Shown: positions 1 to 64,000 of the stretch, piece by piece
Layout of the letters: each line of letters starts with the position of its first letter
Numbering within the stretch: the first letter of the stretch is position 1
Source: Bacillota bacterium
GTDB lineage: Bacteria > Bacillota > Clostridia > Caldicoprobacterales > DTU083
NCBI GenBank assembly: GCA_029549985.1
Contig: JAKPIB010000015.1
Location: forward strand, 17,603 to 81,602
DNA: 64,000 nucleotides
Reading direction: 5' to 3'
Translations under genes and position numbers: made by a program
The notes under the pieces: model-generated
Database searches by the model: none
What the model was told of the DNA's origin: nothing
What the model saw: the letters and a program-made list of their open reading frames with translations, nothing else

Positions 1-1
1 C

Positions 2-2527
2 GTTATCCCGCCGCCGAATATAACAGGCCAGCTCCACATGGGCCATGCCCTGGATAACACCTGGCAGGATATCATAATCCGCTTCAAGCGTATGCAGGGG
101 TATTCGACCCTGTGGCTGCCTGGGACGGACCATGCCAGTATAGCGACAGAGGTCAAAATAGTGGAGAAGCTGGCAGATGAGGGCCTTACCAAGTATGACC
201 TGGGCCGGGAAGGCTTTCTTGAGCGGGCCTGGGAGTGGAAAAGGCAGTACGCAGGCAGGATCGTCGACCAGCTCAAAAAGCTTGGCTCATCATGCGACTG
301 GTCGAGAGAAAGGTTTACCATGGACAAGGGCTGCAGCAGGGCAGTCAATGAAGTTTTCGTCAACCTGTACGAGAAAGGCCTTATATACCGGGGGGATCGG
401 ATAATCAACTGGTGCCCGGAATGCAAGACGGCCTTGTCCGATGCTGAGGTCGAATACGACGAAAAACAGGGCAGCTTCTGGCATATCGCCTATCCGGTAA
501 AGGGAGAAGACGAAAAAGTAGTGGTTGCCACGACCCGGCCGGAAACTATGCTCGGCGATACAGCCGTGGCGGTCCATCCCGATGATGAGAGATACCGCCA
601 CCTTATAGGCAAAACCGTCATATTGCCGCTGGTAAACAGGGAAATACCCGTTATCGCAGACACATATGTCGACATGGAGCTGGGCACCGGAGTTGTAAAG
701 ATAACGCCTGCCCATGACCCCAATGACTTTGAAGTGGGCCTGAGGCATGACCTTGAACAGATACGGGTCATGAACGACGATGGCACTATGAACAGTCATG
801 CAGGCAGGTACGAGAGTATGGACCGTTACGAGGCCAGGAAAGCCATAGTAGAGGATCTAAAAGAGTCAGGCCTCCTGGTGAAAGTCGAAGAGCACAAGCA
901 TAACGTAGGTGAATGCTACAGGTGCCATACAGTCGTAGAGCCTATCGTCTCAAAGCAATGGTTCGTCAAAATGAAGCCCTTGGCTGAGCCTGCGATCGAA
1001 GCCGTCAGGTCTGGCAAGGTCAGGTTTGTGCCGGAACGGTTTGAGAAAATCTATTTCAACTGGATGGAGAACATCCGCGACTGGTGTATTTCAAGGCAGC
1101 TCTGGTGGGGGCACAGGATCCCGGCCTATTACTGCGAAAGCTGCGGAAAGACGATCGTCTCCAAGGAGCCGCCGCAAAAATGCACCTGCGGCCACACAGG
1201 CTTCAAACAGGACGAGGATGTACTGGACACATGGTTCAGCTCGGCGCTTTGGCCTTTTTCGACCCTGGGCTGGCCTGACGAGACTGAGGACCTCCGATAC
1301 TTCTACCCTACCAATGTACTCGTTACTGGCTATGACATCATCTTTTTCTGGGTAGCCAGGATGATTTTCTCAGGGATCGAGCATATGGGCGAAGTGCCCT
1401 TCAAGGATGTTCTTATCCACGGCATAGTCCGCGATGCTCAGGGCAGAAAGATGAGCAAGTCGCTGGGCAACGGCATAGATCCCCTGGAGATAATAGACAA
1501 GTACGGTGCTGACGCCCTGCGCCTTAGCCTGATCCTGGGGAACTCGCCCGGCAATGACATGCGGTTTTCGACAGAGAAGGTAGAGGCAAGCCGCAATTTT
1601 GCCAATAAGATATGGAACGCATCGAGATTTATCATGATGAATCTGGAGAACGTTCATGGCGATGCTCTGGCTCCGGGCAAGCCGGAGATCCCGGACAAAT
1701 GGATCATAAGCAGATACAACAGGCTGGCAGGCGAAGTGACTGAAAACATAAACAAGTATGAGCTCGGCCTTGCGGCTCAGAAGGTCTATGATTTCATATG
1801 GGATGAGTTCTGCGACTGGTATATAGAGCTGGTAAAGCCAAGGCTGTACGGTACGGATGAGACTGCAAGGCATACAGCCCTTCATACCCTTGTTTATGTA
1901 CTGTCCAATACCATGAAGCTGCTGCATCCATTCATGCCCTTTATCACTGAGGAGATCTGGCAGCACCTGCCGGGCAACACAGGCAGCATAATGGTGTCCT
2001 CATGGCCCAGGGTCAACGAAGCGGAACTGGACGAGGAAGCCGAGGAGCAAATGCAGGCCGTGATGGACGCTATAAAAGCTATACGGAACATCAGGGCAGA
2101 GATGGAAGTGCATCCTTCAAGAAAGGCTAAGCTGATCATTGTGACTGAGGGTGCAAACATTAGGCTCTTTGAAGAAGCAGCTATTTACTTTGAAAAGCTG
2201 GCAGGCGCATCTGCAGTCGTGGTACAGAGCGACAGGAACAGCATAGCTCCAAATGCAGTATCAGCCGTGACTGATACAGCCCAGATATTCATGCCCCTTG
2301 AGGACCTGATCGATTTTGAAAAAGAGCTCAGCCGGCTCAATAAGGAAAAGGAAAACCTTGACAAGGAGCTGGCCAGGGTCAACGGCAAGCTCAGCAACGA
2401 AGGCTTTATTAAGAAAGCGCCGCCCGCCGTTGTCAAAGAGGAAGAAGAAAAGAAAGCTAAGTATGAGGAAATGATGAAAAGGGTCCTTGAGCAGATCGAG
2501 AAAATACAGAATATGATGTCCCATTAA
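2..2527 (+). CDS. valS: Valine-tRNA ligase, 5'-truncated by the window edge
   Basis: Charges tRNA-Val with valine in the cytoplasm (class Ia synthetase). The reading frame is open from base 2, so the N-terminus lies outside the window. The HIGH-type ATP motif (HMGH) is at the very start (nt 35-46), preceded by PPPNITGQL. The KMSKS loop is at nt 1448-1462. The CP1 editing region ([17 protein letters not shown]) and a Cys-rich zinc-like stretch (CESCGK, CTCG) lie between them. The last about 70 residues are a Lys/Glu-rich coiled coil, the tRNA-binding arm typical of ValRS. It ends in a clear terminator. Identity is secure; only the true start is missing. Confidence 0.97.
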
Positions 2528-2533
2528 GCTTAT

Positions 2534-2593
2534 ATGCTCCCCTGAAGGTAGGTAGTTGAATGTAACAGCCTTCCACAAGGGGGAGCATTTTTA
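2534..2593 (+). terminator. Rho-independent terminator of valS
   Basis: ATGCTCCCC (2534-2542) pairs with GGGGAGCAT (2580-2588), with a smaller GAAGG/CCTTC stem inside, followed by a T-run. From 2594 to about 2787 I see only AT-rich DNA with nothing I can name. Confidence 0.85.
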
Positions 2594-2787
2594 TACTATA
2601 TCTTTTACTGTATCATTACTTGTCATTGAAATATTTGCTGATATATATTATTAGGATTAAGCGGATAGAACGACATCGATATGTGTGCCCTTATCTGTAA
2701 TGGCTCATCATATATACTGTTGTGAGTGCGTCTTCAATGCAAAAATTCTGTACTAGAGGTGTTGGCTGTAATTTTCCTGATCCTTTG

Positions 2788-2796
2788 TGATATAAT
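2788..2796 (+). promoter_or_regulatory. Extended -10 promoter for the thuA-like/glycosidase operon
   Basis: TGATATAAT is an extended -10 element (TGn before TATAAT). No good -35 lies at 17 bp. It is 41 bp before the ATG of the ThuA-like gene, so transcription would start near 2803. No catabolite-repression (cre) site was recognised nearby. Confidence 0.5.
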
Positions 2797-2836
2797 CTGA
2801 TTACACATGAAACTAAAAATATTCAGGAGGTAATTT

Positions 2837-3469
2837 ATGATTATTCCGGTATTATGTAATGACATCTGGCATCCCGGTGAAGTAGTCAAAAAGGGACTGT
2901 CATCGTTAGAGAGCTCAGATATCCGTTTTGAGTACATAGAAGATGCTGCTGACTTCAGCCCGGATATATTCAAAGGCAGCAAACTGGTTATTCTGAGCAA
3001 AGAGAACAATGTCAATGCAGAGAATGAGGCTCCATGGATGACCGACGAGATCCAGGATATGTTCAAGGACTTTGTCGATAAGGGGGGCTCCTTGCTGGTG
3101 ATCCATTCCGGCACAGCGGACTACGAAGAGCAGTGGACCCTGCGCCGCCTGCTTGGCGGAGTATTTGACCACCACCCGGAGCAATGCCCGGTGACTGCGA
3201 AAATGGACCCCGATCACTTCATGACCCAGGGCTGCAGCGACTTTACCGTCATGGATGAGCATTATTTCATGGACATGAATGACGACAGCATAGAATGCTT
3301 CATGACCACCCATTCAGATCACGGCAGCCAGCCCGCAGGCTGGATCAAGCGGTCAGGCCTTGGCAAGGTATGTGTGATAACACCGGGGCACAACCTTGAG
3401 GTATGGCTGGAGCCATCCTTTCAAAGGCTCCTTAGGAATGCTGTCGATTGGTGCCTGCAGTCAGACTGA
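2837..3469 (+). CDS. ThuA-like domain protein
   Basis: 210 aa, cytoplasmic, no signal peptide. The fold is class I glutamine-amidotransferase-like as in ThuA (trehalose utilisation) proteins: an N-terminal strand followed by a helix, a central segment (FVDKGGSLLVIHSGTADY), then the conserved GGVFDHHP and late VCVITPGHNLEVW stretches. ThuA relatives usually sit in sugar-catabolism clusters, but their reaction is poorly defined. AGGAGG precedes the ATG at good spacing. It is the first gene of the unit that continues with the fucosidase, beta-galactosidase and alpha-xylosidase, which suggests a role in processing an imported sugar. The substrate is unknown. Confidence 0.75.
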   Translation: MIIPVLCNDIWHPGEVVKKGLSSLESSDIRFEYIEDAADFSPDIFKGSKLVILSKENNVNAENEAPWMTDEIQDMFKDFVDKGGSLLVIHSGTADYEEQWTLRRLLGGVFDHHPEQCPVTAKMDPDHFMTQGCSDFTVMDEHYFMDMNDDSIECFMTTHSDHGSQPAGWIKRSGLGKVCVITPGHNLEVWLEPSFQRLLRNAVDWCLQSD

Positions 3470-3527
3470 GATTATCGGCATAAATGGTTTTGCGGCTGGA
3501 TTATAAAGAAGCAGAGGAGGTGCATGT

Positions 3528-9072
<5,545 letters not shown>

Positions 9073-9114
9073 GGAAAGCCAAATACTACTAAAAGAGGAG
9101 GTGCTGCCGGGTGC

Positions 9115-11463
9115 TTGTCAGATGAGCACTCTGGCCTGAGTATGAAATTCTCCAACGGATTGTGGCTCAACAGGGAGGGTGTAAATATATACAGCCCTGC
9201 TGAAGTAGCCGATCATGAGATTAGAGACGGTAAGCTTATATTGACCCTGCCCCATATCAGAATCGTACACCGGGGGCAGACCCTGGCCGGACCTGTGCTG
9301 ACAGCGGAGCTAAGCTCCCCCATGCCTGATGTCATCAAAGTCAGGGTATATCATTACAAGGGCTGCAGAAAAAAGGGTCCTGATTTTGAACTATCTGAGG
9401 ACAAAACCGCTCCTATCGAAATCACTGAATGCGAAGAGACGATAGAATTTAAAAGTGGGAGCACCAAAGCTGTCATCAGCATCAAAGACTGGTCAATGGA
9501 CTTCTATTACGGCGAAAGGTACCTGACCGGCACGGGCAGGAAGAACATGGCCTATATAACCGCCCCGGAAGGCAATTTTATGAGAGAACAGCTCGGCCTT
9601 CAGGTTGGCGAATGTGTCTATGGCCTTGGCGAACGCTTTACTCCCTTTGTTAAGAACGGGCAGGTAGTCGATATTTGGAACAGAGACGGGGGTACATCGT
9701 CTGAGCAGGCTTATAAAAACGTGCCCTTCTACCTGACCAACAGGGGCTACGGCGTGTTTGTCAACCATCCGGAGTGCGTATCATATGAAATCGCATCCGA
9801 GGTAGTGTCCAGGGCCCAGTTTTCCGTTCCGGGTGAAGAGCTGGAGTACTTCATTATCGGAGGCTCATCGCTCAAGGAGGTAATCAAGAACTATACTGAC
9901 CTTACGGGCAAGCCGGCCCTGCCGCCTGCATGGTCCTTCGGGCTGTGGCTGACGACATCCTTTACGACAAGCTATGACGAGGATACCGTGAACAGCTTTA
10001 TAGACGGCATGGCCCAGCGTGACCTGCCTCTGCATGTTTTCCACTTTGACTGCTTCTGGATGAAGGAGTTCGAATGGTGCAACTTTGAATGGGACGACAG
10101 GGTCTTCCCCGACCCAGAGGGAATGCTGAGAAGGCTCAAAGAAAAGGGCCTTAGGATATGTGTGTGGATCAACCCCTACATCGGCCAGAAATCCAGGTTG
10201 TTTGATGAGGGCATGAAGCGAGGCTATCTGCTGAAAAGGCCCAACGGGGATGTCTGGCAGTGGGACCTGTGGCAGCCGGGTATGGGCATAGTAGATTTTA
10301 CAAATCCGAAAGCTTGTGAATGGTATGCCGGCTATCTCAGAAGGCTCATCGATATGGGTGTTGACTGCTTCAAAACCGACTTTGGCGAAAGGATACCGAC
10401 TGATGTCGTATACCATGACGGTTCCGATCCCGAAAAAATGCACAACTACTATTCCTATCTCTACAACAAGGTGGTTTTCAAGGTACTCGAAGAAAAGCTG
10501 GGCAAGGGCAAAGCAGTAGTGTTTGCCCGTTCCGGCACAGCCGGCTCACAAAGATTCCCCGTCCACTGGGGCGGTGACTGCATATCGAGCTATGAGTCCA
10601 TGGCTGAGAGCCTGCGGGGCGGCCTGTCCCTGTGCCTTTCAGGCTTTGCATTCTGGAGCCATGATATAAGCGGCTTTGAGAGCACTGCATCTCCTGACCT
10701 TTACAAGCGCTGGGTCGCTTTCGGCCTGTTGTCGACCCACAGCAGGCTGCACGGCAACAACTCCTATAGAGTGCCCTGGCTGTTTGATGAAGAAGCCGTT
10801 GATGTGCTTAGGTATTTCACCAGGCTGAAATGCAGGCTGATGCCTTACATATTCAGTAAAGCGGTCGAGGCGTCCAAAGATGGGCTGCCGCTGATGCGGG
10901 CCATGGTCCTGGAGTTTGAGGATGATCCGGCCTGCGACTATCTTGACCGCCAATACATGCTGGGCGACTCCCTGCTTGTTGCTCCCGTATTCACAAGGAC
11001 CGGTGATGTGGCCTATTACCTGCCGGAAGGAAAATGGACGTCCTTTATAACAGGCGAAACTGTTGCGGGTGGAGCCTGGAGAAAAGAGCACCACGGCTAT
11101 ATGAGTATACCCCTGATGGTCAGGCCCAATTCGATCATCCCGGTAGGCGCTGTTGACGGCAGGCCGGACTATGACTATGCAGACGGGGTAGAGTTCCATG
11201 TGTTCAACCTTGAAGAGGGAGCTGCTGCAAGAGCATCGGTGTATAATGCCTGCGGCGAGTCTGAGCTGGTCTTGATGGCAGAAAATCGAGACGGTAGCAT
11301 GGTTTTTGAACACAAAGGCCGTGACTGCAGGTACACGATCCTTTTGAGAAACGTAGAAGCAGTTGCAGAAGTACGCAACGGATCCTGTGAAGCAACTGTT
11401 TCAGGTATGAAAGTGACCCCTCTTGACATAAGCAGTCCGGTGATAGTCAGGCTCAAGGGCTAG
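9115..11463 (+). CDS. yicI: GH31 alpha-xylosidase, YicI type
   Basis: 782 aa. Removes alpha-1,6-xylose from the non-reducing end of xyloglucan oligosaccharides by retention. The catalytic segment FKTDFGERIPTD is identical in pattern to E. coli YicI; the nucleophile is D422 and the acid/base D488 (HWGGDCISSYE), 66 residues apart as in YicI. It has no signal peptide. The start is uncertain. TTG at 9115 is 14 nt from AGGAGG, while an ATG at 9142 begins MKFSNGLWL, which aligns better with YicI (MKISDGNWL) but lacks a clear ribosome site. Last gene before a strong terminator, third in the operon with GH95 and GH2. Confidence 0.94.
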   Translation: MSDEHSGLSMKFSNGLWLNREGVNIYSPAEVADHEIRDGKLILTLPHIRIVHRGQTLAGPVLTAELSSPMPDVIKVRVYHYKGCRKKGPDFELSEDKTAPIEITECEETIEFKSGSTKAVISIKDWSMDFYYGERYLTGTGRKNMAYITAPEGNFMREQLGLQVGECVYGLGERFTPFVKNGQVVDIWNRDGGTSSEQAYKNVPFYLTNRGYGVFVNHPECVSYEIASEVVSRAQFSVPGEELEYFIIGGSSLKEVIKNYTDLTGKPALPPAWSFGLWLTTSFTTSYDEDTVNSFIDGMAQRDLPLHVFHFDCFWMKEFEWCNFEWDDRVFPDPEGMLRRLKEKGLRICVWINPYIGQKSRLFDEGMKRGYLLKRPNGDVWQWDLWQPGMGIVDFTNPKACEWYAGYLRRLIDMGVDCFKTDFGERIPTDVVYHDGSDPEKMHNYYSYLYNKVVFKVLEEKLGKGKAVVFARSGTAGSQRFPVHWGGDCISSYESMAESLRGGLSLCLSGFAFWSHDISGFESTASPDLYKRWVAFGLLSTHSRLHGNNSYRVPWLFDEEAVDVLRYFTRLKCRLMPYIFSKAVEASKDGLPLMRAMVLEFEDDPACDYLDRQYMLGDSLLVAPVFTRTGDVAYYLPEGKWTSFITGETVAGGAWRKEHHGYMSIPLMVRPNSIIPVGAVDGRPDYDYADGVEFHVFNLEEGAAARASVYNACGESELVLMAENRDGSMVFEHKGRDCRYTILLRNVEAVAEVRNGSCEATVSGMKVTPLDISSPVIVRLKG

Positions 11464-11541
11464 GCAGGCCATCAGACAAGAAAGCCATTCCATCATACGA
11501 TAATAAAGACCTATAGAACCAGCTTCTATTTAAAAACCAAC

Positions 11542-11576
11542 AACCTCTGAGCTATACGTTCAGAGGTTTTCTTTTT
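11542..11576 (+). terminator. Terminator after the alpha-xylosidase gene
   Basis: AACCTCTGA (11542-11550) pairs with TCAGAGGTT (11560-11568), followed by TTTTCTTTTT. It separates the enzyme operon from the transporter operon. Confidence 0.9.
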
Positions 11577-11720
11577 GTGTCGAGAGTATACTGGCTCTTT
11601 GTTTTAAGGAATGATACCAGATAAAGTATGTATGAACCATATTAAACCGTTAGCGGCAATCATTTTAGCAATATAACCAAAATAAACCTGTATATATTGT
11701 ATAATATATATAATTTACAC

Positions 11721-11749
11721 TTGACTATACACACATCGAAACCTATAAT
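11721..11749 (+). promoter_or_regulatory. Strong sigma-A promoter of the ABC importer operon
   Basis: TTGACT (11721-11726), 17-bp spacer, TATAAT (11744-11749). Predicted transcript start is near 11757, leaving a leader of about 130 nt before the first permease. The rest of 11577-11887 is AT-rich with no hairpin, cre box or other element I can support. Confidence 0.8.
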
Positions 11750-11887
11750 TATTATGTCAACCAGACAAGTGGTTTATCAAACAGGCCGACAGCAATTATA
11801 GCATTTTCGGGCAGGCAATAGAATCGGTAAATAATGCTGCTATTAGAAAATGCGTATGGCTATAGATGATGGATAGGAAGTGATGAT

Positions 11888-13333
11888 TTGGAAACCAGAC
11901 GAAATAGACTCAGCGATATAATGCTGTACCTGTTGAGAGCAGTTTCCATACTGCTGATGATCTCCCTTGTACTGCCGGCATTTAATCCGGCCAGATTGAG
12001 CGCTTTGATCAGCAAGGATTCGGCCTTGCTGACCATCTCCTTGTCATATACGTCATTGAAAGGCGGGTTCACCAGGGCTATCAACAGGGGATGGGTAGAA
12101 GAGAGTACCATTACCCTGATATTTTTAGCTTCTGTTGTAATCACTCTAGGTATAGCCATGCTTTCTGCCGGGTGCTTTATGACCCTGGGTAAATTACGAT
12201 TTCAAAAGCTAGGGGCAAGGCTGGCAGCGATAGGGTCAGCGATAGGCATGCCCGGGCTCATCATGCTTATACCTGCATACATTGCAATGTCTCAAACCGG
12301 CAATCCGGTCAAGGTACAGCCCATGCTTCCGATCGGGATCTATGTCCTTTTCGGATTGCTTGCGTTGAATCTTGCGATCAGCCTGATAACTGCGATAAAG
12401 CTCCCAAAGCCCCAGGCTACGGACCGATATGAAATGGAACCCAAGTATCAGTTGTTCCTGATGATACTTCCCTTTGTGATTCTGACCCTTGTATTTGCCT
12501 ATTTGCCCTTGTGGGGCTGGAGGTATGCTTTCTTCAATTACAAGCCAGGACTTGGCCTGAACGAGTTTGTCGGCCTCAAGTGGTTCACCTTCCTGTTTGA
12601 AAACCCTGCTACCAGAAGGGACATAGCCAGGGTCATCACAAATACGCTGGCCATGAGCGGTATCGGTATCGCCACTTCATGGCTGCCAATGGCATTCGCC
12701 ATATTCCTGGCTGAGATAAAGTCCGCCAGGGTGAGCAGGATGGTCCAGACATTTACTACGATACCCAATTTTATTAGCTGGGTCCTGGTATATACCTTCG
12801 CTTTTGCCCTGTTCTCCACTGAAGGCTTTGTCAATTCCATGCTCATCGACCTGGGCATCATTGAGAAAGGCAGGAATTTTCTGATGGACGGAGATCACAT
12901 ATGGCTGAAGATGTGGGCGTGGAATACCTGGAAAGGACTTGGCTGGAGCGCGATCATCTATATAGCGGGAATATCCGGCATTGACCAGCAGCTATATGAG
13001 GCAGCGACCATAGATGGGGCGGGAAGGTTCAGAAAGATGTGGAATATCACTGTTCCCGGACTTATTCCGACCTTCAGCGTGCTGCTCCTTCTTTCCATAG
13101 CGGGCATACTGTCAAACGGCATGGATCAGTACTTTGTGTTCAAGAATTCTGCAAACAAGACCACAATAGAAGTGCTGGACCTATATGTGTATACCCTGGG
13201 ACTTGGAAGCGGCGGATCGGGTAATATACCGCTTGCTACAGTCGTTGGCATGCTCAAGTCTATTATCAGCGTAACTCTCCTGTTCACTGCCAACCGGATA
13301 TCGAAACTGGTACGCGGCGAGACCATCGTGTAA
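11888..13333 (+). CDS. ABC sugar transporter permease, LplB type, with four-helix N-terminal extension
   Basis: 481 aa; LplB-type permeases are usually about 300-320. Residues 187-481 are the standard inner-membrane permease (FVILTLVFAYLPLWGWRYAFFNY, EAA loop EAATIDGAGRFRKMW from residue 371). In front lie about 180 extra residues with four predicted membrane helices (about 12-32, 74-98, 112-134, 146-170). The frame is continuous, so this is a real extension and not two genes. Start is TTG with AGGAAG upstream. It is followed 14 nt later by its partner permease. With the lipoprotein at 14.4 kb it forms a CUT1-like oligosaccharide importer; the ATPase is not encoded here, as is common for systems that share MsmK-type ATPases. 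Confidence 0.9.
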   Translation: METRRNRLSDIMLYLLRAVSILLMISLVLPAFNPARLSALISKDSALLTISLSYTSLKGGFTRAINRGWVEESTITLIFLASVVITLGIAMLSAGCFMTLGKLRFQKLGARLAAIGSAIGMPGLIMLIPAYIAMSQTGNPVKVQPMLPIGIYVLFGLLALNLAISLITAIKLPKPQATDRYEMEPKYQLFLMILPFVILTLVFAYLPLWGWRYAFFNYKPGLGLNEFVGLKWFTFLFENPATRRDIARVITNTLAMSGIGIATSWLPMAFAIFLAEIKSARVSRMVQTFTTIPNFISWVLVYTFAFALFSTEGFVNSMLIDLGIIEKGRNFLMDGDHIWLKMWAWNTWKGLGWSAIIYIAGISGIDQQLYEAATIDGAGRFRKMWNITVPGLIPTFSVLLLLSIAGILSNGMDQYFVFKNSANKTTIEVLDLYVYTLGLGSGGSGNIPLATVVGMLKSIISVTLLFTANRISKLVRGETIV

Positions 13334-13346
13334 AGGGGGTAGAACA

Positions 13347-14300
13347 ATGGATGCAGCATACAACACAAAACAGAGCCGGAAGCCGCTTAAAACAAGGAAA
13401 CACCGTTATATGCGGGCAAAGGGAGATATTATTTTCAACATAATTAACTATACAGTATTTATACTCTTTACCCTGATATGCATATTTCCCTTTTACTATC
13501 TGCTGATAAATACGATCAGTGACAATGAACTGGTCAGGACAGGCCAGATCAAGCTATACCCCATAGGTATACATTTTAAGAATTACCTTGCTCTGGTCAA
13601 TGTAAACAATCTTGGGGCTTCCGTCATGGTATCGGTAGCCCGTACCGTGATTGGCACTGCTACCATGGTCTTGGCGTCAGCCTTCGTCGGATATCTTGTC
13701 ACCAAGCGGAATATGTGGGGCAGGAGGTTTATCTATCGGCTCCTGATCATTACCATGTATTTCAACGCAGGCCTGATACCCTGGTACCTTAATATGTCGA
13801 TGCTGGGGCTGACCAACAACTTCTGGGGGTACATCATACCCGGCATTGTAGCCCCATACAACATAATCCTGGTGAAGACCTATATAGAGTCGATCCCGGC
13901 AGAGCTTGAGGAGAGCGCTTTTGTAGACGGTGCGGGTTATTTCACTATATTCAGGAAAATCATCTGGCCGCTCAGCAAGCCGATCCTGGCGACTATAGCA
14001 ATATTCGGGGCAGTGGGACACTGGAACAGCTTTACCGATTCAATGATCCTGATGTCCGGCAAGCCGGAGCTCTATACCTTGCAGTATCGTCTGTATATAT
14101 ACCTGAGCAGCACTTCGAACCTGTCAGCCCTTATGAATTCAGGCGGATCGGTTAACGAGTCGGTATTGAACGCAGCCCTAAATATGAGGACAGTCAAGCT
14201 TACGGTTGCAATGGTCACGATAATCCCGATACTGCTCGTTTATCCCTTCATGCAGCGTTACTTTGAAAAGGGCATCATGATAGGTGCCGTTAAGGGCTGA
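13347..14300 (+). CDS. ABC sugar transporter permease, LplC/YtcP type
   Basis: 317 aa, six predicted membrane helices. The cytoplasmic tail is basic at the N-terminus and the EAA loop (EESAFVDGAGYFTIFRKI) couples to a shared ATPase. It ends with MQRYFEKGIMIGAVKG, the typical end of CUT1 YtcP-type permeases. AAGGGGG precedes the ATG. It overlaps no neighbour and is co-transcribed with the LplB-type gene. It probably imports oligosaccharides released from plant cell wall. Confidence 0.93.
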   Translation: MDAAYNTKQSRKPLKTRKHRYMRAKGDIIFNIINYTVFILFTLICIFPFYYLLINTISDNELVRTGQIKLYPIGIHFKNYLALVNVNNLGASVMVSVARTVIGTATMVLASAFVGYLVTKRNMWGRRFIYRLLIITMYFNAGLIPWYLNMSMLGLTNNFWGYIIPGIVAPYNIILVKTYIESIPAELEESAFVDGAGYFTIFRKIIWPLSKPILATIAIFGAVGHWNSFTDSMILMSGKPELYTLQYRLYIYLSSTSNLSALMNSGGSVNESVLNAALNMRTVKLTVAMVTIIPILLVYPFMQRYFEKGIMIGAVKG

Positions 14301-14333
14301 TCAGGACCTTGCTGTATGACCTGAGGTAATGAC

Positions 14334-14355
14334 CGTTGATGTATATGCATCAACG
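14334..14355 (+). other. Intercistronic stem-loop between permease and binding-protein genes
   Basis: CGTTGATG (14334-14341) and CATCAACG (14348-14355) form a perfect 8-bp stem with a 6-nt loop and no T-run. Such structures ahead of binding-protein genes often protect the downstream mRNA and raise its level over the permeases. That role is inferred. Confidence 0.5.
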
Positions 14356-14387
14356 CATTATATAAAAACACTCAAAGGAGGACTTTT

Positions 14388-16127
14388 ATGAACATTTCAA
14401 AGAAGATCATTGCCATACTGCTGATAAGCGTTATGGTATTCTCTTTCGCAGCCTGTGGCAGCAAAAAAAATGCTGACCCCTCGCCGGCTCCTTCAGGAAG
14501 CGGCGACAAGCTGGCAGACATCATACCCAAGGAGACAGTCAAGCTGACAGTCTACACGCAGCTTGCCAATTACTCAGGCGAGCAGATCGGTTGGTTCGCC
14601 CAGGTCATGAAGGAGAAGTTCAACGTAGTACTGAATATCATCAATGAAGGGGACGGTACCTTCGCTACCCGTATGGAATCCGGAAACCTCGGTGATATAG
14701 TGGTATTTGGCAATGACAGTGATGAATACCTGCAGGCTGTAGAAGCAGGCATGCTGTTTGACTGGGAGGAAGACAGCCTGGTTGAGGAATATGGCCCATA
14801 TATATGGGAAAACATGCAGGCAGCCCTTGATAAGAACAGAAACCTTTCGGGAGGAACCCTGTACGGCTTCGGCCACAATGTAGGTTCAAACTCCGAGGAC
14901 CATGAGGCTTTCTTCTACCGCCCGGACATCCGCTGGGACTTGTATGCCAAGCTCGGATATCCGGAAGTTAACACACTTGAAGACTTCATAGATATTCTTG
15001 AGGACATGGTCGCCCTTGAGCCTACATCCGATACAGGTGGAAAGACATACGGCGTTTCCATGTTCCCTGACTGGGACGGCAACATGGTCATGATGGTCAA
15101 ATCGACCGGCGCACTCTACGGTTATGATGAGTTCGGTTTCGGCCTCTACCATGCTGAGAGACAGGTATATGAAGATGCCCTGATGGAAGGCGGGATGTAC
15201 CTGAGAGCTCTGAAGTTCTACAACAAGCTGTACCAAAGAGGCTTGCTGGATCCCGATTCCATGACCCAGACCTATGACGAGATGTCTGAAGCTTACCAGA
15301 CAGGTGCAGCTTTCTTCAACATCTTCGACTGGATGGCAAGCGGCCTTTACAACACAGAAGCACACCTTTCCCAGGGCAAGGCAATGATGCCCCTGGCTGC
15401 AAAGGATCAGAAGAATCTCGCTTACGGCCTTAATGTAAATGGTGGAAACCGTGTATGGACCATCGGTGCGAATACGGCCTACCCAGAGCTTTGCATGGCA
15501 ATAATCAACTGGCTGTCGACTCCTGAGGGAGTGATGACCACCCTGTACGGACCTAAAGGCGTAACCTGGGATTACAATGAAGATGGAAATCCGTTCCTGA
15601 CCGATCTCGGAGAAGCAGTGATGATGGACGGAAATACAGAGATGAGCGGTGGATATACCGGCAAGTTCATTGACGGAACAAGCAAGATCAACAATACGAC
15701 ATGGTCGACCGATGCAACCAATCCGGAAGCGGCTGATGGCAGCACCTACAATTACAAGTACTGGAAGACAAGGGCTGACCGTCCTGTAACAGAAATAGAG
15801 CAGGATTGGAGAAACAAGACCGGTTTCTCGGATGTACTGCACTACCTCGAGGATCAAGGCCATGTAGCGGTCAAAATTGCCACAACCTATTCTGAAGCAC
15901 CGAAGAGCGACGAGCTTATGACAAAGTGGAACCAGGTTGCGGAAACGATCAAGACCTACTCCTGGAGAGCTATTTACGCAAAGAGCGATGCTGAGTTCGA
16001 CAAGCTTGTTGAAGAGATGACAAAAAAGGCGAATGAGTACGGCTATCAGGATTGCGTAGAGTTCCAGAGGGGCGAGGCTGCCAAGCTCAAGGCCCTTGAG
16101 GATGCGGTAAAGAGCTCTGGCAACTAA
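14388..16127 (+). CDS. Extracellular solute-binding lipoprotein of the sugar importer
   Basis: 579 aa. A lipoprotein signal peptide runs to residue 22 with the lipobox FAAC and the lipidated C23. A short Ser/Pro/Gly linker follows, then a family-1-like binding domain as in LplA/LipO proteins. Many Trp and Tyr residues (GYGYDEFGFGLYH, WTIGANTAYP) suit carbohydrate stacking. It delivers substrate to the two permeases just upstream. AAAGGAGG gives a strong ribosome site. The ligand is inferred as xyloglucan oligosaccharides because of the surrounding GH95, GH2, GH31 and GH74 genes. It ends in a strong terminator. Confidence 0.92.
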   Translation: MNISKKIIAILLISVMVFSFAACGSKKNADPSPAPSGSGDKLADIIPKETVKLTVYTQLANYSGEQIGWFAQVMKEKFNVVLNIINEGDGTFATRMESGNLGDIVVFGNDSDEYLQAVEAGMLFDWEEDSLVEEYGPYIWENMQAALDKNRNLSGGTLYGFGHNVGSNSEDHEAFFYRPDIRWDLYAKLGYPEVNTLEDFIDILEDMVALEPTSDTGGKTYGVSMFPDWDGNMVMMVKSTGALYGYDEFGFGLYHAERQVYEDALMEGGMYLRALKFYNKLYQRGLLDPDSMTQTYDEMSEAYQTGAAFFNIFDWMASGLYNTEAHLSQGKAMMPLAAKDQKNLAYGLNVNGGNRVWTIGANTAYPELCMAIINWLSTPEGVMTTLYGPKGVTWDYNEDGNPFLTDLGEAVMMDGNTEMSGGYTGKFIDGTSKINNTTWSTDATNPEAADGSTYNYKYWKTRADRPVTEIEQDWRNKTGFSDVLHYLEDQGHVAVKIATTYSEAPKSDELMTKWNQVAETIKTYSWRAIYAKSDAEFDKLVEEMTKKANEYGYQDCVEFQRGEAAKLKALEDAVKSSGN

Positions 16128-16167
16128 GCATGAGTACGACTGAGTTACTGCATTGACATCTAAAAGC

Positions 16168-16210
16168 AAATGGGTTTTCCGGCAACGGAAAGCCCATTTT
16201 GCGTTTTAAA
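16168..16210 (+). terminator. Terminator after the binding-lipoprotein gene
   Basis: AAATGGGTTTTCCG (16168-16181) pairs with CGGAAAGCCCATTT (16186-16199) around a GCAA tetraloop, one G-U pair in 14, followed by T-rich sequence. Expression of the two downstream enzyme genes must come from read-through or from a weak promoter in 16211-16320 that I could not identify. Confidence 0.9.
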
Positions 16211-16334
16211 ATATGCAAATCAGGGAGGAAAAGCAGACCTGTGTAAAGAAAAACATGGTAGTATCACCCGATAAAGGGGCAGATAAAATAAAGGCAGGAC
16301 CAAAAGCAACCTTAGTGGATAAGGAGGAATGAAA

Positions 16335-18056
16335 ATGAACGGGTACAAGAATTTCAACGCAGCTATCTATTGCCCGGTCGGCGACCTGATCAACCTGACG
16401 GACCTGGATAAGTTTTCAGAGCAGCTTGATTGGATCGAAAAGCAAGTCAGGGTCGGGAAGGTATACCTGGAGACCTATCGCCACGGCAGGACGATAGACA
16501 GAGATCAAATCGAGCGCTTGATCGAGTTTTTCAACAAACGGGGTATAGAAACCTCAGGGGGCATTACCACGGACGCCCCTCCGGGCGGTGAAGGCGGCTT
16601 TGATCCTTTGTGCTATACCAGCAATGAAACGATAGGACTCCTTACAAAAGTGGTTGAGCTGACGGCATCCCTTTTTGATGAGTTCATCCTTGACGACTTT
16701 TATTTCACCAACTGCAGATGCCAGTCCTGCATAGAAGCAAAGGGGGAAAGGACCTGGGCGCAGTTCCGTCTGGACCTGATGAGGGACATCTCGGAAAATG
16801 TCATCATAAAGACAGCAAAGCGGGTCAATCCCAATGTGAAGGTCATCATCAAGTACCCCAACTGGTACGAGCATTATCAGGATAGCGGCTACAACCTGGA
16901 AGATGAACCCCGCATTTTCGATATGGTCTACACTGGTACAGAAACCCGCAATCCTGCATATACACAGCAGCACCTGCCCAAGTATCTGAGCTACTTTTTG
17001 ATGCGCTACCTTGAAAATATCGCCCCGGGCCGCAACGGTGGCGGATGGTATGATCCGTATGAATGTACATACAATTATACTTCCTATGCACAGCAGGCAT
17101 ATTTGACCCTGCTCGCCAAGGCAAGGGAGGTCATGATGTTCTCTTTAGGCTCCCTGCTGAGTCCTCAATATTCGCTTTGCATACCAATCAACGGGCAGAT
17201 TTTCAGCGATATGGACAAAGTGCTGGGGCTATTGGGGAATCCTACGGGTACGGCCTGTTATCTTCCTGTTCACGGCCACGGTGAAGATTACCTGCACGAT
17301 TATATCGGCATGCTCGGCATACCCCTTGAGCCGGTGCCCGAATACCCACGATCGGCCAGGACAGTCTTCCTCACGGAAAGTGCTGCCATTGACTGCCGGA
17401 TAATAGAAAAGGTCAAGGGCACCTTGTCCGCCGGCGGCACTGTCATAGTGACATCAGGCTTCCTAAAGGCAGCCTCGCCTATGGGCTTCCAAAAGGAGCT
17501 GGCCAATGTAGTCCATACCTCCAGGAAGGCCATGATCAACACCTATGCATATTCAGACAATGGGGGCGTTACCTTTGGCGGCCGCCTGGAAGCAGCAAAG
17601 TCTGTGGTGATACCCCAGCTCGAGTTCATGACCAATGACACCTGGGAGCTTGTTGCAGGCCTGGGTGAAGACAACGGCTTCCCGCTCCTGCTCAAGACCA
17701 TCTACGGCAAGGGCAGGCTCTATATCATGACGATACCCGATGACTATGGCGATCTGTACCATTATCCAAGAAAGATATTGTATGAGATACGCCGGGTATT
17801 TTGCCCTGACAGCCCTGTCAAGCTGGATGCATTCTCCAAGGTCGCCATGTTTACATATGACAACAACTGCTTTGCCCTTCATTCCTTCCAGCCATGGTAT
17901 GATGAGATACGTCTTGTGCTGAGAAAGGACTATGACGCGCTATTGGACCTGGTCAGCGGCCGTATCCTGGAGGCAAGACCGGAAAACGAAGGCATGGTGG
18001 TCCGGCTCCGTATGATACCCGGCATAAACTATATCTTTGAGCCGATCTCAAAGTGA
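16335..18056 (+). CDS. Unrecognised TIM-barrel glycosidase-like protein with GH42-like layout
   Basis: 573 aa from the ATG at 16335, which sits 7 nt after GGAGG; the ATG at 16329 is too close. I do not recognise the family. No signal peptide. Residues 1-300 look like an alpha/beta barrel: repeated strand/helix pattern, acidic strand ends ILDDFYF (D120, D121) and YTGTETRN (E203), and a Cys cluster NCRCQSCIE (C127, C129, C132). Residues about 330-460 look like a flavodoxin/amidotransferase-type domain (ARTVFLTES, SAGGTVIVTSGF), as in the trimerisation domain of GH42. A small beta domain ends the chain. It is 15 nt before the GH74 gene. It is likely to be a hydrolase acting on the same oligosaccharide, but the bond is unknown. 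Confidence 0.6.
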   Translation: MNGYKNFNAAIYCPVGDLINLTDLDKFSEQLDWIEKQVRVGKVYLETYRHGRTIDRDQIERLIEFFNKRGIETSGGITTDAPPGGEGGFDPLCYTSNETIGLLTKVVELTASLFDEFILDDFYFTNCRCQSCIEAKGERTWAQFRLDLMRDISENVIIKTAKRVNPNVKVIIKYPNWYEHYQDSGYNLEDEPRIFDMVYTGTETRNPAYTQQHLPKYLSYFLMRYLENIAPGRNGGGWYDPYECTYNYTSYAQQAYLTLLAKAREVMMFSLGSLLSPQYSLCIPINGQIFSDMDKVLGLLGNPTGTACYLPVHGHGEDYLHDYIGMLGIPLEPVPEYPRSARTVFLTESAAIDCRIIEKVKGTLSAGGTVIVTSGFLKAASPMGFQKELANVVHTSRKAMINTYAYSDNGGVTFGGRLEAAKSVVIPQLEFMTNDTWELVAGLGEDNGFPLLLKTIYGKGRLYIMTIPDDYGDLYHYPRKILYEIRRVFCPDSPVKLDAFSKVAMFTYDNNCFALHSFQPWYDEIRLVLRKDYDALLDLVSGRILEARPENEGMVVRLRMIPGINYIFEPISK

Positions 18057-18071
18057 TTTGGAGGAAACGAG

Positions 18072-20444
18072 ATGAGCCTGACAAAGAAGTGCGAATATGT
18101 GCCCTATGAGTACAGACATGCCCCCGTACCCGGAGGGGGCTTTGTTACGGGCTTTGCTTTTCACAGACTGAAAAAGGGGATACTGTATGCCCGCACAGAT
18201 ATCGGCGGTGTCTACCGGTACAACTTTGACGATAGGACCTGGCACTCGCTGGTGGACCATGTCACAGCCCCGGGCAAGTGGGAGACCTATCCTCTATCGA
18301 TAGCCCTGGATGACAATCATCCTGAATGGCTGTATATAGCCGCCGGAGACTGGAAGCACAACTACTTGTGCAGGTCGAAGGATATGGGCAGACATTTTGA
18401 GTATTTTGAGATCCCCGCAGGGGTGCATGGCAATGCGCCGGGCAGAGGTACGGGCGAGCGTCTGATTGTTGATCCTGTCGATCCGGGTGTCATCTATTTT
18501 GGTTCGCAGACTAACGGTCTCCTTATATCAGAGGATCATGGGGAGCATTGGAGAGAGCTTCCTGTATGTCCCGTTAACGGAAAACCCGAAACCGATATCG
18601 CATTTGTCTGGCTGGATCCCAGGAGCGGATCAGGCGGACGGTGCAGCACGATAGTCGTTTCTGCATCAGGCAAGGACAATTCGCCCGTAGGCAATGTACG
18701 GGGGCCGAGCCTGTATATATCAAGGGACGGGGGCCGAAGCTTTTCGCCCATGCCAGGGCAGCCATCTCCGCCTGATATTGGCAACTACCCCGGCTTTGTA
18801 GGCCAGCGGGCAGCCTTTGATGGAAGGTACCTTTATGTGACAATGGCGTCGGTGGTGAACTCCTGGGCGGGATGGCGGGGCTATGCCTGTGATATGGGCG
18901 GAGCCCAGCTTGGCTGCGTGATCAGATATGAGTTGGCGGAAAACGGAGACATCCGAGGCTGGAAATACATAACCCCGGATATGTCCCTGTTAACAGAAAG
19001 CAAGGAAGCCATATGCCGATTCAGCGGCTTTGGGGGCATATCCGCAGACACGTCCAAGCCGGGCCGCCTGGTATGCTCCACCCAGTGCTGCGCAAAGGGC
19101 GACGCGGTATTCTACTCCGAGGACTTTGGGGAGACCTGGACACAGATACTCCATGGGCTGACTATAGGTCAAATGGATTTTGACGGGGTTCCATATATGA
19201 AGCCTGAGTATAACGGCGGAGGAAACCTCATACACTGGCTGTCTGACATCAAGATCGATCCTTTTGACTCAGACAGGGCTGTGTTCAACACCGGAACGGG
19301 TATATTCATGACTGAAAACCTATGCGCTGCAGCGGAGGGAGGAACCGTAGTCTGGAAGCCAAGCTGCAAGGGACTTGAGGAGACAGTGCATCTAAATTTA
19401 TACAGCCCGCCAAAGGGAGAGGTCAGGCTTATAGACATAATAGGTGATCTGGGCGGCTTTGCCTTTACCGATCTGACAAAGCCTGCCGAGAACTCATTTG
19501 CCGATGAGAATGGCAACAGGTACATAACCTGCCTGAACGCCGATTTTCCCGACGACAATCCCTGGCATATAGCTGTTACTGCGAGGGGCAACTGGACAGG
19601 TAAAACAACAGGCGGGCTTATCTGGTCTGAGGATCAGTGCAGGACGTGGACCCGACTGAAGGATCCTACGGGCTTGACAGAACGTATCGATCGATTGATT
19701 GACGCCATCAGAAGGCCGAACACCAACTCCGGATGGGTAGCTGTCTCAGCGGACGGGAGGACTTTGGTCTGGAGCCTGGCGGAAGGCAGCCGGCTGCCTG
19801 TGGATGCAGTCGTCTATACTGATGATCTGGGGAGCAGCTGGAATAAATGCAGGGTATATGACCTGGAAGGGAATATAGTGGATAATGAACAGGATACGCT
19901 CAAAGTCATGTCTGACAGGGTAGACCCGGAGGTCTTCTACGGATTTGGAGATGGATCCAGGCTGTACATCAGCAGGGACAGAGCCCGGACATTCCATGAG
20001 ATACAAGTGCCGTCTGATTTTCCTGCTCTTGAGCTTGGAGGCATAGACGGGAGGATGCCTGCCGAGATACGCGCTGAGTCAGGCAAAACAGGTGTTATCT
20101 GGATATCGACCGGGGAGCAGGGCCTGTGGAAAATTATCTTTGACAAGCTGAATGGCACGGCTGACTTCAGAAAAGTATCGGCCGATGGTGACGTCATTTA
20201 CCGCCAGGGTATGGGCAAGGCTGCGCCTGACAGCGACTGCAAGACACTGTATGTCAACGGTATAATCAAGGGCGAGTATGGGTTCTACAGGTCCTTTGAC
20301 GAAGGGAGGACATGGCAGCGCATAAACAGCGCGAGCCAGATGTTCGGAGATATAAGGAGCATAGCAGGTGATCCGAGAGTATTCGGGCTTTTATACATCG
20401 CGACCGGCACCAGGGGAGTATTGTGGGGGCAGCCGGCAAAGTAA
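18072..20444 (+). CDS. GH74 xyloglucan-active beta-propeller enzyme without signal peptide
   Basis: 790 aa. GH74 enzymes cut the beta-1,4-glucan backbone of xyloglucan by inversion, as endo-xyloglucanases or reducing-end-specific hydrolases, using two seven-bladed propellers. The family start is clear: GGGFVTGFAFH then YARTDIGGVYRY with the first catalytic Asp (D43). The second Asp is D459 in GDLGGFAF. BNR/Asp-box-like repeats recur (SRDGGRSF, SEDFGETW, SRDRARTF, SFDEGRTW). It starts directly with MSLTKKCEY: no signal peptide, anchor or dockerin, unlike most bacterial GH74 enzymes, so it probably acts on imported oligosaccharides. GGAGG precedes the ATG. Last gene of the locus. Confidence 0.88.
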   Translation: MSLTKKCEYVPYEYRHAPVPGGGFVTGFAFHRLKKGILYARTDIGGVYRYNFDDRTWHSLVDHVTAPGKWETYPLSIALDDNHPEWLYIAAGDWKHNYLCRSKDMGRHFEYFEIPAGVHGNAPGRGTGERLIVDPVDPGVIYFGSQTNGLLISEDHGEHWRELPVCPVNGKPETDIAFVWLDPRSGSGGRCSTIVVSASGKDNSPVGNVRGPSLYISRDGGRSFSPMPGQPSPPDIGNYPGFVGQRAAFDGRYLYVTMASVVNSWAGWRGYACDMGGAQLGCVIRYELAENGDIRGWKYITPDMSLLTESKEAICRFSGFGGISADTSKPGRLVCSTQCCAKGDAVFYSEDFGETWTQILHGLTIGQMDFDGVPYMKPEYNGGGNLIHWLSDIKIDPFDSDRAVFNTGTGIFMTENLCAAAEGGTVVWKPSCKGLEETVHLNLYSPPKGEVRLIDIIGDLGGFAFTDLTKPAENSFADENGNRYITCLNADFPDDNPWHIAVTARGNWTGKTTGGLIWSEDQCRTWTRLKDPTGLTERIDRLIDAIRRPNTNSGWVAVSADGRTLVWSLAEGSRLPVDAVVYTDDLGSSWNKCRVYDLEGNIVDNEQDTLKVMSDRVDPEVFYGFGDGSRLYISRDRARTFHEIQVPSDFPALELGGIDGRMPAEIRAESGKTGVIWISTGEQGLWKIIFDKLNGTADFRKVSADGDVIYRQGMGKAAPDSDCKTLYVNGIIKGEYGFYRSFDEGRTWQRINSASQMFGDIRSIAGDPRVFGLLYIATGTRGVLWGQPAK

Positions 20445-20476
20445 GCAGCCCTTCGCGTAAATGCCGCCAAAAGGCT

Positions 20477-20992
20477 TTAAATAAGGGATTCCATTATCTT
20501 TTTATATACCTCGGGAGCTTTGACCTTCCATTTCTCGCACACGCTCTTGGCCTGCTCCATGGTCGTCAGGTTCAGCTTGAGCTCGATCAGTGTGATCGTG
20601 CCCTCCATGACCTTTAGCACAGCGAGGTACTCATTGTTTTCCAAACGCTTGTAATCCGCGATCAGCTGGCTCTCCCTTTTCAGGCGGCTGCGATTGGCCA
20701 ACACGAAGTCTTCGATCATATTGCGCGTATAGGTATCAATCCGGGAGCTGAAAAGCCTGAGGGTCTCCTTGCCCCTTTCCGTAATGGAGTAAAAATTGCT
20801 GTTTCGGCTTTCCATATAGCATAGATGCTCTGTTTCGAAAAGCTCGGCCAGAAACTGCTGCAGATCGAAATAGTTCATCAGGTATTTGTTGACAAAAAAA
20901 TCAGTTACCTGCTCATTGGTAAGCGGGATCCCGAGGGAATCAAAAAAATAGAGGATCGCCAGCTTGTTGTCTGCTAGATCCATGCGTCTCAT
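20477..20992 (-). CDS. DUF4364 family protein (winged-helix-like)
   Basis: 171 aa from the ATG at 20992 (MRRMDLADNKLAILYFF). A TTG start at 21040 would extend it but lies on the predicted -10 box, so it is rejected; an ATG at 20983 is also possible. DUF4364 proteins are common in Clostridia and have an N-terminal winged-helix-like fold (residues about 5-75, including SITERGKETLRLF) of unknown target. A transcription-regulator role is inferred from the fold only. It is convergent with the GH74 gene, 32 nt away, and may or may not control the sugar locus. Confidence 0.8.
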   Translation of the reverse strand: MRRMDLADNKLAILYFFDSLGIPLTNEQVTDFFVNKYLMNYFDLQQFLAELFETEHLCYMESRNSNFYSITERGKETLRLFSSRIDTYTRNMIEDFVLANRSRLKRESQLIADYKRLENNEYLAVLKVMEGTITLIELKLNLTTMEQAKSVCEKWKVKAPEVYKKIMESLI

Positions 20993-21031
20993 CGTTGGAT
21001 TATCGCCTGCTTTCTCATAAACTGCCTTAAT

Positions 21032-21060
21032 ATTATACAATAAATCATATCAATAGTAAA
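21032..21060 (-). promoter_or_regulatory. Promoter of the DUF4364 gene
   Basis: On the minus strand TTTACT (21060-21055), 17-bp spacer, TATAAT (21037-21032). The -10 box overlaps the upstream TTG codon, which supports the shorter start. Confidence 0.5.
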
Positions 21061-21090
21061 AAACCTGATAAACACTCATTGGTAAATGCA

Positions 21091-21116
21091 AAGGACATCC
21101 GGCGGTGGATGTCCTT
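21091..21116 (-). terminator. Terminator of the HPr-like gene
   Basis: AAGGACATCC (21091-21100) and GGATGTCCTT (21107-21116) form a perfect 10-bp stem. On the minus strand it is followed by TTTGCATTT. Confidence 0.7.
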
Positions 21117-21157
21117 GTACATTATAGGCTATTATTCCGTCTGATTTCTTATGATGC

Positions 21158-21385
21158 CTAGATCAGGTATTCCTTGATATCCTCCAGGAAGTCATCGCAG
21201 TCATCGCTGTAGATCTCAACAATTATGGGCTTGCTGAGGTCAAGGCTGAATATACCGAGGATCGATTTTGCATCGACAACATGTCTGCCGGATCTCAGGT
21301 CTATTTCGTATGGATACTTGTTGACGATATTGACAAAGCTCTTTACATTTTCGGCGAGGGACAGCTTAATGCTTACGGTCTTCAT
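21158..21385 (-). CDS. HPr-family protein lacking the phosphocarrier histidine
   Basis: 75 aa. The HPr fold is recognisable from the regulatory region DAKSILGIFSL, which matches the Ser46 region of HPr (LKSIMGVMSL); here the Ser is S41. The active-site loop that carries His15 in HPr (GIHARPA) is replaced by ENVKSFV, so it cannot carry phosphate from enzyme I. It resembles Crh, the regulatory HPr paralogue of Bacillus that acts with CcpA after Ser46 phosphorylation. A carbon-regulation role is therefore an inference. Start follows AGGAGG at ideal spacing. Divergent from the activase cluster. Confidence 0.8.
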   Translation of the reverse strand: MKTVSIKLSLAENVKSFVNIVNKYPYEIDLRSGRHVVDAKSILGIFSLDLSKPIIVEIYSDDCDDFLEDIKEYLI

Positions 21386-21491
21386 ATGACAACCTCCTAA
21401 TCTATCATTTCTTTACCATAAGTATATCCCAATTAGTATAAAACGGCAATACCTTATCTATTTAACTTCATTACTAGTACTTTGCGCAAAA

Positions 21492-21513
21492 TAGTATAAA
21501 TTTCATTATACTA
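21492..21513. promoter_or_regulatory. Operator-like inverted repeat between the HPr-like and activase genes
   Basis: TAGTATAA (21492-21499), 6-nt spacer, TTATACTA (21506-21513): a perfect inverted repeat. A single related half-site TTAGTATAAAA lies near 21434-21444. A protein-binding site for the divergent genes is likely; the protein is unknown. TATACT/TATAAT boxes for the minus-strand gene overlap this region. Confidence 0.45.
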
Positions 21514-21579
21514 ATGCTGCAAATGGCAATAATAACAGAATGAGGTTTCACAAAGACCTTGTTCAATGGGAGGTATATT

Positions 21580-22581
21580 TTGAAGATAGGTATACCAAGA
21601 GCGCTGTTATGGAGCATTTATCTTCCTCTATGGAAAGCCTTTTTCAACGAGCTGGGGCATGAAGTTGTCCTCTCTCCGCCGACCAACAAGAAGATACTGA
21701 ATGACGGGGTAACGGCCTGTGTGGATGACGCATGTCTGCCGGTAAAAATCATGCACGGGCATGTCATTGATCTGATGGACAGGGCAGACCTTATTTTCAT
21801 CCCCAGGCTTATCAGCATTTGCCCTAGAGAGTATATCTGCCCCAAATTCATTGGCCTGCCGGAGATGATCAGAAACTCCGTAGCGGGCGGGCCGAAGCTG
21901 CTGGTCCTGGATTTCAATGCACATAAAAGCATCAGGCACGGCTATGATGGCTTTATTGCAATCGGCAGGCAGCTGGGTGCACGGGAGAGCGCTGTCAGGA
22001 GGGCACTTGCCAGAGCGATGAAGGCCCAGGATGAATATACAGCCAGGCTGCTTGGGGGCTCAAATCCGTTGATGTTGCTCGAAGGCATGGCCCTGCATGC
22101 AGGCATCGGGGGTAATAAAGGGACGATCGGGTTGATAGGGCATCCGTATTTGCTGTATGACAGGTTTGTCAGCATGGATGCCTGCAGGAAGCTTGCCCAA
22201 ATGGGATATCGGCTGATCTTCCCGGAAAACATTCTCCCCGAGCAGATCGAAAGGACTTGCTCAATATATCCAAAAAAGCTTTTCTGGAGCTATGGAAAGC
22301 ACCTGCTTGGCAGTGGTCTTGCTATGCTGGAAAAGGGTATGGCAGACGGGATAATTGTGCTGTCAAGCTTTGGCTGCGGCATAGACTCATTCATGGTAGA
22401 GCTGCTGCAGCGGCAGAACCAAAGAGATTTTCGGATACCACTGACAGTCATCACCCTTGATGAGCACAGCGGAAACGCAGGCTTTGATACCCGACTGGAA
22501 GCATTCGTGGACATGCTGGAATGGAGGGATCACAATGGTCATTACTTTTCCCCACATGGGGAGGGTTTATATATCTGTTAA
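21580..22581 (+). CDS. Acyl-CoA dehydratase activase-related protein (DUF2229-like)
   Basis: 333 aa. Start set at TTG 21580 (LKIGIPRALLW), 6 nt after GGGAGG; a TTG at 21559 is upstream of the ribosome site. It resembles the DUF2229 part of large 2-hydroxyacyl-CoA-dehydratase activase-like proteins, here a separate polypeptide. Conserved Cys occur in DDACLPVKI, ICPREYICPKF and SFGCGIDS, likely Fe-S ligands. The last 47 nt overlap the next gene, which indicates translational coupling. The substrate is unknown; relatives include double-cubane Fe-S proteins that drive low-potential reductions with ATP. Confidence 0.78.
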   Translation: MKIGIPRALLWSIYLPLWKAFFNELGHEVVLSPPTNKKILNDGVTACVDDACLPVKIMHGHVIDLMDRADLIFIPRLISICPREYICPKFIGLPEMIRNSVAGGPKLLVLDFNAHKSIRHGYDGFIAIGRQLGARESAVRRALARAMKAQDEYTARLLGGSNPLMLLEGMALHAGIGGNKGTIGLIGHPYLLYDRFVSMDACRKLAQMGYRLIFPENILPEQIERTCSIYPKKLFWSYGKHLLGSGLAMLEKGMADGIIVLSSFGCGIDSFMVELLQRQNQRDFRIPLTVITLDEHSGNAGFDTRLEAFVDMLEWRDHNGHYFSPHGEGLYIC

Positions 22582-23620
22582 AGCGCTTTTTGATGATTTG
22601 AACGTAAAGCTCGTAGTTCCTCCGCCGGTGAGCAAGAATACCCTGGAGCTCGGTACCAGGCTTGCTCCTGAGATGGCCTGCCTGCCTCTTAAAATAAATA
22701 TCGGGAATTATATCGAAAGCATAAAACGGGGGGCTGATACTATCATCCTGACAGGCAGCTGTGGCCCCTGCAGGTTTGGATACTACGGCGTCGTTCAAAA
22801 GGAGATCCTGAAAGACCTGGGCTATGATGTAAACATCGTTATCCTGGACGCCCCGAATACAGGGTTCAAGGCGTTTATCGACAAAATACGCATGATAAGC
22901 GGATATAGCTCCCTGTCAAGTCTTATGAGAGCATTCAGGGCTGCATTCAAGGTCACTGTCGAAGTCGATGAGCTTATGGATATCGTGTTGAGAAAAAGGC
23001 CAAGAGAAAAGCACAAGGGCGAGACAGACAGGCTTCTCAGCAGGTTTGAACATGATGTTCTGAAGGTGCACGGAAGCACCGAAACACTCGAACTAGTGGC
23101 CATATATAAGGATAAGATCTCAGTCATAGCGGAAGATGAAAAGGCCGACCCTGTACGTATAGGTCTAGTCGGGGAGATCTATACCCTTATAGAGCCTTAT
23201 GTCAACCTCAATGTCGAAAAGAAGCTGGGAAGCCTTGGAGTTGAGGTGCATCGGGGCATCACGCTCACAGACTGGATAAAGACCCATCTTTCGATGGATA
23301 TGAAGTACAAGCGGGCCAGAAGGAATGCATTGGACAAGGCAAAACCGTACCTGGGCCGCTGCATCGGCGGTCATGCATGGGAGACAATAGCGGCCACTGT
23401 AGGTTTCAATGAAAAAGGCATGGACGGAGTGATACAGATCCTGCCCTTTGGATGCATGCCTGAAATCGTGGCTGAGAGCATAATACCGACCATATCCAGG
23501 GACCTGAGCCTGCCCGCGATGACTGTCACCGTGGACGAGCTGACCGGAGAAGCTGGCTACATGACCAGACTGGAGGCCTTTGTTGACCTATTATCACAAA
23601 AGAAAGGAATGGTATCATGA
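22535..23620 (+). CDS. 2-hydroxyacyl-CoA dehydratase-like Fe-S protein
   Basis: 361 aa. Start is ATG 22535 (MVITFPHMG) with GGAGGG upstream; the longer frame from 22457 would run far into the preceding gene. Cys motifs EMACLPLKI, GSCGPCRFGYYG and LPFGCMPEI match those of the partner at 21.6 kb, so both probably bind a cluster at their interface. Its stop overlaps the next start (ATGA, 23617-23620). It probably accepts electrons from the ATPase encoded next. No CoA-substrate gene is nearby, so an acyl-CoA role should not be assumed. Confidence 0.78.
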   Translation: MVITFPHMGRVYISVKALFDDLNVKLVVPPPVSKNTLELGTRLAPEMACLPLKINIGNYIESIKRGADTIILTGSCGPCRFGYYGVVQKEILKDLGYDVNIVILDAPNTGFKAFIDKIRMISGYSSLSSLMRAFRAAFKVTVEVDELMDIVLRKRPREKHKGETDRLLSRFEHDVLKVHGSTETLELVAIYKDKISVIAEDEKADPVRIGLVGEIYTLIEPYVNLNVEKKLGSLGVEVHRGITLTDWIKTHLSMDMKYKRARRNALDKAKPYLGRCIGGHAWETIAATVGFNEKGMDGVIQILPFGCMPEIVAESIIPTISRDLSLPAMTVTVDELTGEAGYMTRLEAFVDLLSQKKGMVS

Positions 23621-24630
23621 CCGGTATAGACTTATATATGGGGATCGATGTGGGTTCGGTCAGCGTCAATATCGTGCTGATCGATGAAAAATACAACCTG
23701 CTGGAGAAGCTCTATCTGCGGACCCAGGGCAGGCCGATCAGGATTTTGAAGGAAGGGCTGGAGGAGATCCACCAAGCCCTGCCTCTGCATTCCAGGATCG
23801 CAGGCGTCGGGACTACCGGAAGCGGGCGGGAACTGGCCAACGCCATAGTATCTGCGGATGTAGTGAAAAATGAAATAACGGCACACGGGACCGCAGTACT
23901 GCATTACATACCGGATGCCCAGACCATACTGGAGATCGGCGGCCAGGACAGTAAAATAATCCTGCTTAGAAACGGTGTCGTATCAGATTTTGCTATGAAC
24001 ACCGTTTGTGCAGCCGGTACCGGCTCATTTTTGGACCGGCAGGCCGAAAGGCTGGGAGTCCCGATCCAGGAGTTCGGGGCCCTGGCCCTCAGATCCGCTA
24101 CCCCTGTTCGGATCGCAGGCCGTTGCGCCGTGTTTGCCGAGTCCGACATGATACACAAGCAACAGATGGGCTGCAGTTGTGAAGATATAATCAAGGGGCT
24201 CTGTGACGCCCTGGTAAGAAACTATCTCAACAATGTGGGGAAGGGCAAGGAGATACTCCCCAGGATCGTGTTTCAGGGCGGAGTCGCCGCCAACGTTGGT
24301 ATTGTCAAGGCCTTTGAGGAGGCCCTTGATCAGCCGGTCATAGTCCCTGAGCATTTTGATGTCATGGGCGCGATAGGTGCCGGGATCCTGGCCCACAGGA
24401 AAACCTCACGAACCGGTGACACTCGATTCTGCGGATTCAACTCACTTAGAGGGGATTTTGCGGCCCGGACCTTTGAATGCAAAGGCTGCACAAACCTTTG
24501 TGAGATAGTGGAAATCTTGTCCGATGGCAAATTGAGAGCAAGGTGGGGAGGCCGCTGCGGCAAGTGGTCGGTGGCTGCAGGCGATGAAACCGGAAGCTTA
24601 AGTGTGGCCCAGGGAAGTCCTTCTGCATAG
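23617..24630 (+). CDS. BadF/BadG/BcrA/BcrD-type ATPase (2-hydroxyacyl-CoA dehydratase activase)
   Basis: 337 aa with the ASKHA ATPase fold: phosphate-1 loop MGIDVGSVSVNIVL (residues 8-21), phosphate-2 EIGGQDSKII (106-115), and adenosine motif GGVAANVG. C131 (NTVCAAGTGSF) and C170 (AGRCAVFAESD) match the two Cys per subunit that hold one [4Fe-4S] cluster between two monomers. After residue 285 it has an extra Cys-rich tail (CKGCTNLCEI, GGRCGKW) like that of activase-related proteins. It uses ATP to push an electron onto the partner Fe-S protein. Translationally coupled to the gene before it. Confidence 0.88.
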   Translation: MTGIDLYMGIDVGSVSVNIVLIDEKYNLLEKLYLRTQGRPIRILKEGLEEIHQALPLHSRIAGVGTTGSGRELANAIVSADVVKNEITAHGTAVLHYIPDAQTILEIGGQDSKIILLRNGVVSDFAMNTVCAAGTGSFLDRQAERLGVPIQEFGALALRSATPVRIAGRCAVFAESDMIHKQQMGCSCEDIIKGLCDALVRNYLNNVGKGKEILPRIVFQGGVAANVGIVKAFEEALDQPVIVPEHFDVMGAIGAGILAHRKTSRTGDTRFCGFNSLRGDFAARTFECKGCTNLCEIVEILSDGKLRARWGGRCGKWSVAAGDETGSLSVAQGSPSA

Positions 24631-24689
24631 AACAGGCAAGGGTATGAGATACTATTTGCAGGTGAAATATCCCATGGGAGGCATACGGC

Positions 24690-24896
24690 ATGGATAAGAA
24701 CCGGACCGACAGTCCAGAATACATGGTGAATGCAGCATACGTATGCGATAAATACTGCTCTAAAACAGCAGCACTGACGACCTTCAGCTATGAAAACGAG
24801 GAAACGGACTGCAGGAACTGCTTTCACTGGAATGACAAGCCGTGCTCATTGTATGCTGAGATGAGCAGCAGGGTAAAAGGCGACATGGAATCATGA
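24690..24896 (+). CDS. Small cysteine-rich protein
   Basis: 68 aa, family not recognised. Six Cys in the pattern CDKYC, CRNC and a single C (KPCSLY) suggest a metal or Fe-S site. GGGAGG is 8 nt upstream. It overlaps the next gene by ATGA (24893-24896), and starts 59 nt after the activase, so it is probably part of that unit. Confidence 0.65.
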   Translation: MDKNRTDSPEYMVNAAYVCDKYCSKTAALTTFSYENEETDCRNCFHWNDKPCSLYAEMSSRVKGDMES

Positions 24897-25144
24897 GCGG
24901 TATCTGCCCGGTGTGCAACGGCCTGTACTCTGATGCCAGGGTATGCTATATATGCGGACTGCCCATGGTCCAGTTGGGCAGGCTGGAGGATCTCAGCGGA
25001 CCCTATAGCCCGTATATGGCAGAGGACACCTTTCTCTACAACAATTCACCTGACCTGACGGGGGACAACTGCTGCATACATGTTTATAAATGCGAAGTGT
25101 GCGGTAATATTCGGCATGGATCGATCAGACTGATAACCGTATGA
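24893..25144 (+). CDS. Small double zinc-ribbon-like protein
   Basis: 83 aa. CPVC and CYICG near the N-terminus form one zinc-ribbon-like site; CC and CEVCG near the C-terminus form a possible second. Family not recognised. Translationally coupled to the preceding small Cys-rich gene and the last gene of the activase unit, which suggests a cluster-assembly or partner role (inference). Confidence 0.65.
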   Translation: MSGICPVCNGLYSDARVCYICGLPMVQLGRLEDLSGPYSPYMAEDTFLYNNSPDLTGDNCCIHVYKCEVCGNIRHGSIRLITV

Positions 25145-25171
25145 TAGGTTGAAATTGGTTAATATTATGTA

Positions 25172-25203
25172 TTGAATTGGACACATGATTATATTAATAT
25201 AAT
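25172..25203 (+). promoter_or_regulatory. Promoter of the probable 6S RNA
   Basis: A perfect TATAAT -10 lies at 25198-25203, 17-18 nt before the predicted closing stem. -35 candidates are TTGAAT (25172, spacer 20) or TTGGAC (25177, spacer 15); neither is ideal. Confidence 0.5.
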
Positions 25204-25212
25204 ACTAGAGAA

Positions 25213-25390
25213 AGCATTTGTCCTGGGATGTGCGTTGATCTATTGTTTTTAACCCACAGAACACATACGGGAATCCGGAGTTTGCATGCTGATATCAGGC
25301 CCCGCCTGAGGGGAAGATTGAGGTATGCAACAGGAATCCCACCTGCTGAGAGGCGGGTATTAAAATCATAGGTGGACGGCATCATGGGAT
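25213..25390 (+). ncRNA. ssrS: Probable 6S RNA
   Basis: About 178 nt, no ORF. The two ends form a long closing stem: 25221-25242 pairs with 25369-25389 with a few bulges and G-U pairs. Inside is a large open bubble. Its 3' side carries a small hairpin, ACCTGC (25341-25346) with GCGGGT (25353-25358), as in 6S RNAs. A terminal arm follows: GGGAATCC (25269) with GGAATCCC (25333), GTTTGCATGC with GTATGCAAC, and a TCAGGC/GCCTGA cap. This rod-with-bubble plan mimics an open promoter and binds the sigma-A RNA polymerase. Identified from hand folding, not a covariance search; size and fold fit 6S well. Confidence 0.72.
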
Positions 25391-25424
25391 AATAAGCCCT
25401 CAATAGAGCGTTGAGGGCTTATTA
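25390..25424 (+). terminator. Stem-loop ending the 6S transcript
   Basis: TAATAAGCCCTCAA (25390-25403) and TTGAGGGCTTATTA (25411-25424) form a perfect 14-bp stem with a 7-nt loop. There is no long T-run, so it may act as a weak terminator or 3' end stabiliser. Confidence 0.6.
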
Positions 25425-25467
25425 TAAGAAAATCGACCGATTATTATAGCAACCTTAAAAAATACGG

Positions 25468-25495
25468 TTGACAATCGTAATAAAAATGTTATAAT
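25468..25495 (+). promoter_or_regulatory. Promoter of the tRNA pair
   Basis: TTGACA (25468-25473), 16-bp spacer, TATAAT (25490-25495); perfect boxes, transcript start about 12 nt before the first tRNA. Confidence 0.82.
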
Positions 25496-25515
25496 AAAAT
25501 TCGTCACAAAAATGA

Positions 25516-25589
25516 TGCGGAATGGTGTAACGGTAGCACATGTGACTCTGACTCACAGTGTCTGGGTTCGAATCCTAGTTCCGCAGCCA
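25516..25589 (+). tRNA. tRNA-Gln (anticodon CUG), CCA encoded
   Basis: Acceptor TGCGGAA pairs with TTCCGCA. The anticodon stem TGTGA/TCACA holds the loop CTCTGAC with anticodon CTG. The T-loop GGTTCGAATC is standard. The gene encodes its own CCA (25587-25589). Confidence 0.95.
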
Positions 25590-25593
25590 TCAT

Positions 25594-25668
25594 GCTCCCA
25601 TGGTCAAGTGGTCAAGACACCGCCCTCTCACGGCGGTAACAGGGGTTCGAATCCCCTTGGGAGTGCCA
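25594..25668 (+). tRNA. tRNA-Glu (anticodon CUC), CCA encoded
   Basis: Acceptor GCTCCCA pairs with TGGGAGT (first pair G-U). The anticodon stem CCGCC/GGCGG holds loop CTCTCAC with anticodon CTC, reading GAG. T-arm AGGGGTTCGAATCCCCT is standard. CCA is encoded. It is 4 nt after tRNA-Gln. Confidence 0.94.
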
Positions 25669-25672
25669 TTGT

Positions 25673-25711
25673 ATCCACAAAACAGGTTTTCGTTTTGTGG
25701 ATATTTTTTTT
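25673..25711 (+). terminator. Terminator of the tRNA transcript
   Basis: ATCCACAAAAC (25673-25683) pairs with GTTTTGTGGAT (25692-25702), followed by a run of eight T. A TATAAT at 25733-25738 just after it may serve murE, with no good -35. Confidence 0.9.
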
Positions 25712-25803
25712 ATAATGCATTAAAATACTAAATATAATATAATTAACATGCAATGCTTGTTCCTGCTTGTATTTCATATTTGATACAGAAGGGAAATCCT
25801 GGT

Positions 25804-27285
25804 GTGAGACTCGCGGATTTAGTGATCGGTCTGGAAGCAATCAAGATCCATGGTAGACTGAACAGAGATATAAAAGGGATATCCTATAATTCCAAACATA
25901 CAGAAAAAGACTATATCTTTGTCGCCATTGAAGGCCTGAAGCATGACGGTCATCAGTATATCGATGACGCTCTGAGCAGAGGTGCCAGTACATTGGTGGT
26001 CAGCAAGGATCCCGATATACTGCCGGATGGCGCAACGGTGATAAGAGTAGCAGATACCAGGCTGGCTTTGAGCAGGCTTTCTGCTTCCTATTATGGTTCG
26101 CCGTCAAAGAGCTTTGACTTGATCGGTGTTACAGGCACCAATGGAAAGACCACCACAGCATATCTGGTGAAATCGATACTGGAAAGCTCACATATCAGAA
26201 CCGGGCTTATAGGCTCGTTGGGTCTATATATTGATGATCATTTTGAAAGCACTTCTCATACGACTCCTGAATCGCTGGAGCTGCAGCAAATGTTCAGGAG
26301 AATGGCTGATGTTGGTGTAAAAGCATGTGTGATGGAGGTATCATCCCATTCGATCGAACTGGAGAGGATCAATGACTGCGACTTCGATACGGGCATTTTT
26401 ACCAACCTGACTCATGAGCATTTAGACTTCCATAAAACCATGGAACACTACTATGAAGTGAAAAGAAAGCTGTTTTTCAGCACGAAAAGAACCAACATAG
26501 TAAATATCGATGATCAGTTTGGCCGGCGGCTGGCCAATGAACTGTTGGAGGCAAAGCGGCCTATTATATCCTATGGGATCTATAATAAGGCCGATGTTCA
26601 TGCCAGGGATATCCTCATTAAGGACGGAGGGAGCAGCTTTACCCTGGTATCGCCTGCAGGTACCATAGAGATAACCTCTGCCCTCCCGGGCAAGTACAAT
26701 GTATACAACAGCCTGGCAGCAGCTGCATGCTGCCTGGAGCTGGGCATCGGCCTGGAAACGGTCAGACAGGGACTGGAAGCTGTCAAGGGTATCCCTGGCA
26801 GATTTGAAAGGATAAATATCAGGGACAACATAAATGTTATAATTGACTACGCCCATACGCCTGATGGCTTCGTACAGCTCCTGGAGACGGTAAAAAGCTT
26901 TGCGAGGGGCAGGATCATAATAGTATTCGGCTGCGTTGGCGAGAGGGACCGGAGCAAGCGAAGCGTTATGGGAAGGATAGCGGCTGAGTACTGCGATTTG
27001 AGCATATTGACTACGGACAACTGCCGCCTGGAAGACCCGGGCGATATAATTGAGGAGATCAAGCAAGGGATCCCTCATACTGCCAATAATATCGAGATTT
27101 TGGACAGGGCAGAGGCGATAAGATACGCTATCCTGAACAGCAGGGAAAACGACACGATCCTGATTACCGGCAAAGGGCATGAACACAGGCAGATAATTAA
27201 CGAAGAGGCATTCTATTTCAATGAAACAGAGATCGTGGAACAAGCCCGGGATGAGCTATTGAAAATGGTCGGCATGACAGTCTAG
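25804..27285 (+). CDS. murE: UDP-N-acetylmuramoyl-L-alanyl-D-glutamate ligase (MurE)
   Basis: 493 aa from GTG 25804, which follows AGAAGGGA and begins VRLADLV as MurE proteins do; an ATG at 25753 lies only 14 nt after a -10 box and lacks a ribosome site. It adds the third residue of the peptidoglycan stem peptide. The ATP loop is GVTGTNGKTTT, the central domain holds TTPESLEL and EVSSHSIELERI, and a C-terminal Rossmann-type domain follows. The amino-acid-specificity motif reads DNCR where DAP-adding enzymes have DNPR; the Arg is kept, which favours meso-diaminopimelate. It stands alone, away from other division and cell-wall genes. Confidence 0.93.
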   Translation: MRLADLVIGLEAIKIHGRLNRDIKGISYNSKHTEKDYIFVAIEGLKHDGHQYIDDALSRGASTLVVSKDPDILPDGATVIRVADTRLALSRLSASYYGSPSKSFDLIGVTGTNGKTTTAYLVKSILESSHIRTGLIGSLGLYIDDHFESTSHTTPESLELQQMFRRMADVGVKACVMEVSSHSIELERINDCDFDTGIFTNLTHEHLDFHKTMEHYYEVKRKLFFSTKRTNIVNIDDQFGRRLANELLEAKRPIISYGIYNKADVHARDILIKDGGSSFTLVSPAGTIEITSALPGKYNVYNSLAAAACCLELGIGLETVRQGLEAVKGIPGRFERINIRDNINVIIDYAHTPDGFVQLLETVKSFARGRIIIVFGCVGERDRSKRSVMGRIAAEYCDLSILTTDNCRLEDPGDIIEEIKQGIPHTANNIEILDRAEAIRYAILNSRENDTILITGKGHEHRQIINEEAFYFNETEIVEQARDELLKMVGMTV

Positions 27286-27286
27286 T

Positions 27287-27315
27287 TTGACTGTCCTTGT
27301 AAACAAGTGTAAAAT
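27287..27315 (+). promoter_or_regulatory. Promoter of the oxidoreductase-isomerase-glpK unit
   Basis: TTGACT (27287-27292), 17-bp spacer, TAAAAT (27310-27315), starting at the murE stop codon. Confidence 0.65.
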
Positions 27316-27345
27316 ATATGCAGTAAGGGAGATGGAGGTTTGGGT

Positions 27346-28503
27346 ATGGACAAGGTACGGATCGGGATCATAGGGATCGGCAGCATGGGCAGCATGCATG
27401 CGGCATACATATCAAAGGGTGACATACCGAACGCCGAGCTGACTGCCGTATGTGACATTGATCCTGAAAGGCTAAAATGGGCCAGATCAGCTCTCGGGGA
27501 CAAGATAAGGCTTTTTGATGACAGCAAGGCCTTTTTCGATTCACATGCTATGGACGCGGTCATGATCGCTACCCCTCATTATTTCCATCCACCTCTGGCT
27601 ATAAAAGCCTTTGAAGCAGGATATCATGTACTCACGGAAAAACCGGCCGGTGTTTATACGAAGCAGGTCCGGGAGATGAACGATGCGGCGGCCAAAAGCG
27701 GCAAGGTTTTTGGCATAATGTTCAATCAACGGACAAATCCCTTGTATCAAAAGGTCAGAGATCTGGTCAAAGCCGGAGAGCTTGGAGAGATAAAGCGGAC
27801 CATCTGGATCATCACCAATTGGTACAGATCTCAGAGCTACTATGATTCTGGCGGCTGGAGAGCCACCTGGGCAGGTGAAGGCGGCGGAGTGCTCCTGAAC
27901 CAGGACCCCCATCAGCTTGACCTGTGGCAGTGGATGTGCGGCATGCCCAAGAGGGTTCGTGCCTTTTGCTCATTCGGCAAGTATCACAACATTGAAGTCG
28001 AAGATGATGTGACAGCCTATGTTGAATATGAAAACGGCGCTACAGGCCTGTTTGTCACATCCACCGGTGAAGCGCCGGGCACGAACAGGTTTGAGATCTC
28101 GGCTGACAGGGGCAAGCTCGTAGTCGAGGACGGGAAACTGACCTTCTGGCGCCTGCGCATCCCCGAGCGCCAGTTCAATGCCGAGTATAAGGGCGGGTTC
28201 GGCGAGCCTGAGTGCTGGAAGTGCGAAATCCCGGTCCACGGCAGCTTTACGGAGCACAGGGGCATTACCTCCAACTGGGTGCAGGCCATCCTCAAGGGCG
28301 CACCACTGCTTGCACCCGGAGTTGAGGGCATCAAGGGCCTTGAGATATCCAATGCCATGCATCTGTCAGCATGGACGGATTCCTGGGTAGACCTGCCCAT
28401 TGATGAGGACCTGTTCTATGAGCTGCTCCAGGAGAGGATCAAATCTTCGACATACAAGAAGCCTGCTGCTTCCGGCATCTTGAACGTGGAAGGCACATTC
28501 TAG
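27346..28503 (+). CDS. Gfo/Idh/MocA-family NAD(P)-dependent oxidoreductase
   Basis: 385 aa from ATG 27346 (GGAGG 7 nt upstream; a TTG 6 nt earlier is too close). The N-terminal Rossmann fold has GIIGIGSMGSMHA. The conserved EKP motif occurs in TEKPAGVYT, whose Lys is catalytic in the family. The C-terminal alpha/beta domain contains GGGVLLNQDPHQLDLWQW with the family's conserved His. These enzymes oxidise or reduce sugars and inositols. The exact substrate is unknown. The next gene is a sugar-isomerase-like TIM barrel, a frequent partner in inositol or rare-sugar pathways. Confidence 0.88.
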   Translation: MDKVRIGIIGIGSMGSMHAAYISKGDIPNAELTAVCDIDPERLKWARSALGDKIRLFDDSKAFFDSHAMDAVMIATPHYFHPPLAIKAFEAGYHVLTEKPAGVYTKQVREMNDAAAKSGKVFGIMFNQRTNPLYQKVRDLVKAGELGEIKRTIWIITNWYRSQSYYDSGGWRATWAGEGGGVLLNQDPHQLDLWQWMCGMPKRVRAFCSFGKYHNIEVEDDVTAYVEYENGATGLFVTSTGEAPGTNRFEISADRGKLVVEDGKLTFWRLRIPERQFNAEYKGGFGEPECWKCEIPVHGSFTEHRGITSNWVQAILKGAPLLAPGVEGIKGLEISNAMHLSAWTDSWVDLPIDEDLFYELLQERIKSSTYKKPAASGILNVEGTF

Positions 28504-28544
28504 CAGTATGCTTAGAATAATATTTTGAGTGAGGTGGTTGCGAA

Positions 28545-29318
28545 ATGGAAAACCTGAAAATTGCTGCCCAAATGTATACTGTGCGCGAGTTCATCCAGAC
28601 ACCCGAGGGTATTCGTGAAAGCCTGAAGAAAATCAAAGAGGCAGGCTATGACGCGGTACAGACCTCAGGGCTGGGACCCATCGGCGACCATGAGCTGAAA
28701 ACCATGGTCGACGAGCTTGGCTTGACGATATGCGCGACTCACGTGGGATATGAAGATTTAAAAGACAGGATGGATGCAGTGATAGCCCAGCACAAGCTTT
28801 GGGACTGCAAGTATGTGGGGCTTGGGTACATGCCATTCGAGTTCAAGGACAGCGCCGAAGGCTTTAAAACCTTTGCCAGGGAAGCATCCCGGTTTGCAAA
28901 GGTACTCAATGAAGCAGGCCTTAAGTTCATCTACCACAACCACAGCTTTGAGTTCGTAAAGTTCGACGGTGTATGCGGCATGGACATCCTTCTCAATGAA
29001 TGCGCACCCGAGGTAGGCTTTGAAATAGACACCTTTTGGGTCCAGCACGGCGGCGCTGATCCGATCCAGTGGATCAGGAAGGTCAAAGGCCGCATGGATG
29101 TAGTGCATTTTAAGGATATGGTCGTTGAAAAGGCTGACAAATGGGTAGCCCAGGCCATGGCTGAAGTTGGTGAAGGCAACCTTAACTGGCAGGGCATTAT
29201 CGAAGCCTGCAGGGAGACCGGTGTCAAATGGGCAGCGGTGGAGCAGGATGTATGCAAGCGTGACCCCTTCGAAAGTCTGGCAATAAGCAGACAAAATCTC
29301 AGGAAGATGGGCCTGTAG
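28545..29318 (+). CDS. Sugar phosphate isomerase/epimerase-like TIM barrel (AP endonuclease 2 superfamily)
   Basis: 257 aa. It has the IolE/IolI-type fold: MYTVREFIQTPEG at the start, then metal-ligand strands ending in YHNHSFEF, GFEIDTFWVQHGG and VVHFKDM. The Glu/Asp/His set for a divalent metal is in place (E in EIDTFW, H in VVHFKD, E in AVEQD). It follows the oxidoreductase by 41 nt with a GAGG ribosome site and is probably in the same pathway. Substrate unknown. Confidence 0.85.
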   Translation: MENLKIAAQMYTVREFIQTPEGIRESLKKIKEAGYDAVQTSGLGPIGDHELKTMVDELGLTICATHVGYEDLKDRMDAVIAQHKLWDCKYVGLGYMPFEFKDSAEGFKTFAREASRFAKVLNEAGLKFIYHNHSFEFVKFDGVCGMDILLNECAPEVGFEIDTFWVQHGGADPIQWIRKVKGRMDVVHFKDMVVEKADKWVAQAMAEVGEGNLNWQGIIEACRETGVKWAAVEQDVCKRDPFESLAISRQNLRKMGL

Positions 29319-29366
29319 AGGATCGCATTACAGGCAGTGTGCAAGCAATGGTTTGGGGGTGCCATA

Positions 29367-30860
29367 TTGGAAAAGTACGTTCTTGCACTGGATCAGGGGA
29401 CTACTAGCTGCAGGGCTGTTTTATACGACCGGCAGGGCAGGATTGCAGGCTCTAAGGCAAAGGAGTTCAGGCAGATATACCCGAAGCCGGGCTGGGTCGA
29501 ACATGACCCGGAGGAGATATGGGAGTGCCAGCTGGGTGTCATGCGCAGCCTCCTGAAGGAGAAGGACATACCTGCTGAGCATATAGAAGCGATCGGGATA
29601 ACCAACCAGAGGGAAACTGTCGTTGTATGGGAGAAAGCCACAGGCAGGCCTGTGACAAATGCCATCGTATGGCAATGCCGCAGGACAGCATCGATCTGCG
29701 AAGAGCTCAAGCAGCAGGGTCTGGCTGATATGATACATAAAAAGACGGGCCTTGTCATAGATGCTTACTTCTCAGGCACAAAGCTAAAATGGATACTTGA
29801 TGAGAACCCCGGTTTGAGGCAGAGGGCCTATAAAGGGGAGATACTGGCGGGCACCATCGACACATGGCTTATTTGGAACCTGACAGGCGGCGCAAGCCAT
29901 GTGACAGACTATTCCAATGCATCGAGAACGATGCTGTACAATATAAGGGACCTGTGCTGGGATGAAGACCTGCTCCGCATCCTTGACATCCCGGCGGCCA
30001 TCCTGCCTCAGGTAAAGCCCTCGAGCGGCTTGCTGGGCGTGCTGGATCCGGGGATCCTGGGGGCAGAGATCCCGATCACCGGAGTTGCAGGAGATCAGCA
30101 GTCCGCCCTGTTTGGCCAGGCATGCTTCAATAAGGGCGATGTGAAGAATACATATGGCACAGGCTGCTTTTTGCTCATGAACACGGGCAGAGATATCGTA
30201 TATTCGTCCCACAACCTGCTTACCACGATAGCATGGGGCTTGGGCGGTAATGTCGAGTATGCCCTTGAAGGCAGCGTATTTGTTGCAGGGGCAGCGGTAC
30301 AATGGCTGAGGGATGAACTCAGGCTTGTCAGGACCGCTGCAGAGACCGAAGCGGCCGCCATATCGGTCGAGGATACCGGGGGTGTATATATGGTGCCTGC
30401 ATTTGTCGGGCTGGGTGCACCCTATTGGGATATGTATGCTCAGGGAGCGTTTTTTGGCCTGACGCGCGGGGTGGGCCGGTGCCACCTGATACGGGCGGTA
30501 CTGGAGTCCATAGCGTATCAGAGCCGGGATGTGCTGAGTATAATGGAGAAGGACTCCCGCATCAACTTCAAGCAGCTTAAAGCGGATGGAGGCGCTTCAG
30601 CCAATAACTTCCTGATGCAATTCCAATCCGATATACTAGATACGGAAGTCATTCGGCCTGAAAACATAGAGACAACATCGATGGGAGCAGCTTTTCTAGC
30701 CGGACTGGAGACAGGGTTCTGGGAAGACAAGGAAGAAGTCAGAAGCATCTGGAAGGCGGACAAGAGATACAAGCCGGATATGCCTGACGATGTCAGAAAG
30801 AAAAAGCTTGAAGGATGGAAAAGGGCTGTCGAGAGCTGCATAAGCTTCAGACAACCCTAA
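29367..30860 (+). CDS. glpK: Glycerol kinase (FGGY family)
   Basis: 497 aa from TTG 29367 ([14 protein letters not shown]), preceded by GGGGGTG; the longer GTG start has no ribosome site. It phosphorylates glycerol to sn-glycerol 3-phosphate with ATP. The GlpK signatures are all present: [49 protein letters not shown], and the C-terminal [18 protein letters not shown]. The His of Gram-positive GlpKs phosphorylated by HPr may be the His in [11 protein letters not shown], consistent with PTS control. No glpF or glpD is adjacent. It lies 48 nt after the isomerase. Confidence 0.93.
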
Positions 30861-30878
30861 ATGCGCTTCGGTATCCGA

Positions 30879-31814
30879 TCATTTGATCTGGTCCAGATTT
30901 TTAAGGAGGATCTGGCCTTTGAGCTGGGCCAGGCTGATTTTCTCATTATCAACAACATATGCAAAATCCTGGATTGCTGCATCGATTTTCTTGTTCAACG
31001 CTTCATCCTTTTTCTGCATACGGGCCTTGGCAGTCTGCCAGGCCTTTCTTATATCCACTATCAGGGCTTTTGCTTCAGGCCAGTTGTCCTGCTGGCCATA
31101 TAAAAGTATCTGCCTGGTCAGGAACCTCATCTTTTTGATTTCCGGCGGCTGCTTGTGCTTATACAAGTTCAAAAATTCCGGGAAGTATGAATATAGCTCG
31201 TTGGCAGATGTCAGGGTCTCTTCTTCGACGCGTGACATTATATGCTCCGTCAGGGTATTGAGCTGATCCTCAAAGCCGGAGATGTCTTCCGGTGAAACCC
31301 CCTCCACTATCGCATCCGGTTCGAAACTGTTCCATGCGGAGTGGATGGATTCAATGGACTTTTCGATCTGGTTCCAGTTCAGTAAAGGCGTTTTTGGCTG
31401 CTGTGTCTGTCGCTCCTGCTTCTGTTGGCCCTTTTCTCCTTGCTGCTTCTGGTCTTGCTCCTCCTGTCCCTGGCCCTGCTGATTCTGGCCCTGCTGATTC
31501 TGGCCCTGATCATTCTGCTCTTGCTGTTCATTTTGTCGGACGAGGCCGCCTTGTTTTTGTTCACCTTCAGGTTCTGAAGGCTTCATCTGCTCACGCTGCA
31601 GTTTTTCTCTTTCTTTCCTGACATCCTCGATAGACTTGATGATCTTTTCGGTTTCCTGTTCCATAAGGGTAAGGGACTTTGGCGGCTCCTTTTTCCCGTC
31701 GGTCTGAGCACTTTTTTGTTCAGGCCGTTTGAAAAGGCTACAGCTTGATATAATTACGCATAATGATATCATTAAAGCAATGCATTTTGCTGTCATGCAT
31801 AGCCGTCGATTCAT
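30879..31814 (-). CDS. Lipoprotein with Gln/Glu/Asn-rich linker
   Basis: 311 aa from ATG 31814, after GAGGTGAT. The signal peptide ends at lipobox IISSC (C25), so it is anchored outside the membrane. Residues about 50-85 look coiled-coil (EKIIKSIEDVRKEREKL). Residues about 90-145 are a low-complexity Gln/Glu/Asn region with GQNQQ repeats. The last about 160 residues are a helical domain of unknown family (PPEIKKMRFLTRQILLYG). No enzyme motif seen. It is divergent from two ABC ATPase genes and may belong to the same envelope system, which is only an inference. Confidence 0.75.
   Translation of the reverse strand: MNRRLCMTAKCIALMISLCVIISSCSLFKRPEQKSAQTDGKKEPPKSLTLMEQETEKIIKSIEDVRKEREKLQREQMKPSEPEGEQKQGGLVRQNEQQEQNDQGQNQQGQNQQGQGQEEQDQKQQGEKGQQKQERQTQQPKTPLLNWNQIEKSIESIHSAWNSFEPDAIVEGVSPEDISGFEDQLNTLTEHIMSRVEEETLTSANELYSYFPEFLNLYKHKQPPEIKKMRFLTRQILLYGQQDNWPEAKALIVDIRKAWQTAKARMQKKDEALNKKIDAAIQDFAYVVDNEKISLAQLKGQILLKNLDQIK
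31472..31516 (-). repeat. 15-bp tandem repeat, three copies, inside the lipoprotein gene
   Basis: Three units of GGCCCTGCTGATTCT (the third with two changes) at 31472, 31487 and 31502 encode GQNQQ three times on the minus strand. Copy number could vary by slippage without shifting the frame. Confidence 0.8.
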
Positions 31815-32014
31815 GCGGATCACCTCTGAAATATTATGCCCGTCGTAACTGCATTAATTCAGACCGGCTGCCGATAGAACCTGCATATTTGCGAGTTTTC
31901 GTATGCTTTTACCAAAGTGCTTTATTAGTGCTTAAATTTGTAATATAATAGTCTTGTAAAAGTATGCATCAGTCAACAGATTCAATTATTTACATGCATG
32001 TAGGGGGCATTCAA

Positions 32015-32689
32015 GTGTCGTGTATTATAAAAACGATTAACTTATCCCGTCAGTTCAAATCAGGACATGAAACTGTCGATGCTTTGAAGGATGTAAACAT
32101 CGAAATCCAGGAAGGGACCCTCACGATGCTCAGGGGAAGGTCCGGTTCAGGCAAGACTACGCTGATCAACCTGCTGGGCGCCTTGGATAAGCCGACAAAG
32201 GGCTACATATATTTCGGTGGTGAGGAGATCACCCAGCTGCCGGAGGCTAAGAGGGATCTGCTTCGAAGGAACAAGATGGGCTTCGTGTTTCAATCCATTG
32301 CTCTGATGCCCCTCATGTCTGCATATGAAAATGTGGAGTTTGCGCTTAGGATAGCGGGATACGGCAAGAACAGGATGAAGGCTAGAGTTGAGGAATGCTT
32401 GTCAATAGTGAATCTTGCTGGCAGGATGCATCACAGGCCTCAGGAGCTTTCCGGCGGAGAGCAGCAGCGCGTCGCCATAGCCAGGGCGATCGCTCACAGG
32501 CCCAAGGTCATTTTTGCCGATGAGCCGACAGCTGAGCTTGATACCGGTATGGGGCGGCAGGTCATACGGCTGCTGAAGAACCTGACGGGGAGGGAGGGCC
32601 TGACGGTGGTCCTCACGACTCATGATCCGGAGCTGCTCGAGCTGGCTGATTGTGTATATACATTAGAGGACGGCATGATCACAGAATAA
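32015..32689 (+). CDS. ABC transporter ATPase, MacB/LolD type
   Basis: 224 aa from GTG 32015 (AGGGGG 7 nt upstream). Walker A GRSGSGKTT, Q-loop FVFQSIALMP, signature [14 protein letters not shown], Walker B VIFADEPTAELD, and His switch TTHD are all intact. This subclass normally powers FtsX/MacB-type permeases or lipoprotein-handling systems. No permease gene is beside it. It is followed 16 nt later by a second ATPase of the same class. A TATAAT at 31944-31949 with a poor -35 may start transcription. Confidence 0.88.
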   Translation: MSCIIKTINLSRQFKSGHETVDALKDVNIEIQEGTLTMLRGRSGSGKTTLINLLGALDKPTKGYIYFGGEEITQLPEAKRDLLRRNKMGFVFQSIALMPLMSAYENVEFALRIAGYGKNRMKARVEECLSIVNLAGRMHHRPQELSGGEQQRVAIARAIAHRPKVIFADEPTAELDTGMGRQVIRLLKNLTGREGLTVVLTTHDPELLELADCVYTLEDGMITE

Positions 32690-32705
32690 GCGGAGGATAA
32701 GTGCC

Positions 32706-33608
32706 TTGATACGTTGCGAAAACCTGGTCAAAATTTACAAAACTGCCGAGCTGGAGGTCATAGCCCTTCAAGGGCTTGACCTGTCAGTAGAAGATGGAGA
32801 GCTTATGGCTATAATCGGCAACAGCGGCAGCGGGAAATCTACCCTGCTAAATATCCTGGGCGGTCTGGACAGGCCTTCGGCAGGTACTGTAATGGTGGAC
32901 AACAAGGACCTGCTCAAGCTGACTGACCAGCAGCTGGTGAAGTATAAAAGGGAGACAGTCGGCTTTGTTTGGCAGAACAACGCACGCAACCTGATCCCTT
33001 ATCTGACTGCGCTGGAAAATGTAGAACTGCCTATGATAATAAGCGGAAAGGCAAAGCGCGATAGAGCTCTGGAGCTTTTGGACATGGTAGGGCTGTCCCA
33101 CCGGCGCAATAACAAGCTGAGCCAGCTATCCGGCGGGGAACAGCAGAGGGTCGCAATCGCCATTGCCCTTGCCAACAAGCCCAGGCTGTTGCTGGCAGAT
33201 GAACCGACTGGTGCGGTGGATACCAGGACAGCAGATCAGATCCTGGACGTGTTCAGGGAGTTCAATAGAACATACGGCATTACCATCGTTATTGTTACCC
33301 ATGACCGCCAGCTGTCCAGAAAGGTAGACCGGGTCGTCGCTATCCGGGATGGCAGGACCAGCAGCGAGTTTATACGCAAGAAAAACAGTTCTGAGGAATT
33401 GGCTGAGGCCCTGACAGGCTCGAATGAAAGGGCAGCGATAGAAGAGGAGACTCACGAGGAGCTGGCGGTGATCGACAAAGCAGGACGGGTACAGATACCG
33501 AAGGAGTATCTGGAGTCTTTAGGTCTGTCGGGCAGGAACAAGATCAAGATAGAGCTGGACAACAACAGGATCATACTGGTTCCGCCGGAAAGCCGGAATA
33601 TGAACTAA
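32706..33608 (+). CDS. ABC transporter ATPase fused to a C-terminal SpoVT/AbrB-like domain
   Basis: 300 aa, starting TTG 9 nt after GGAGG. Residues 1-220 are a complete MacB/LolD-type ATPase ([49 protein letters not shown]). Residues about 254-294 ([20 protein letters not shown] then [16 protein letters not shown]) match the swapped-hairpin AbrB/SpoVT DNA-binding fold in length and pattern. The two are in one frame with a short acidic linker. Known AbrB-type domains bind DNA or mediate dimerisation. Here it could dimerise the ATPase or link transport to gene control. Confidence 0.82.
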
Positions 33609-33692
33609 GCAAATACTGACATCCTGACTGAGGAATCAGCCGATATCCAATTTATTATCAGACCAAGGACAAGCATCGATATAAAGTAAAAT

Positions 33693-33719
33693 AGCAAGCC
33701 GCCTTATGGGCGGCTTGCT
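33693..33719. terminator. Bidirectional terminator between the ATPase and chemoreceptor genes
   Basis: AGCAAGCCGCC (33693-33703) pairs with GGCGGCTTGCT (33709-33719) around TTATG. The T-run is better on the minus strand (TATTTTACTTT), serving the chemoreceptor gene. Confidence 0.8.
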
Positions 33720-33744
33720 GTTTGGGTCATATATTCTAATGCTA

Positions 33745-35022
33745 TTAGATCTTGTATATCTCAACGTACTTTCTGAGCCTTTGAGCCAGTACATTCAGCT
33801 CTCTTGCGGAGCTTGTCATGGAGTTGATGATCTCCTTCTGCTCCTGGGTGCTTGCTGCTACCTGCTGGCTGGAAGCGGCTGCTTCCTCAGATACTGCAGA
33901 AATGTTCTGGATAGCGTTGATGGCGTCATTTTTACTCTGCTCCATGACTTTGGCAGCTTCAACGACCTGATCTATTTTTTCAGATATGGTGTTCATTCCG
34001 TCTGCTATCTGTTGGAATGTCAGTATGGTATTATCAACTGCCTGGGATTGTGTTGCCATAACACTGTGAGTATGCTCCAGGATCTCAGAAGCGTGGTCAG
34101 CCTCCTTGATGATGCCTTCCATTATGCTTTCGATCTGGTCGGTCGCCCTTTTGCTGTTGTCAGCCAGCTTCCTGACTTCATCTGCAACAACTGCAAAACC
34201 AAGGCCTGCTTCTCCGGCTCTGGCAGCCTCGATAGCTGCATTCAATGCCAGAAGGTTGGTCTGGGTGGCTATCGTGTTGATCGTTGTGACAAACTGGCCT
34301 ATTTCTTTTGATTTGTCTATAAATGAGGTTATAAACTCAGATACCTTTCCGGTCGTGCTCGTACTTTCTTCATTTGCCTGCTTCAGTGAGTTGATGGCGT
34401 CGATGCCCTTTCTATTGAGTTCGATCATATCCTTGGAGGCTTCGGCAACATTGAAGGAGTGCTCGGCAACTCGGTTTATCTGCTCAGACAAGCCCATAAT
34501 CAGGTTAACGCCTTTCTCTGCTTCGGATGCCTGCTCTGAAGCTCCTCTGGCTATTTCATTCATCGTCATTGAAATATCGTCTATCGAAGTATTTACTTTT
34601 TCGTAATTGCTGCTGAACACGTCGGAGGTCTCAAGCAGCTGCTTTGACAGGTCATTGAAGGTCGTCATTATGTTGCGCAGATCATCGATCATTGCCTTGA
34701 AGCTGGTAGCCACTTCCTCCAGCCCTTCCAGCTCTGAGAGATCAAGCACTGATTCGCTCAGGTCCTTGGTCCTGATCCTGTCCATTATGTAGCTGGTCGA
34801 CCTCATCCTGCGATTGGAGGCACCAACCAACAAGGCAGTAACACCCAACAGCGAGCCCAGCATGAAAACAAGCAGCATGATGAACTGCAGTCCTGTTATC
34901 TGCCAATCCGGACCGATAATCGGCTTCAGGATAGCTAGTAACACGATACCGAGAATAGATACGAATAAAAACGGTTTCTTGAGGAAAACAATAACTAGCT
35001 TGTCTAACAGCGATTTATTCAT
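33745..35022 (-). CDS. Methyl-accepting chemotaxis protein without a ligand domain
   Basis: 425 aa. Two membrane helices (about 17-34 and 44-66) are joined by only about 10 outside residues, so there is no extracellular sensor. A short linker precedes a long coiled coil with the signalling tip ([19 protein letters not shown]) and [13 protein letters not shown], the CheA/CheW contact site. Gln/Glu methylation regions flank it ([19 protein letters not shown]). It may sense a membrane or internal signal, or act within an array of other receptors. AGGAGG-like GGAGGTTATG precedes the ATG. No che genes nearby. Confidence 0.9.
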
Positions 35023-35115
35023 AACATAACCTCCAGTATAATTCTATGTAAATTATAGCATTTTTCAAATTATTTAGTAAAGGCATTTTGACGGAAAACA
35101 AATAAATATGTATAA

Positions 35116-35144
35116 TTGACTCATACTGTATTATTGTATACAAT
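35116..35144 (+). promoter_or_regulatory. Promoter of the aconitase-GntR operon
   Basis: TTGACT (35116-35121), 17-bp spacer, TACAAT (35139-35144). Transcript start is predicted near 35151. Confidence 0.8.
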
Positions 35145-35173
35145 TATACCATAGTATTAATATACCATAGTAT
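35133..35173. promoter_or_regulatory. Operator array at the aconitase promoter
   Basis: ATTGTATACAAT (35133-35144) is a perfect palindrome over the -10 box, in the style of FadR/GntR-subfamily sites. It is followed by two identical 13-bp repeats TATACCATAGTAT at 35145-35157 and 35161-35173, 16 bp apart, each an imperfect palindrome. The GntR regulator encoded at the operon's end is the natural candidate ligand. Confidence 0.6.
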
Positions 35174-35216
35174 CAAGCAAATATAATGTAACACATATCA
35201 AGACGGGAGGTTTACC

Positions 35217-37148
35217 ATGGGTTACAATATTACGCAGAAAATAATAAAAGGTCACCTGGTATCCGGTTCGATGGCTCCAGGCAGCGAAATCGCCATAGTG
35301 ATAGACCAGACCCTGACACAGGATTCTACCGGTACGATGGCATACCTCCAGTTTGAGGCCATGGGGGTGCCGAGGGTAAAGACAAAAAAATCTGTGGCAT
35401 ATATTGACCATAATACACTTCAGCAAGGCTTTGAGAATGCAGATGATCATAAATATATACAGACCGTAGCTTCAAAGCATGGAGTATACTTTTCAAGACC
35501 GGGCAACGGCATCTGTCACCAGGTCCACCTCGAGAGATTCGGCAGACCGGGCTGGACGCTCCTGGGCTCTGACAGCCATACGCCCACCGCGGGAGGCATA
35601 GGCATGCTGGCCATAGGTGCAGGCGGCCTGGACGTGGCCGTAGCTATGGCGGGAGGACCTTATCATCTGGCCATGCCAAAGGTATGCAGGGTTACGCTCA
35701 AGGGGAGGCTGCAGCCCTGGGTTTCGGCCAAGGACATCATACTGAAAATACTGATGATGCTCAGCGTAAAAGGTGGGGTAGGAATGGTACTGGAGTATGC
35801 CGGCCCCGGTGTTGCATACTTGACAGTGCCTGAGAGGTCCACGATAACCAACATGGGTGCAGAGCTTGGTGCGACGACATCGATTTTCCCCAGTGATGAG
35901 CAGACCAGGCTCTTTATGAGGGCTCAGGGCAGGGAGGATGAGTGGATACCGCTGGAAGCGGATCCGGATGCGATATATGATGAAGAGATCGAGATCGACC
36001 TGAGCAAGCTGGAGCCCATGATCGCCAGACCCCACAGCCCTGATAATGCTGTTCCTGTCAGTGAAGTTAAGGACCTGAAGGTCGACCAGGTGGCGATCGG
36101 AAGCTGCACCAACTCGTCATACCTTGACCTGATGAAGACCGCCAGGATACTCAAGGGCAAGACCGTGCATCCAAATGTGAGCCTGGTGATCGCGCCGGGA
36201 TCCAAGCAGGTATATTCCATGCTTGCCAGGAACGGTGCCCTTGCAGACCTGATCGATGCAGGCGCCAGGATCCTGGAGTCGGCATGCGGCCCGTGCATAG
36301 GCATGGGTCAGGCGCCTGCCACAGGGGCTGTCTCCTTGAGGACCTTCAACCGCAACTTCTATGGAAGAAGCGGGACATTGAGCGCCCATGTATACCTTGT
36401 GAGCCCTGAAGTGGCTGCTGTTTCGGCCCTGACCGGAGTGCTTACCGATCCCCGCGAATTTGGCGAGCCTCCCAGGATCGACCTGCCTGAAAGCTTTCTG
36501 ATAAATGACAACGGCATAATACCGCCAGCAGAGGACCCTGACAGCGTTGAGATAGTACGAGGCCCCAATATCAAGCCATTCCCTGTTAACGATGAGCTGC
36601 CCCGTGTTGTCAGGGGCACGGTGCTCCTGAAGATGGAGGACAACATCACCACGGATCATATAATGCCGTCAAATGCAAAGCTTCTGCCCTTCAGGTCCAA
36701 TATACCCTATTTGTCGGACTACTGCCTTACTCCGGTGGACAGCGATTTCCCAAAACGTGCCAAGGATAACGGCGGCGGTTTCCTGGTGGCCGGACATAAT
36801 TACGGCCAGGGCTCGAGCCGCGAGCATGCTGCCCTGGTACCTCTTTACCTGGGCATCAAAGGCGTGATAGCCAAGTCCTTTGCCCGTATACACAGGTCCA
36901 ACCTGATAAATTCCGGCATACTGCCGCTTGTGTTCAGCGATGAGGCGGATTATGACAAGCTCAGCCAGGGGGACGACCTTGTGATCGAGGATGCTGATTC
37001 CCAGGTCAAAGCTGGTGATTTGATCGAAATAAAGGATCTGACCAGGGGGATCACTGTAAAGGCACTTTTAAGGCTCTCGCCAAGGGAGAGGGAGATAATC
37101 CTCGCAGGCGGGCTGCTGAACCTTACAAGGAAAGCTGCATTAGAATAG
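35217..37148 (+). CDS. acnA: Aconitate hydratase
   Basis: 643 aa, the shorter single-chain type of anaerobes, in which the swivel domain is C-terminal. Interconverts citrate and isocitrate via cis-aconitate. [4Fe-4S] ligands are C297 (GSCTNSS), C357 and C360 (ACGPCIGMG). Other signatures: LGSDSHTPTAGGIGMLAIGAGG, DNITTDHIMPSNAK and the substrate-binding GQGSSREHAALVP. GGGAGG precedes the ATG. No citrate synthase or isocitrate dehydrogenase is beside it; instead it is co-transcribed with a GntR regulator 35 nt downstream. A homoaconitase or isopropylmalate role is less likely because the chain is not split. Confidence 0.92.
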   Translation: MGYNITQKIIKGHLVSGSMAPGSEIAIVIDQTLTQDSTGTMAYLQFEAMGVPRVKTKKSVAYIDHNTLQQGFENADDHKYIQTVASKHGVYFSRPGNGICHQVHLERFGRPGWTLLGSDSHTPTAGGIGMLAIGAGGLDVAVAMAGGPYHLAMPKVCRVTLKGRLQPWVSAKDIILKILMMLSVKGGVGMVLEYAGPGVAYLTVPERSTITNMGAELGATTSIFPSDEQTRLFMRAQGREDEWIPLEADPDAIYDEEIEIDLSKLEPMIARPHSPDNAVPVSEVKDLKVDQVAIGSCTNSSYLDLMKTARILKGKTVHPNVSLVIAPGSKQVYSMLARNGALADLIDAGARILESACGPCIGMGQAPATGAVSLRTFNRNFYGRSGTLSAHVYLVSPEVAAVSALTGVLTDPREFGEPPRIDLPESFLINDNGIIPPAEDPDSVEIVRGPNIKPFPVNDELPRVVRGTVLLKMEDNITTDHIMPSNAKLLPFRSNIPYLSDYCLTPVDSDFPKRAKDNGGGFLVAGHNYGQGSSREHAALVPLYLGIKGVIAKSFARIHRSNLINSGILPLVFSDEADYDKLSQGDDLVIEDADSQVKAGDLIEIKDLTRGITVKALLRLSPREREIILAGGLLNLTRKAALE

Positions 37149-37183
37149 GCCTATGCCAGAAAGGCTGTTCGGGAGGAACTGAA

Positions 37184-37876
37184 GTGGATTTCAGGTTGAA
37201 GGACCCATCCTATTCCGATGAACTGTCCCTGCGTCAGCAGGTTTTCAACTACATCCTGGAAGCGGTGTTGAGCGGCCGGTTCAAGCCCGGTGAACCCCTT
37301 ACCGAGCTTAAGCTGGCCGAGGAGCTCGGAGTCAGCAGGACCCCGGTACGGGAGGCCTTGAGGCAGTTGGAGTATGAAGGGCTTGCATCGTCCATACCAA
37401 ACAAAGGGGTCATAGTAAACGGTATTTCGGAAACCGATATCGAGGAGATTTATGCCATCAGAGCCCTCGTAGAAGGACTTGCAGTAAAATGGGCGGCGGA
37501 GCGCATAACAGATAAGCAACGGAGTGACCTGGAGGAGACCTTCGAGCTGATGAGCTTTTACACAAGGAAAAAGGACTACCAGCAGCTGGGGAAATATGAT
37601 GCCAGATTCCACAACCTGCTCTTTGATTCCTGCCAAAGCAAGGTGCTCAGGCATATCCTGCGCATGCTCATGCGTTATGTGGAGCATGCCAGGATCGGCT
37701 CGTTCAGGGTGTCTGAGCGGGCGGAGCAAGCTCTTGAGGAACATAGGGCGATCCTTGAGGCTGTTCTTGAGGGCAGCGCTGATAAAGCCCGGGATTTGAT
37801 GACCATGCATATAAACAATGCCCTGGTAAACCTGATGGAGCAGAGAAAGGCCGGCGAGAAAAAGGATCAGGCATAG
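37184..37876 (+). CDS. GntR-family regulator, FadR/FCD subfamily
   Basis: 230 aa, starting GTG 7 nt after GGGAGG. The winged helix is at residues 10-75 (LRQQVFNYILEAVLSGRFKPG, ELGVSRTPVREALRQLEYEG). The FCD all-helical effector domain follows, with metal-ligand type residues (DARFHNLLFDSC, EHRAILEAV, HINNALVN). It likely represses or activates the aconitase operon through the palindromic sites at 35133-35173, with an organic acid as effector (inference). Confidence 0.9.
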   Translation: MDFRLKDPSYSDELSLRQQVFNYILEAVLSGRFKPGEPLTELKLAEELGVSRTPVREALRQLEYEGLASSIPNKGVIVNGISETDIEEIYAIRALVEGLAVKWAAERITDKQRSDLEETFELMSFYTRKKDYQQLGKYDARFHNLLFDSCQSKVLRHILRMLMRYVEHARIGSFRVSERAEQALEEHRAILEAVLEGSADKARDLMTMHINNALVNLMEQRKAGEKKDQA

Positions 37877-37887
37877 AACATCCTGTC

Positions 37888-39813
37888 CTATTCCTGATCC
37901 TCTTGCAGCATCAGCCATTCGTTATATTTTGCATCCAGATCAGTCTTGGTTTTGTTGTACAATTGCTGTATCTCAAGCATCCGGTCTATGTCATTATACA
38001 GGTCCGGGCTGCACATTTCTGCTTCAAGTTTTTTCACTTCCTGTTCGAGAGTCTTAATTGCTTCCTCAAGGTCAGACAGGAGCTGTTTGAAGGCTTTCTT
38101 TTTCTGCCTGTCGAGCTGCTCCTTTTTTCTTTGCTCCTTCAGCGCAGTCCTGGTCAATGCAGGTACTTTTTCGGCTTCCAGGCGCTTTAGTTCCTCAAGA
38201 TAGGCCTTTTTAGCGATATAATCGTCGTAGTTGCCCTGATACTCCGTTACAGACATGTTTTCCAGCACCAGGATACGATCTGCGATCTTGTTCAGAAAAT
38301 ACCGGTCGTGGGATATGACCAGTATGGAGCCGTCATAGCCGCTGAGCGCATTCTCCAGCACTTCCTTTGAAGCCATATCGAGATGGTTTGTCGGCTCGTC
38401 CAGCAGCAGGAAGTTGTTTTGGGCAAGCATCAGCTTTGCGAGGATGACCCGCCCCCGTTCGCCGCCGCTCAAGGAACCGATAGGCTTGAAAACATCATCG
38501 CCCCTGAACAAAAACAAGGCCAGGGCATTCCTGATCTCCCCGGTGGTCAGGTGAGGGAAGGCGCTGCTAAGTTCATCTATCAGGGTGTTGGCCGGATCCA
38601 GGCTGGTCTGCTCCTGATCATAATAACCGATATCCACTCCGGTGCCAAAGCGGATCTCACCATGTAATGGCTTAAGCTTTCCAAGCAGCAGCCTGAACAG
38701 GGTGGTCTTGCCAGTGCCGTTTGCTCCGATGATGCCGACCCGGTCGCCTTTTTCCATCCTGAAGGATACATTTTCGAACAGGCAGTTGTTACCAAAAGCC
38801 ATGCTGAGCCCTTCGACGGAAAGCACGTCTCTGCCGCAATGGTTTTTAGCCTTGAAGGTCATGCGGATGTCCTCTGTGTAGACCGGCTTTTCGACCAGGG
38901 TCATTCTGGCAAGGGCCTTTTCACGGCTTTCCGCGGCCCTGATGCTTTTTTCCCGGTTATAGGATCTGTACCTGCGGATTATGGCTTCTTGCCGCTCGAT
39001 CTCCTTTTGCTGCTGCCTGTACTCCTTCTCCTGAAGCTCGACCTGCAGCCGTTTCTTTCTATGGTATTCAGTGTAATTGCCGGCAAAGACCTGGCCCTTG
39101 TGGTTTTCGATCTCCAGTATGGAATCGCAGACCCTGTCAAGGAAATAACGGTCATGTGAGATTATTATAACAGTACCGTCGTAGCCTTTTAGAAAATCCT
39201 CCAGCCACTGGACTGAATCCAGATCGAGGTAGTTGGTCGGCTCATCCAGCAGGAGGATCTCAGGCTTTTGCAGGAGGAGCCTGGCCATTGCGACCCTGGC
39301 CTTTTGGCCGCCGCTTAAGTGACTGACCGGCTTGCGATATTCATCCTGAGAAAAGCCCAGCCCGGTCAGGACTCCGCGCATAAGGCTTTCATAGCTGTAG
39401 CCGTTTTTTGCTTCAAACTCTTCGAGCAGACCTGCATATTCGTCTGCAAGTCTTTTGTACTCCAGGGTGGAGGTATCTTCATGCCTGGAAATCTCCAACT
39501 CCAGGCTTCTTATCCTCTTTTCCATTTCCAAAACAGGCTCATAGACCTTGAGCAGCTCATCCCAGACCACGAGGTCCGACTCGACCGAGCTGTTTTGCTC
39601 AAGATGACCGATCGTGGCTCCTTTGGCCTTGTAAACGCTGCCGCTGTCCGGAGATATCGAACCTGTGATTATCCTGAATAGCGTTGTTTTACCGGAACCG
39701 TTTGGGCCTACCACACCCATACGGGCACCTTCTGCCACAGAGAATGTGATCTTGTCCAGAATCAGGTCTATGCCATATGATTTGCTGATATCATCACAAG
39801 CCAGTATGATCAT
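37888..39813 (-). CDS. ABC-F family ATPase
   Basis: 641 aa from ATG 39813, after AAGGAGAG; an upstream in-frame start lacks a ribosome site. Two ABC domains on one chain with no membrane segment. Walker A motifs are GPNGSGKTT and GANGTGKTT; signatures LSGGQKARVAMARLLL and LSGGERGRVILAKLML; Walker B LLLDEPTNYLD and LLLDEPTNHLD. The linker between them (about 235-310) is the charged helical arm that reaches the ribosomal P-site/E-site. A C-terminal coiled coil follows (about 540-641). These are translation factors that rescue stalled or drug-bound ribosomes; which subclass is unclear. Confidence 0.93.
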   Translation of the reverse strand: MIILACDDISKSYGIDLILDKITFSVAEGARMGVVGPNGSGKTTLFRIITGSISPDSGSVYKAKGATIGHLEQNSSVESDLVVWDELLKVYEPVLEMEKRIRSLELEISRHEDTSTLEYKRLADEYAGLLEEFEAKNGYSYESLMRGVLTGLGFSQDEYRKPVSHLSGGQKARVAMARLLLQKPEILLLDEPTNYLDLDSVQWLEDFLKGYDGTVIIISHDRYFLDRVCDSILEIENHKGQVFAGNYTEYHRKKRLQVELQEKEYRQQQKEIERQEAIIRRYRSYNREKSIRAAESREKALARMTLVEKPVYTEDIRMTFKAKNHCGRDVLSVEGLSMAFGNNCLFENVSFRMEKGDRVGIIGANGTGKTTLFRLLLGKLKPLHGEIRFGTGVDIGYYDQEQTSLDPANTLIDELSSAFPHLTTGEIRNALALFLFRGDDVFKPIGSLSGGERGRVILAKLMLAQNNFLLLDEPTNHLDMASKEVLENALSGYDGSILVISHDRYFLNKIADRILVLENMSVTEYQGNYDDYIAKKAYLEELKRLEAEKVPALTRTALKEQRKKEQLDRQKKKAFKQLLSDLEEAIKTLEQEVKKLEAEMCSPDLYNDIDRMLEIQQLYNKTKTDLDAKYNEWLMLQEDQE

Positions 39814-39907
39814 TGAACTCTCCTTATGCTCTGCATGTGCTACTATAATAATAGCAAAAACCCCCGGGAATGAAAAGCGCATCAGCCGGGCACTTTATCC
39901 CTGGTTG

Positions 39908-39937
39908 TTGACAGGCATTATATATAAATAGTATAAT
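39908..39937 (+). promoter_or_regulatory. Promoter of rex
   Basis: TTGACA (39908-39913), 18-bp spacer, TATAAT (39932-39937): perfect boxes. Confidence 0.82.
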
Positions 39938-39938
39938 T

Positions 39939-39956
39939 TTGTTAAAAGATTGTCAT
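39939..39956 (+). promoter_or_regulatory. Possible Rex operator at its own promoter
   Basis: TTGTTAAAAGATTGTCAT: the left half matches TTGTTAA exactly, while the right half keeps only 4 of 7 positions of TTAACAA. It lies at the transcription start, where Rex autorepression sites usually sit. Confidence 0.4.
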
Positions 39957-39974
39957 ATCGAGGGAGGTTTCCAT

Positions 39975-40613
39975 ATGGCGAGAAATGGCAGTTATGTGTC
40001 GGAAGCAGTCATACGTCGCATGCCGAAGTACTACAGGTACCTTGAGGACCTTGAAAAGACCGGAGTAGAAAGAGTTTCTTCCAAGGAGCTCAGCCAACGC
40101 ATGGGATTGACCGCCTCGAAAATCAGACAGGATTTCAACTGCTTCGGCGGCTTTGGCCAGCAGGGCTACGGATACAATGTATCAGATCTGAAAAAGGAGA
40201 TAATGAAGATCCTTGGCCTTGACAGGACATACAATGTGATAATCGTCGGAGCGGGCAATATAGGCCAGGCCCTGGCAAACTATACAGGCTTTGAAAAGGA
40301 AGGGTTCTTCATAAAAGCTCTTTTTGATATAAATCCGAAGCTTATCGGCATGTCTATCAGGGATATCATGATCTATGACCTCGACAGCCTTGAAGATTTC
40401 CTTGCGAAAAATCCGATCGATATAGCTGTCATATCCACGCCAAAGGATAAAGCACAGGAAGTGGCCGACAGGCTGACCAGAAATGGCATTAAAAGCATAT
40501 GGAACTTTGCCGCCATAGATGTGGCGGTACCCCGGGGTGTCATTGCTGAAAACGTGCATTTGAGCGACAGTCTTTATACCTTGTCATACCGCATCAGAGA
40601 AAGCCTTGAATAG
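39975..40613 (+). CDS. rex: Redox-sensing transcriptional repressor Rex
   Basis: 212 aa from ATG 39975, 8 nt after GGGAGG. The N-terminal winged helix has RRMPKYYRYLEDLEKTGVERVSS and LGLTASKIRQDF-like MGLTASKIRQDFNCFGGFGQQG. The Rossmann domain has VGAGNIGQAL. Rex reads the NADH/NAD+ ratio: it binds DNA when NADH is low and releases fermentation genes when NADH rises. The C-terminal swap helix is present (LSDSLYTLSYRI). Single-gene transcript ending in a good terminator. Confidence 0.96.
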   Translation: MARNGSYVSEAVIRRMPKYYRYLEDLEKTGVERVSSKELSQRMGLTASKIRQDFNCFGGFGQQGYGYNVSDLKKEIMKILGLDRTYNVIIVGAGNIGQALANYTGFEKEGFFIKALFDINPKLIGMSIRDIMIYDLDSLEDFLAKNPIDIAVISTPKDKAQEVADRLTRNGIKSIWNFAAIDVAVPRGVIAENVHLSDSLYTLSYRIRESLE

Positions 40614-40631
40614 GAGATGAGCCGGATGTAA

Positions 40632-40669
40632 AAAGGACTTGCAGGCACAAGCGCTTCTGCAGGTCCTTT
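40632..40669 (+). terminator. Terminator of rex
   Basis: AAAGGACTTGCAG (40632-40644) pairs with CTGCAGGTCCTTT (40657-40669), one G-U pair, followed by CTTAGTTCT. Confidence 0.85.
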
Positions 40670-40791
40670 CTTAGTTCTCTCTTGTCGGATATGCTTGGAT
40701 GGCTTGTTGCAGAGACATATGGCATTAGCTGATATTTTGCAGTACAATGTTATATATCGGGCAGGGCCAATGCTTTCATAGAGGTGACATT

Positions 40792-41853
40792 ATGCTATAT
40801 CCCTTGTTTTTCGAACCCTTGCATAAAGAAAGGATCTGGGGCGGGTCAGCGCTCTCAGAAAAATACAAAAGGGACCTGGGCGGACGGCGGATCGGCGAGA
40901 GCTGGGAGATATCCTGCCATGAACACGGGACAAGCAGGATCATAAGCGGCCCTCTCAAAGGGTTGAGCCTGCCGGATGCGATCTTGAGGTACGGTAAAGA
41001 TTTACTGGGCTCAGGCATATATAATGAAGGGTACAGGAAATTCCCGCTCCTTATAAAGATATTGGATGCGGCTGACGTATTATCCGTACAGGTGCACCCT
41101 GATGATCAATATTCAATGGCAAATGAGAACGGCGAATCAGGCAAGACCGAAATGTGGTATGTTATAGATGCCAAGCCCGGAGCCCGGCTCGTATACGGTC
41201 TGAAGCCAGGGGTTGACGCAGATGCATTCGAACGTGCCATAAATGAAGGCAGGCTTAGGGACTGCCTCAACGAGCTGGAAGTCGAAGCCGGCGACGTGGT
41301 CTATATACCTGCCGGGATGGTCCATGCCATAGGCGAAGGCATACTAATCTGTGAGATACAACAGAACTCCGATACTACCTATCGTGTCTATGACTGGGAC
41401 AGGGTGGATGCAAACGGGCAGCCTCGTGAGCTTCATTTGAGAAAGGCTCTGGATGTCATAGACTACAACAGCAGGTATGCCCGGGGCAAGCTTGCCGGCC
41501 TTGAGCTCCGGGAAGATGGAGGTATAAGGACCATATATGCCGCCTGCGATTATTTCGCCATGGAAAAGCTCACTATAAGCGGCAGGATGTCCCTTTTTAT
41601 GGACGGCAGGCGATTCCAGACCCTGACTTGCATAGAAGGCAGCGGAGAGATCATCTATGAGGGTGGAAGGGCAAGGCTGGAGCAGGGCAGCTCGTGTCTG
41701 ATGCCGGCTGTGATCGATGAATTCGATATTAAAGGCAATTGCACTGCCATACGGGCTTATGTCCCCGACAAGGCCGAAAACATAATAAAGCCCTTGCTGG
41801 CAAAGGGATTCGGCCGGGACGACCTGAAGAAGATAGCTGGATTGCTTGATTGA
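40792..41853 (+). CDS. manA: Mannose-6-phosphate isomerase, type I (ManA)
   Basis: 353 aa from ATG 40792, after GAGGTGAC. Interconverts mannose 6-phosphate and fructose 6-phosphate with one zinc ion. Cupin signatures are QVHPDD (zinc ligands) with GKTEMWYVIDAKPGA, and the later YIPAGMVHAIGEGILICEIQQNS. The opening FEPLHKERIWGGSALSEKY is typical of the short Firmicutes ManA. The C-terminal cupin half is complete. It could help use mannose from plant or host glycans. Stand-alone gene between rex and a rhomboid protease. Confidence 0.93.
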   Translation: MLYPLFFEPLHKERIWGGSALSEKYKRDLGGRRIGESWEISCHEHGTSRIISGPLKGLSLPDAILRYGKDLLGSGIYNEGYRKFPLLIKILDAADVLSVQVHPDDQYSMANENGESGKTEMWYVIDAKPGARLVYGLKPGVDADAFERAINEGRLRDCLNELEVEAGDVVYIPAGMVHAIGEGILICEIQQNSDTTYRVYDWDRVDANGQPRELHLRKALDVIDYNSRYARGKLAGLELREDGGIRTIYAACDYFAMEKLTISGRMSLFMDGRRFQTLTCIEGSGEIIYEGGRARLEQGSSCLMPAVIDEFDIKGNCTAIRAYVPDKAENIIKPLLAKGFGRDDLKKIAGLLD

Positions 41854-41910
41854 GCTGTCCGGAAGGGTATATACAAATAGCAGGATAAACTGCTGTCAAA
41901 GGAGAAGAAA

Positions 41911-42714
41911 ATGGCTGAGAGGGATGATTATAGAGAATTCATTGAGGGCGAATATGAGATATTGGAAGGCAGGGATTACCAGGATCCATATGACCAATAT
42001 GACTACAGGTTCAGGAACGGCTACTTCGAGACCGACCCATATCCGCCCTATATGACATATATGCTGCTGGGACTGAATATAGTAACCTACCTGATAATGA
42101 CCGTGACCGGTATGCTATTCGGGCTCAACCAGACAGAGCAGCTGTTCATATTCGGTGCCAAGTTCAACCTATATATAGCCGGAGGTCAATACTGGCGGCT
42201 TTTAACAGCCATGTTTTTACACATAGGGATCATGCACCTGTTTTTCAACTCCTATGCCTTGTATGCATATGGACCGATAGTTGAAAAGCTGTATGGCAAG
42301 CTCAGGTTCGTTCTGGTATATATAGTCTCAGGCCTCACAGGCAGCCTGTTCAGCTATGTTTTCAGCCCCTATCCCGCGGCCGGGGCCTCGGGTGCCATAT
42401 TTGGGCTCATGGGTTCCCTCTTGTACTTCCGCCGGCGCAGGAGGGATATCTATCAAAGGGTGTTTGGCCCGCGCCTGCTGATGATCATCGCTATAAACCT
42501 TTTCTATGGCTTCGTTCAGCCAGGTATAGACAACTGGGGGCATATAGGCGGACTGGTGGGCGGTTATCTGGTAGGGAATGCGACAGGCTTGTACAAGGAA
42601 AGGGGATTTGGCTTAAGGAAGCTGCTCATTTGGCTGCTGCTGATCGCAGTATTTGCGAGCGGGCTGTATTACGGCCGTATCAAATACAAGGTGTCAATAC
42701 CTAATGTTTTGTAA
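41911..42714 (+). CDS. Rhomboid-family intramembrane serine protease
   Basis: 267 aa. An acidic, Tyr-rich cytoplasmic N-tail of about 45 residues precedes six or seven membrane helices. The catalytic dyad is visible: S160 in AAGASGAIFGL and H211 in NWGHIGGLVGG. The Arg-rich loop (YFRRRRRDIY) and the HIGIMHLFFNSYALYAYG helix fit the family. It cuts membrane-protein segments within the bilayer. Substrate unknown. AAGGAG precedes the ATG. No clear operon partner. Confidence 0.92.
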   Translation: MAERDDYREFIEGEYEILEGRDYQDPYDQYDYRFRNGYFETDPYPPYMTYMLLGLNIVTYLIMTVTGMLFGLNQTEQLFIFGAKFNLYIAGGQYWRLLTAMFLHIGIMHLFFNSYALYAYGPIVEKLYGKLRFVLVYIVSGLTGSLFSYVFSPYPAAGASGAIFGLMGSLLYFRRRRRDIYQRVFGPRLLMIIAINLFYGFVQPGIDNWGHIGGLVGGYLVGNATGLYKERGFGLRKLLIWLLLIAVFASGLYYGRIKYKVSIPNVL

Positions 42715-42788
42715 CAGGATAAAAAACGCTGATCTAAGACAGTAACAGGTTTCACATAATTCAAACCAAAGATAACGGAGTTGAGCAT

Positions 42789-43937
42789 ATGTCCAAAGTT
42801 GCGATAGTGAAATGTGCGGATTACGATCCCGACAGTGTTTATGCTTCGGTATCAAAGAGCCTGGAATTGCTGGGTGGGTTAGATAAATACATAAAGCCCG
42901 GCATGAGGGTCCTGCTGAAATGCAATCTCTTGATGAAAAAAAGGCCTGAAGAAGCTGCGACGACCCATCCGGAGGTGGCTGCCGCTCTTGCGAGAGCAGT
43001 CAGGGAGGCAGGAGCCCATCCCATTATAGCTGACAGCCCGGGAGGCCTATATACCACATCTGCTCTAAAAGGGGTATATAAGGCTTGCGGAATGGAAGAG
43101 GTATCCAACAGGGACGGCATTGAGCTCAACTATAATGTAGAGACCCTCGAGGTAAACCACCCTGAAGGCAGGCTGGTCAAGCACCTGACAGTCATCAGGC
43201 TGCTGGAGGAGGTGGACGCTGTCATCTCAGTATGCAAGCTGAAGACTCATAGCCTGGCCTTGTTCACCGGAGCGGTGAAGAACCTCTTCGGTGTGATACC
43301 CGGGACTGCAAAGGCTGAATACCATCTTAGGATGAAGAGGATCGAGGATTTTTCCGATATGCTCGTGGATATTTCGACCTATGTCAAACCGGTCCTTTCC
43401 GTTATGGATGCAGTAGTTGGCATGGAAGGGGAAGGGCCGTCAGCGGGGACACCGCGCAAGATAGGCGCGATCCTTGCAAGCCCAAGTCCCTATGCCCTTG
43501 ATGTAGTTGCCGCTTCGATGGTAGGAATTGATACCGGGAGAGTATGGACGATCCAAAAAGCAAAAGAAAGAGGCCTGTGCTCGGATAAGCTTGCAGATGT
43601 CGTGCTGTTGGGCGACAGCTTTGATGATTTATACATAAAGGATTTCAGGATCCCGAGACACAAGGAGAAGAACCCGATAGAAAGGTATGTCAGCGGAAAC
43701 AGCAGGATCGCCCGCTTAGTAAGGTCGAGGTTCGGCCCAAGACCGGTGTTTATCCATCACGCCTGCATAGGCTGCCGTGATTGCCAGCGCAACTGTCCGC
43801 CCAGGGCGATCGAAATGGTTGACAACAAGCCTTATGTGGACCTGGATAAGTGCATCAGGTGCTATTGCTGTCAGGAGCTATGCCCTAAAAAGGCCATAGT
43901 TATCAAGCAAAACTGGCTATTCAGGGTATTCAGATAG
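42789..43937 (+). CDS. DUF362 protein with C-terminal 2[4Fe-4S] ferredoxin domain
   Basis: 382 aa. Residues 1-300 are the DUF362 domain (VLLKCNLLMKKRPEEAATTHPEV, KLKTHSLALFTGAVKNLFG). The C-terminus has two ferredoxin motifs, CIGCRDCQRNCP and CIRCYCCQELCP, each binding a [4Fe-4S] cluster. Function of DUF362 is not established; the layout suggests electron transfer. Convergent with galT: the last 8 nt overlap the end of that gene. A second DUF362 protein without clusters is at 47.1 kb. Confidence 0.9.
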   Translation: MSKVAIVKCADYDPDSVYASVSKSLELLGGLDKYIKPGMRVLLKCNLLMKKRPEEAATTHPEVAAALARAVREAGAHPIIADSPGGLYTTSALKGVYKACGMEEVSNRDGIELNYNVETLEVNHPEGRLVKHLTVIRLLEEVDAVISVCKLKTHSLALFTGAVKNLFGVIPGTAKAEYHLRMKRIEDFSDMLVDISTYVKPVLSVMDAVVGMEGEGPSAGTPRKIGAILASPSPYALDVVAASMVGIDTGRVWTIQKAKERGLCSDKLADVVLLGDSFDDLYIKDFRIPRHKEKNPIERYVSGNSRIARLVRSRFGPRPVFIHHACIGCRDCQRNCPPRAIEMVDNKPYVDLDKCIRCYCCQELCPKKAIVIKQNWLFRVFR

Positions 43938-45516
43938 AAGGGACGGTAAAGCCGCATACTGCGAGAAAACGGTTGAATGCCCTCCGGCCTTGCGGATCTG
44001 TCTTATAGACTCCGGCATCCTGCAATACCCGCAGGCATTTGGCACCGACCTCATCTTTTAATATAGCCCTGGCCCGGTCAGCTGTATTGGAGCTGCCGTA
44101 TCTATCGATAAGCTGTCTGAGCCATGCATAATGGTGGTTCAGTGGATGGTTATCAGCGGATAAGGCGTCTGGGTCTGCTTTATCTCCCGTCAGGAAGTAC
44201 ACAAGCTCCTCCAGCTCATTCCTGAGCCGGCCGGGGAGTATGAAGAGTCCCATGACCTCTATGAGCCCGATGTTCTCCTTCTTTATATGATGCAGGTCTG
44301 CATGGGGGTGGAAGATACCCAGAGGATGCTCTTCGCTCGTCCGGTTGTTCCTGAGCACGAGGTCCATTTCGTATCTGCCGTCTTTTTTCCTGCGGGCAAT
44401 AGGCGTTATCGTGTTGTGGGGAGTCATGCTGCCGTCGCAGTTTTTGGTGCAGGCGACGATATCACTTGAGATGTCCGAGTATTCCCTCCACTTGCAGAGG
44501 ATGTCATAGGCAAGACCGGCCAGGTATGTCTTTGACCTGCTCCGAAGCCTGAGTACGGACATCGGCCACTTGACGACCTCAGCCTCGATCCCGGGGCTGT
44601 TCGTATATTCCAGCCTGTACTCTGCTCCGGCCTTTTCCATAGGGAACACGTAGCGGCCACCCTGGAAATGGTCATGGTTCAGTATAGACCCGCCTACGAT
44701 GGGCAGGTCAGCATTGGAACCGATAAAGTAGTGGGGGAAAAGATCGACAAACTGCAAGAGCCTGTCAAAGGTCTCCCTTGTAAGCTTCATGGGCACATGC
44801 CGCTTGCTCAGCACTATGCAATGCTCATTGTAGTAAACGTAGGGAGAGTATTGGAAATGCCACACTTCACCGCCCAGCTCTAAGGGCAGGGTGCGCAGGG
44901 TATGGCGCGCAGGGAAGTTTACCCTGCCTGCATATCCTGTATTTTCCACACAGAGCATGCATTTGGGATAACCTGACTGGGGTGCATTCTTGAGAGCCGC
45001 GATCTCCTTTGGATCCTTTTCCGGCTTGGTGAGATTGATCGTTATCTCAAGGCTCCCAAAGGGACTGTCAGAGTTCCATTTTATATTCCTGTTTATCCGG
45101 TCCATGCGGATATAGTTGGATTTGATACACAGGCCATAGAAGTAGTCTGTGGCTGCTTCGATCCCCTTTTCTTTCCATATTGACCTGAAGCTTTTTTCTA
45201 TCTCCGAAGGCTTGGATATGAAAACCCCCATTATGCGGGTATCAAGCAGATCCCTGTGGGTCAGGGTATTTTCAGTCAATATGCCTTTCATCAGGCAATA
45301 ATCCAGGATCTTTTCAAGTATGGGCGCGGCGTACTCCGGCACTCTTTCAGGGCGTACCGTGATATCAAGCATATCGCCGGGATCATCTATAGCCAGCAAT
45401 TCCATCAGCCGGTTGCGCGTATAATTTATGTCCGTTTTTTCAATAAGGCCGTTATAAATGGCGTAACCGAGCAGGTCATATATGAGTGCGGGACCAATAT
45501 CGATGCTATTGTCCAT
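43930..45516 (-). CDS. galT: Galactose-1-phosphate uridylyltransferase, Firmicutes (GalT2) type
   Basis: 528 aa from ATG 45516, after GAAGGAAGTG; a GTG 18 nt upstream has no ribosome site. Transfers UMP from UDP-glucose to galactose 1-phosphate (Leloir pathway). It is the long GalT2 form of Firmicutes, with an N-terminal extension and signatures NHDHFQGGRYVFPME (the catalytic HxH type segment is HDHFQGG) and HNTITPIARRK. It is divergent from galK, the usual partner. No galE is in the window. Likely to process galactose freed by the GH2 enzyme. Confidence 0.93.
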   Translation of the reverse strand: MDNSIDIGPALIYDLLGYAIYNGLIEKTDINYTRNRLMELLAIDDPGDMLDITVRPERVPEYAAPILEKILDYCLMKGILTENTLTHRDLLDTRIMGVFISKPSEIEKSFRSIWKEKGIEAATDYFYGLCIKSNYIRMDRINRNIKWNSDSPFGSLEITINLTKPEKDPKEIAALKNAPQSGYPKCMLCVENTGYAGRVNFPARHTLRTLPLELGGEVWHFQYSPYVYYNEHCIVLSKRHVPMKLTRETFDRLLQFVDLFPHYFIGSNADLPIVGGSILNHDHFQGGRYVFPMEKAGAEYRLEYTNSPGIEAEVVKWPMSVLRLRSRSKTYLAGLAYDILCKWREYSDISSDIVACTKNCDGSMTPHNTITPIARRKKDGRYEMDLVLRNNRTSEEHPLGIFHPHADLHHIKKENIGLIEVMGLFILPGRLRNELEELVYFLTGDKADPDALSADNHPLNHHYAWLRQLIDRYGSSNTADRARAILKDEVGAKCLRVLQDAGVYKTDPQGRRAFNRFLAVCGFTVPSI

Positions 45517-45548
45517 AAGAAACACTTCCTTCACAAGCAGTCAATTAA

Positions 45549-45576
45549 ATTATATTAGCACTGAGAGAAAAATCAA
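45549..45576 (-). promoter_or_regulatory. Promoter of galT
   Basis: On the minus strand TTGATT (45576-45571), 16-bp spacer, TATAAT (45554-45549), 33 nt before the start codon. Confidence 0.65.
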
Positions 45577-45635
45577 TTCAATATTGCGGCATTTGCATCA
45601 GGTTTAGCTAAGCCTTTTCTGTTCATATGAGATAA

Positions 45636-45664
45636 TTGTAATAAAGACGGAATACAGGTATAAT
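45636..45664 (+). promoter_or_regulatory. Promoter of galK
   Basis: TTGTAA (45636-45641), 17-bp spacer, TATAAT (45659-45664). Confidence 0.7.
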
Positions 45665-45726
45665 TGATTGGGATTTCATATCAAGGTGATTTTCGTTAAC
45701 TAATAAACACACAGGGAGAGATTCAA

Positions 45727-47040
45727 ATGTCTATTGAAAACAAGCTGCAGAGCTTGCTAAATGGTGAGTCGGCAAGAGAGCTGTTTGCAAGGCTGTATGG
45801 CAGCGACACTGCAGTCATTGAGGGACAGATAGGCAGATATCTGGGTTTGGTTAAGGATTACATGCTCATGTTTCCGGAGACCAGGGGTGATATCCACCTG
45901 TTCAGCACATCAGGCAGGACGGAGATAGGGGGCAATCACACAGACCATAACAACGGCCGGGTGCTGGCAGCTGCAGTGAATCTTGACTCCGTAGCTGTCG
46001 CTGAAAGGAATGATACTGATACGATCATTCTATACTCCCGCGGCTTTTCAGGCGTGTTCAGGGTAGAGCTTGACAACCTGGAGCCAAAGGAAGAGGAACA
46101 GGAAACAACAACAGCCCTTATAAGGGGTATTGCTTCGAGGTTCAGGCAGTTGGGATATAAAACAGGCGGTTTCAACGCATACCTCGCCAGTGACGTACTT
46201 AAAGGCTCAGGTCTGAGCTCATCAGCTTCAATCGAAGTGCTGGTGGGGACGATCATGAGCGCCTTGTACAATGAAGGCCGTGTAGATCCCAAGAAACTAG
46301 CAAAAATCGGACAGTACGCTGAAAACGTATATTTCAACAAGCCCTGCGGCCTGATGGATCAAATGGCTTGCGCGGTGGGCGGCTTTGTTGCCATAGATTT
46401 CAAGGATCCTGAAAACCCGGTCGTAAGCAAGATAGAATTTGACCTGGCCAGGGCCGGTTATAGCCTGCTGGTGGTCGATACCGGCGGCAACCATGCGGAC
46501 CTGACCAGAGATTATGCAGATGTGCCACGGGAGATGAAAAGCGTGGCCGCTGTTTTTGGGAAATCCGTACTGCGCGACCTGTCAGTGGACGATGTGCTGG
46601 CTGATGTCCCATCTCTAAGGCAAAAGGTGGGTGACAGGGCCATACTCAGGGCGCTTCACTTTTTCTCGGATAACGAGCGGGCCGCTTCACAGGCAGCAGC
46701 ACTGGAGAAGGGGGATTTCAACACCTTCCTGGAGCTGGTGAATGAATCGGGCAGCAGCTCGTGGCGCTTATTGCAGAATGTATATACAAACCAGAACCCT
46801 GCTGAGCAGGGGGTCACTCTGGCCCTTGCCATAACCGAAAGATTCATCAGGCAAAAGGGCGCAGGTGCATGCAGGGTCCACGGCGGCGGGTTTGCCGGGA
46901 CGATACAGGCATATATCAGGCTCGAAGATGTGGATGAATATATTTCCATCATGAACAGGATCTTCGGTGACAGATCGATCACAGTGCTTGGCATCAGGCC
47001 ATATGGGACACTGCACCTGAATCCCCTGTTGGGCGAATAG
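45727..47040 (+). CDS. galK: Galactokinase
   Basis: 437 aa, GHMP kinase fold, slightly longer than the usual about 390 aa because of an N-terminal helical extension. Phosphorylates galactose at C1 with ATP. Signatures: TSGRTEIGGNHTDHNNG (sugar site), LKGSGLSSSASIEVLVG (phosphate loop), KPCGLMDQMACAVGG, and GAGACRVHGGGFAGTIQAY. GGGAGAG precedes the ATG. Divergent from galT. Its own promoter and terminator are visible. Confidence 0.95.
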   Translation: MSIENKLQSLLNGESARELFARLYGSDTAVIEGQIGRYLGLVKDYMLMFPETRGDIHLFSTSGRTEIGGNHTDHNNGRVLAAAVNLDSVAVAERNDTDTIILYSRGFSGVFRVELDNLEPKEEEQETTTALIRGIASRFRQLGYKTGGFNAYLASDVLKGSGLSSSASIEVLVGTIMSALYNEGRVDPKKLAKIGQYAENVYFNKPCGLMDQMACAVGGFVAIDFKDPENPVVSKIEFDLARAGYSLLVVDTGGNHADLTRDYADVPREMKSVAAVFGKSVLRDLSVDDVLADVPSLRQKVGDRAILRALHFFSDNERAASQAAALEKGDFNTFLELVNESGSSSWRLLQNVYTNQNPAEQGVTLALAITERFIRQKGAGACRVHGGGFAGTIQAYIRLEDVDEYISIMNRIFGDRSITVLGIRPYGTLHLNPLLGE

Positions 47041-47051
47041 CTTACTTATAC

Positions 47052-47075
47052 GGGACCTGCAAGGGTCCTTTTTTA
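47052..47075 (+). terminator. Terminator of galK
   Basis: GGACC (47053-47057) and GGTCC (47064-47068) form a short stem followed by TTTTTTT. Confidence 0.75.
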
Positions 47076-47146
47076 TGGCTGATCCGGCGTAACCGATACC
47101 CTTTCTGGATACCATAAATTAAAATGAGCAGACAGGAGGGTGAAAT

Positions 47147-48046
47147 ATGCGCACGGAAAGAAAAGTCAGAGAACCGATCGTTGCCATATCCGGAAAGGGT
47201 GGCACTGAAGGTGATGCGATGCTGGCAGCCCTTTCCATGCTGCCTGTAGACAGGATAATATCACCTAACGATACGGTCGTCATAACTCCAAACTGGGTAA
47301 CAAGCGAGCCTCCGGAGAAAGGGACTGTAGTGGGTCCCGATACCTTAAGGCAGCTTATCAGGTTCATCAAAAGCTTTGGCCCGAGAAGAACAGTAGTGGC
47401 TGCAGGTTCCGGAGGTCAGCCCACGCCTGAGGTGATGAAGCTCAACAGCTTTGATCGGGTCATACAGGATGAGGGAGTTGAATTTGTCGATCTGAACTAC
47501 GGCCCCTACATTGAAATCACGCTCGACCATGCTTTCCCTTCCAAAACCAAAATAAACAGACTGCTGGAAGAGCTGACGGTGCTGATTTCATTCAGTCAGC
47601 TGAAGGTCCACTCGGAAGCCACCGCTTCCATGACGATCAAGAATATTGCTCTTGGCTGGCCTCCTGCGGAGATCCATGGGTTTCCCAAAAAGAATCTGGG
47701 CATCCATGACGACCTGCATGGATTTATATATGCCATGGCAGAAAAAATACCGATAGATCTGGCTATCCTTAGCACTGACAAGGCTATGGTGGGCTTAGGC
47801 CCTTCCGGTGGCAAGCCAGTCGCTGCAAGTATGGTCATAGCCGGGACCGATCCGGTCAGCGTGGATACGATCGGCGCCAGGCTGCTCGGTTATTACCCTC
47901 AGGCAATAAATTACCTGTATCGTCTTGTGAAAGCCGGGGTGGGAGAGGCCGATATGAAAAAAATTCAGCTCAGGGGCTTGTCTTTGGATGAAGCCATTGC
48001 CAAATTCACCACGGCGGCATATGATTATCCGATTTCCATGAAATGA
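47147..48046 (+). CDS. DUF362 protein without Fe-S domain
   Basis: 299 aa. Only the DUF362 core is present (VVITPNWVTSEPPEKGTVVGPDTL, FSQLKVHSEATASMTIKNIALGWP, AGTDPVSVDTIGARLLGY). Family function is unknown. It lacks the Cys-rich tail of the 42.8-kb protein, and the two are only distantly similar. GGAGG precedes the ATG. It is followed 88 nt later by dinB. Confidence 0.8.
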   Translation: MRTERKVREPIVAISGKGGTEGDAMLAALSMLPVDRIISPNDTVVITPNWVTSEPPEKGTVVGPDTLRQLIRFIKSFGPRRTVVAAGSGGQPTPEVMKLNSFDRVIQDEGVEFVDLNYGPYIEITLDHAFPSKTKINRLLEELTVLISFSQLKVHSEATASMTIKNIALGWPPAEIHGFPKKNLGIHDDLHGFIYAMAEKIPIDLAILSTDKAMVGLGPSGGKPVAASMVIAGTDPVSVDTIGARLLGYYPQAINYLYRLVKAGVGEADMKKIQLRGLSLDEAIAKFTTAAYDYPISMK

Positions 48047-48134
48047 AGAATGTGCTATAAGCTGCGAGCAGGCGCAATAAAGGATTCTTTTCGCGCATGT
48101 AGAATAACTCAATGTCGGAAGGCGGTGAAAAGCA

Positions 48135-49322
48135 GTGGAGCGTGTGATCTTTCTCGTAGACATGAACGCTTTTTTTATTGGCTGTGAAACGGTCAGAGAC
48201 CCGTCTCTCAAAGGGGTGCCTGCCGCAGTCGCCGGTGATCCCAAAAACCGCTCGGGTATAATACTGGCAGCCAACTACGAAGCGCGCAGCTTCGGGGTCA
48301 GGACGACCATGACCATATATGAAGCCTTGAGATTATGCCCGAGTCTCAGGCTTGTACCTCCGGATCATGAATACTACGAACAGGTCTCGAACAAGGTGAT
48401 GAATACACTGTCATCCTACACGCCGGTGATGGAGCAAAACAGCATCGATGAAGCCTGGCTGGACATGACCGGGTGCGAACCCCTTTTCGGAAAACCTCTT
48501 GAGGCAGCGCGCAAAATCATGGATGACCTTTATAGCAACCACGGTCTGATGTGCTCAATAGGGATCTCAGAAAACAAGTTTCTGGCCAAGATGGCCTCAG
48601 ATATGAAGAAGCCCATGGGTATCACAGAAGTATGGAAAAGCGACATTCAGCACAAGCTATGGCCTTTGCCGGTCAGCAGGATGTACGGCATCGGCCCGCA
48701 AACCACCATTAAGCTCAACGGGCTGGGCATTGAAACGATAGGGCAGCTTGCGCATTTCAGCGTAGGCCTGCTGGTTGAGCGATTCGGAAAATATGGCCTG
48801 GAGATACACAGATTAGCTAACGGCATCGATGATTCACCTGTCAAGCCCCATGGAGAAGACGAGATAAAGTCCATAAGCCGTTCCACAACTTTGAGTGAAG
48901 ATACAACTGACATAGAATACGCAAAGCGGGTCCTGCTCAGCCTGGCGGATGAGGTGGGAATGGCAGCCAGAAGGCATGGTAAAAAGGGTCATACGGTCCA
49001 GATCACTATAAAGTATTCCGATTTCAAGTCCATAACGCGTCAGACTAAGATATCTCCCACCTGCCTGACAAGGGATATTTATGAAGCAGGCAGGCGGCTG
49101 CTCGAGACCAACTGGGACATTCGCTTGCCTGTCAGGCTGCTGGGTATAGGCCTGAGCGGTTTTGAAGAAGATGAGCAGATCTCCATATTTGAGGATCTGG
49201 CCGGCCATAGGGATGCCAGAGAGGAGATCCTAGAAAGGACCGCTGACAGGATCAGGCACAAGCACGGCTGGTCCATACTGAAGCCTGCTTCATTGCTGCA
49301 AAAAAACGACACCGACCATTAA
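48135..49322 (+). CDS. dinB: Y-family DNA polymerase IV
   Basis: 395 aa, starting GTG. Error-prone bypass polymerase. Palm motifs: FLVDMNAFFIGCE (first metal Asp, steric-gate Phe) and NSIDEAWLDMTG (second metal Asp-Glu). The finger segment ANYEARSFGVRTTM, the helix-hairpin-helix (PVSRMYGIGPQTTIKLNGLGIETIGQLA) and the little-finger domain follow. The C-terminal residues lack an obvious clamp-binding QxxLF box; EDEQISIFEDL is the best candidate. No LexA box was seen at the promoter. Confidence 0.93.
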   Translation: MERVIFLVDMNAFFIGCETVRDPSLKGVPAAVAGDPKNRSGIILAANYEARSFGVRTTMTIYEALRLCPSLRLVPPDHEYYEQVSNKVMNTLSSYTPVMEQNSIDEAWLDMTGCEPLFGKPLEAARKIMDDLYSNHGLMCSIGISENKFLAKMASDMKKPMGITEVWKSDIQHKLWPLPVSRMYGIGPQTTIKLNGLGIETIGQLAHFSVGLLVERFGKYGLEIHRLANGIDDSPVKPHGEDEIKSISRSTTLSEDTTDIEYAKRVLLSLADEVGMAARRHGKKGHTVQITIKYSDFKSITRQTKISPTCLTRDIYEAGRRLLETNWDIRLPVRLLGIGLSGFEEDEQISIFEDLAGHRDAREEILERTADRIRHKHGWSILKPASLLQKNDTDH

Positions 49323-49333
49323 AGGTATTTTTT

Positions 49334-49363
49334 TTGTAATCATATGTAAATATATAGTATAAT
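49334..49363 (+). promoter_or_regulatory. Promoter of degV
   Basis: TTGTAA (49334-49339), 18-bp spacer, TATAAT (49358-49363). Confidence 0.65.
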
Positions 49364-49402
49364 ATATATGCAATAATATGATATATCATTAGGGGGTTAA
49401 TC

Positions 49403-50251
49403 ATGAACAAGGTTAAAATCTTTACAGACAGCACGGTGGATCTTTCGAAGGAACTGGTGGAGAAGTATGAAATAGGAGTAGTGCCCTTATATGTGAACAT
49501 TGAGGATTCAAGCTATCTTGACGGGGTAGAAATAACGACTGCGGACCTATACAAGCTGGTCGGGGAAAAGCAGACGCTGCCCAAGACATCGACCGCGCCG
49601 GTCACAGATTTCGTCAACGCCTTTGCCCCGTGGATCAACGCCGGCTATGATATCATCTTCATAGGTGTCTCATCCAAGCTGTCATCCACATATCAGACGG
49701 CAGCACTGGCAGGCAGGGAGTTTGATGAAGGAAGGGTGACCCTGGTCGATTCCCTCAGCCTTTCGACAGGAACTGCCCTGCAGGTGATAAAAGCCGCAGA
49801 GCTGGCAAAGGCGGGTATGGATTCAAAAACCATAGCCGAGACAGTATCAAAGATAACGCCCAGGGTCAGGGCCAGCTTTATCATAGACACCCTCAAGTAT
49901 CTACACATGGGGGGACGATGCAGCGCTGTGCAGCTTCTTGCCAGCAATGTGCTGAAGATACATCCGCAGATAATCGTAAAGGATGGCGCGATGACAGTGG
50001 GAGCCAAATTCCGCGGAAAGTGGAAGAACTGCCTGGACAGCTACTATGAGGCCACGGTGGGAGATGGGTCGCAGATCGATCCTGAGCGGATATTCATCAC
50101 CCATTCACAAAACCACGAAACCGCAGAATACTTCAAGCAGCGCATAGAAAAAGAGCTGAACATAAAAGAGATACTGATCACGGAAGCAGGCACAGTAATA
50201 TCCAGTCACTGCGGCCCGGGTACGATAGGTATCTTGTACATTGAAAAATAA
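49403..50251 (+). CDS. DegV/FakB-family fatty-acid-binding protein
   Basis: 282 aa. Opens with the DegV signature KIFTDSTVDLS and continues with TSTAPVTDF, ISSKLSSTYQTA-type GVSSKLSSTYQTA, and RASFIIDTLKYLHMGGR. The C-terminal lobe ends SSHCGPGTIGILY. Relatives (FakB) hold a fatty acid so that the kinase FakA can phosphorylate it. No fakA is adjacent, and many Clostridia have several DegV paralogues. AGGGGG precedes the ATG. Confidence 0.92.
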   Translation: MNKVKIFTDSTVDLSKELVEKYEIGVVPLYVNIEDSSYLDGVEITTADLYKLVGEKQTLPKTSTAPVTDFVNAFAPWINAGYDIIFIGVSSKLSSTYQTAALAGREFDEGRVTLVDSLSLSTGTALQVIKAAELAKAGMDSKTIAETVSKITPRVRASFIIDTLKYLHMGGRCSAVQLLASNVLKIHPQIIVKDGAMTVGAKFRGKWKNCLDSYYEATVGDGSQIDPERIFITHSQNHETAEYFKQRIEKELNIKEILITEAGTVISSHCGPGTIGILYIEK

Positions 50252-50339
50252 ATAAGCTTGCCTTATGGCCGGACAAAATCCTGCTGCGTCATTTTTTAGC
50301 CTATAGGCACATAGGTATTTATAAAGGGGCGTGAGCAGG

Positions 50340-51158
50340 ATGAAACTGGGTCTTGCGCAGATAAAAAGCTGCAGTGGCTATGAGGAGTATATGGAGCAAT
50401 CCATAGACTTTATGTATCTTGCAGGCAAGCTTGGCCTTAACCTGGTTTGCTTCCCTGAGATGCACCTTTCTGATTTCTTTCTGCACAAAATGGCCAGCTC
50501 TTATCCCTTTCAACAGGCCGAGGGGATACCCGGCCCGACGGTAGAACGGTTCCAAAGGCTGGCCAGAGAGCTCAATATAGCAGTGATACTTAACTATACT
50601 GAGATTTTTATTCATGATTTTTACAGTGCCTCACCGGTCATAGACAGCACGGGCAAGATCCTGGGTGTGTCCCGGATGGTACATATCCCACAGATAGAGG
50701 GTTACTATGCCCAAAGCTATTTTATGCCCGGCTGTGGAGACTTCCATGTTTACAAGACTCAATACTGCCGGGTTGGGGTCCTTATTTCCTTCGACCGGCA
50801 TTATCCCGAAGCTGCCAGGGCCCTTGCGATACACGATGCTGATATCATCCTGATCCCTGGCAGCCTCTATGCCGGGGATGATCTGGATGTTTACGAGGCG
50901 GAGATCAGGACCATCGCTTATCAGAACTGTGTTTATGTAGGGATGTGCAACCGTGTTGGAGTAGAGGATGGAGTGAGACATATCGGGGGGAGTATCCTGG
51001 CCGGCCCCGACGGGAAGATAATAGTGAGGGGCTCAGACAAGAACGAGTTGGTCATAGCAGAGATAGATGTAGACTATGTCAGGGAAAAACGGAAAAGAAG
51101 CCCGTACCTGACACTGCGCAGACCCGATGAGTACCTACACATCATAAAGTACGGATGA
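50340..51158 (+). CDS. Nitrilase-superfamily protein lacking two of three catalytic residues
   Basis: 272 aa from ATG 50340; a GTG 9 nt earlier is too close to AAAGGGG. The carbon-nitrogen-hydrolase fold is clear and aligns with N-carbamoylputrescine amidase-like members: FPEMHLSDF, LGVSRMVHIP, YYAQSYFMPG, GVLISFDRHYPEAARALA. The catalytic triad is Glu-Lys-Cys. Glu is kept (E40), but the Lys position reads Met (M113) and the Cys position reads Ser (S150, codon TCC at 50787). The reading frame is intact, so it is not a decaying pseudogene by frame. Function unknown; possibly a binding or regulatory protein. Confidence 0.82.
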   Translation: MKLGLAQIKSCSGYEEYMEQSIDFMYLAGKLGLNLVCFPEMHLSDFFLHKMASSYPFQQAEGIPGPTVERFQRLARELNIAVILNYTEIFIHDFYSASPVIDSTGKILGVSRMVHIPQIEGYYAQSYFMPGCGDFHVYKTQYCRVGVLISFDRHYPEAARALAIHDADIILIPGSLYAGDDLDVYEAEIRTIAYQNCVYVGMCNRVGVEDGVRHIGGSILAGPDGKIIVRGSDKNELVIAEIDVDYVREKRKRSPYLTLRRPDEYLHIIKYG

Positions 51159-51198
51159 AATGATCAGCAAACACTAACCAATGAAAGCAGGAGCAGAT

Positions 51199-51687
51199 AT
51201 GCCATTGAACATAGTATTGGTTGAACCTGAGATACCACAGAATACAGGAAATATAGCCAGGACCTGCGCGGCAACAGGTACAGTTTTGCATCTGGTAAAG
51301 CCCCTGGGGTTTTCTGTTGAAGACCGTTACCTGAAAAGGGCAGGGCTGGATTACTGGAAATATGTCGATATCCGGTACTATGAATCCCTGGATGAGTTTT
51401 TATCTATGATCCCTGCTGGAGATTGCTATTTCACTTCCACAAAGGGCAAGCACAGATATGATGAAGTGAAGTATAGTCAGGACAGCTATATCCTTTTCGG
51501 CAAGGAAACCAAGGGGCTGCCTGAACCGCTGCTAGCTGCCAACTATGACAGGTGTATCCGCATCCCCATGAAGGCTGAAACCAGGTCCTTGAACCTTTCC
51601 AATGCAGCGGCCATCGTCCTGTACGAGGCCCTAAGGCAACTCGGTTTCCCGGGGCTGAAGTTTGAAGGGGAGCTTACCCGATATTAA
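51199..51687 (+). CDS. trmL: tRNA (cytidine(34)-2'-O)-methyltransferase (TrmL)
   Basis: 162 aa from ATG 51199, 6 nt after AGGAG; an ATG at 51181 is upstream of the ribosome site. SPOUT-class knot methyltransferase that modifies the wobble base of tRNA-Leu with S-adenosylmethionine. Motifs: PEIPQNTGNIARTCAATG, LFGKETKGLP and IPMKAETRSLNLSNAAAIVLYE. Length is typical. Just downstream of the nitrilase-like gene. Confidence 0.95.
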   Translation: MPLNIVLVEPEIPQNTGNIARTCAATGTVLHLVKPLGFSVEDRYLKRAGLDYWKYVDIRYYESLDEFLSMIPAGDCYFTSTKGKHRYDEVKYSQDSYILFGKETKGLPEPLLAANYDRCIRIPMKAETRSLNLSNAAAIVLYEALRQLGFPGLKFEGELTRY

Positions 51688-51710
51688 GTCTTCGAATTTT
51701 TTATTTAGTA

Positions 51711-51739
51711 TTGTATTTCCAATTTCGATGGTATAAAAT
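51711..51739 (+). promoter_or_regulatory. Promoter of the cggR glycolytic operon
   Basis: TTGTAT (51711-51716), 17-bp spacer, TAAAAT (51734-51739). A TATAAA overlaps at 51732. Start of transcription near 51746, just before the CggR operator. Confidence 0.55.
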
Positions 51740-51772
51740 ATACACGGGTTTTACATATTTTTTTGTGTCATG

Positions 51773-51807
51773 CGGGACATATATTGTACGGCGGGACAAA
51801 TAAAGTC
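51773..51807 (+). promoter_or_regulatory. CggR operator
   Basis: CGGGAC-N6-TGTA, 3-bp spacer, CGGGAC-N6-AGTC: two direct repeats 19 bp apart. This is the layout of the Bacillus CggR site (CGGGAC-N6-TGTC repeated), placed between promoter and start codon. It predicts repression by CggR, relieved by fructose 1,6-bisphosphate. Confidence 0.82.
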
Positions 51808-51821
51808 CAAGGGGTTAATAT

Positions 51822-52859
51822 ATGGATGATATACAGACTCTCATTGGCAGAGTTATCCCGGAAATGAAAGGTTTGTTCGAAAAGAGATATAATATACTCC
51901 GAGTGATATATGCCAATCAGCCTGTCGGCAGGAGGACCTTGTCCTGTATACTTGGGGTCGGTGAACGGATCATCCGCAGCGATACAGCAGTGCTCAAGGA
52001 AACAGGCCTTATCGATATAAGACCTGCTGGTATGTTTCTGACAAAAGAGGGCGAAGAGCTGCTTGATAAGCTGCGTGAGTATGCGGGTGCCCTTGGAGGC
52101 CTCAACGAGCTAGAGCTCAAACTGAAGGAAATACTGGGCATCAGCAGGGCCATCGTGGTCCCGGGCGAGCTGGACTCGGATCCAAGCGTACTGGTCGCTA
52201 TGGGCAAAGCAGCTTCGGTTTTACTGGAGAGTATGCTGACCGACGGTGTCAAGATCGCTGTGACAGGGGGCTCGAGCGTAGCAGCGGCTGCAAGCGCCAT
52301 GACACGGCACAGGACATACAGCGATATCCTGGTACTGCCGGCCAGGGGCGGTATCGGCAGGGAGGTCGAGCACCAGTCCAACACCCTGGCAGCAGTGTTT
52401 GCCAAGAAGCTGGGCGGCCAGTACAGGCTCCTGCACCTGCCGGATCAGCTTACGATAGAGGCTGCCGAATCCTTGCTCAATGATTCCTATACCCGCAGTG
52501 TCATCGATGATGTGAAAAAAGCAGATATACTGGTATGCGGCGTAGGCATAGCGGCGGAGATGGCCTTGAAACGCAATCTGTCAGCAGAACAGATAGAAGC
52601 GCTCAGGAGAGAGGGCGCAGTTGCCGAAGCCTTTGGGTACTACTTCGACAGCAAGGGTGAGATAATACTGGCTACCAGCACTATCGGCCTGGATATAGAG
52701 GACCTCAAATCCATACCCAGGGTGGTAGGCATAGCCGGCGGCAGGCAAAAGGCCCAGGCCATATCGGCAGTGCTCACCGGATGGAGAAACTGCACCCTGG
52801 TCACAGACGAGTCAGCCGCAAGGGAAATACTGAACCTGTCTACCGGCAGGAACGCCTGA
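51822..52859 (+). CDS. cggR: Central glycolytic genes regulator CggR (SorC family)
   Basis: 345 aa. The N-terminal winged helix ([28 protein letters not shown]) precedes the SorC sugar-binding domain ([45 protein letters not shown]). Fructose 1,6-bisphosphate is the expected inducer. AAGGGG precedes the ATG. It heads the operon with pgk, tpiA, gpmI and eno; gapA, which usually follows cggR, is absent. The operator just upstream implies autoregulation. Confidence 0.95.
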
Positions 52860-52870
52860 TCAGTCAGCCT

Positions 52871-52888
52871 GCGGCGATCATAAGCCGC
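52871..52888 (+). other. Stem-loop between cggR and pgk
   Basis: GCGGC (52871-52875) and GCCGC (52884-52888) can pair with an 8-nt loop. In Bacillus the cggR-gapA mRNA is cut near a hairpin in this interval; a similar processing role here is inferred. Confidence 0.35.
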
Positions 52889-52920
52889 ATGATATAAATA
52901 TTATAGAAGGAGTGACCTTT

Positions 52921-54108
52921 ATGAACAAAAAATCTTTGAAAGATGTTTCAGTAAACGGCAAAAGGGTTATTGTAAGAGTTGACTTCAACGTTCCCCTTGA
53001 CAAGGAGCGCAATATAACCGACGATACCAGGATCCGTGCTGCCCTTCCGACCATACAGTATCTGCTTGAGAACAATGCAAAGGTTATACTTATGTCACAC
53101 CTGGGCAGACCGAAAGGGACAGGGTTTGAAGAGGAGTACAGCATGGCCCCTGTTGCAAAGCGCTTGAGTGAGCTGCTCGGCAAGGATGTTGTCATGGCAA
53201 CGGATGTCATAGGCGATAGCGCGACAGCGCTTGTCAACAGCCTGAAGGAAGGCGAGGTAGTCCTGCTCGAAAACCTGCGCTTCCACAAGGAGGAGACCAA
53301 GAACAATCCTGATTTTGCAAAAGCTCTGGCAAACTTCGGCGAGATTTATGTAAATGACGCCTTTGGTACAGCCCACAGGGCCCATGCATCAACAGAGGGC
53401 GTAGCTCATTATCTGCCGGCCGTAGCAGGATTCCTGCTCCAGAGGGAAATTGAGATCCTCGGCAAGGCCATAACGAACCCGGACCATCCCTTTGTTGCCA
53501 TCCTCGGCGGCGCCAAGGTTTCTGACAAGATAGGCGTTATAAACAACCTGATAGACAAGGTCGACACCCTCATTATCGGCGGCGGTATGGCTTATACCTT
53601 CTTCAAGGCCATGGGCTATGAGGTAGGCAACTCACTCCTGGAAGAGGACAAGGTCGAGCTTGCGAAAGAGCTTATGCAGAAAGCCAAGGACAAGGGAGTC
53701 AAGTTCATGCTGCCCGTTGACAACGTAGTTGCAAAAGAGTTCAAGCCCGATGCAGAGCACAAGGTTGTACCAAGCGATGCTATGCCCAAGGATTGGGAAG
53801 GCCTTGACATAGGACCTGAGTCCAGAAAGCTCTTTGGAGAGGAGATACTCAAGGCCAGGCTGGTAGTTTGGAACGGCCCCATGGGAGTATTCGAGATGCC
53901 TGCTTTCGCCAAGGGTACGGAAGCCATTGCCGACTATATGGGCAAATGCAGCGGCACAACGATCATAGGCGGTGGAGATTCTGCAGCAGCTGTTACCAAG
54001 CTCGGCTATGCTGACAAGATGACCCATATCTCAACTGGCGGAGGAGCCTCCCTGGAGTTCCTCGAGGGTATTGAGCTGCCAGGAGTAGCCGCTTTGAACG
54101 ACAAATAG
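52921..54108 (+). CDS. pgk: Phosphoglycerate kinase
   Basis: 395 aa from ATG 52921 after AGAAGGAGTG. Transfers phosphate from 1,3-bisphosphoglycerate to ADP. Signatures: [60 protein letters not shown] and GGGDSAAAV. Normal length. Second gene of the cggR operon. Confidence 0.97.
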
Positions 54109-54142
54109 GCTTATACCATTACATACACAAGGGAGATCGATT

Positions 54143-54889
54143 ATGAGAAGACCAATTATAGCCGGTAACTGGAAAATGAACAAAACACCCGACGAAGCAG
54201 CAGCCATGGTGAAGGAGCTGGCACCCCTGGTCAAGGATGCCGGAGCAGAAGTAGTGATCTGCGCTCCTTTCGTATCGATCCAGGCTGTAAAAGAAGCAGC
54301 CGCCGGGACCAACATAAAGGTCGGCGCTCAGAATATGCACTGGGAGGAAAAGGGAGCATACACCGGTGAAGTATCCCCCGTTATGCTGAAAGCTATCGGA
54401 GTAGAGTATGTCATAATCGGGCATTCTGAGAGAAGAGAATACTTTGCCGAGACCGATGAAACAGTCAGCAAGAAGGTGATCTCAGCCCTTGCCCATGGCT
54501 TGGTACCGATCGTATGTGTAGGCGAGACCCTGGCCCAGCGGGAGCAGGGTATAACCAGGGAGCTAGTTGAAAAACAGACGGAAGCTGCATTCAAAGGCGT
54601 ATCACCTGAGGACGTGAAGAAATGCGTCATAGCCTATGAACCGATATGGGCTATAGGGACAGGCAAGACGGCAACCAGTGAGGATGCCAACGAAATGATC
54701 GGATATATCCGTAAAACTATCGCAAGGACCCATGGAAGCGAGGCTGCCGAAGCAATGCGCATCCAATACGGCGGCAGCATGAAGCCCGAAAACGCCGCTG
54801 AGCTCATGGCAATGCCTGAGATAGACGGGGGCCTCGTAGGGGGCGCCAGCCTGAAGGCAGCGGATTTTGCACGGATAGTCAACTACTAA
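54143..54889 (+). CDS. tpiA: Triosephosphate isomerase
   Basis: 248 aa. Active-site residues visible: Lys in NWKMN, His in [10 protein letters not shown], Glu in [14 protein letters not shown], and the phosphate loop [15 protein letters not shown] precedes the ATG. 34 nt after pgk and 29 nt before the gpmI start; one operon. Confidence 0.97.
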
Positions 54890-54918
54890 ACCTAATGCTT
54901 GAACCAGGAGGACATTTA

Positions 54919-56463
54919 ATGGCAAGAAAACTAACAGCCCTGATCATTATGGATGGTTTTGGGCTTAGCAGCAACAAGGAAGCCAATGCCGTAGCAGCAG
55001 CAAATACACCCAACTTCGACAGGCTGTGGTCTGAGTATCCCCATACAACGATAGGAGCAAGCGGTCTTGATGTCGGGCTGCCCGAAGGACAGATGGGCAA
55101 TTCGGAGGTCGGGCACTTGAACATCGGCGCAGGCAGGATCGTATATCAGGATTTCACCAGGATCAGCAAAGCCATAAAGGACGGGGACTTTTTTGAAAAC
55201 CCTGTGTTTCTGGATGCCGTTGACCATGTAAAGCGCAACAACACAAAGCTGCACCTGATGGGCCTTGTTTCGGAAGGCGGAGTACACAGCCATGTTGAGC
55301 ACATGTATGCGCTGGTAGAGCTGGCAAAGCGGAATGGCTTGCCGCAGGTATACATACATGCCTTCATGGACGGCCGGGACGTGCCGCCGGCAAGCGGTAA
55401 AGCCACCCTGGAAACGGTCGAAGCCCGGCTTGAGGAAATGGGCTTTGGCAAAATCGCTACCGTATCCGGCAGGTATTATGCCATGGACCGGGACAAGCGG
55501 TGGGACCGGGTACAGAGGGCCTATAATGCCCTGGTGCTCGGCGAAGGCCAGTATGCATCCGGCTCCGTAGAGGCAATGCAGCGATCCTATGAGGCAGGCG
55601 AGACCGATGAGTTCGTCAAACCCACAGTTATCCTGGAAAACGGCAGTCCTGTCGCCACGATAGACAGCAACGATGCAATAATATTTTTCAACTTCAGGCC
55701 TGACAGGGCCAGGGAGCTGACGAGAAGCTTCATAGAGCCGGATTTCAAGGAGTTTGAAAGAGCAAAGGGCTATTTCCCGGTAAAATATGTTTCCATGACC
55801 CAATACGATGAGACATTTACAAACCTGGCAGTTGCATATGGTCCTGAGTCACTGGACAATACCCTGGGTGAATATCTGAGCAGCAAGGGGATAAGGCAGC
55901 TTAGGATCGCAGAGACTGAAAAATATGCCCATGTCACCTTCTTCTTCAATGGCGGCGTTGAAGCACCGAATCCGGGTGAAGACAGGGTCCTGATCCCCTC
56001 ACCCAAGGTGCCGACCTATGACATGCAGCCGTATATGAGCGCCCCGGAGGTGACGGAAGAGGTGCTCAGAAGGATAGAATCAGGCGTATACGACGTGATC
56101 ATACTCAATTATGCCAACTGTGACATGGTAGGCCACACCGGGGATTTCAAGGCGGCTGTCGAAGCGGTCGAGACCGTGGACAAGTGCCTGGGCAGAGTCG
56201 TGGATGCTATCCTGAACGCAGGGGGCACTGTACTGATAACCGCTGATCACGGCAATGCAGAGCAGATGGTCGATTATGTAACAGGCCAGCCCCATACTGC
56301 TCATACTTCCAATCCGGTTCCCCTGATACTGGCAGATAACAGTCTAAAGGACGTCAGGCTGCGGGCTGACGGACGGCTTGCAGATCTGGCCCCAACCATG
56401 CTTGATCTTATGAACATCGAAAAACCGGCTGAAATGTCAGGCAACAGCCTGATTATCAAATGA
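54919..56463 (+). CDS. gpmI: 2,3-bisphosphoglycerate-independent phosphoglycerate mutase
   Basis: 514 aa from ATG 54919, after AGGAGG. Interconverts 3- and 2-phosphoglycerate with two manganese ions. The phosphoserine nucleophile is S62 in [17 protein letters not shown]. Metal motifs: [19 protein letters not shown] and [11 protein letters not shown]. Typical length. Between tpiA and eno. Confidence 0.97.
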
Positions 56464-57789
<1,326 letters not shown>

Positions 57790-57813
57790 GCATAAGACAG
57801 CATTAGCTTTAAC

Positions 57814-57849
57814 TGCAGGAGCGGGGGCATCACGTCCCCGCTCCATGCA
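57814..57849 (+). terminator. Stem-loop after eno
   Basis: GGAGCGGGG (57818-57826) and CCCCGCTCC (57836-57844) form a perfect 9-bp GC-rich stem; TGCA flanks add 4 bp. The T-run is poor, so some read-through into secG is likely. Confidence 0.65.
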
Positions 57850-57917
57850 ATTATTCCTTGCATTCAATGAGCACATATGATAAACTATTCCTGCTAAATA
57901 CATAAGGAGGGATAACT

Positions 57918-58157
57918 ATGGGCCCGCTTTCAATTATACTTGTAATAGTTCTTGTTTTGATAGAGCTGTTTTTAATAGCTGTAGTACTGCTTCAATCAGG
58001 CAAAAATGCGGGATTGTCTGGTACGATTGCCGGAGGTGCCGAGACCTTCTTTGGCAAGAACAAGGCAAAGAGCTTCGAAGGAAAGCTGGAATTAGCCACC
58101 AAGGTATCTGCCACAGCATTTATAGTAATTTCGATCATATTGACTCTGCTTGCCTGA
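57918..58157 (+). CDS. secG: Preprotein translocase subunit SecG
   Basis: 79 aa, two membrane helices (about 3-25 and 58-78) joined by a polar loop with the family motif LLQSGKNAGLSGTIAGGAETFFGK. Helps the SecYEG channel. AAGGAGGG precedes the ATG. The order eno-secG-rnr-smpB-ssrA is common in Firmicutes. Confidence 0.95.
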   Translation: MGPLSIILVIVLVLIELFLIAVVLLQSGKNAGLSGTIAGGAETFFGKNKAKSFEGKLELATKVSATAFIVISIILTLLA

Positions 58158-58188
58158 TGCTTCATTGAATCATATGCAGATCGTTAAA

Positions 58189-58213
58189 GAACGGCCTTAC
58201 GGGTCGTTTTTTT
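58189..58213 (+). terminator. Terminator of secG
   Basis: AACGGCC pairs with GGGTCGTT (one G-U pair) around TTAC, followed by a T-run (58207-58213). Confidence 0.75.
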
Positions 58214-58302
58214 AATTGTGAAAATAATTGATTATAAACTGCCCATGTGGTTAACATATATAAATGCATGCTGAGTTTAAGAAACTAATGGAGGAAAGAC
58301 AA

Positions 58303-60501
58303 TTGGACCTACATGAAAGGATATTGGAATTACTGGCCCAGAAGGACAAGATGCCCCTATATGAGGAGCAGATTGCGGATGAGCTGGAGCTGACGGACGA
58401 GGAAGCAAAGGAGCTCAAAGCCACTCTGGATGACATGCTTGGAGACGGCCGGCTGATTCTGACTAAAAAGAAGAAATACGGGCTGCCCGAGGATTTCGGG
58501 TACAGGGCAGGCAGGCTGCAGGGAAGTCCCAAGGGCTATGGCTTTCTCATACCTGACAACAATGAACTGGAGGATATCTTTGTCCCGGCTGAATGCCTAA
58601 ACGGTGCCATGCACAATGACAGGGTACTGGTCAAAGTATACAAGAGCGCCGGCAAGGATTCGAGGGCAGGAGAAGGAGAAGTGGTCCGGGTACTTCAGCG
58701 GGCCAACAAAACCGTGGTCGGCACATTCGAGATGGATAAGTATTTTGGCTTTGTGGTGCCTGACGACAAGCGGATAACTCAGGATATCTTCATACCGAGG
58801 GATGAGATAAACGGGGCCAAGCCTGGGTTCAAGGTCGTTGCAGAGCTATACAGGTGGCCTGACAACCGCCGCAACCCCGAAGGCAGGATCATAGAGGTCC
58901 TTGGCCACAAGGATGACGTAGGGACTGATATTCTGTCTATAATCAGGCAGTTTGAACTGCCCGAGGGATTCCCTGCCGAAGTGGCCAGAGCGGCCGAAAG
59001 CGTCCCGCAAGAGATTCCTGAGGAAGAAATCAGGAAGCGAAGAGACCTGAGGAACATGAAAATATTCACCATCGACGGAGCGGATGCAAAGGACCTGGAC
59101 GACGCTGTATCGATCGAGAAGCTGGAAAACGGCAATTACCTTTTAGGTGTCCATATCGCGGACGTAAGCCATTATGTTAGGGAAAAGAGCCCCTTGGACC
59201 TTGAGGCCATGAAGCGGGGGACCAGCGTGTACCTGGTCGACAGGGTCATACCTATGCTTCCGAAGGAGCTATCCAACGGCATATGCAGCTTAAATCCCAG
59301 AGAAGACAGGCTGACCCTTTCGGTCTTCATGGAAATAGACATTAACGGTGATGTTGTCGACTATAAGATAGAGGAAACGGTTATACGCTCAGTAGAACGG
59401 ATGACCTATGAGGATGTGAACAGGATACTGGAAGACGGTGATCCTGAGCTTATCATGAAATACAGTCACCTGATAGAGGATTTCCGGCAAATGGAGATCC
59501 TTAGCAAAATACTGCGAAACAAAAGGATGAGAAGGGGTAGCCTGGATTTTGACATAGACGAAGCAAAAATCACCCTGGATATAAAGGGAAAGCCGGTTGA
59601 TGTGAAAGCCTATGAACGAGGCGTTTCCAACAGAATAATAGAAGAGTTCATGCTGGTGTGCAATGAAACCATAGCGGAGCATATGACATGGAGCGAAGTA
59701 CCCTTTATGTACCGCGTGCACGAGGAACCCACCGTAGAAAAGATGCTTGACTTCAACGAATTCATCCATAACTTCGGATATCATTTGAAGGGCATAGGGG
59801 GCGAGATCCATCCAAAATCCCTGCAGGATCTGCTGGAAAAAATCAAAGGTACCAGAGAAGAGGACATAATCAGTGCCGTTATGCTGCGCTCCCTGAAAAA
59901 GGCCCGGTACAGCAGTGAACCCCTGGGGCATTTCGGCCTGGCTGCAAAGTATTATACCCATTTCACCTCTCCCATAAGGCGGTATCCTGACCTTACCATA
60001 CACAGGATCATAAAGGAATTTTTGCACGGTGAGATAACTGAGGACAGGGCAGAACAACTGGAGATCACCCTGCCGGAGCTTGCGGACCACTGCTCCCTGC
60101 GGGAGAGGATCGCAGATGAGGCCGAACGGGAAACTGATAATTTGAAGAAGGCTGAATTCATGCTGGACAAGATCGGGCTGGATTATGAGGGCATAATATC
60201 AGGCGTGACGAACTACGGTTTCTATGTCCAGCTTGAGAATACTGTAGAGGGGCTGGTCAGAGTCACAGCTTTGGACGATGATTATTACGTATACAACGAA
60301 AAGCACTATTGCCTGATCGGTGAACGCACTAAAAAGGTGTACCGGCTGGGAGACACGGTCCGGATAAAGGTGGCCGGAGTAGATCTGGCAACGCACAATA
60401 TCGACTTCGTCCTGGCTGATGACCTTCAGGCAGAGGAGCGCATAGACACAAGCCGGCAGACAAAGAAAAACAAGAAGAAGAAGCGGAGCAAGGGCCGATA
60501 G
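58303..60501 (+). CDS. rnr: Ribonuclease R
   Basis: 732 aa from TTG 58303, 6 nt after GGAGGAA; an ATG at 58264 lacks a ribosome site. 3'-to-5' exoribonuclease that can degrade structured RNA. Order: N-terminal helix-turn-helix-like region, two cold-shock domains (GYGFLIPDN, YFGFVVPDD), RNB catalytic domain with TIDGADAKDLDDAVS (metal Asp), then S1 domain (GVTNYGFYVQLENTVEGLV) and a Lys-rich tail (KKNKKKKRSKG). Together with SmpB and tmRNA it clears mRNAs on stalled ribosomes. Confidence 0.96.
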   Translation: MDLHERILELLAQKDKMPLYEEQIADELELTDEEAKELKATLDDMLGDGRLILTKKKKYGLPEDFGYRAGRLQGSPKGYGFLIPDNNELEDIFVPAECLNGAMHNDRVLVKVYKSAGKDSRAGEGEVVRVLQRANKTVVGTFEMDKYFGFVVPDDKRITQDIFIPRDEINGAKPGFKVVAELYRWPDNRRNPEGRIIEVLGHKDDVGTDILSIIRQFELPEGFPAEVARAAESVPQEIPEEEIRKRRDLRNMKIFTIDGADAKDLDDAVSIEKLENGNYLLGVHIADVSHYVREKSPLDLEAMKRGTSVYLVDRVIPMLPKELSNGICSLNPREDRLTLSVFMEIDINGDVVDYKIEETVIRSVERMTYEDVNRILEDGDPELIMKYSHLIEDFRQMEILSKILRNKRMRRGSLDFDIDEAKITLDIKGKPVDVKAYERGVSNRIIEEFMLVCNETIAEHMTWSEVPFMYRVHEEPTVEKMLDFNEFIHNFGYHLKGIGGEIHPKSLQDLLEKIKGTREEDIISAVMLRSLKKARYSSEPLGHFGLAAKYYTHFTSPIRRYPDLTIHRIIKEFLHGEITEDRAEQLEITLPELADHCSLRERIADEAERETDNLKKAEFMLDKIGLDYEGIISGVTNYGFYVQLENTVEGLVRVTALDDDYYVYNEKHYCLIGERTKKVYRLGDTVRIKVAGVDLATHNIDFVLADDLQAEERIDTSRQTKKNKKKKRSKGR

Positions 60502-60537
60502 GCAAGAGGTCAAACAGCCGTACAGCGAGGGCGGGTG

Positions 60538-60566
60538 TTGACAACAGGTCTTCAGTATGGTATAGT
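60538..60566 (+). promoter_or_regulatory. Promoter of smpB-ssrA
   Basis: TTGACA (60538-60543), 17-bp spacer, TATAGT (60561-60566). Confidence 0.78.
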
Positions 60567-60585
60567 TACTATTGTTGAATGATGC

Positions 60586-60620
60586 ACCCTATTTGTACAT
60601 CGCAAATAGGGTTATTTTAT
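60586..60620 (+). terminator. Terminator-like hairpin in the smpB leader
   Basis: ACCCTATTTG (60586-60595) pairs with CAAATAGGGT (60603-60612) and is followed by TATTTTAT. It lies 20 nt after the promoter and before smpB, so it could attenuate smpB-ssrA or merely end transcripts coming from rnr. Confidence 0.55.
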
Positions 60621-60641
60621 CGATTGGATGCTGATTATTCG

Positions 60642-61109
60642 ATGGCCGGTGAAGGAAGAAAGATAGTAGCACAGAATAAAAAAGCCCGTCACGATTATTT
60701 TATAGAAGAGACTTACGAAGCGGGCATAGTTCTGACCGGGACAGAGGTCAAATCCATCCGCCAGGGCAAGGTCAACCTGAAGGATAGCTATGCGGACATA
60801 AAGCACGGTGAGGTGCATGTGCATAATATGCATATAAGCCCATATGAAAAGGGCAACATCTTCAACCGTGATCCTCTCCGCAGCCGGAAGCTCCTCCTCC
60901 ACAAGAGGGAGATCAACAAGCTTATCGGCTATACCCAGCAGAAGGGTTATTCATTGGTACCTCTTCAGCTGTACCTTACCAGAGGCCTTGTGAAGGTCGA
61001 GCTTGCGGTCGCCAAAGGCAAGAAGCTTTACGACAAGCGTGAAGATATAGCCCGGCGTGACGCAAAGCGAGAGATGGAAAGGGCCTTCAAGGAACGAGGC
61101 AGAATGTAG
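60642..61109 (+). CDS. smpB: SsrA-binding protein SmpB
   Basis: 155 aa from ATG 60642, which gives the normal SmpB length; the longer frame from 60579 would start inside the leader hairpin region. The ribosome site is weak. It binds tmRNA and lets it enter stalled ribosomes. Signatures: [24 protein letters not shown] with [29 protein letters not shown], and the basic C-tail ([17 protein letters not shown]). The tmRNA gene starts 19 nt downstream. Confidence 0.95.
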
Positions 61110-61221
61110 CGGCTGCGCGTATAATCATGGGGGCGTATTGGTTTCGACGGGGATGATAGAGGCGCGAGAAGCGAGTCGCGGACTCCGGGGCCGCGTAAAC
61201 AACCTGGAATTAAAAATAAAC

Positions 61222-61254
61222 GCTAACAACGATAATTTAGCATTCGCAGCCTAA
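61222..61254 (+). other. tmRNA tag-peptide reading frame
   Basis: The resume codon GCT begins ANNDNLAFAA followed by TAA. The C-terminal LAFAA is a degradation signal of the kind read by ClpXP-type proteases. Confidence 0.9.
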
Positions 61255-61464
61255 GGCTGTGACGTCCGCCCTGCAGCACCCGCACTGCAAGAGCCGGGCG
61301 CCAGATTCGCGGGGAACCAGCCTGCCTAAGCTTTGCGGCAGGTGGGATCGATGAAGCTACTGAAGCTTAAATCCTGTCAGTAGGGAGTTAAGCGGAGGGA
61401 ACGTCAAAACACTGACTGCACTCGGAGAAGCTCTCGCCGATATATCTTCGGACAGGGGTTCGAC

Positions 61465-61741
61465 TCATAAAAGAATCGCCTTACCGGGCGACCGGTAAGT
61501 GAAAACTCGGCTTTATCGGTGAAACCGTAGCGCACATGCGCCGGCAACGCCGAGGGGTATGTGGGGAAACCCAACAGCCCTGTATCGACTTATAGGCATC
61601 TACGGGTGAGACCTAAGATGTACTAGGATGGAAGAGTCGAGATCAAGTCTCAATATATATCTTCCATAATACGCCGAGGGACTCAAAGTCGCATTTGAGT
61701 TCAAGACATAGTCAGCACCATTGGAAACAATGGATCATGTG
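61465..61741 (+). mobile_element. ORF-less group I intron in the tmRNA T-loop
   Basis: 277 nt. P1: exon CGAC plus intron TC (61461-61466) pairs with GAATCG (61473-61478). P2: CTTACCGG/CCGGTAAG around GCGA (61480-61499). P7: GACT (61680-61683) with AGTC (61710-61713) in AAGACATAGTC, the classic group I 3' core sequence. P8: CAAA/TTTG nearby, extended by flanking pairs. P9-type hairpin CCATTG-GAAA-CAATGG (61718-61733). The last base is G (61741). The first two intron bases (TC) equal the first two of the 3' exon, allowing P10. No homing endonuclease frame. P3-P6 were not fully drawn. Confidence 0.9.
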
Positions 61742-61764
61742 TCCCCTCGCCTCCACCAGTTAAC

Positions 61765-61797
61765 AAAAGGACTGTCAATAATATTGACAGTCCTTTT
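61765..61797 (+). terminator. Terminator of ssrA
   Basis: AAAAGGACTGTCAA (61765-61778) pairs with TTGACAGTCCTTTT (61784-61797), a perfect 14-bp stem ending in T-run. Confidence 0.9.
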
Positions 61798-61961
61798 ATG
61801 TTGTTAAAAACGCGCAATACTGCTATTAGGTTATAACAGATGAGATTCTCACATCTAAGGCGAGGATATGAAGTGTCTGTTGAGCTGGTAACAAGACTAA
61901 AGGGCGGGATCTGCAATTGCATCTCATTCCGTAACGGATAGTTTAGCAGCATAACAGCAAG

Positions 61962-61998
61962 AAACGCTGGTTCCGGCAATCTGCAAGCCAGCGTTTTA
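61962..61998. terminator. Bidirectional terminator between ssrA and the CapA gene
   Basis: AAACGCTGG (61962-61970) pairs with CCAGCGTTT (61988-61996), T-runs on both sides. The stretch 61798-61961 holds no gene I can support. Confidence 0.75.
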
Positions 61999-62022
61999 TT
62001 TTGTTATCAGAGTGTATGAGGG

Positions 62023-63612
62023 TTATTTTATGATATGGGCCCCCTTCTGGACCTCCCAGTTGCCATTGGCATATGCAGCCGTATATTGCTCGTCCAGGTA
62101 GTTCAACAGCGTTATCACTCTGTTCAGGTAGCAGCTGACCTGCAGATTGGACCATTCCGGTTTCTCGTATATGAATACTCTGCCTTTTCCATCCTTTGCA
62201 TATTGATGATATCCGGCATTGACCAGATCCGACTTTGTGCCAACCAGCAGGTTCACACCGGCCTTGCCGGCCCATTCATCAAATAGGCTCTTAATGTAGA
62301 CTGGATCGGATAGCTCAAGGGCGGATATGTCTATGCCTACATGCTTTATATTGCGTTCCAGCGGAGTTTTCTCAAGGGATTTTTTAAATATGGCAAAATA
62401 GGCATTAGCCTTGTCCTTTTCAGACAGTGTGATCTGTGTGACATATCCGTTGTCGTCGAAGGCTACCCCGAACTGTGCTGACAATGCGTTTATTTTTGAT
62501 ATTATACGCTTTGCCTCTTTGCCTGTGGCAACAGTGGGCTGGTAGTTGTTCCTGCTTGGTGTGGACGAGGTAAGACAGGGGATGAACCGGACATTGTCAT
62601 CGATTTGCAGCTCTCCGTCGATAAAGGTAAAGGTCTGCTGAAAGATCCCGCAGTCCTTGTCCCTGGGATTCTTGTTGCCGCCATAGCAGAAGTTGCCCAG
62701 GCAGTTGGTGATGTATCTGCCCTTATACTTGTTGATGCCCTGGAGGACGTGGGGATGGTTGCCTATCACGAGGTCGTAGCCCCAGTCGATGCACTTTTGT
62801 CCCAGCTCGATCTGATAGTCATCGATCCTGGAAGTACCTTCAAATTCTGCACTCCCCCAGTGTATGCAGGCAAGGACCAGATCAGCGTCCTGCTCACGCA
62901 GAGACTTGATGCCTTCCTCAAGCCAGTGCTCTATAAGCCTTCCGTCATAATGCTCGTTTACAGATACGAATCCGATTTTTATACCCTTGGTCTCATACAT
63001 CCCATATACACCGTCGCTGGCATAGGCTACTCCTGCCTCAGTAAGCAGCCTGACGGTATCTTCATAGCCCTGGGGACCGAAGTCATATGTATGGTTGTTG
63101 GAAAAGGATACTGCTTCGATCGAGCCCACCTTCAGTATGTCCACATACTCAGGCCTGCCTATATGGTTGTACAGCTTGACCCGCCTGTCCTTTGAGGTGG
63201 TTAGCGGCCCTTCAAGGTTGACGATAGAAAAATCGTCCTTTGAAAATATATCGACTACATTTTTAAAAAAGTAGGATTTGCCGTATTTATCATATGCCTC
63301 ATCGAAGGAATAACTATAAGTCATCTTATAATTGATGCCCAATGTACAGTCACCTGCAGCCGAAATCGTGATGCTCACGACTTCAGGTTCCCGGGTCGGG
63401 GTACTTGTCGGCGTACTGGTCGGGTCATTGCGTTCGTCTGTTGCTTTCGGACTTTCAGCAATCAGGTCCGGGGTCTCAGTCGGTATCCCGGGTGTAGGTG
63501 CATTGTTGACTTTTCCGTCAGCGCAGCCTGATAACAATGCCATGAGCGTCACTGACGCAGCAAGTATTGCAGCGTTTTTTTTCAGCACTATACGAGCTGT
63601 ACCTCTATACAT
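62023..63612 (-). CDS. CapA-family lipoprotein (metallophosphatase-like)
   Basis: 529 aa from ATG 63612, after AAGGGAGAG; an upstream in-frame ATG has no ribosome site. Lipobox LLSGC (C30), then a Thr/Pro-rich linker (about 31-75) and the CapA fold: AAGDCTLG, NLEGPLTTS, SFSNNHTYDFG, HWGSAEFE, IGNHPHVLQG, metal-ligand motifs of calcineurin-like phosphatases. Residues about 380-529 are an added C-terminal region with no family I recognise. CapA/PgsA relatives help make or export poly-gamma-glutamate, but many clostridial members have unknown roles. No capB/capC is nearby. Confidence 0.85.
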   Translation of the reverse strand: MYRGTARIVLKKNAAILAASVTLMALLSGCADGKVNNAPTPGIPTETPDLIAESPKATDERNDPTSTPTSTPTREPEVVSITISAAGDCTLGINYKMTYSYSFDEAYDKYGKSYFFKNVVDIFSKDDFSIVNLEGPLTTSKDRRVKLYNHIGRPEYVDILKVGSIEAVSFSNNHTYDFGPQGYEDTVRLLTEAGVAYASDGVYGMYETKGIKIGFVSVNEHYDGRLIEHWLEEGIKSLREQDADLVLACIHWGSAEFEGTSRIDDYQIELGQKCIDWGYDLVIGNHPHVLQGINKYKGRYITNCLGNFCYGGNKNPRDKDCGIFQQTFTFIDGELQIDDNVRFIPCLTSSTPSRNNYQPTVATGKEAKRIISKINALSAQFGVAFDDNGYVTQITLSEKDKANAYFAIFKKSLEKTPLERNIKHVGIDISALELSDPVYIKSLFDEWAGKAGVNLLVGTKSDLVNAGYHQYAKDGKGRVFIYEKPEWSNLQVSCYLNRVITLLNYLDEQYTAAYANGNWEVQKGAHIIK

Positions 63613-63727
63613 GCTCAACTCTCCCTTGAATCTTACGTATCTATTCAATATTACAATACTTACCAATAATATGCAACATCTGAAACAATCAAGCAAGAAA
63701 TTGCTGGACATTATAGCACGGCTTATG

Positions 63728-63756
63728 TTGTACAATCATAGAATAAGTGCTATAAT
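63728..63756 (+). promoter_or_regulatory. Promoter of the M-box leader
   Basis: TTGTAC (63728-63733), 17-bp spacer, TATAAT (63751-63756). Transcription would start near 63763, just before the riboswitch. The gap 63613-63727 shows nothing else. Confidence 0.75.
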
Positions 63757-63770
63757 GACAGCGAATGAAT

Positions 63771-63927
63771 ATTCTTTGTTAGGTGAGGCTACTATACGGA
63801 TATATGCTGCTACCCCGAAACGTCGAAAGACGCCAACGGGTCAACAGGCTTTATCGGATTAAGGTATAGCTTAACGCAGCTGGCGATCGGTCCTACGCTG
63901 TATAGTGCCAAAGCTCAACGAGTGAAG
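63771..63927 (+). promoter_or_regulatory. M-box (ykoK) magnesium riboswitch
   Basis: Near-perfect M-box consensus: GTTAGGTGAGGCT, ATACGGATATATGCTGCT, the GACGCCAA-GGGTCAACAGG core, ATCGG-TAAGG, and CGCAGCTGGCG, then GTGCCAAAGCTCAACGAGTG. Senses Mg2+ in the new transcript. When Mg2+ is plentiful the aptamer folds and transcription ends in the hairpin that follows. The regulated gene, probably a Mg2+ transporter (mgtE, corA or mgtA type), lies beyond the window. Confidence 0.93.
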
Positions 63928-63973
63928 AGTCACTTTATTGTTTGCTATGCCTTCACTTGTTGAAGGCTTTTTT
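63915..63973 (+). terminator. Riboswitch-controlled terminator
   Basis: TCAACGAGTGAAG (63915-63927) pairs with CTTCACTTGTTGA (63951-63963), one G-U pair, followed by six T. Its left arm overlaps the aptamer's end, as in other M-box leaders. Confidence 0.85.
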
Positions 63974-64000
63974 GCTTTACATATGTGTTATATGTATCTT

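Follow-up and report, generated by a model that had tools for sequence, protein, structure and literature searches.

A single full tmRNA gene was detected in this Bacillota genome, and its T-loop is very probably interrupted by a 277-nt group I intron, whose predicted self-splicing would join position 61464 to position 61742 and produce a tmRNA of 353 nt. All positions refer to the window, the whole stretch of 64,000 nucleotides that was analysed. The one feature of the gene worth specialist attention is the C-A pair at the predicted 5' splice site, although such pairs have already been counted in print.

An interrupted tmRNA gene next to smpB

The tmRNA gene is on the + strand and consists of two exons. 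The 5' exon (336 nt, 61129..61464; RF00023, 140.9 bits, and ARAGORN on the spliced form) contains the 5' strand of the acceptor stem, the tag frame ANNDNLAFAA and the 5' half of the T-arm, its last base being T-loop C59; the 3' exon (17 nt, 61742..61758; sequence and ARAGORN on the spliced form) contains T60, the 3' strand of the T-stem, the 3' strand of the acceptor stem with G3-U70, and an encoded CCA. The Rfam tmRNA match in the window extended over 61137-61467 and left the 3' end unmatched, and ARAGORN found no tmRNA in the unspliced window. Once 61465-61741 had been removed, the same program reported a complete 353-nt tmRNA with the tag ANNDNLAFAA and five of five T-stem pairs, bearing out the earlier note on this DNA, which had called the gene 277 nt too long and predicted that the T-arm would be restored. 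The exon parts still form the acceptor stem, the T-arm and the tag (ARAGORN, spliced form), and the features of a mature tmRNA are present: a resume site and a tag (both from ARAGORN on the spliced form), and the alanine acceptor pair G3-U70 (read from the sequence).

In the genome from which the window comes (96.7% complete, 52 contigs), one of 12 tmRNA matches scored above the family cut-off, corresponding to one full tmRNA gene; a DNA search of this genome with the whole gene gave no second copy, only a short match to the terminator palindrome. Directly upstream lies an intact smpB (60579..61109, +; NCBIfam NF003843, 227.9 bits; its true start may lie downstream of the one listed), encoding the partner protein of tmRNA, and the matches of this SmpB include Caldicoprobacterales names. 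A terminator-like hairpin (61765..61797, +) stands directly 3' of the tmRNA gene. The hexamer TATAAT occurs at 61120-61125 (+), 10 bases past the stop codon of smpB and 3 ahead of the first base of tmRNA; a consensus scan found no promoter at 61120-61125. Other RNA features of the window were: a 6S RNA (25217-25394, +, 76.3 bits), after which come genes for tRNA-Gln and tRNA-Glu; and an M-box magnesium riboswitch (63768-63933, +, 152.5 bits) near the window end, whose gene would fall past 64000.

Boundaries and identity of the intron

The insertion point follows the sixth base of the seven-base T-loop (TTCGAC, intron, T). Three registers (61465-61741, 61466-61742 and 61467-61743) give the same spliced product, because TC is common to the start of the intron and the start of the 3' exon. 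Among the three, only 61465-61741 ends in G, and the last base was G in 96 of the 97 loci parsed without requiring a G (116 matches listed; the exception, L048, looks wrongly parsed); the boundaries proposed in the earlier note, 61465..61741 (+) with the omega G at 61741, are therefore likely the right ones.

A local search of 751 bases gave a match to Rfam Intron_gpI (RF00028) over 61450-61734 with 29.6 bits (E 1.5e-5), below the gathering score of 50 bits, which is an automatic threshold and not a defining feature of group I introns. When seven sister introns were compared with RF00028 in one 40-kb search, one reached the gathering score, one fell below it and five gave no match; since six of the seven miss it, this threshold is a poor guide for these tmRNA introns. 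A search of the whole genome with RF00028 returned no match, missing this intron too, and is uninformative on other group I introns. The fold of 61445-61760 had a z-score of -4.9, with none of 100 shuffles as stable. Among plus-strand ORFs of at least 25 aa, only a 28-aa one overlaps the intron, at the 3' edge, and no endonuclease gene was evident within the intron in this set, as the earlier note had also stated; minus-strand ORFs at the intron reach up to 92 aa. Sequence, homologues and covariation support the view that the tmRNA T-loop contains a group I intron in which no endonuclease gene is evident.

Predicted secondary structure and covariation

The fold, from P1 to P9.0 with P3 crossing P7, was drawn on the window sequence, and its pairs were counted on 48 aligned introns with their tmRNA flanks: the window's intron and 47 homologues (55 diverse introns minus L031, L080, L046, L059, L086, L101 and L105, odd or long). 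The drawn fold was paired in 95.5% of 3290 cells, versus 33-43% with the partner slid, a control that leans in favour of the fold because the structure was drawn on the window. Changes on both sides were found in 48 of the 70 pairs (the T-stem pairs of the exons accounting for 5 of the 70 and 2 of the 48), compared to a shuffled mean of 34.1, and this number was reached in none of 500 shuffles, a control that kinship can inflate.

P1 (61461..61478, +) is formed by exon CGAC and intron UC with GAAUCG, the -1 pair being C61464 with A61475, and is followed by P2 (61480..61499, +), of 8 bp with a GCGA tetraloop; loop 2 is GNRA in 48 of 48 aligned introns. The group I core from P3 to P8, with its P3/P7 pseudoknot, is supported by covariation; changes in P3 are compensated, and P7 hardly varies. 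The 5' strand of P3 (61506..61511, +, with 61673-61678) was paired in 100% of cells, four of its six pairs changing on both sides. The domain that follows comprises P4 and P5 (61516..61553, +; omitting the leading 61, P4 is 516-521 with 548-553, 99.7% paired, and P5 is 525-527 with 542-544, 89.6%), and P6 and P6a with a GAAA loop (61555..61580, +; pair counts in the 48 introns). The 5' strand of P7 (61585..61590, +, with 61710-61714) was also paired in 100% of cells, and four of its five pairs never vary; by analogy with group I anatomy P7 is the predicted guanosine-binding site, with C61586 as its likely bulge. Between P7 and P3 there is an insertion (61597..61666, +; pair counts) made up of P7.1 (597-601 with 616-620) and P7.2 (629-633 with 662-666). 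P8 (61681..61700, +) changes on both sides in seven of seven pairs and was paired in 83.5% of cells. The conserved AAGACATAGTC segment (61703..61713, +), recognised by pattern and alignment, corresponds to J8/7 and the 3' strand of P7. At the 3' end (61715..61740, +; pair counts) P9.0 (G715-U740, C716-G739) encloses P9 (718-733), whose loop is GAAA in the window and in 44 of the 48 aligned introns; P9.0 was paired in 100% of cells and P9 in 84.7%. The fully paired P7 and the omega G61741 at the 3' end are the combination expected of group I, and the elements drawn in the earlier note (P2 with its GCGA loop, P8, the AAGACATAGTC segment and the GAAA-capped P9) were all found in place.

The C-A pair at the predicted 5' splice site

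T-loop bases 54-59 read TTCGAC, which makes C61464 the -1 base and A61475 its partner in P1, so that the window intron departs from the usual U with G at this place, a point that had gone unnoticed in the earlier note. The -1 U-G rule of group I introns has exceptions and is for that reason not strictly defining. Of 104 distinct introns collected, 102 had U-G at -1 (101 by script, and L033 read by eye) and two had C-A, with no C-G and no U-A; among the 48 aligned introns the figures were 46 and 2. Both sets came from a parser that accepted a locus only with G as the last intron base and with all five T-stem pairs; their rows therefore cannot test the last base. The search patterns used for the order and the class admitted all four -1 combinations, and both C-A introns belong to the same family: the window's and that of another genus (G002).

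Searches for further C-A introns were extended to three collections. In a class sample of 391 genomes 24 matched, and by their matched letters these were 17 U-G, 2 C-A (the window and G002) and 5 chance matches. A phylum sample of 398 genomes gave 36 matches listed, one of them the window and 19 others examined; the reversed pattern, used as a control in this sample, matched many genomes too, as by chance. The viral_contigs collection gave 45 stretches. The conserved segment AAG[AG].[AT]TAGTC was found within 700 bases downstream in none of the 64 matches examined in the phylum sample and viral_contigs. Among the papers listed by literature searches on C-A splice-site pairs, there was nothing direct and no experiment.

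In the tree (L031, L080, introns above 450 nt and duplicates left out), the two C-A introns, those of the window and of G002, are sisters with 100/98 support. They fall in an eight-row clade (98/94) whose other members are five U-G introns from the same order and L086, likewise U-G. The fork joining L086 to the C-A introns is weak (89/40), and the exact ancestor of the C-A introns is not fixed by the tree. With the C-A introns nested among U-G ones, U-G probably preceded C-A. Position 59 was C in all five intronless tmRNA genes read in the window's family; since U-G introns surround the C-A introns and intronless family members carry C59, the likeliest origin of the C-A pair is a U-G ancestor in which exon and intron changed in a matched way, the pair retaining its wobble geometry. 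C-A wobbles in other RNAs need a protonated A. It is conceivable, though very unlikely in our estimate, that the C-A pair is a working natural re-keying, in which the guide base changed to A in a C59 family, and that, were the A protonated, maturation would be tuned by pH or conditions, splicing then gating the supply of the ribosome-rescue RNA.

The departure from U-G, taken together with the Rfam score below the gathering score and with the lack of a full tmRNA match in the assemblies of six of 13 family genomes, might also point to a decayed or splicing-poor copy, ribosome rescue being left to another route, such as the ArfA- and RqcH-type systems known as alternatives. We consider this very unlikely: in the window's intron none of the core helices drawn is broken, and C-A accompanies such helices in two genera of the family, which argues for kept function; the exons still make the acceptor stem, the T-arm and the tag; smpB is intact next door; and six of seven sister introns likewise miss the gathering score. 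As for the family, RF00023 exceeded its cut-off in seven of the 13 genomes, and the other six, assemblies of 110 to 580 contigs, likely lack a full match through assembly gaps.

The same spliced product would arise, with U restored at -1, if the 5' splice site lay one base further on, U61465 then being the -1 base (with A61474) and U61742 the last intron base. This shift is highly improbable, since it would end the intron in U, yet G was found in 96 of the 97 loci parsed without requiring it; it would create a -1 pair, U-A, seen in none of the 104 introns; and P9.0 makes G741 the last base. The preferred reading is an intron predicted to splice itself, with a C-A pair at position -1 and G61741 at its end.

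Homologues and distribution

A pattern made of the conserved AAGANATAGTC segment followed by the tmRNA 3' end matched once in the window, in none of 100 shuffles, and in at least 116 stretches of the named genome collection. Among the 116 matches listed, 97 parse as introns at the same T-loop site (L031, L048 and L080 looking odd) and 19 do not, some of which may hold introns at other T-loop sites. Alignment and tree both placed the window intron among homologues at this T-loop site in many species. The notion that the insert is an integrated element or an assembly artefact with no ribozyme could appeal to the frequent use of tmRNA genes as integration sites of genomic islands (PMC11915505), but its probability is negligible, as the insert has no substantial plus-strand ORF, lines up throughout with T-loop introns from other genomes, which have the same ends and covary with it, and has a counterpart at the same site in a second family genome, 87.6% identical over 274 positions.

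Among 30 loci read from relatives, seven carried the intron (5 T59, 2 C59), 20 lacked it (16 C59, 4 T59) and three were unparsed; by one search pattern, intron presence is patchy in the order (seven of 30 genomes). Position 59 in the order was T in five and C in two intron forms, and T in one and C in 12 intronless forms (Fisher p 0.007, kinship ignored). T59 in the order thus goes mostly with an intron and C59 mostly without, as if the intron kept U59 or travelled with it. In the class, C and T were both common at position 59 of intronless genes among the matches listed. One genome of the order (G016) has an intron identical to that of Caldicoprobacter oshimai (L063); this identity and the SmpB matches make Caldicoprobacterales (Clostridia) the likely order of the window.

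Two loci showed a different arrangement: in L080:6400-6684 (Paucisalibacillus globulus) and L031:7331-7612 (Bacillus sp. T33-2), some 195 bases beyond an intronless T-arm and tmRNA 3' end there is a 58-nt piece composed of 41 nt of intron 3' end and a second 17-nt tmRNA 3' end. The piece may be the scar of an integrated element, which would make it a trace of one way in which the intron can be lost. A match to group II introns (RF02001, 64.2 bits; L126:2425-2505), cut by the locus end, lies in G002 about 180 bases after the tmRNA gene with the other C-A group I intron.

Proposed splicing and tmRNA maturation

In the splicing reaction that we infer, the guide strand GAAUCG would pair with exon CGAC and the first two intron bases (P1), and a guanosine bound in P7 would attack just 3' of C61464, which would sit in a C-A wobble where other introns usually have U-G. 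In the second step G61741, positioned by P9.0, would take over the guanosine site, and the 5' exon, now released, would attack just 3' of G61741. Since UC opens both the intron and the 3' exon, G61473-A61474 would likely hold first the intron start, as a P1 extension, and then the 3' exon, as a short P10; the proposed P10 has just 2 bp, and the UC/UC/GA arrangement occurs in 22 of the 48 introns. The Rfam score below gathering, the -1 C in place of U and the incomplete pairing of P8 and P9 also count against this scheme.

Without splicing the T-arm could not form and alanine charging would be expected to fail. Because the genome yielded one full tmRNA gene and the insert cuts its T-arm off from the acceptor strand, the predicted ribozyme is probably needed for trans-translation. 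This dependence is a sound deduction from gene structure; like the self-splicing step and the P10 swap, it is inferred.

Comparison with known tmRNA introns

In this gene an RNA required for ribosome rescue is coupled to a ribozyme that is likely to be self-splicing. The C-A clade offers a naturally occurring double change in the base pair marking the group I 5' splice site, and a comparison of the native C-A intron with its U-G neighbours of the same order could tell whether the ribozyme reads wobble shape and not bases. The gain is modest, because the wider arrangement is already known. The earlier note had called such introns known but rare: known they are, but 'rare' is no longer apt, Nawrocki, Petrov and Williams (2025, PMC11915505) reporting 883 intron-form tmRNAs, most of them at this T-loop position.

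By our reading of the numbering in that paper, the window gene has the T-loop position 7 form described there (intron after the sixth of seven loop bases) and falls in the same size class (mean 293 bp, 843 founding sequences); it also shares the last-base G, the lack of an evident endonuclease gene (mostly none in that set) and the assignment to Bacillota (most of that set). U at -1 and G as last base are stated there as the rule for these introns, and the window differs from most of the set in its -1 C with A, a combination reported in 15 of the 883.

Three individual introns allow a closer comparison. The tmRNA intron of Clostridium homopropionicum (L011) is homologous to the window's from end to end (76% identity over 266 aligned positions), and its P1 stretch differs at the -1 base and its partner only; unlike the window intron, it has U-G at -1 and scores 54 bits with RF00028, above the gathering score. 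The G002 intron (L126/L158), from another genus of the family, shares the C-A pair, the site and 87.6% identity over 274 positions with the window's, and differs in being 390 nt long and in carrying additional stretches around P5, P7.2 and P8. The Clostridium botulinum intron (287 nt), compared by description, is likewise a group I intron in tmRNA, and PMC2729099 describes it as previously shown to be self-splicing. The window gene is therefore clearly a member of a published kind, whose wider arrangement was already known.
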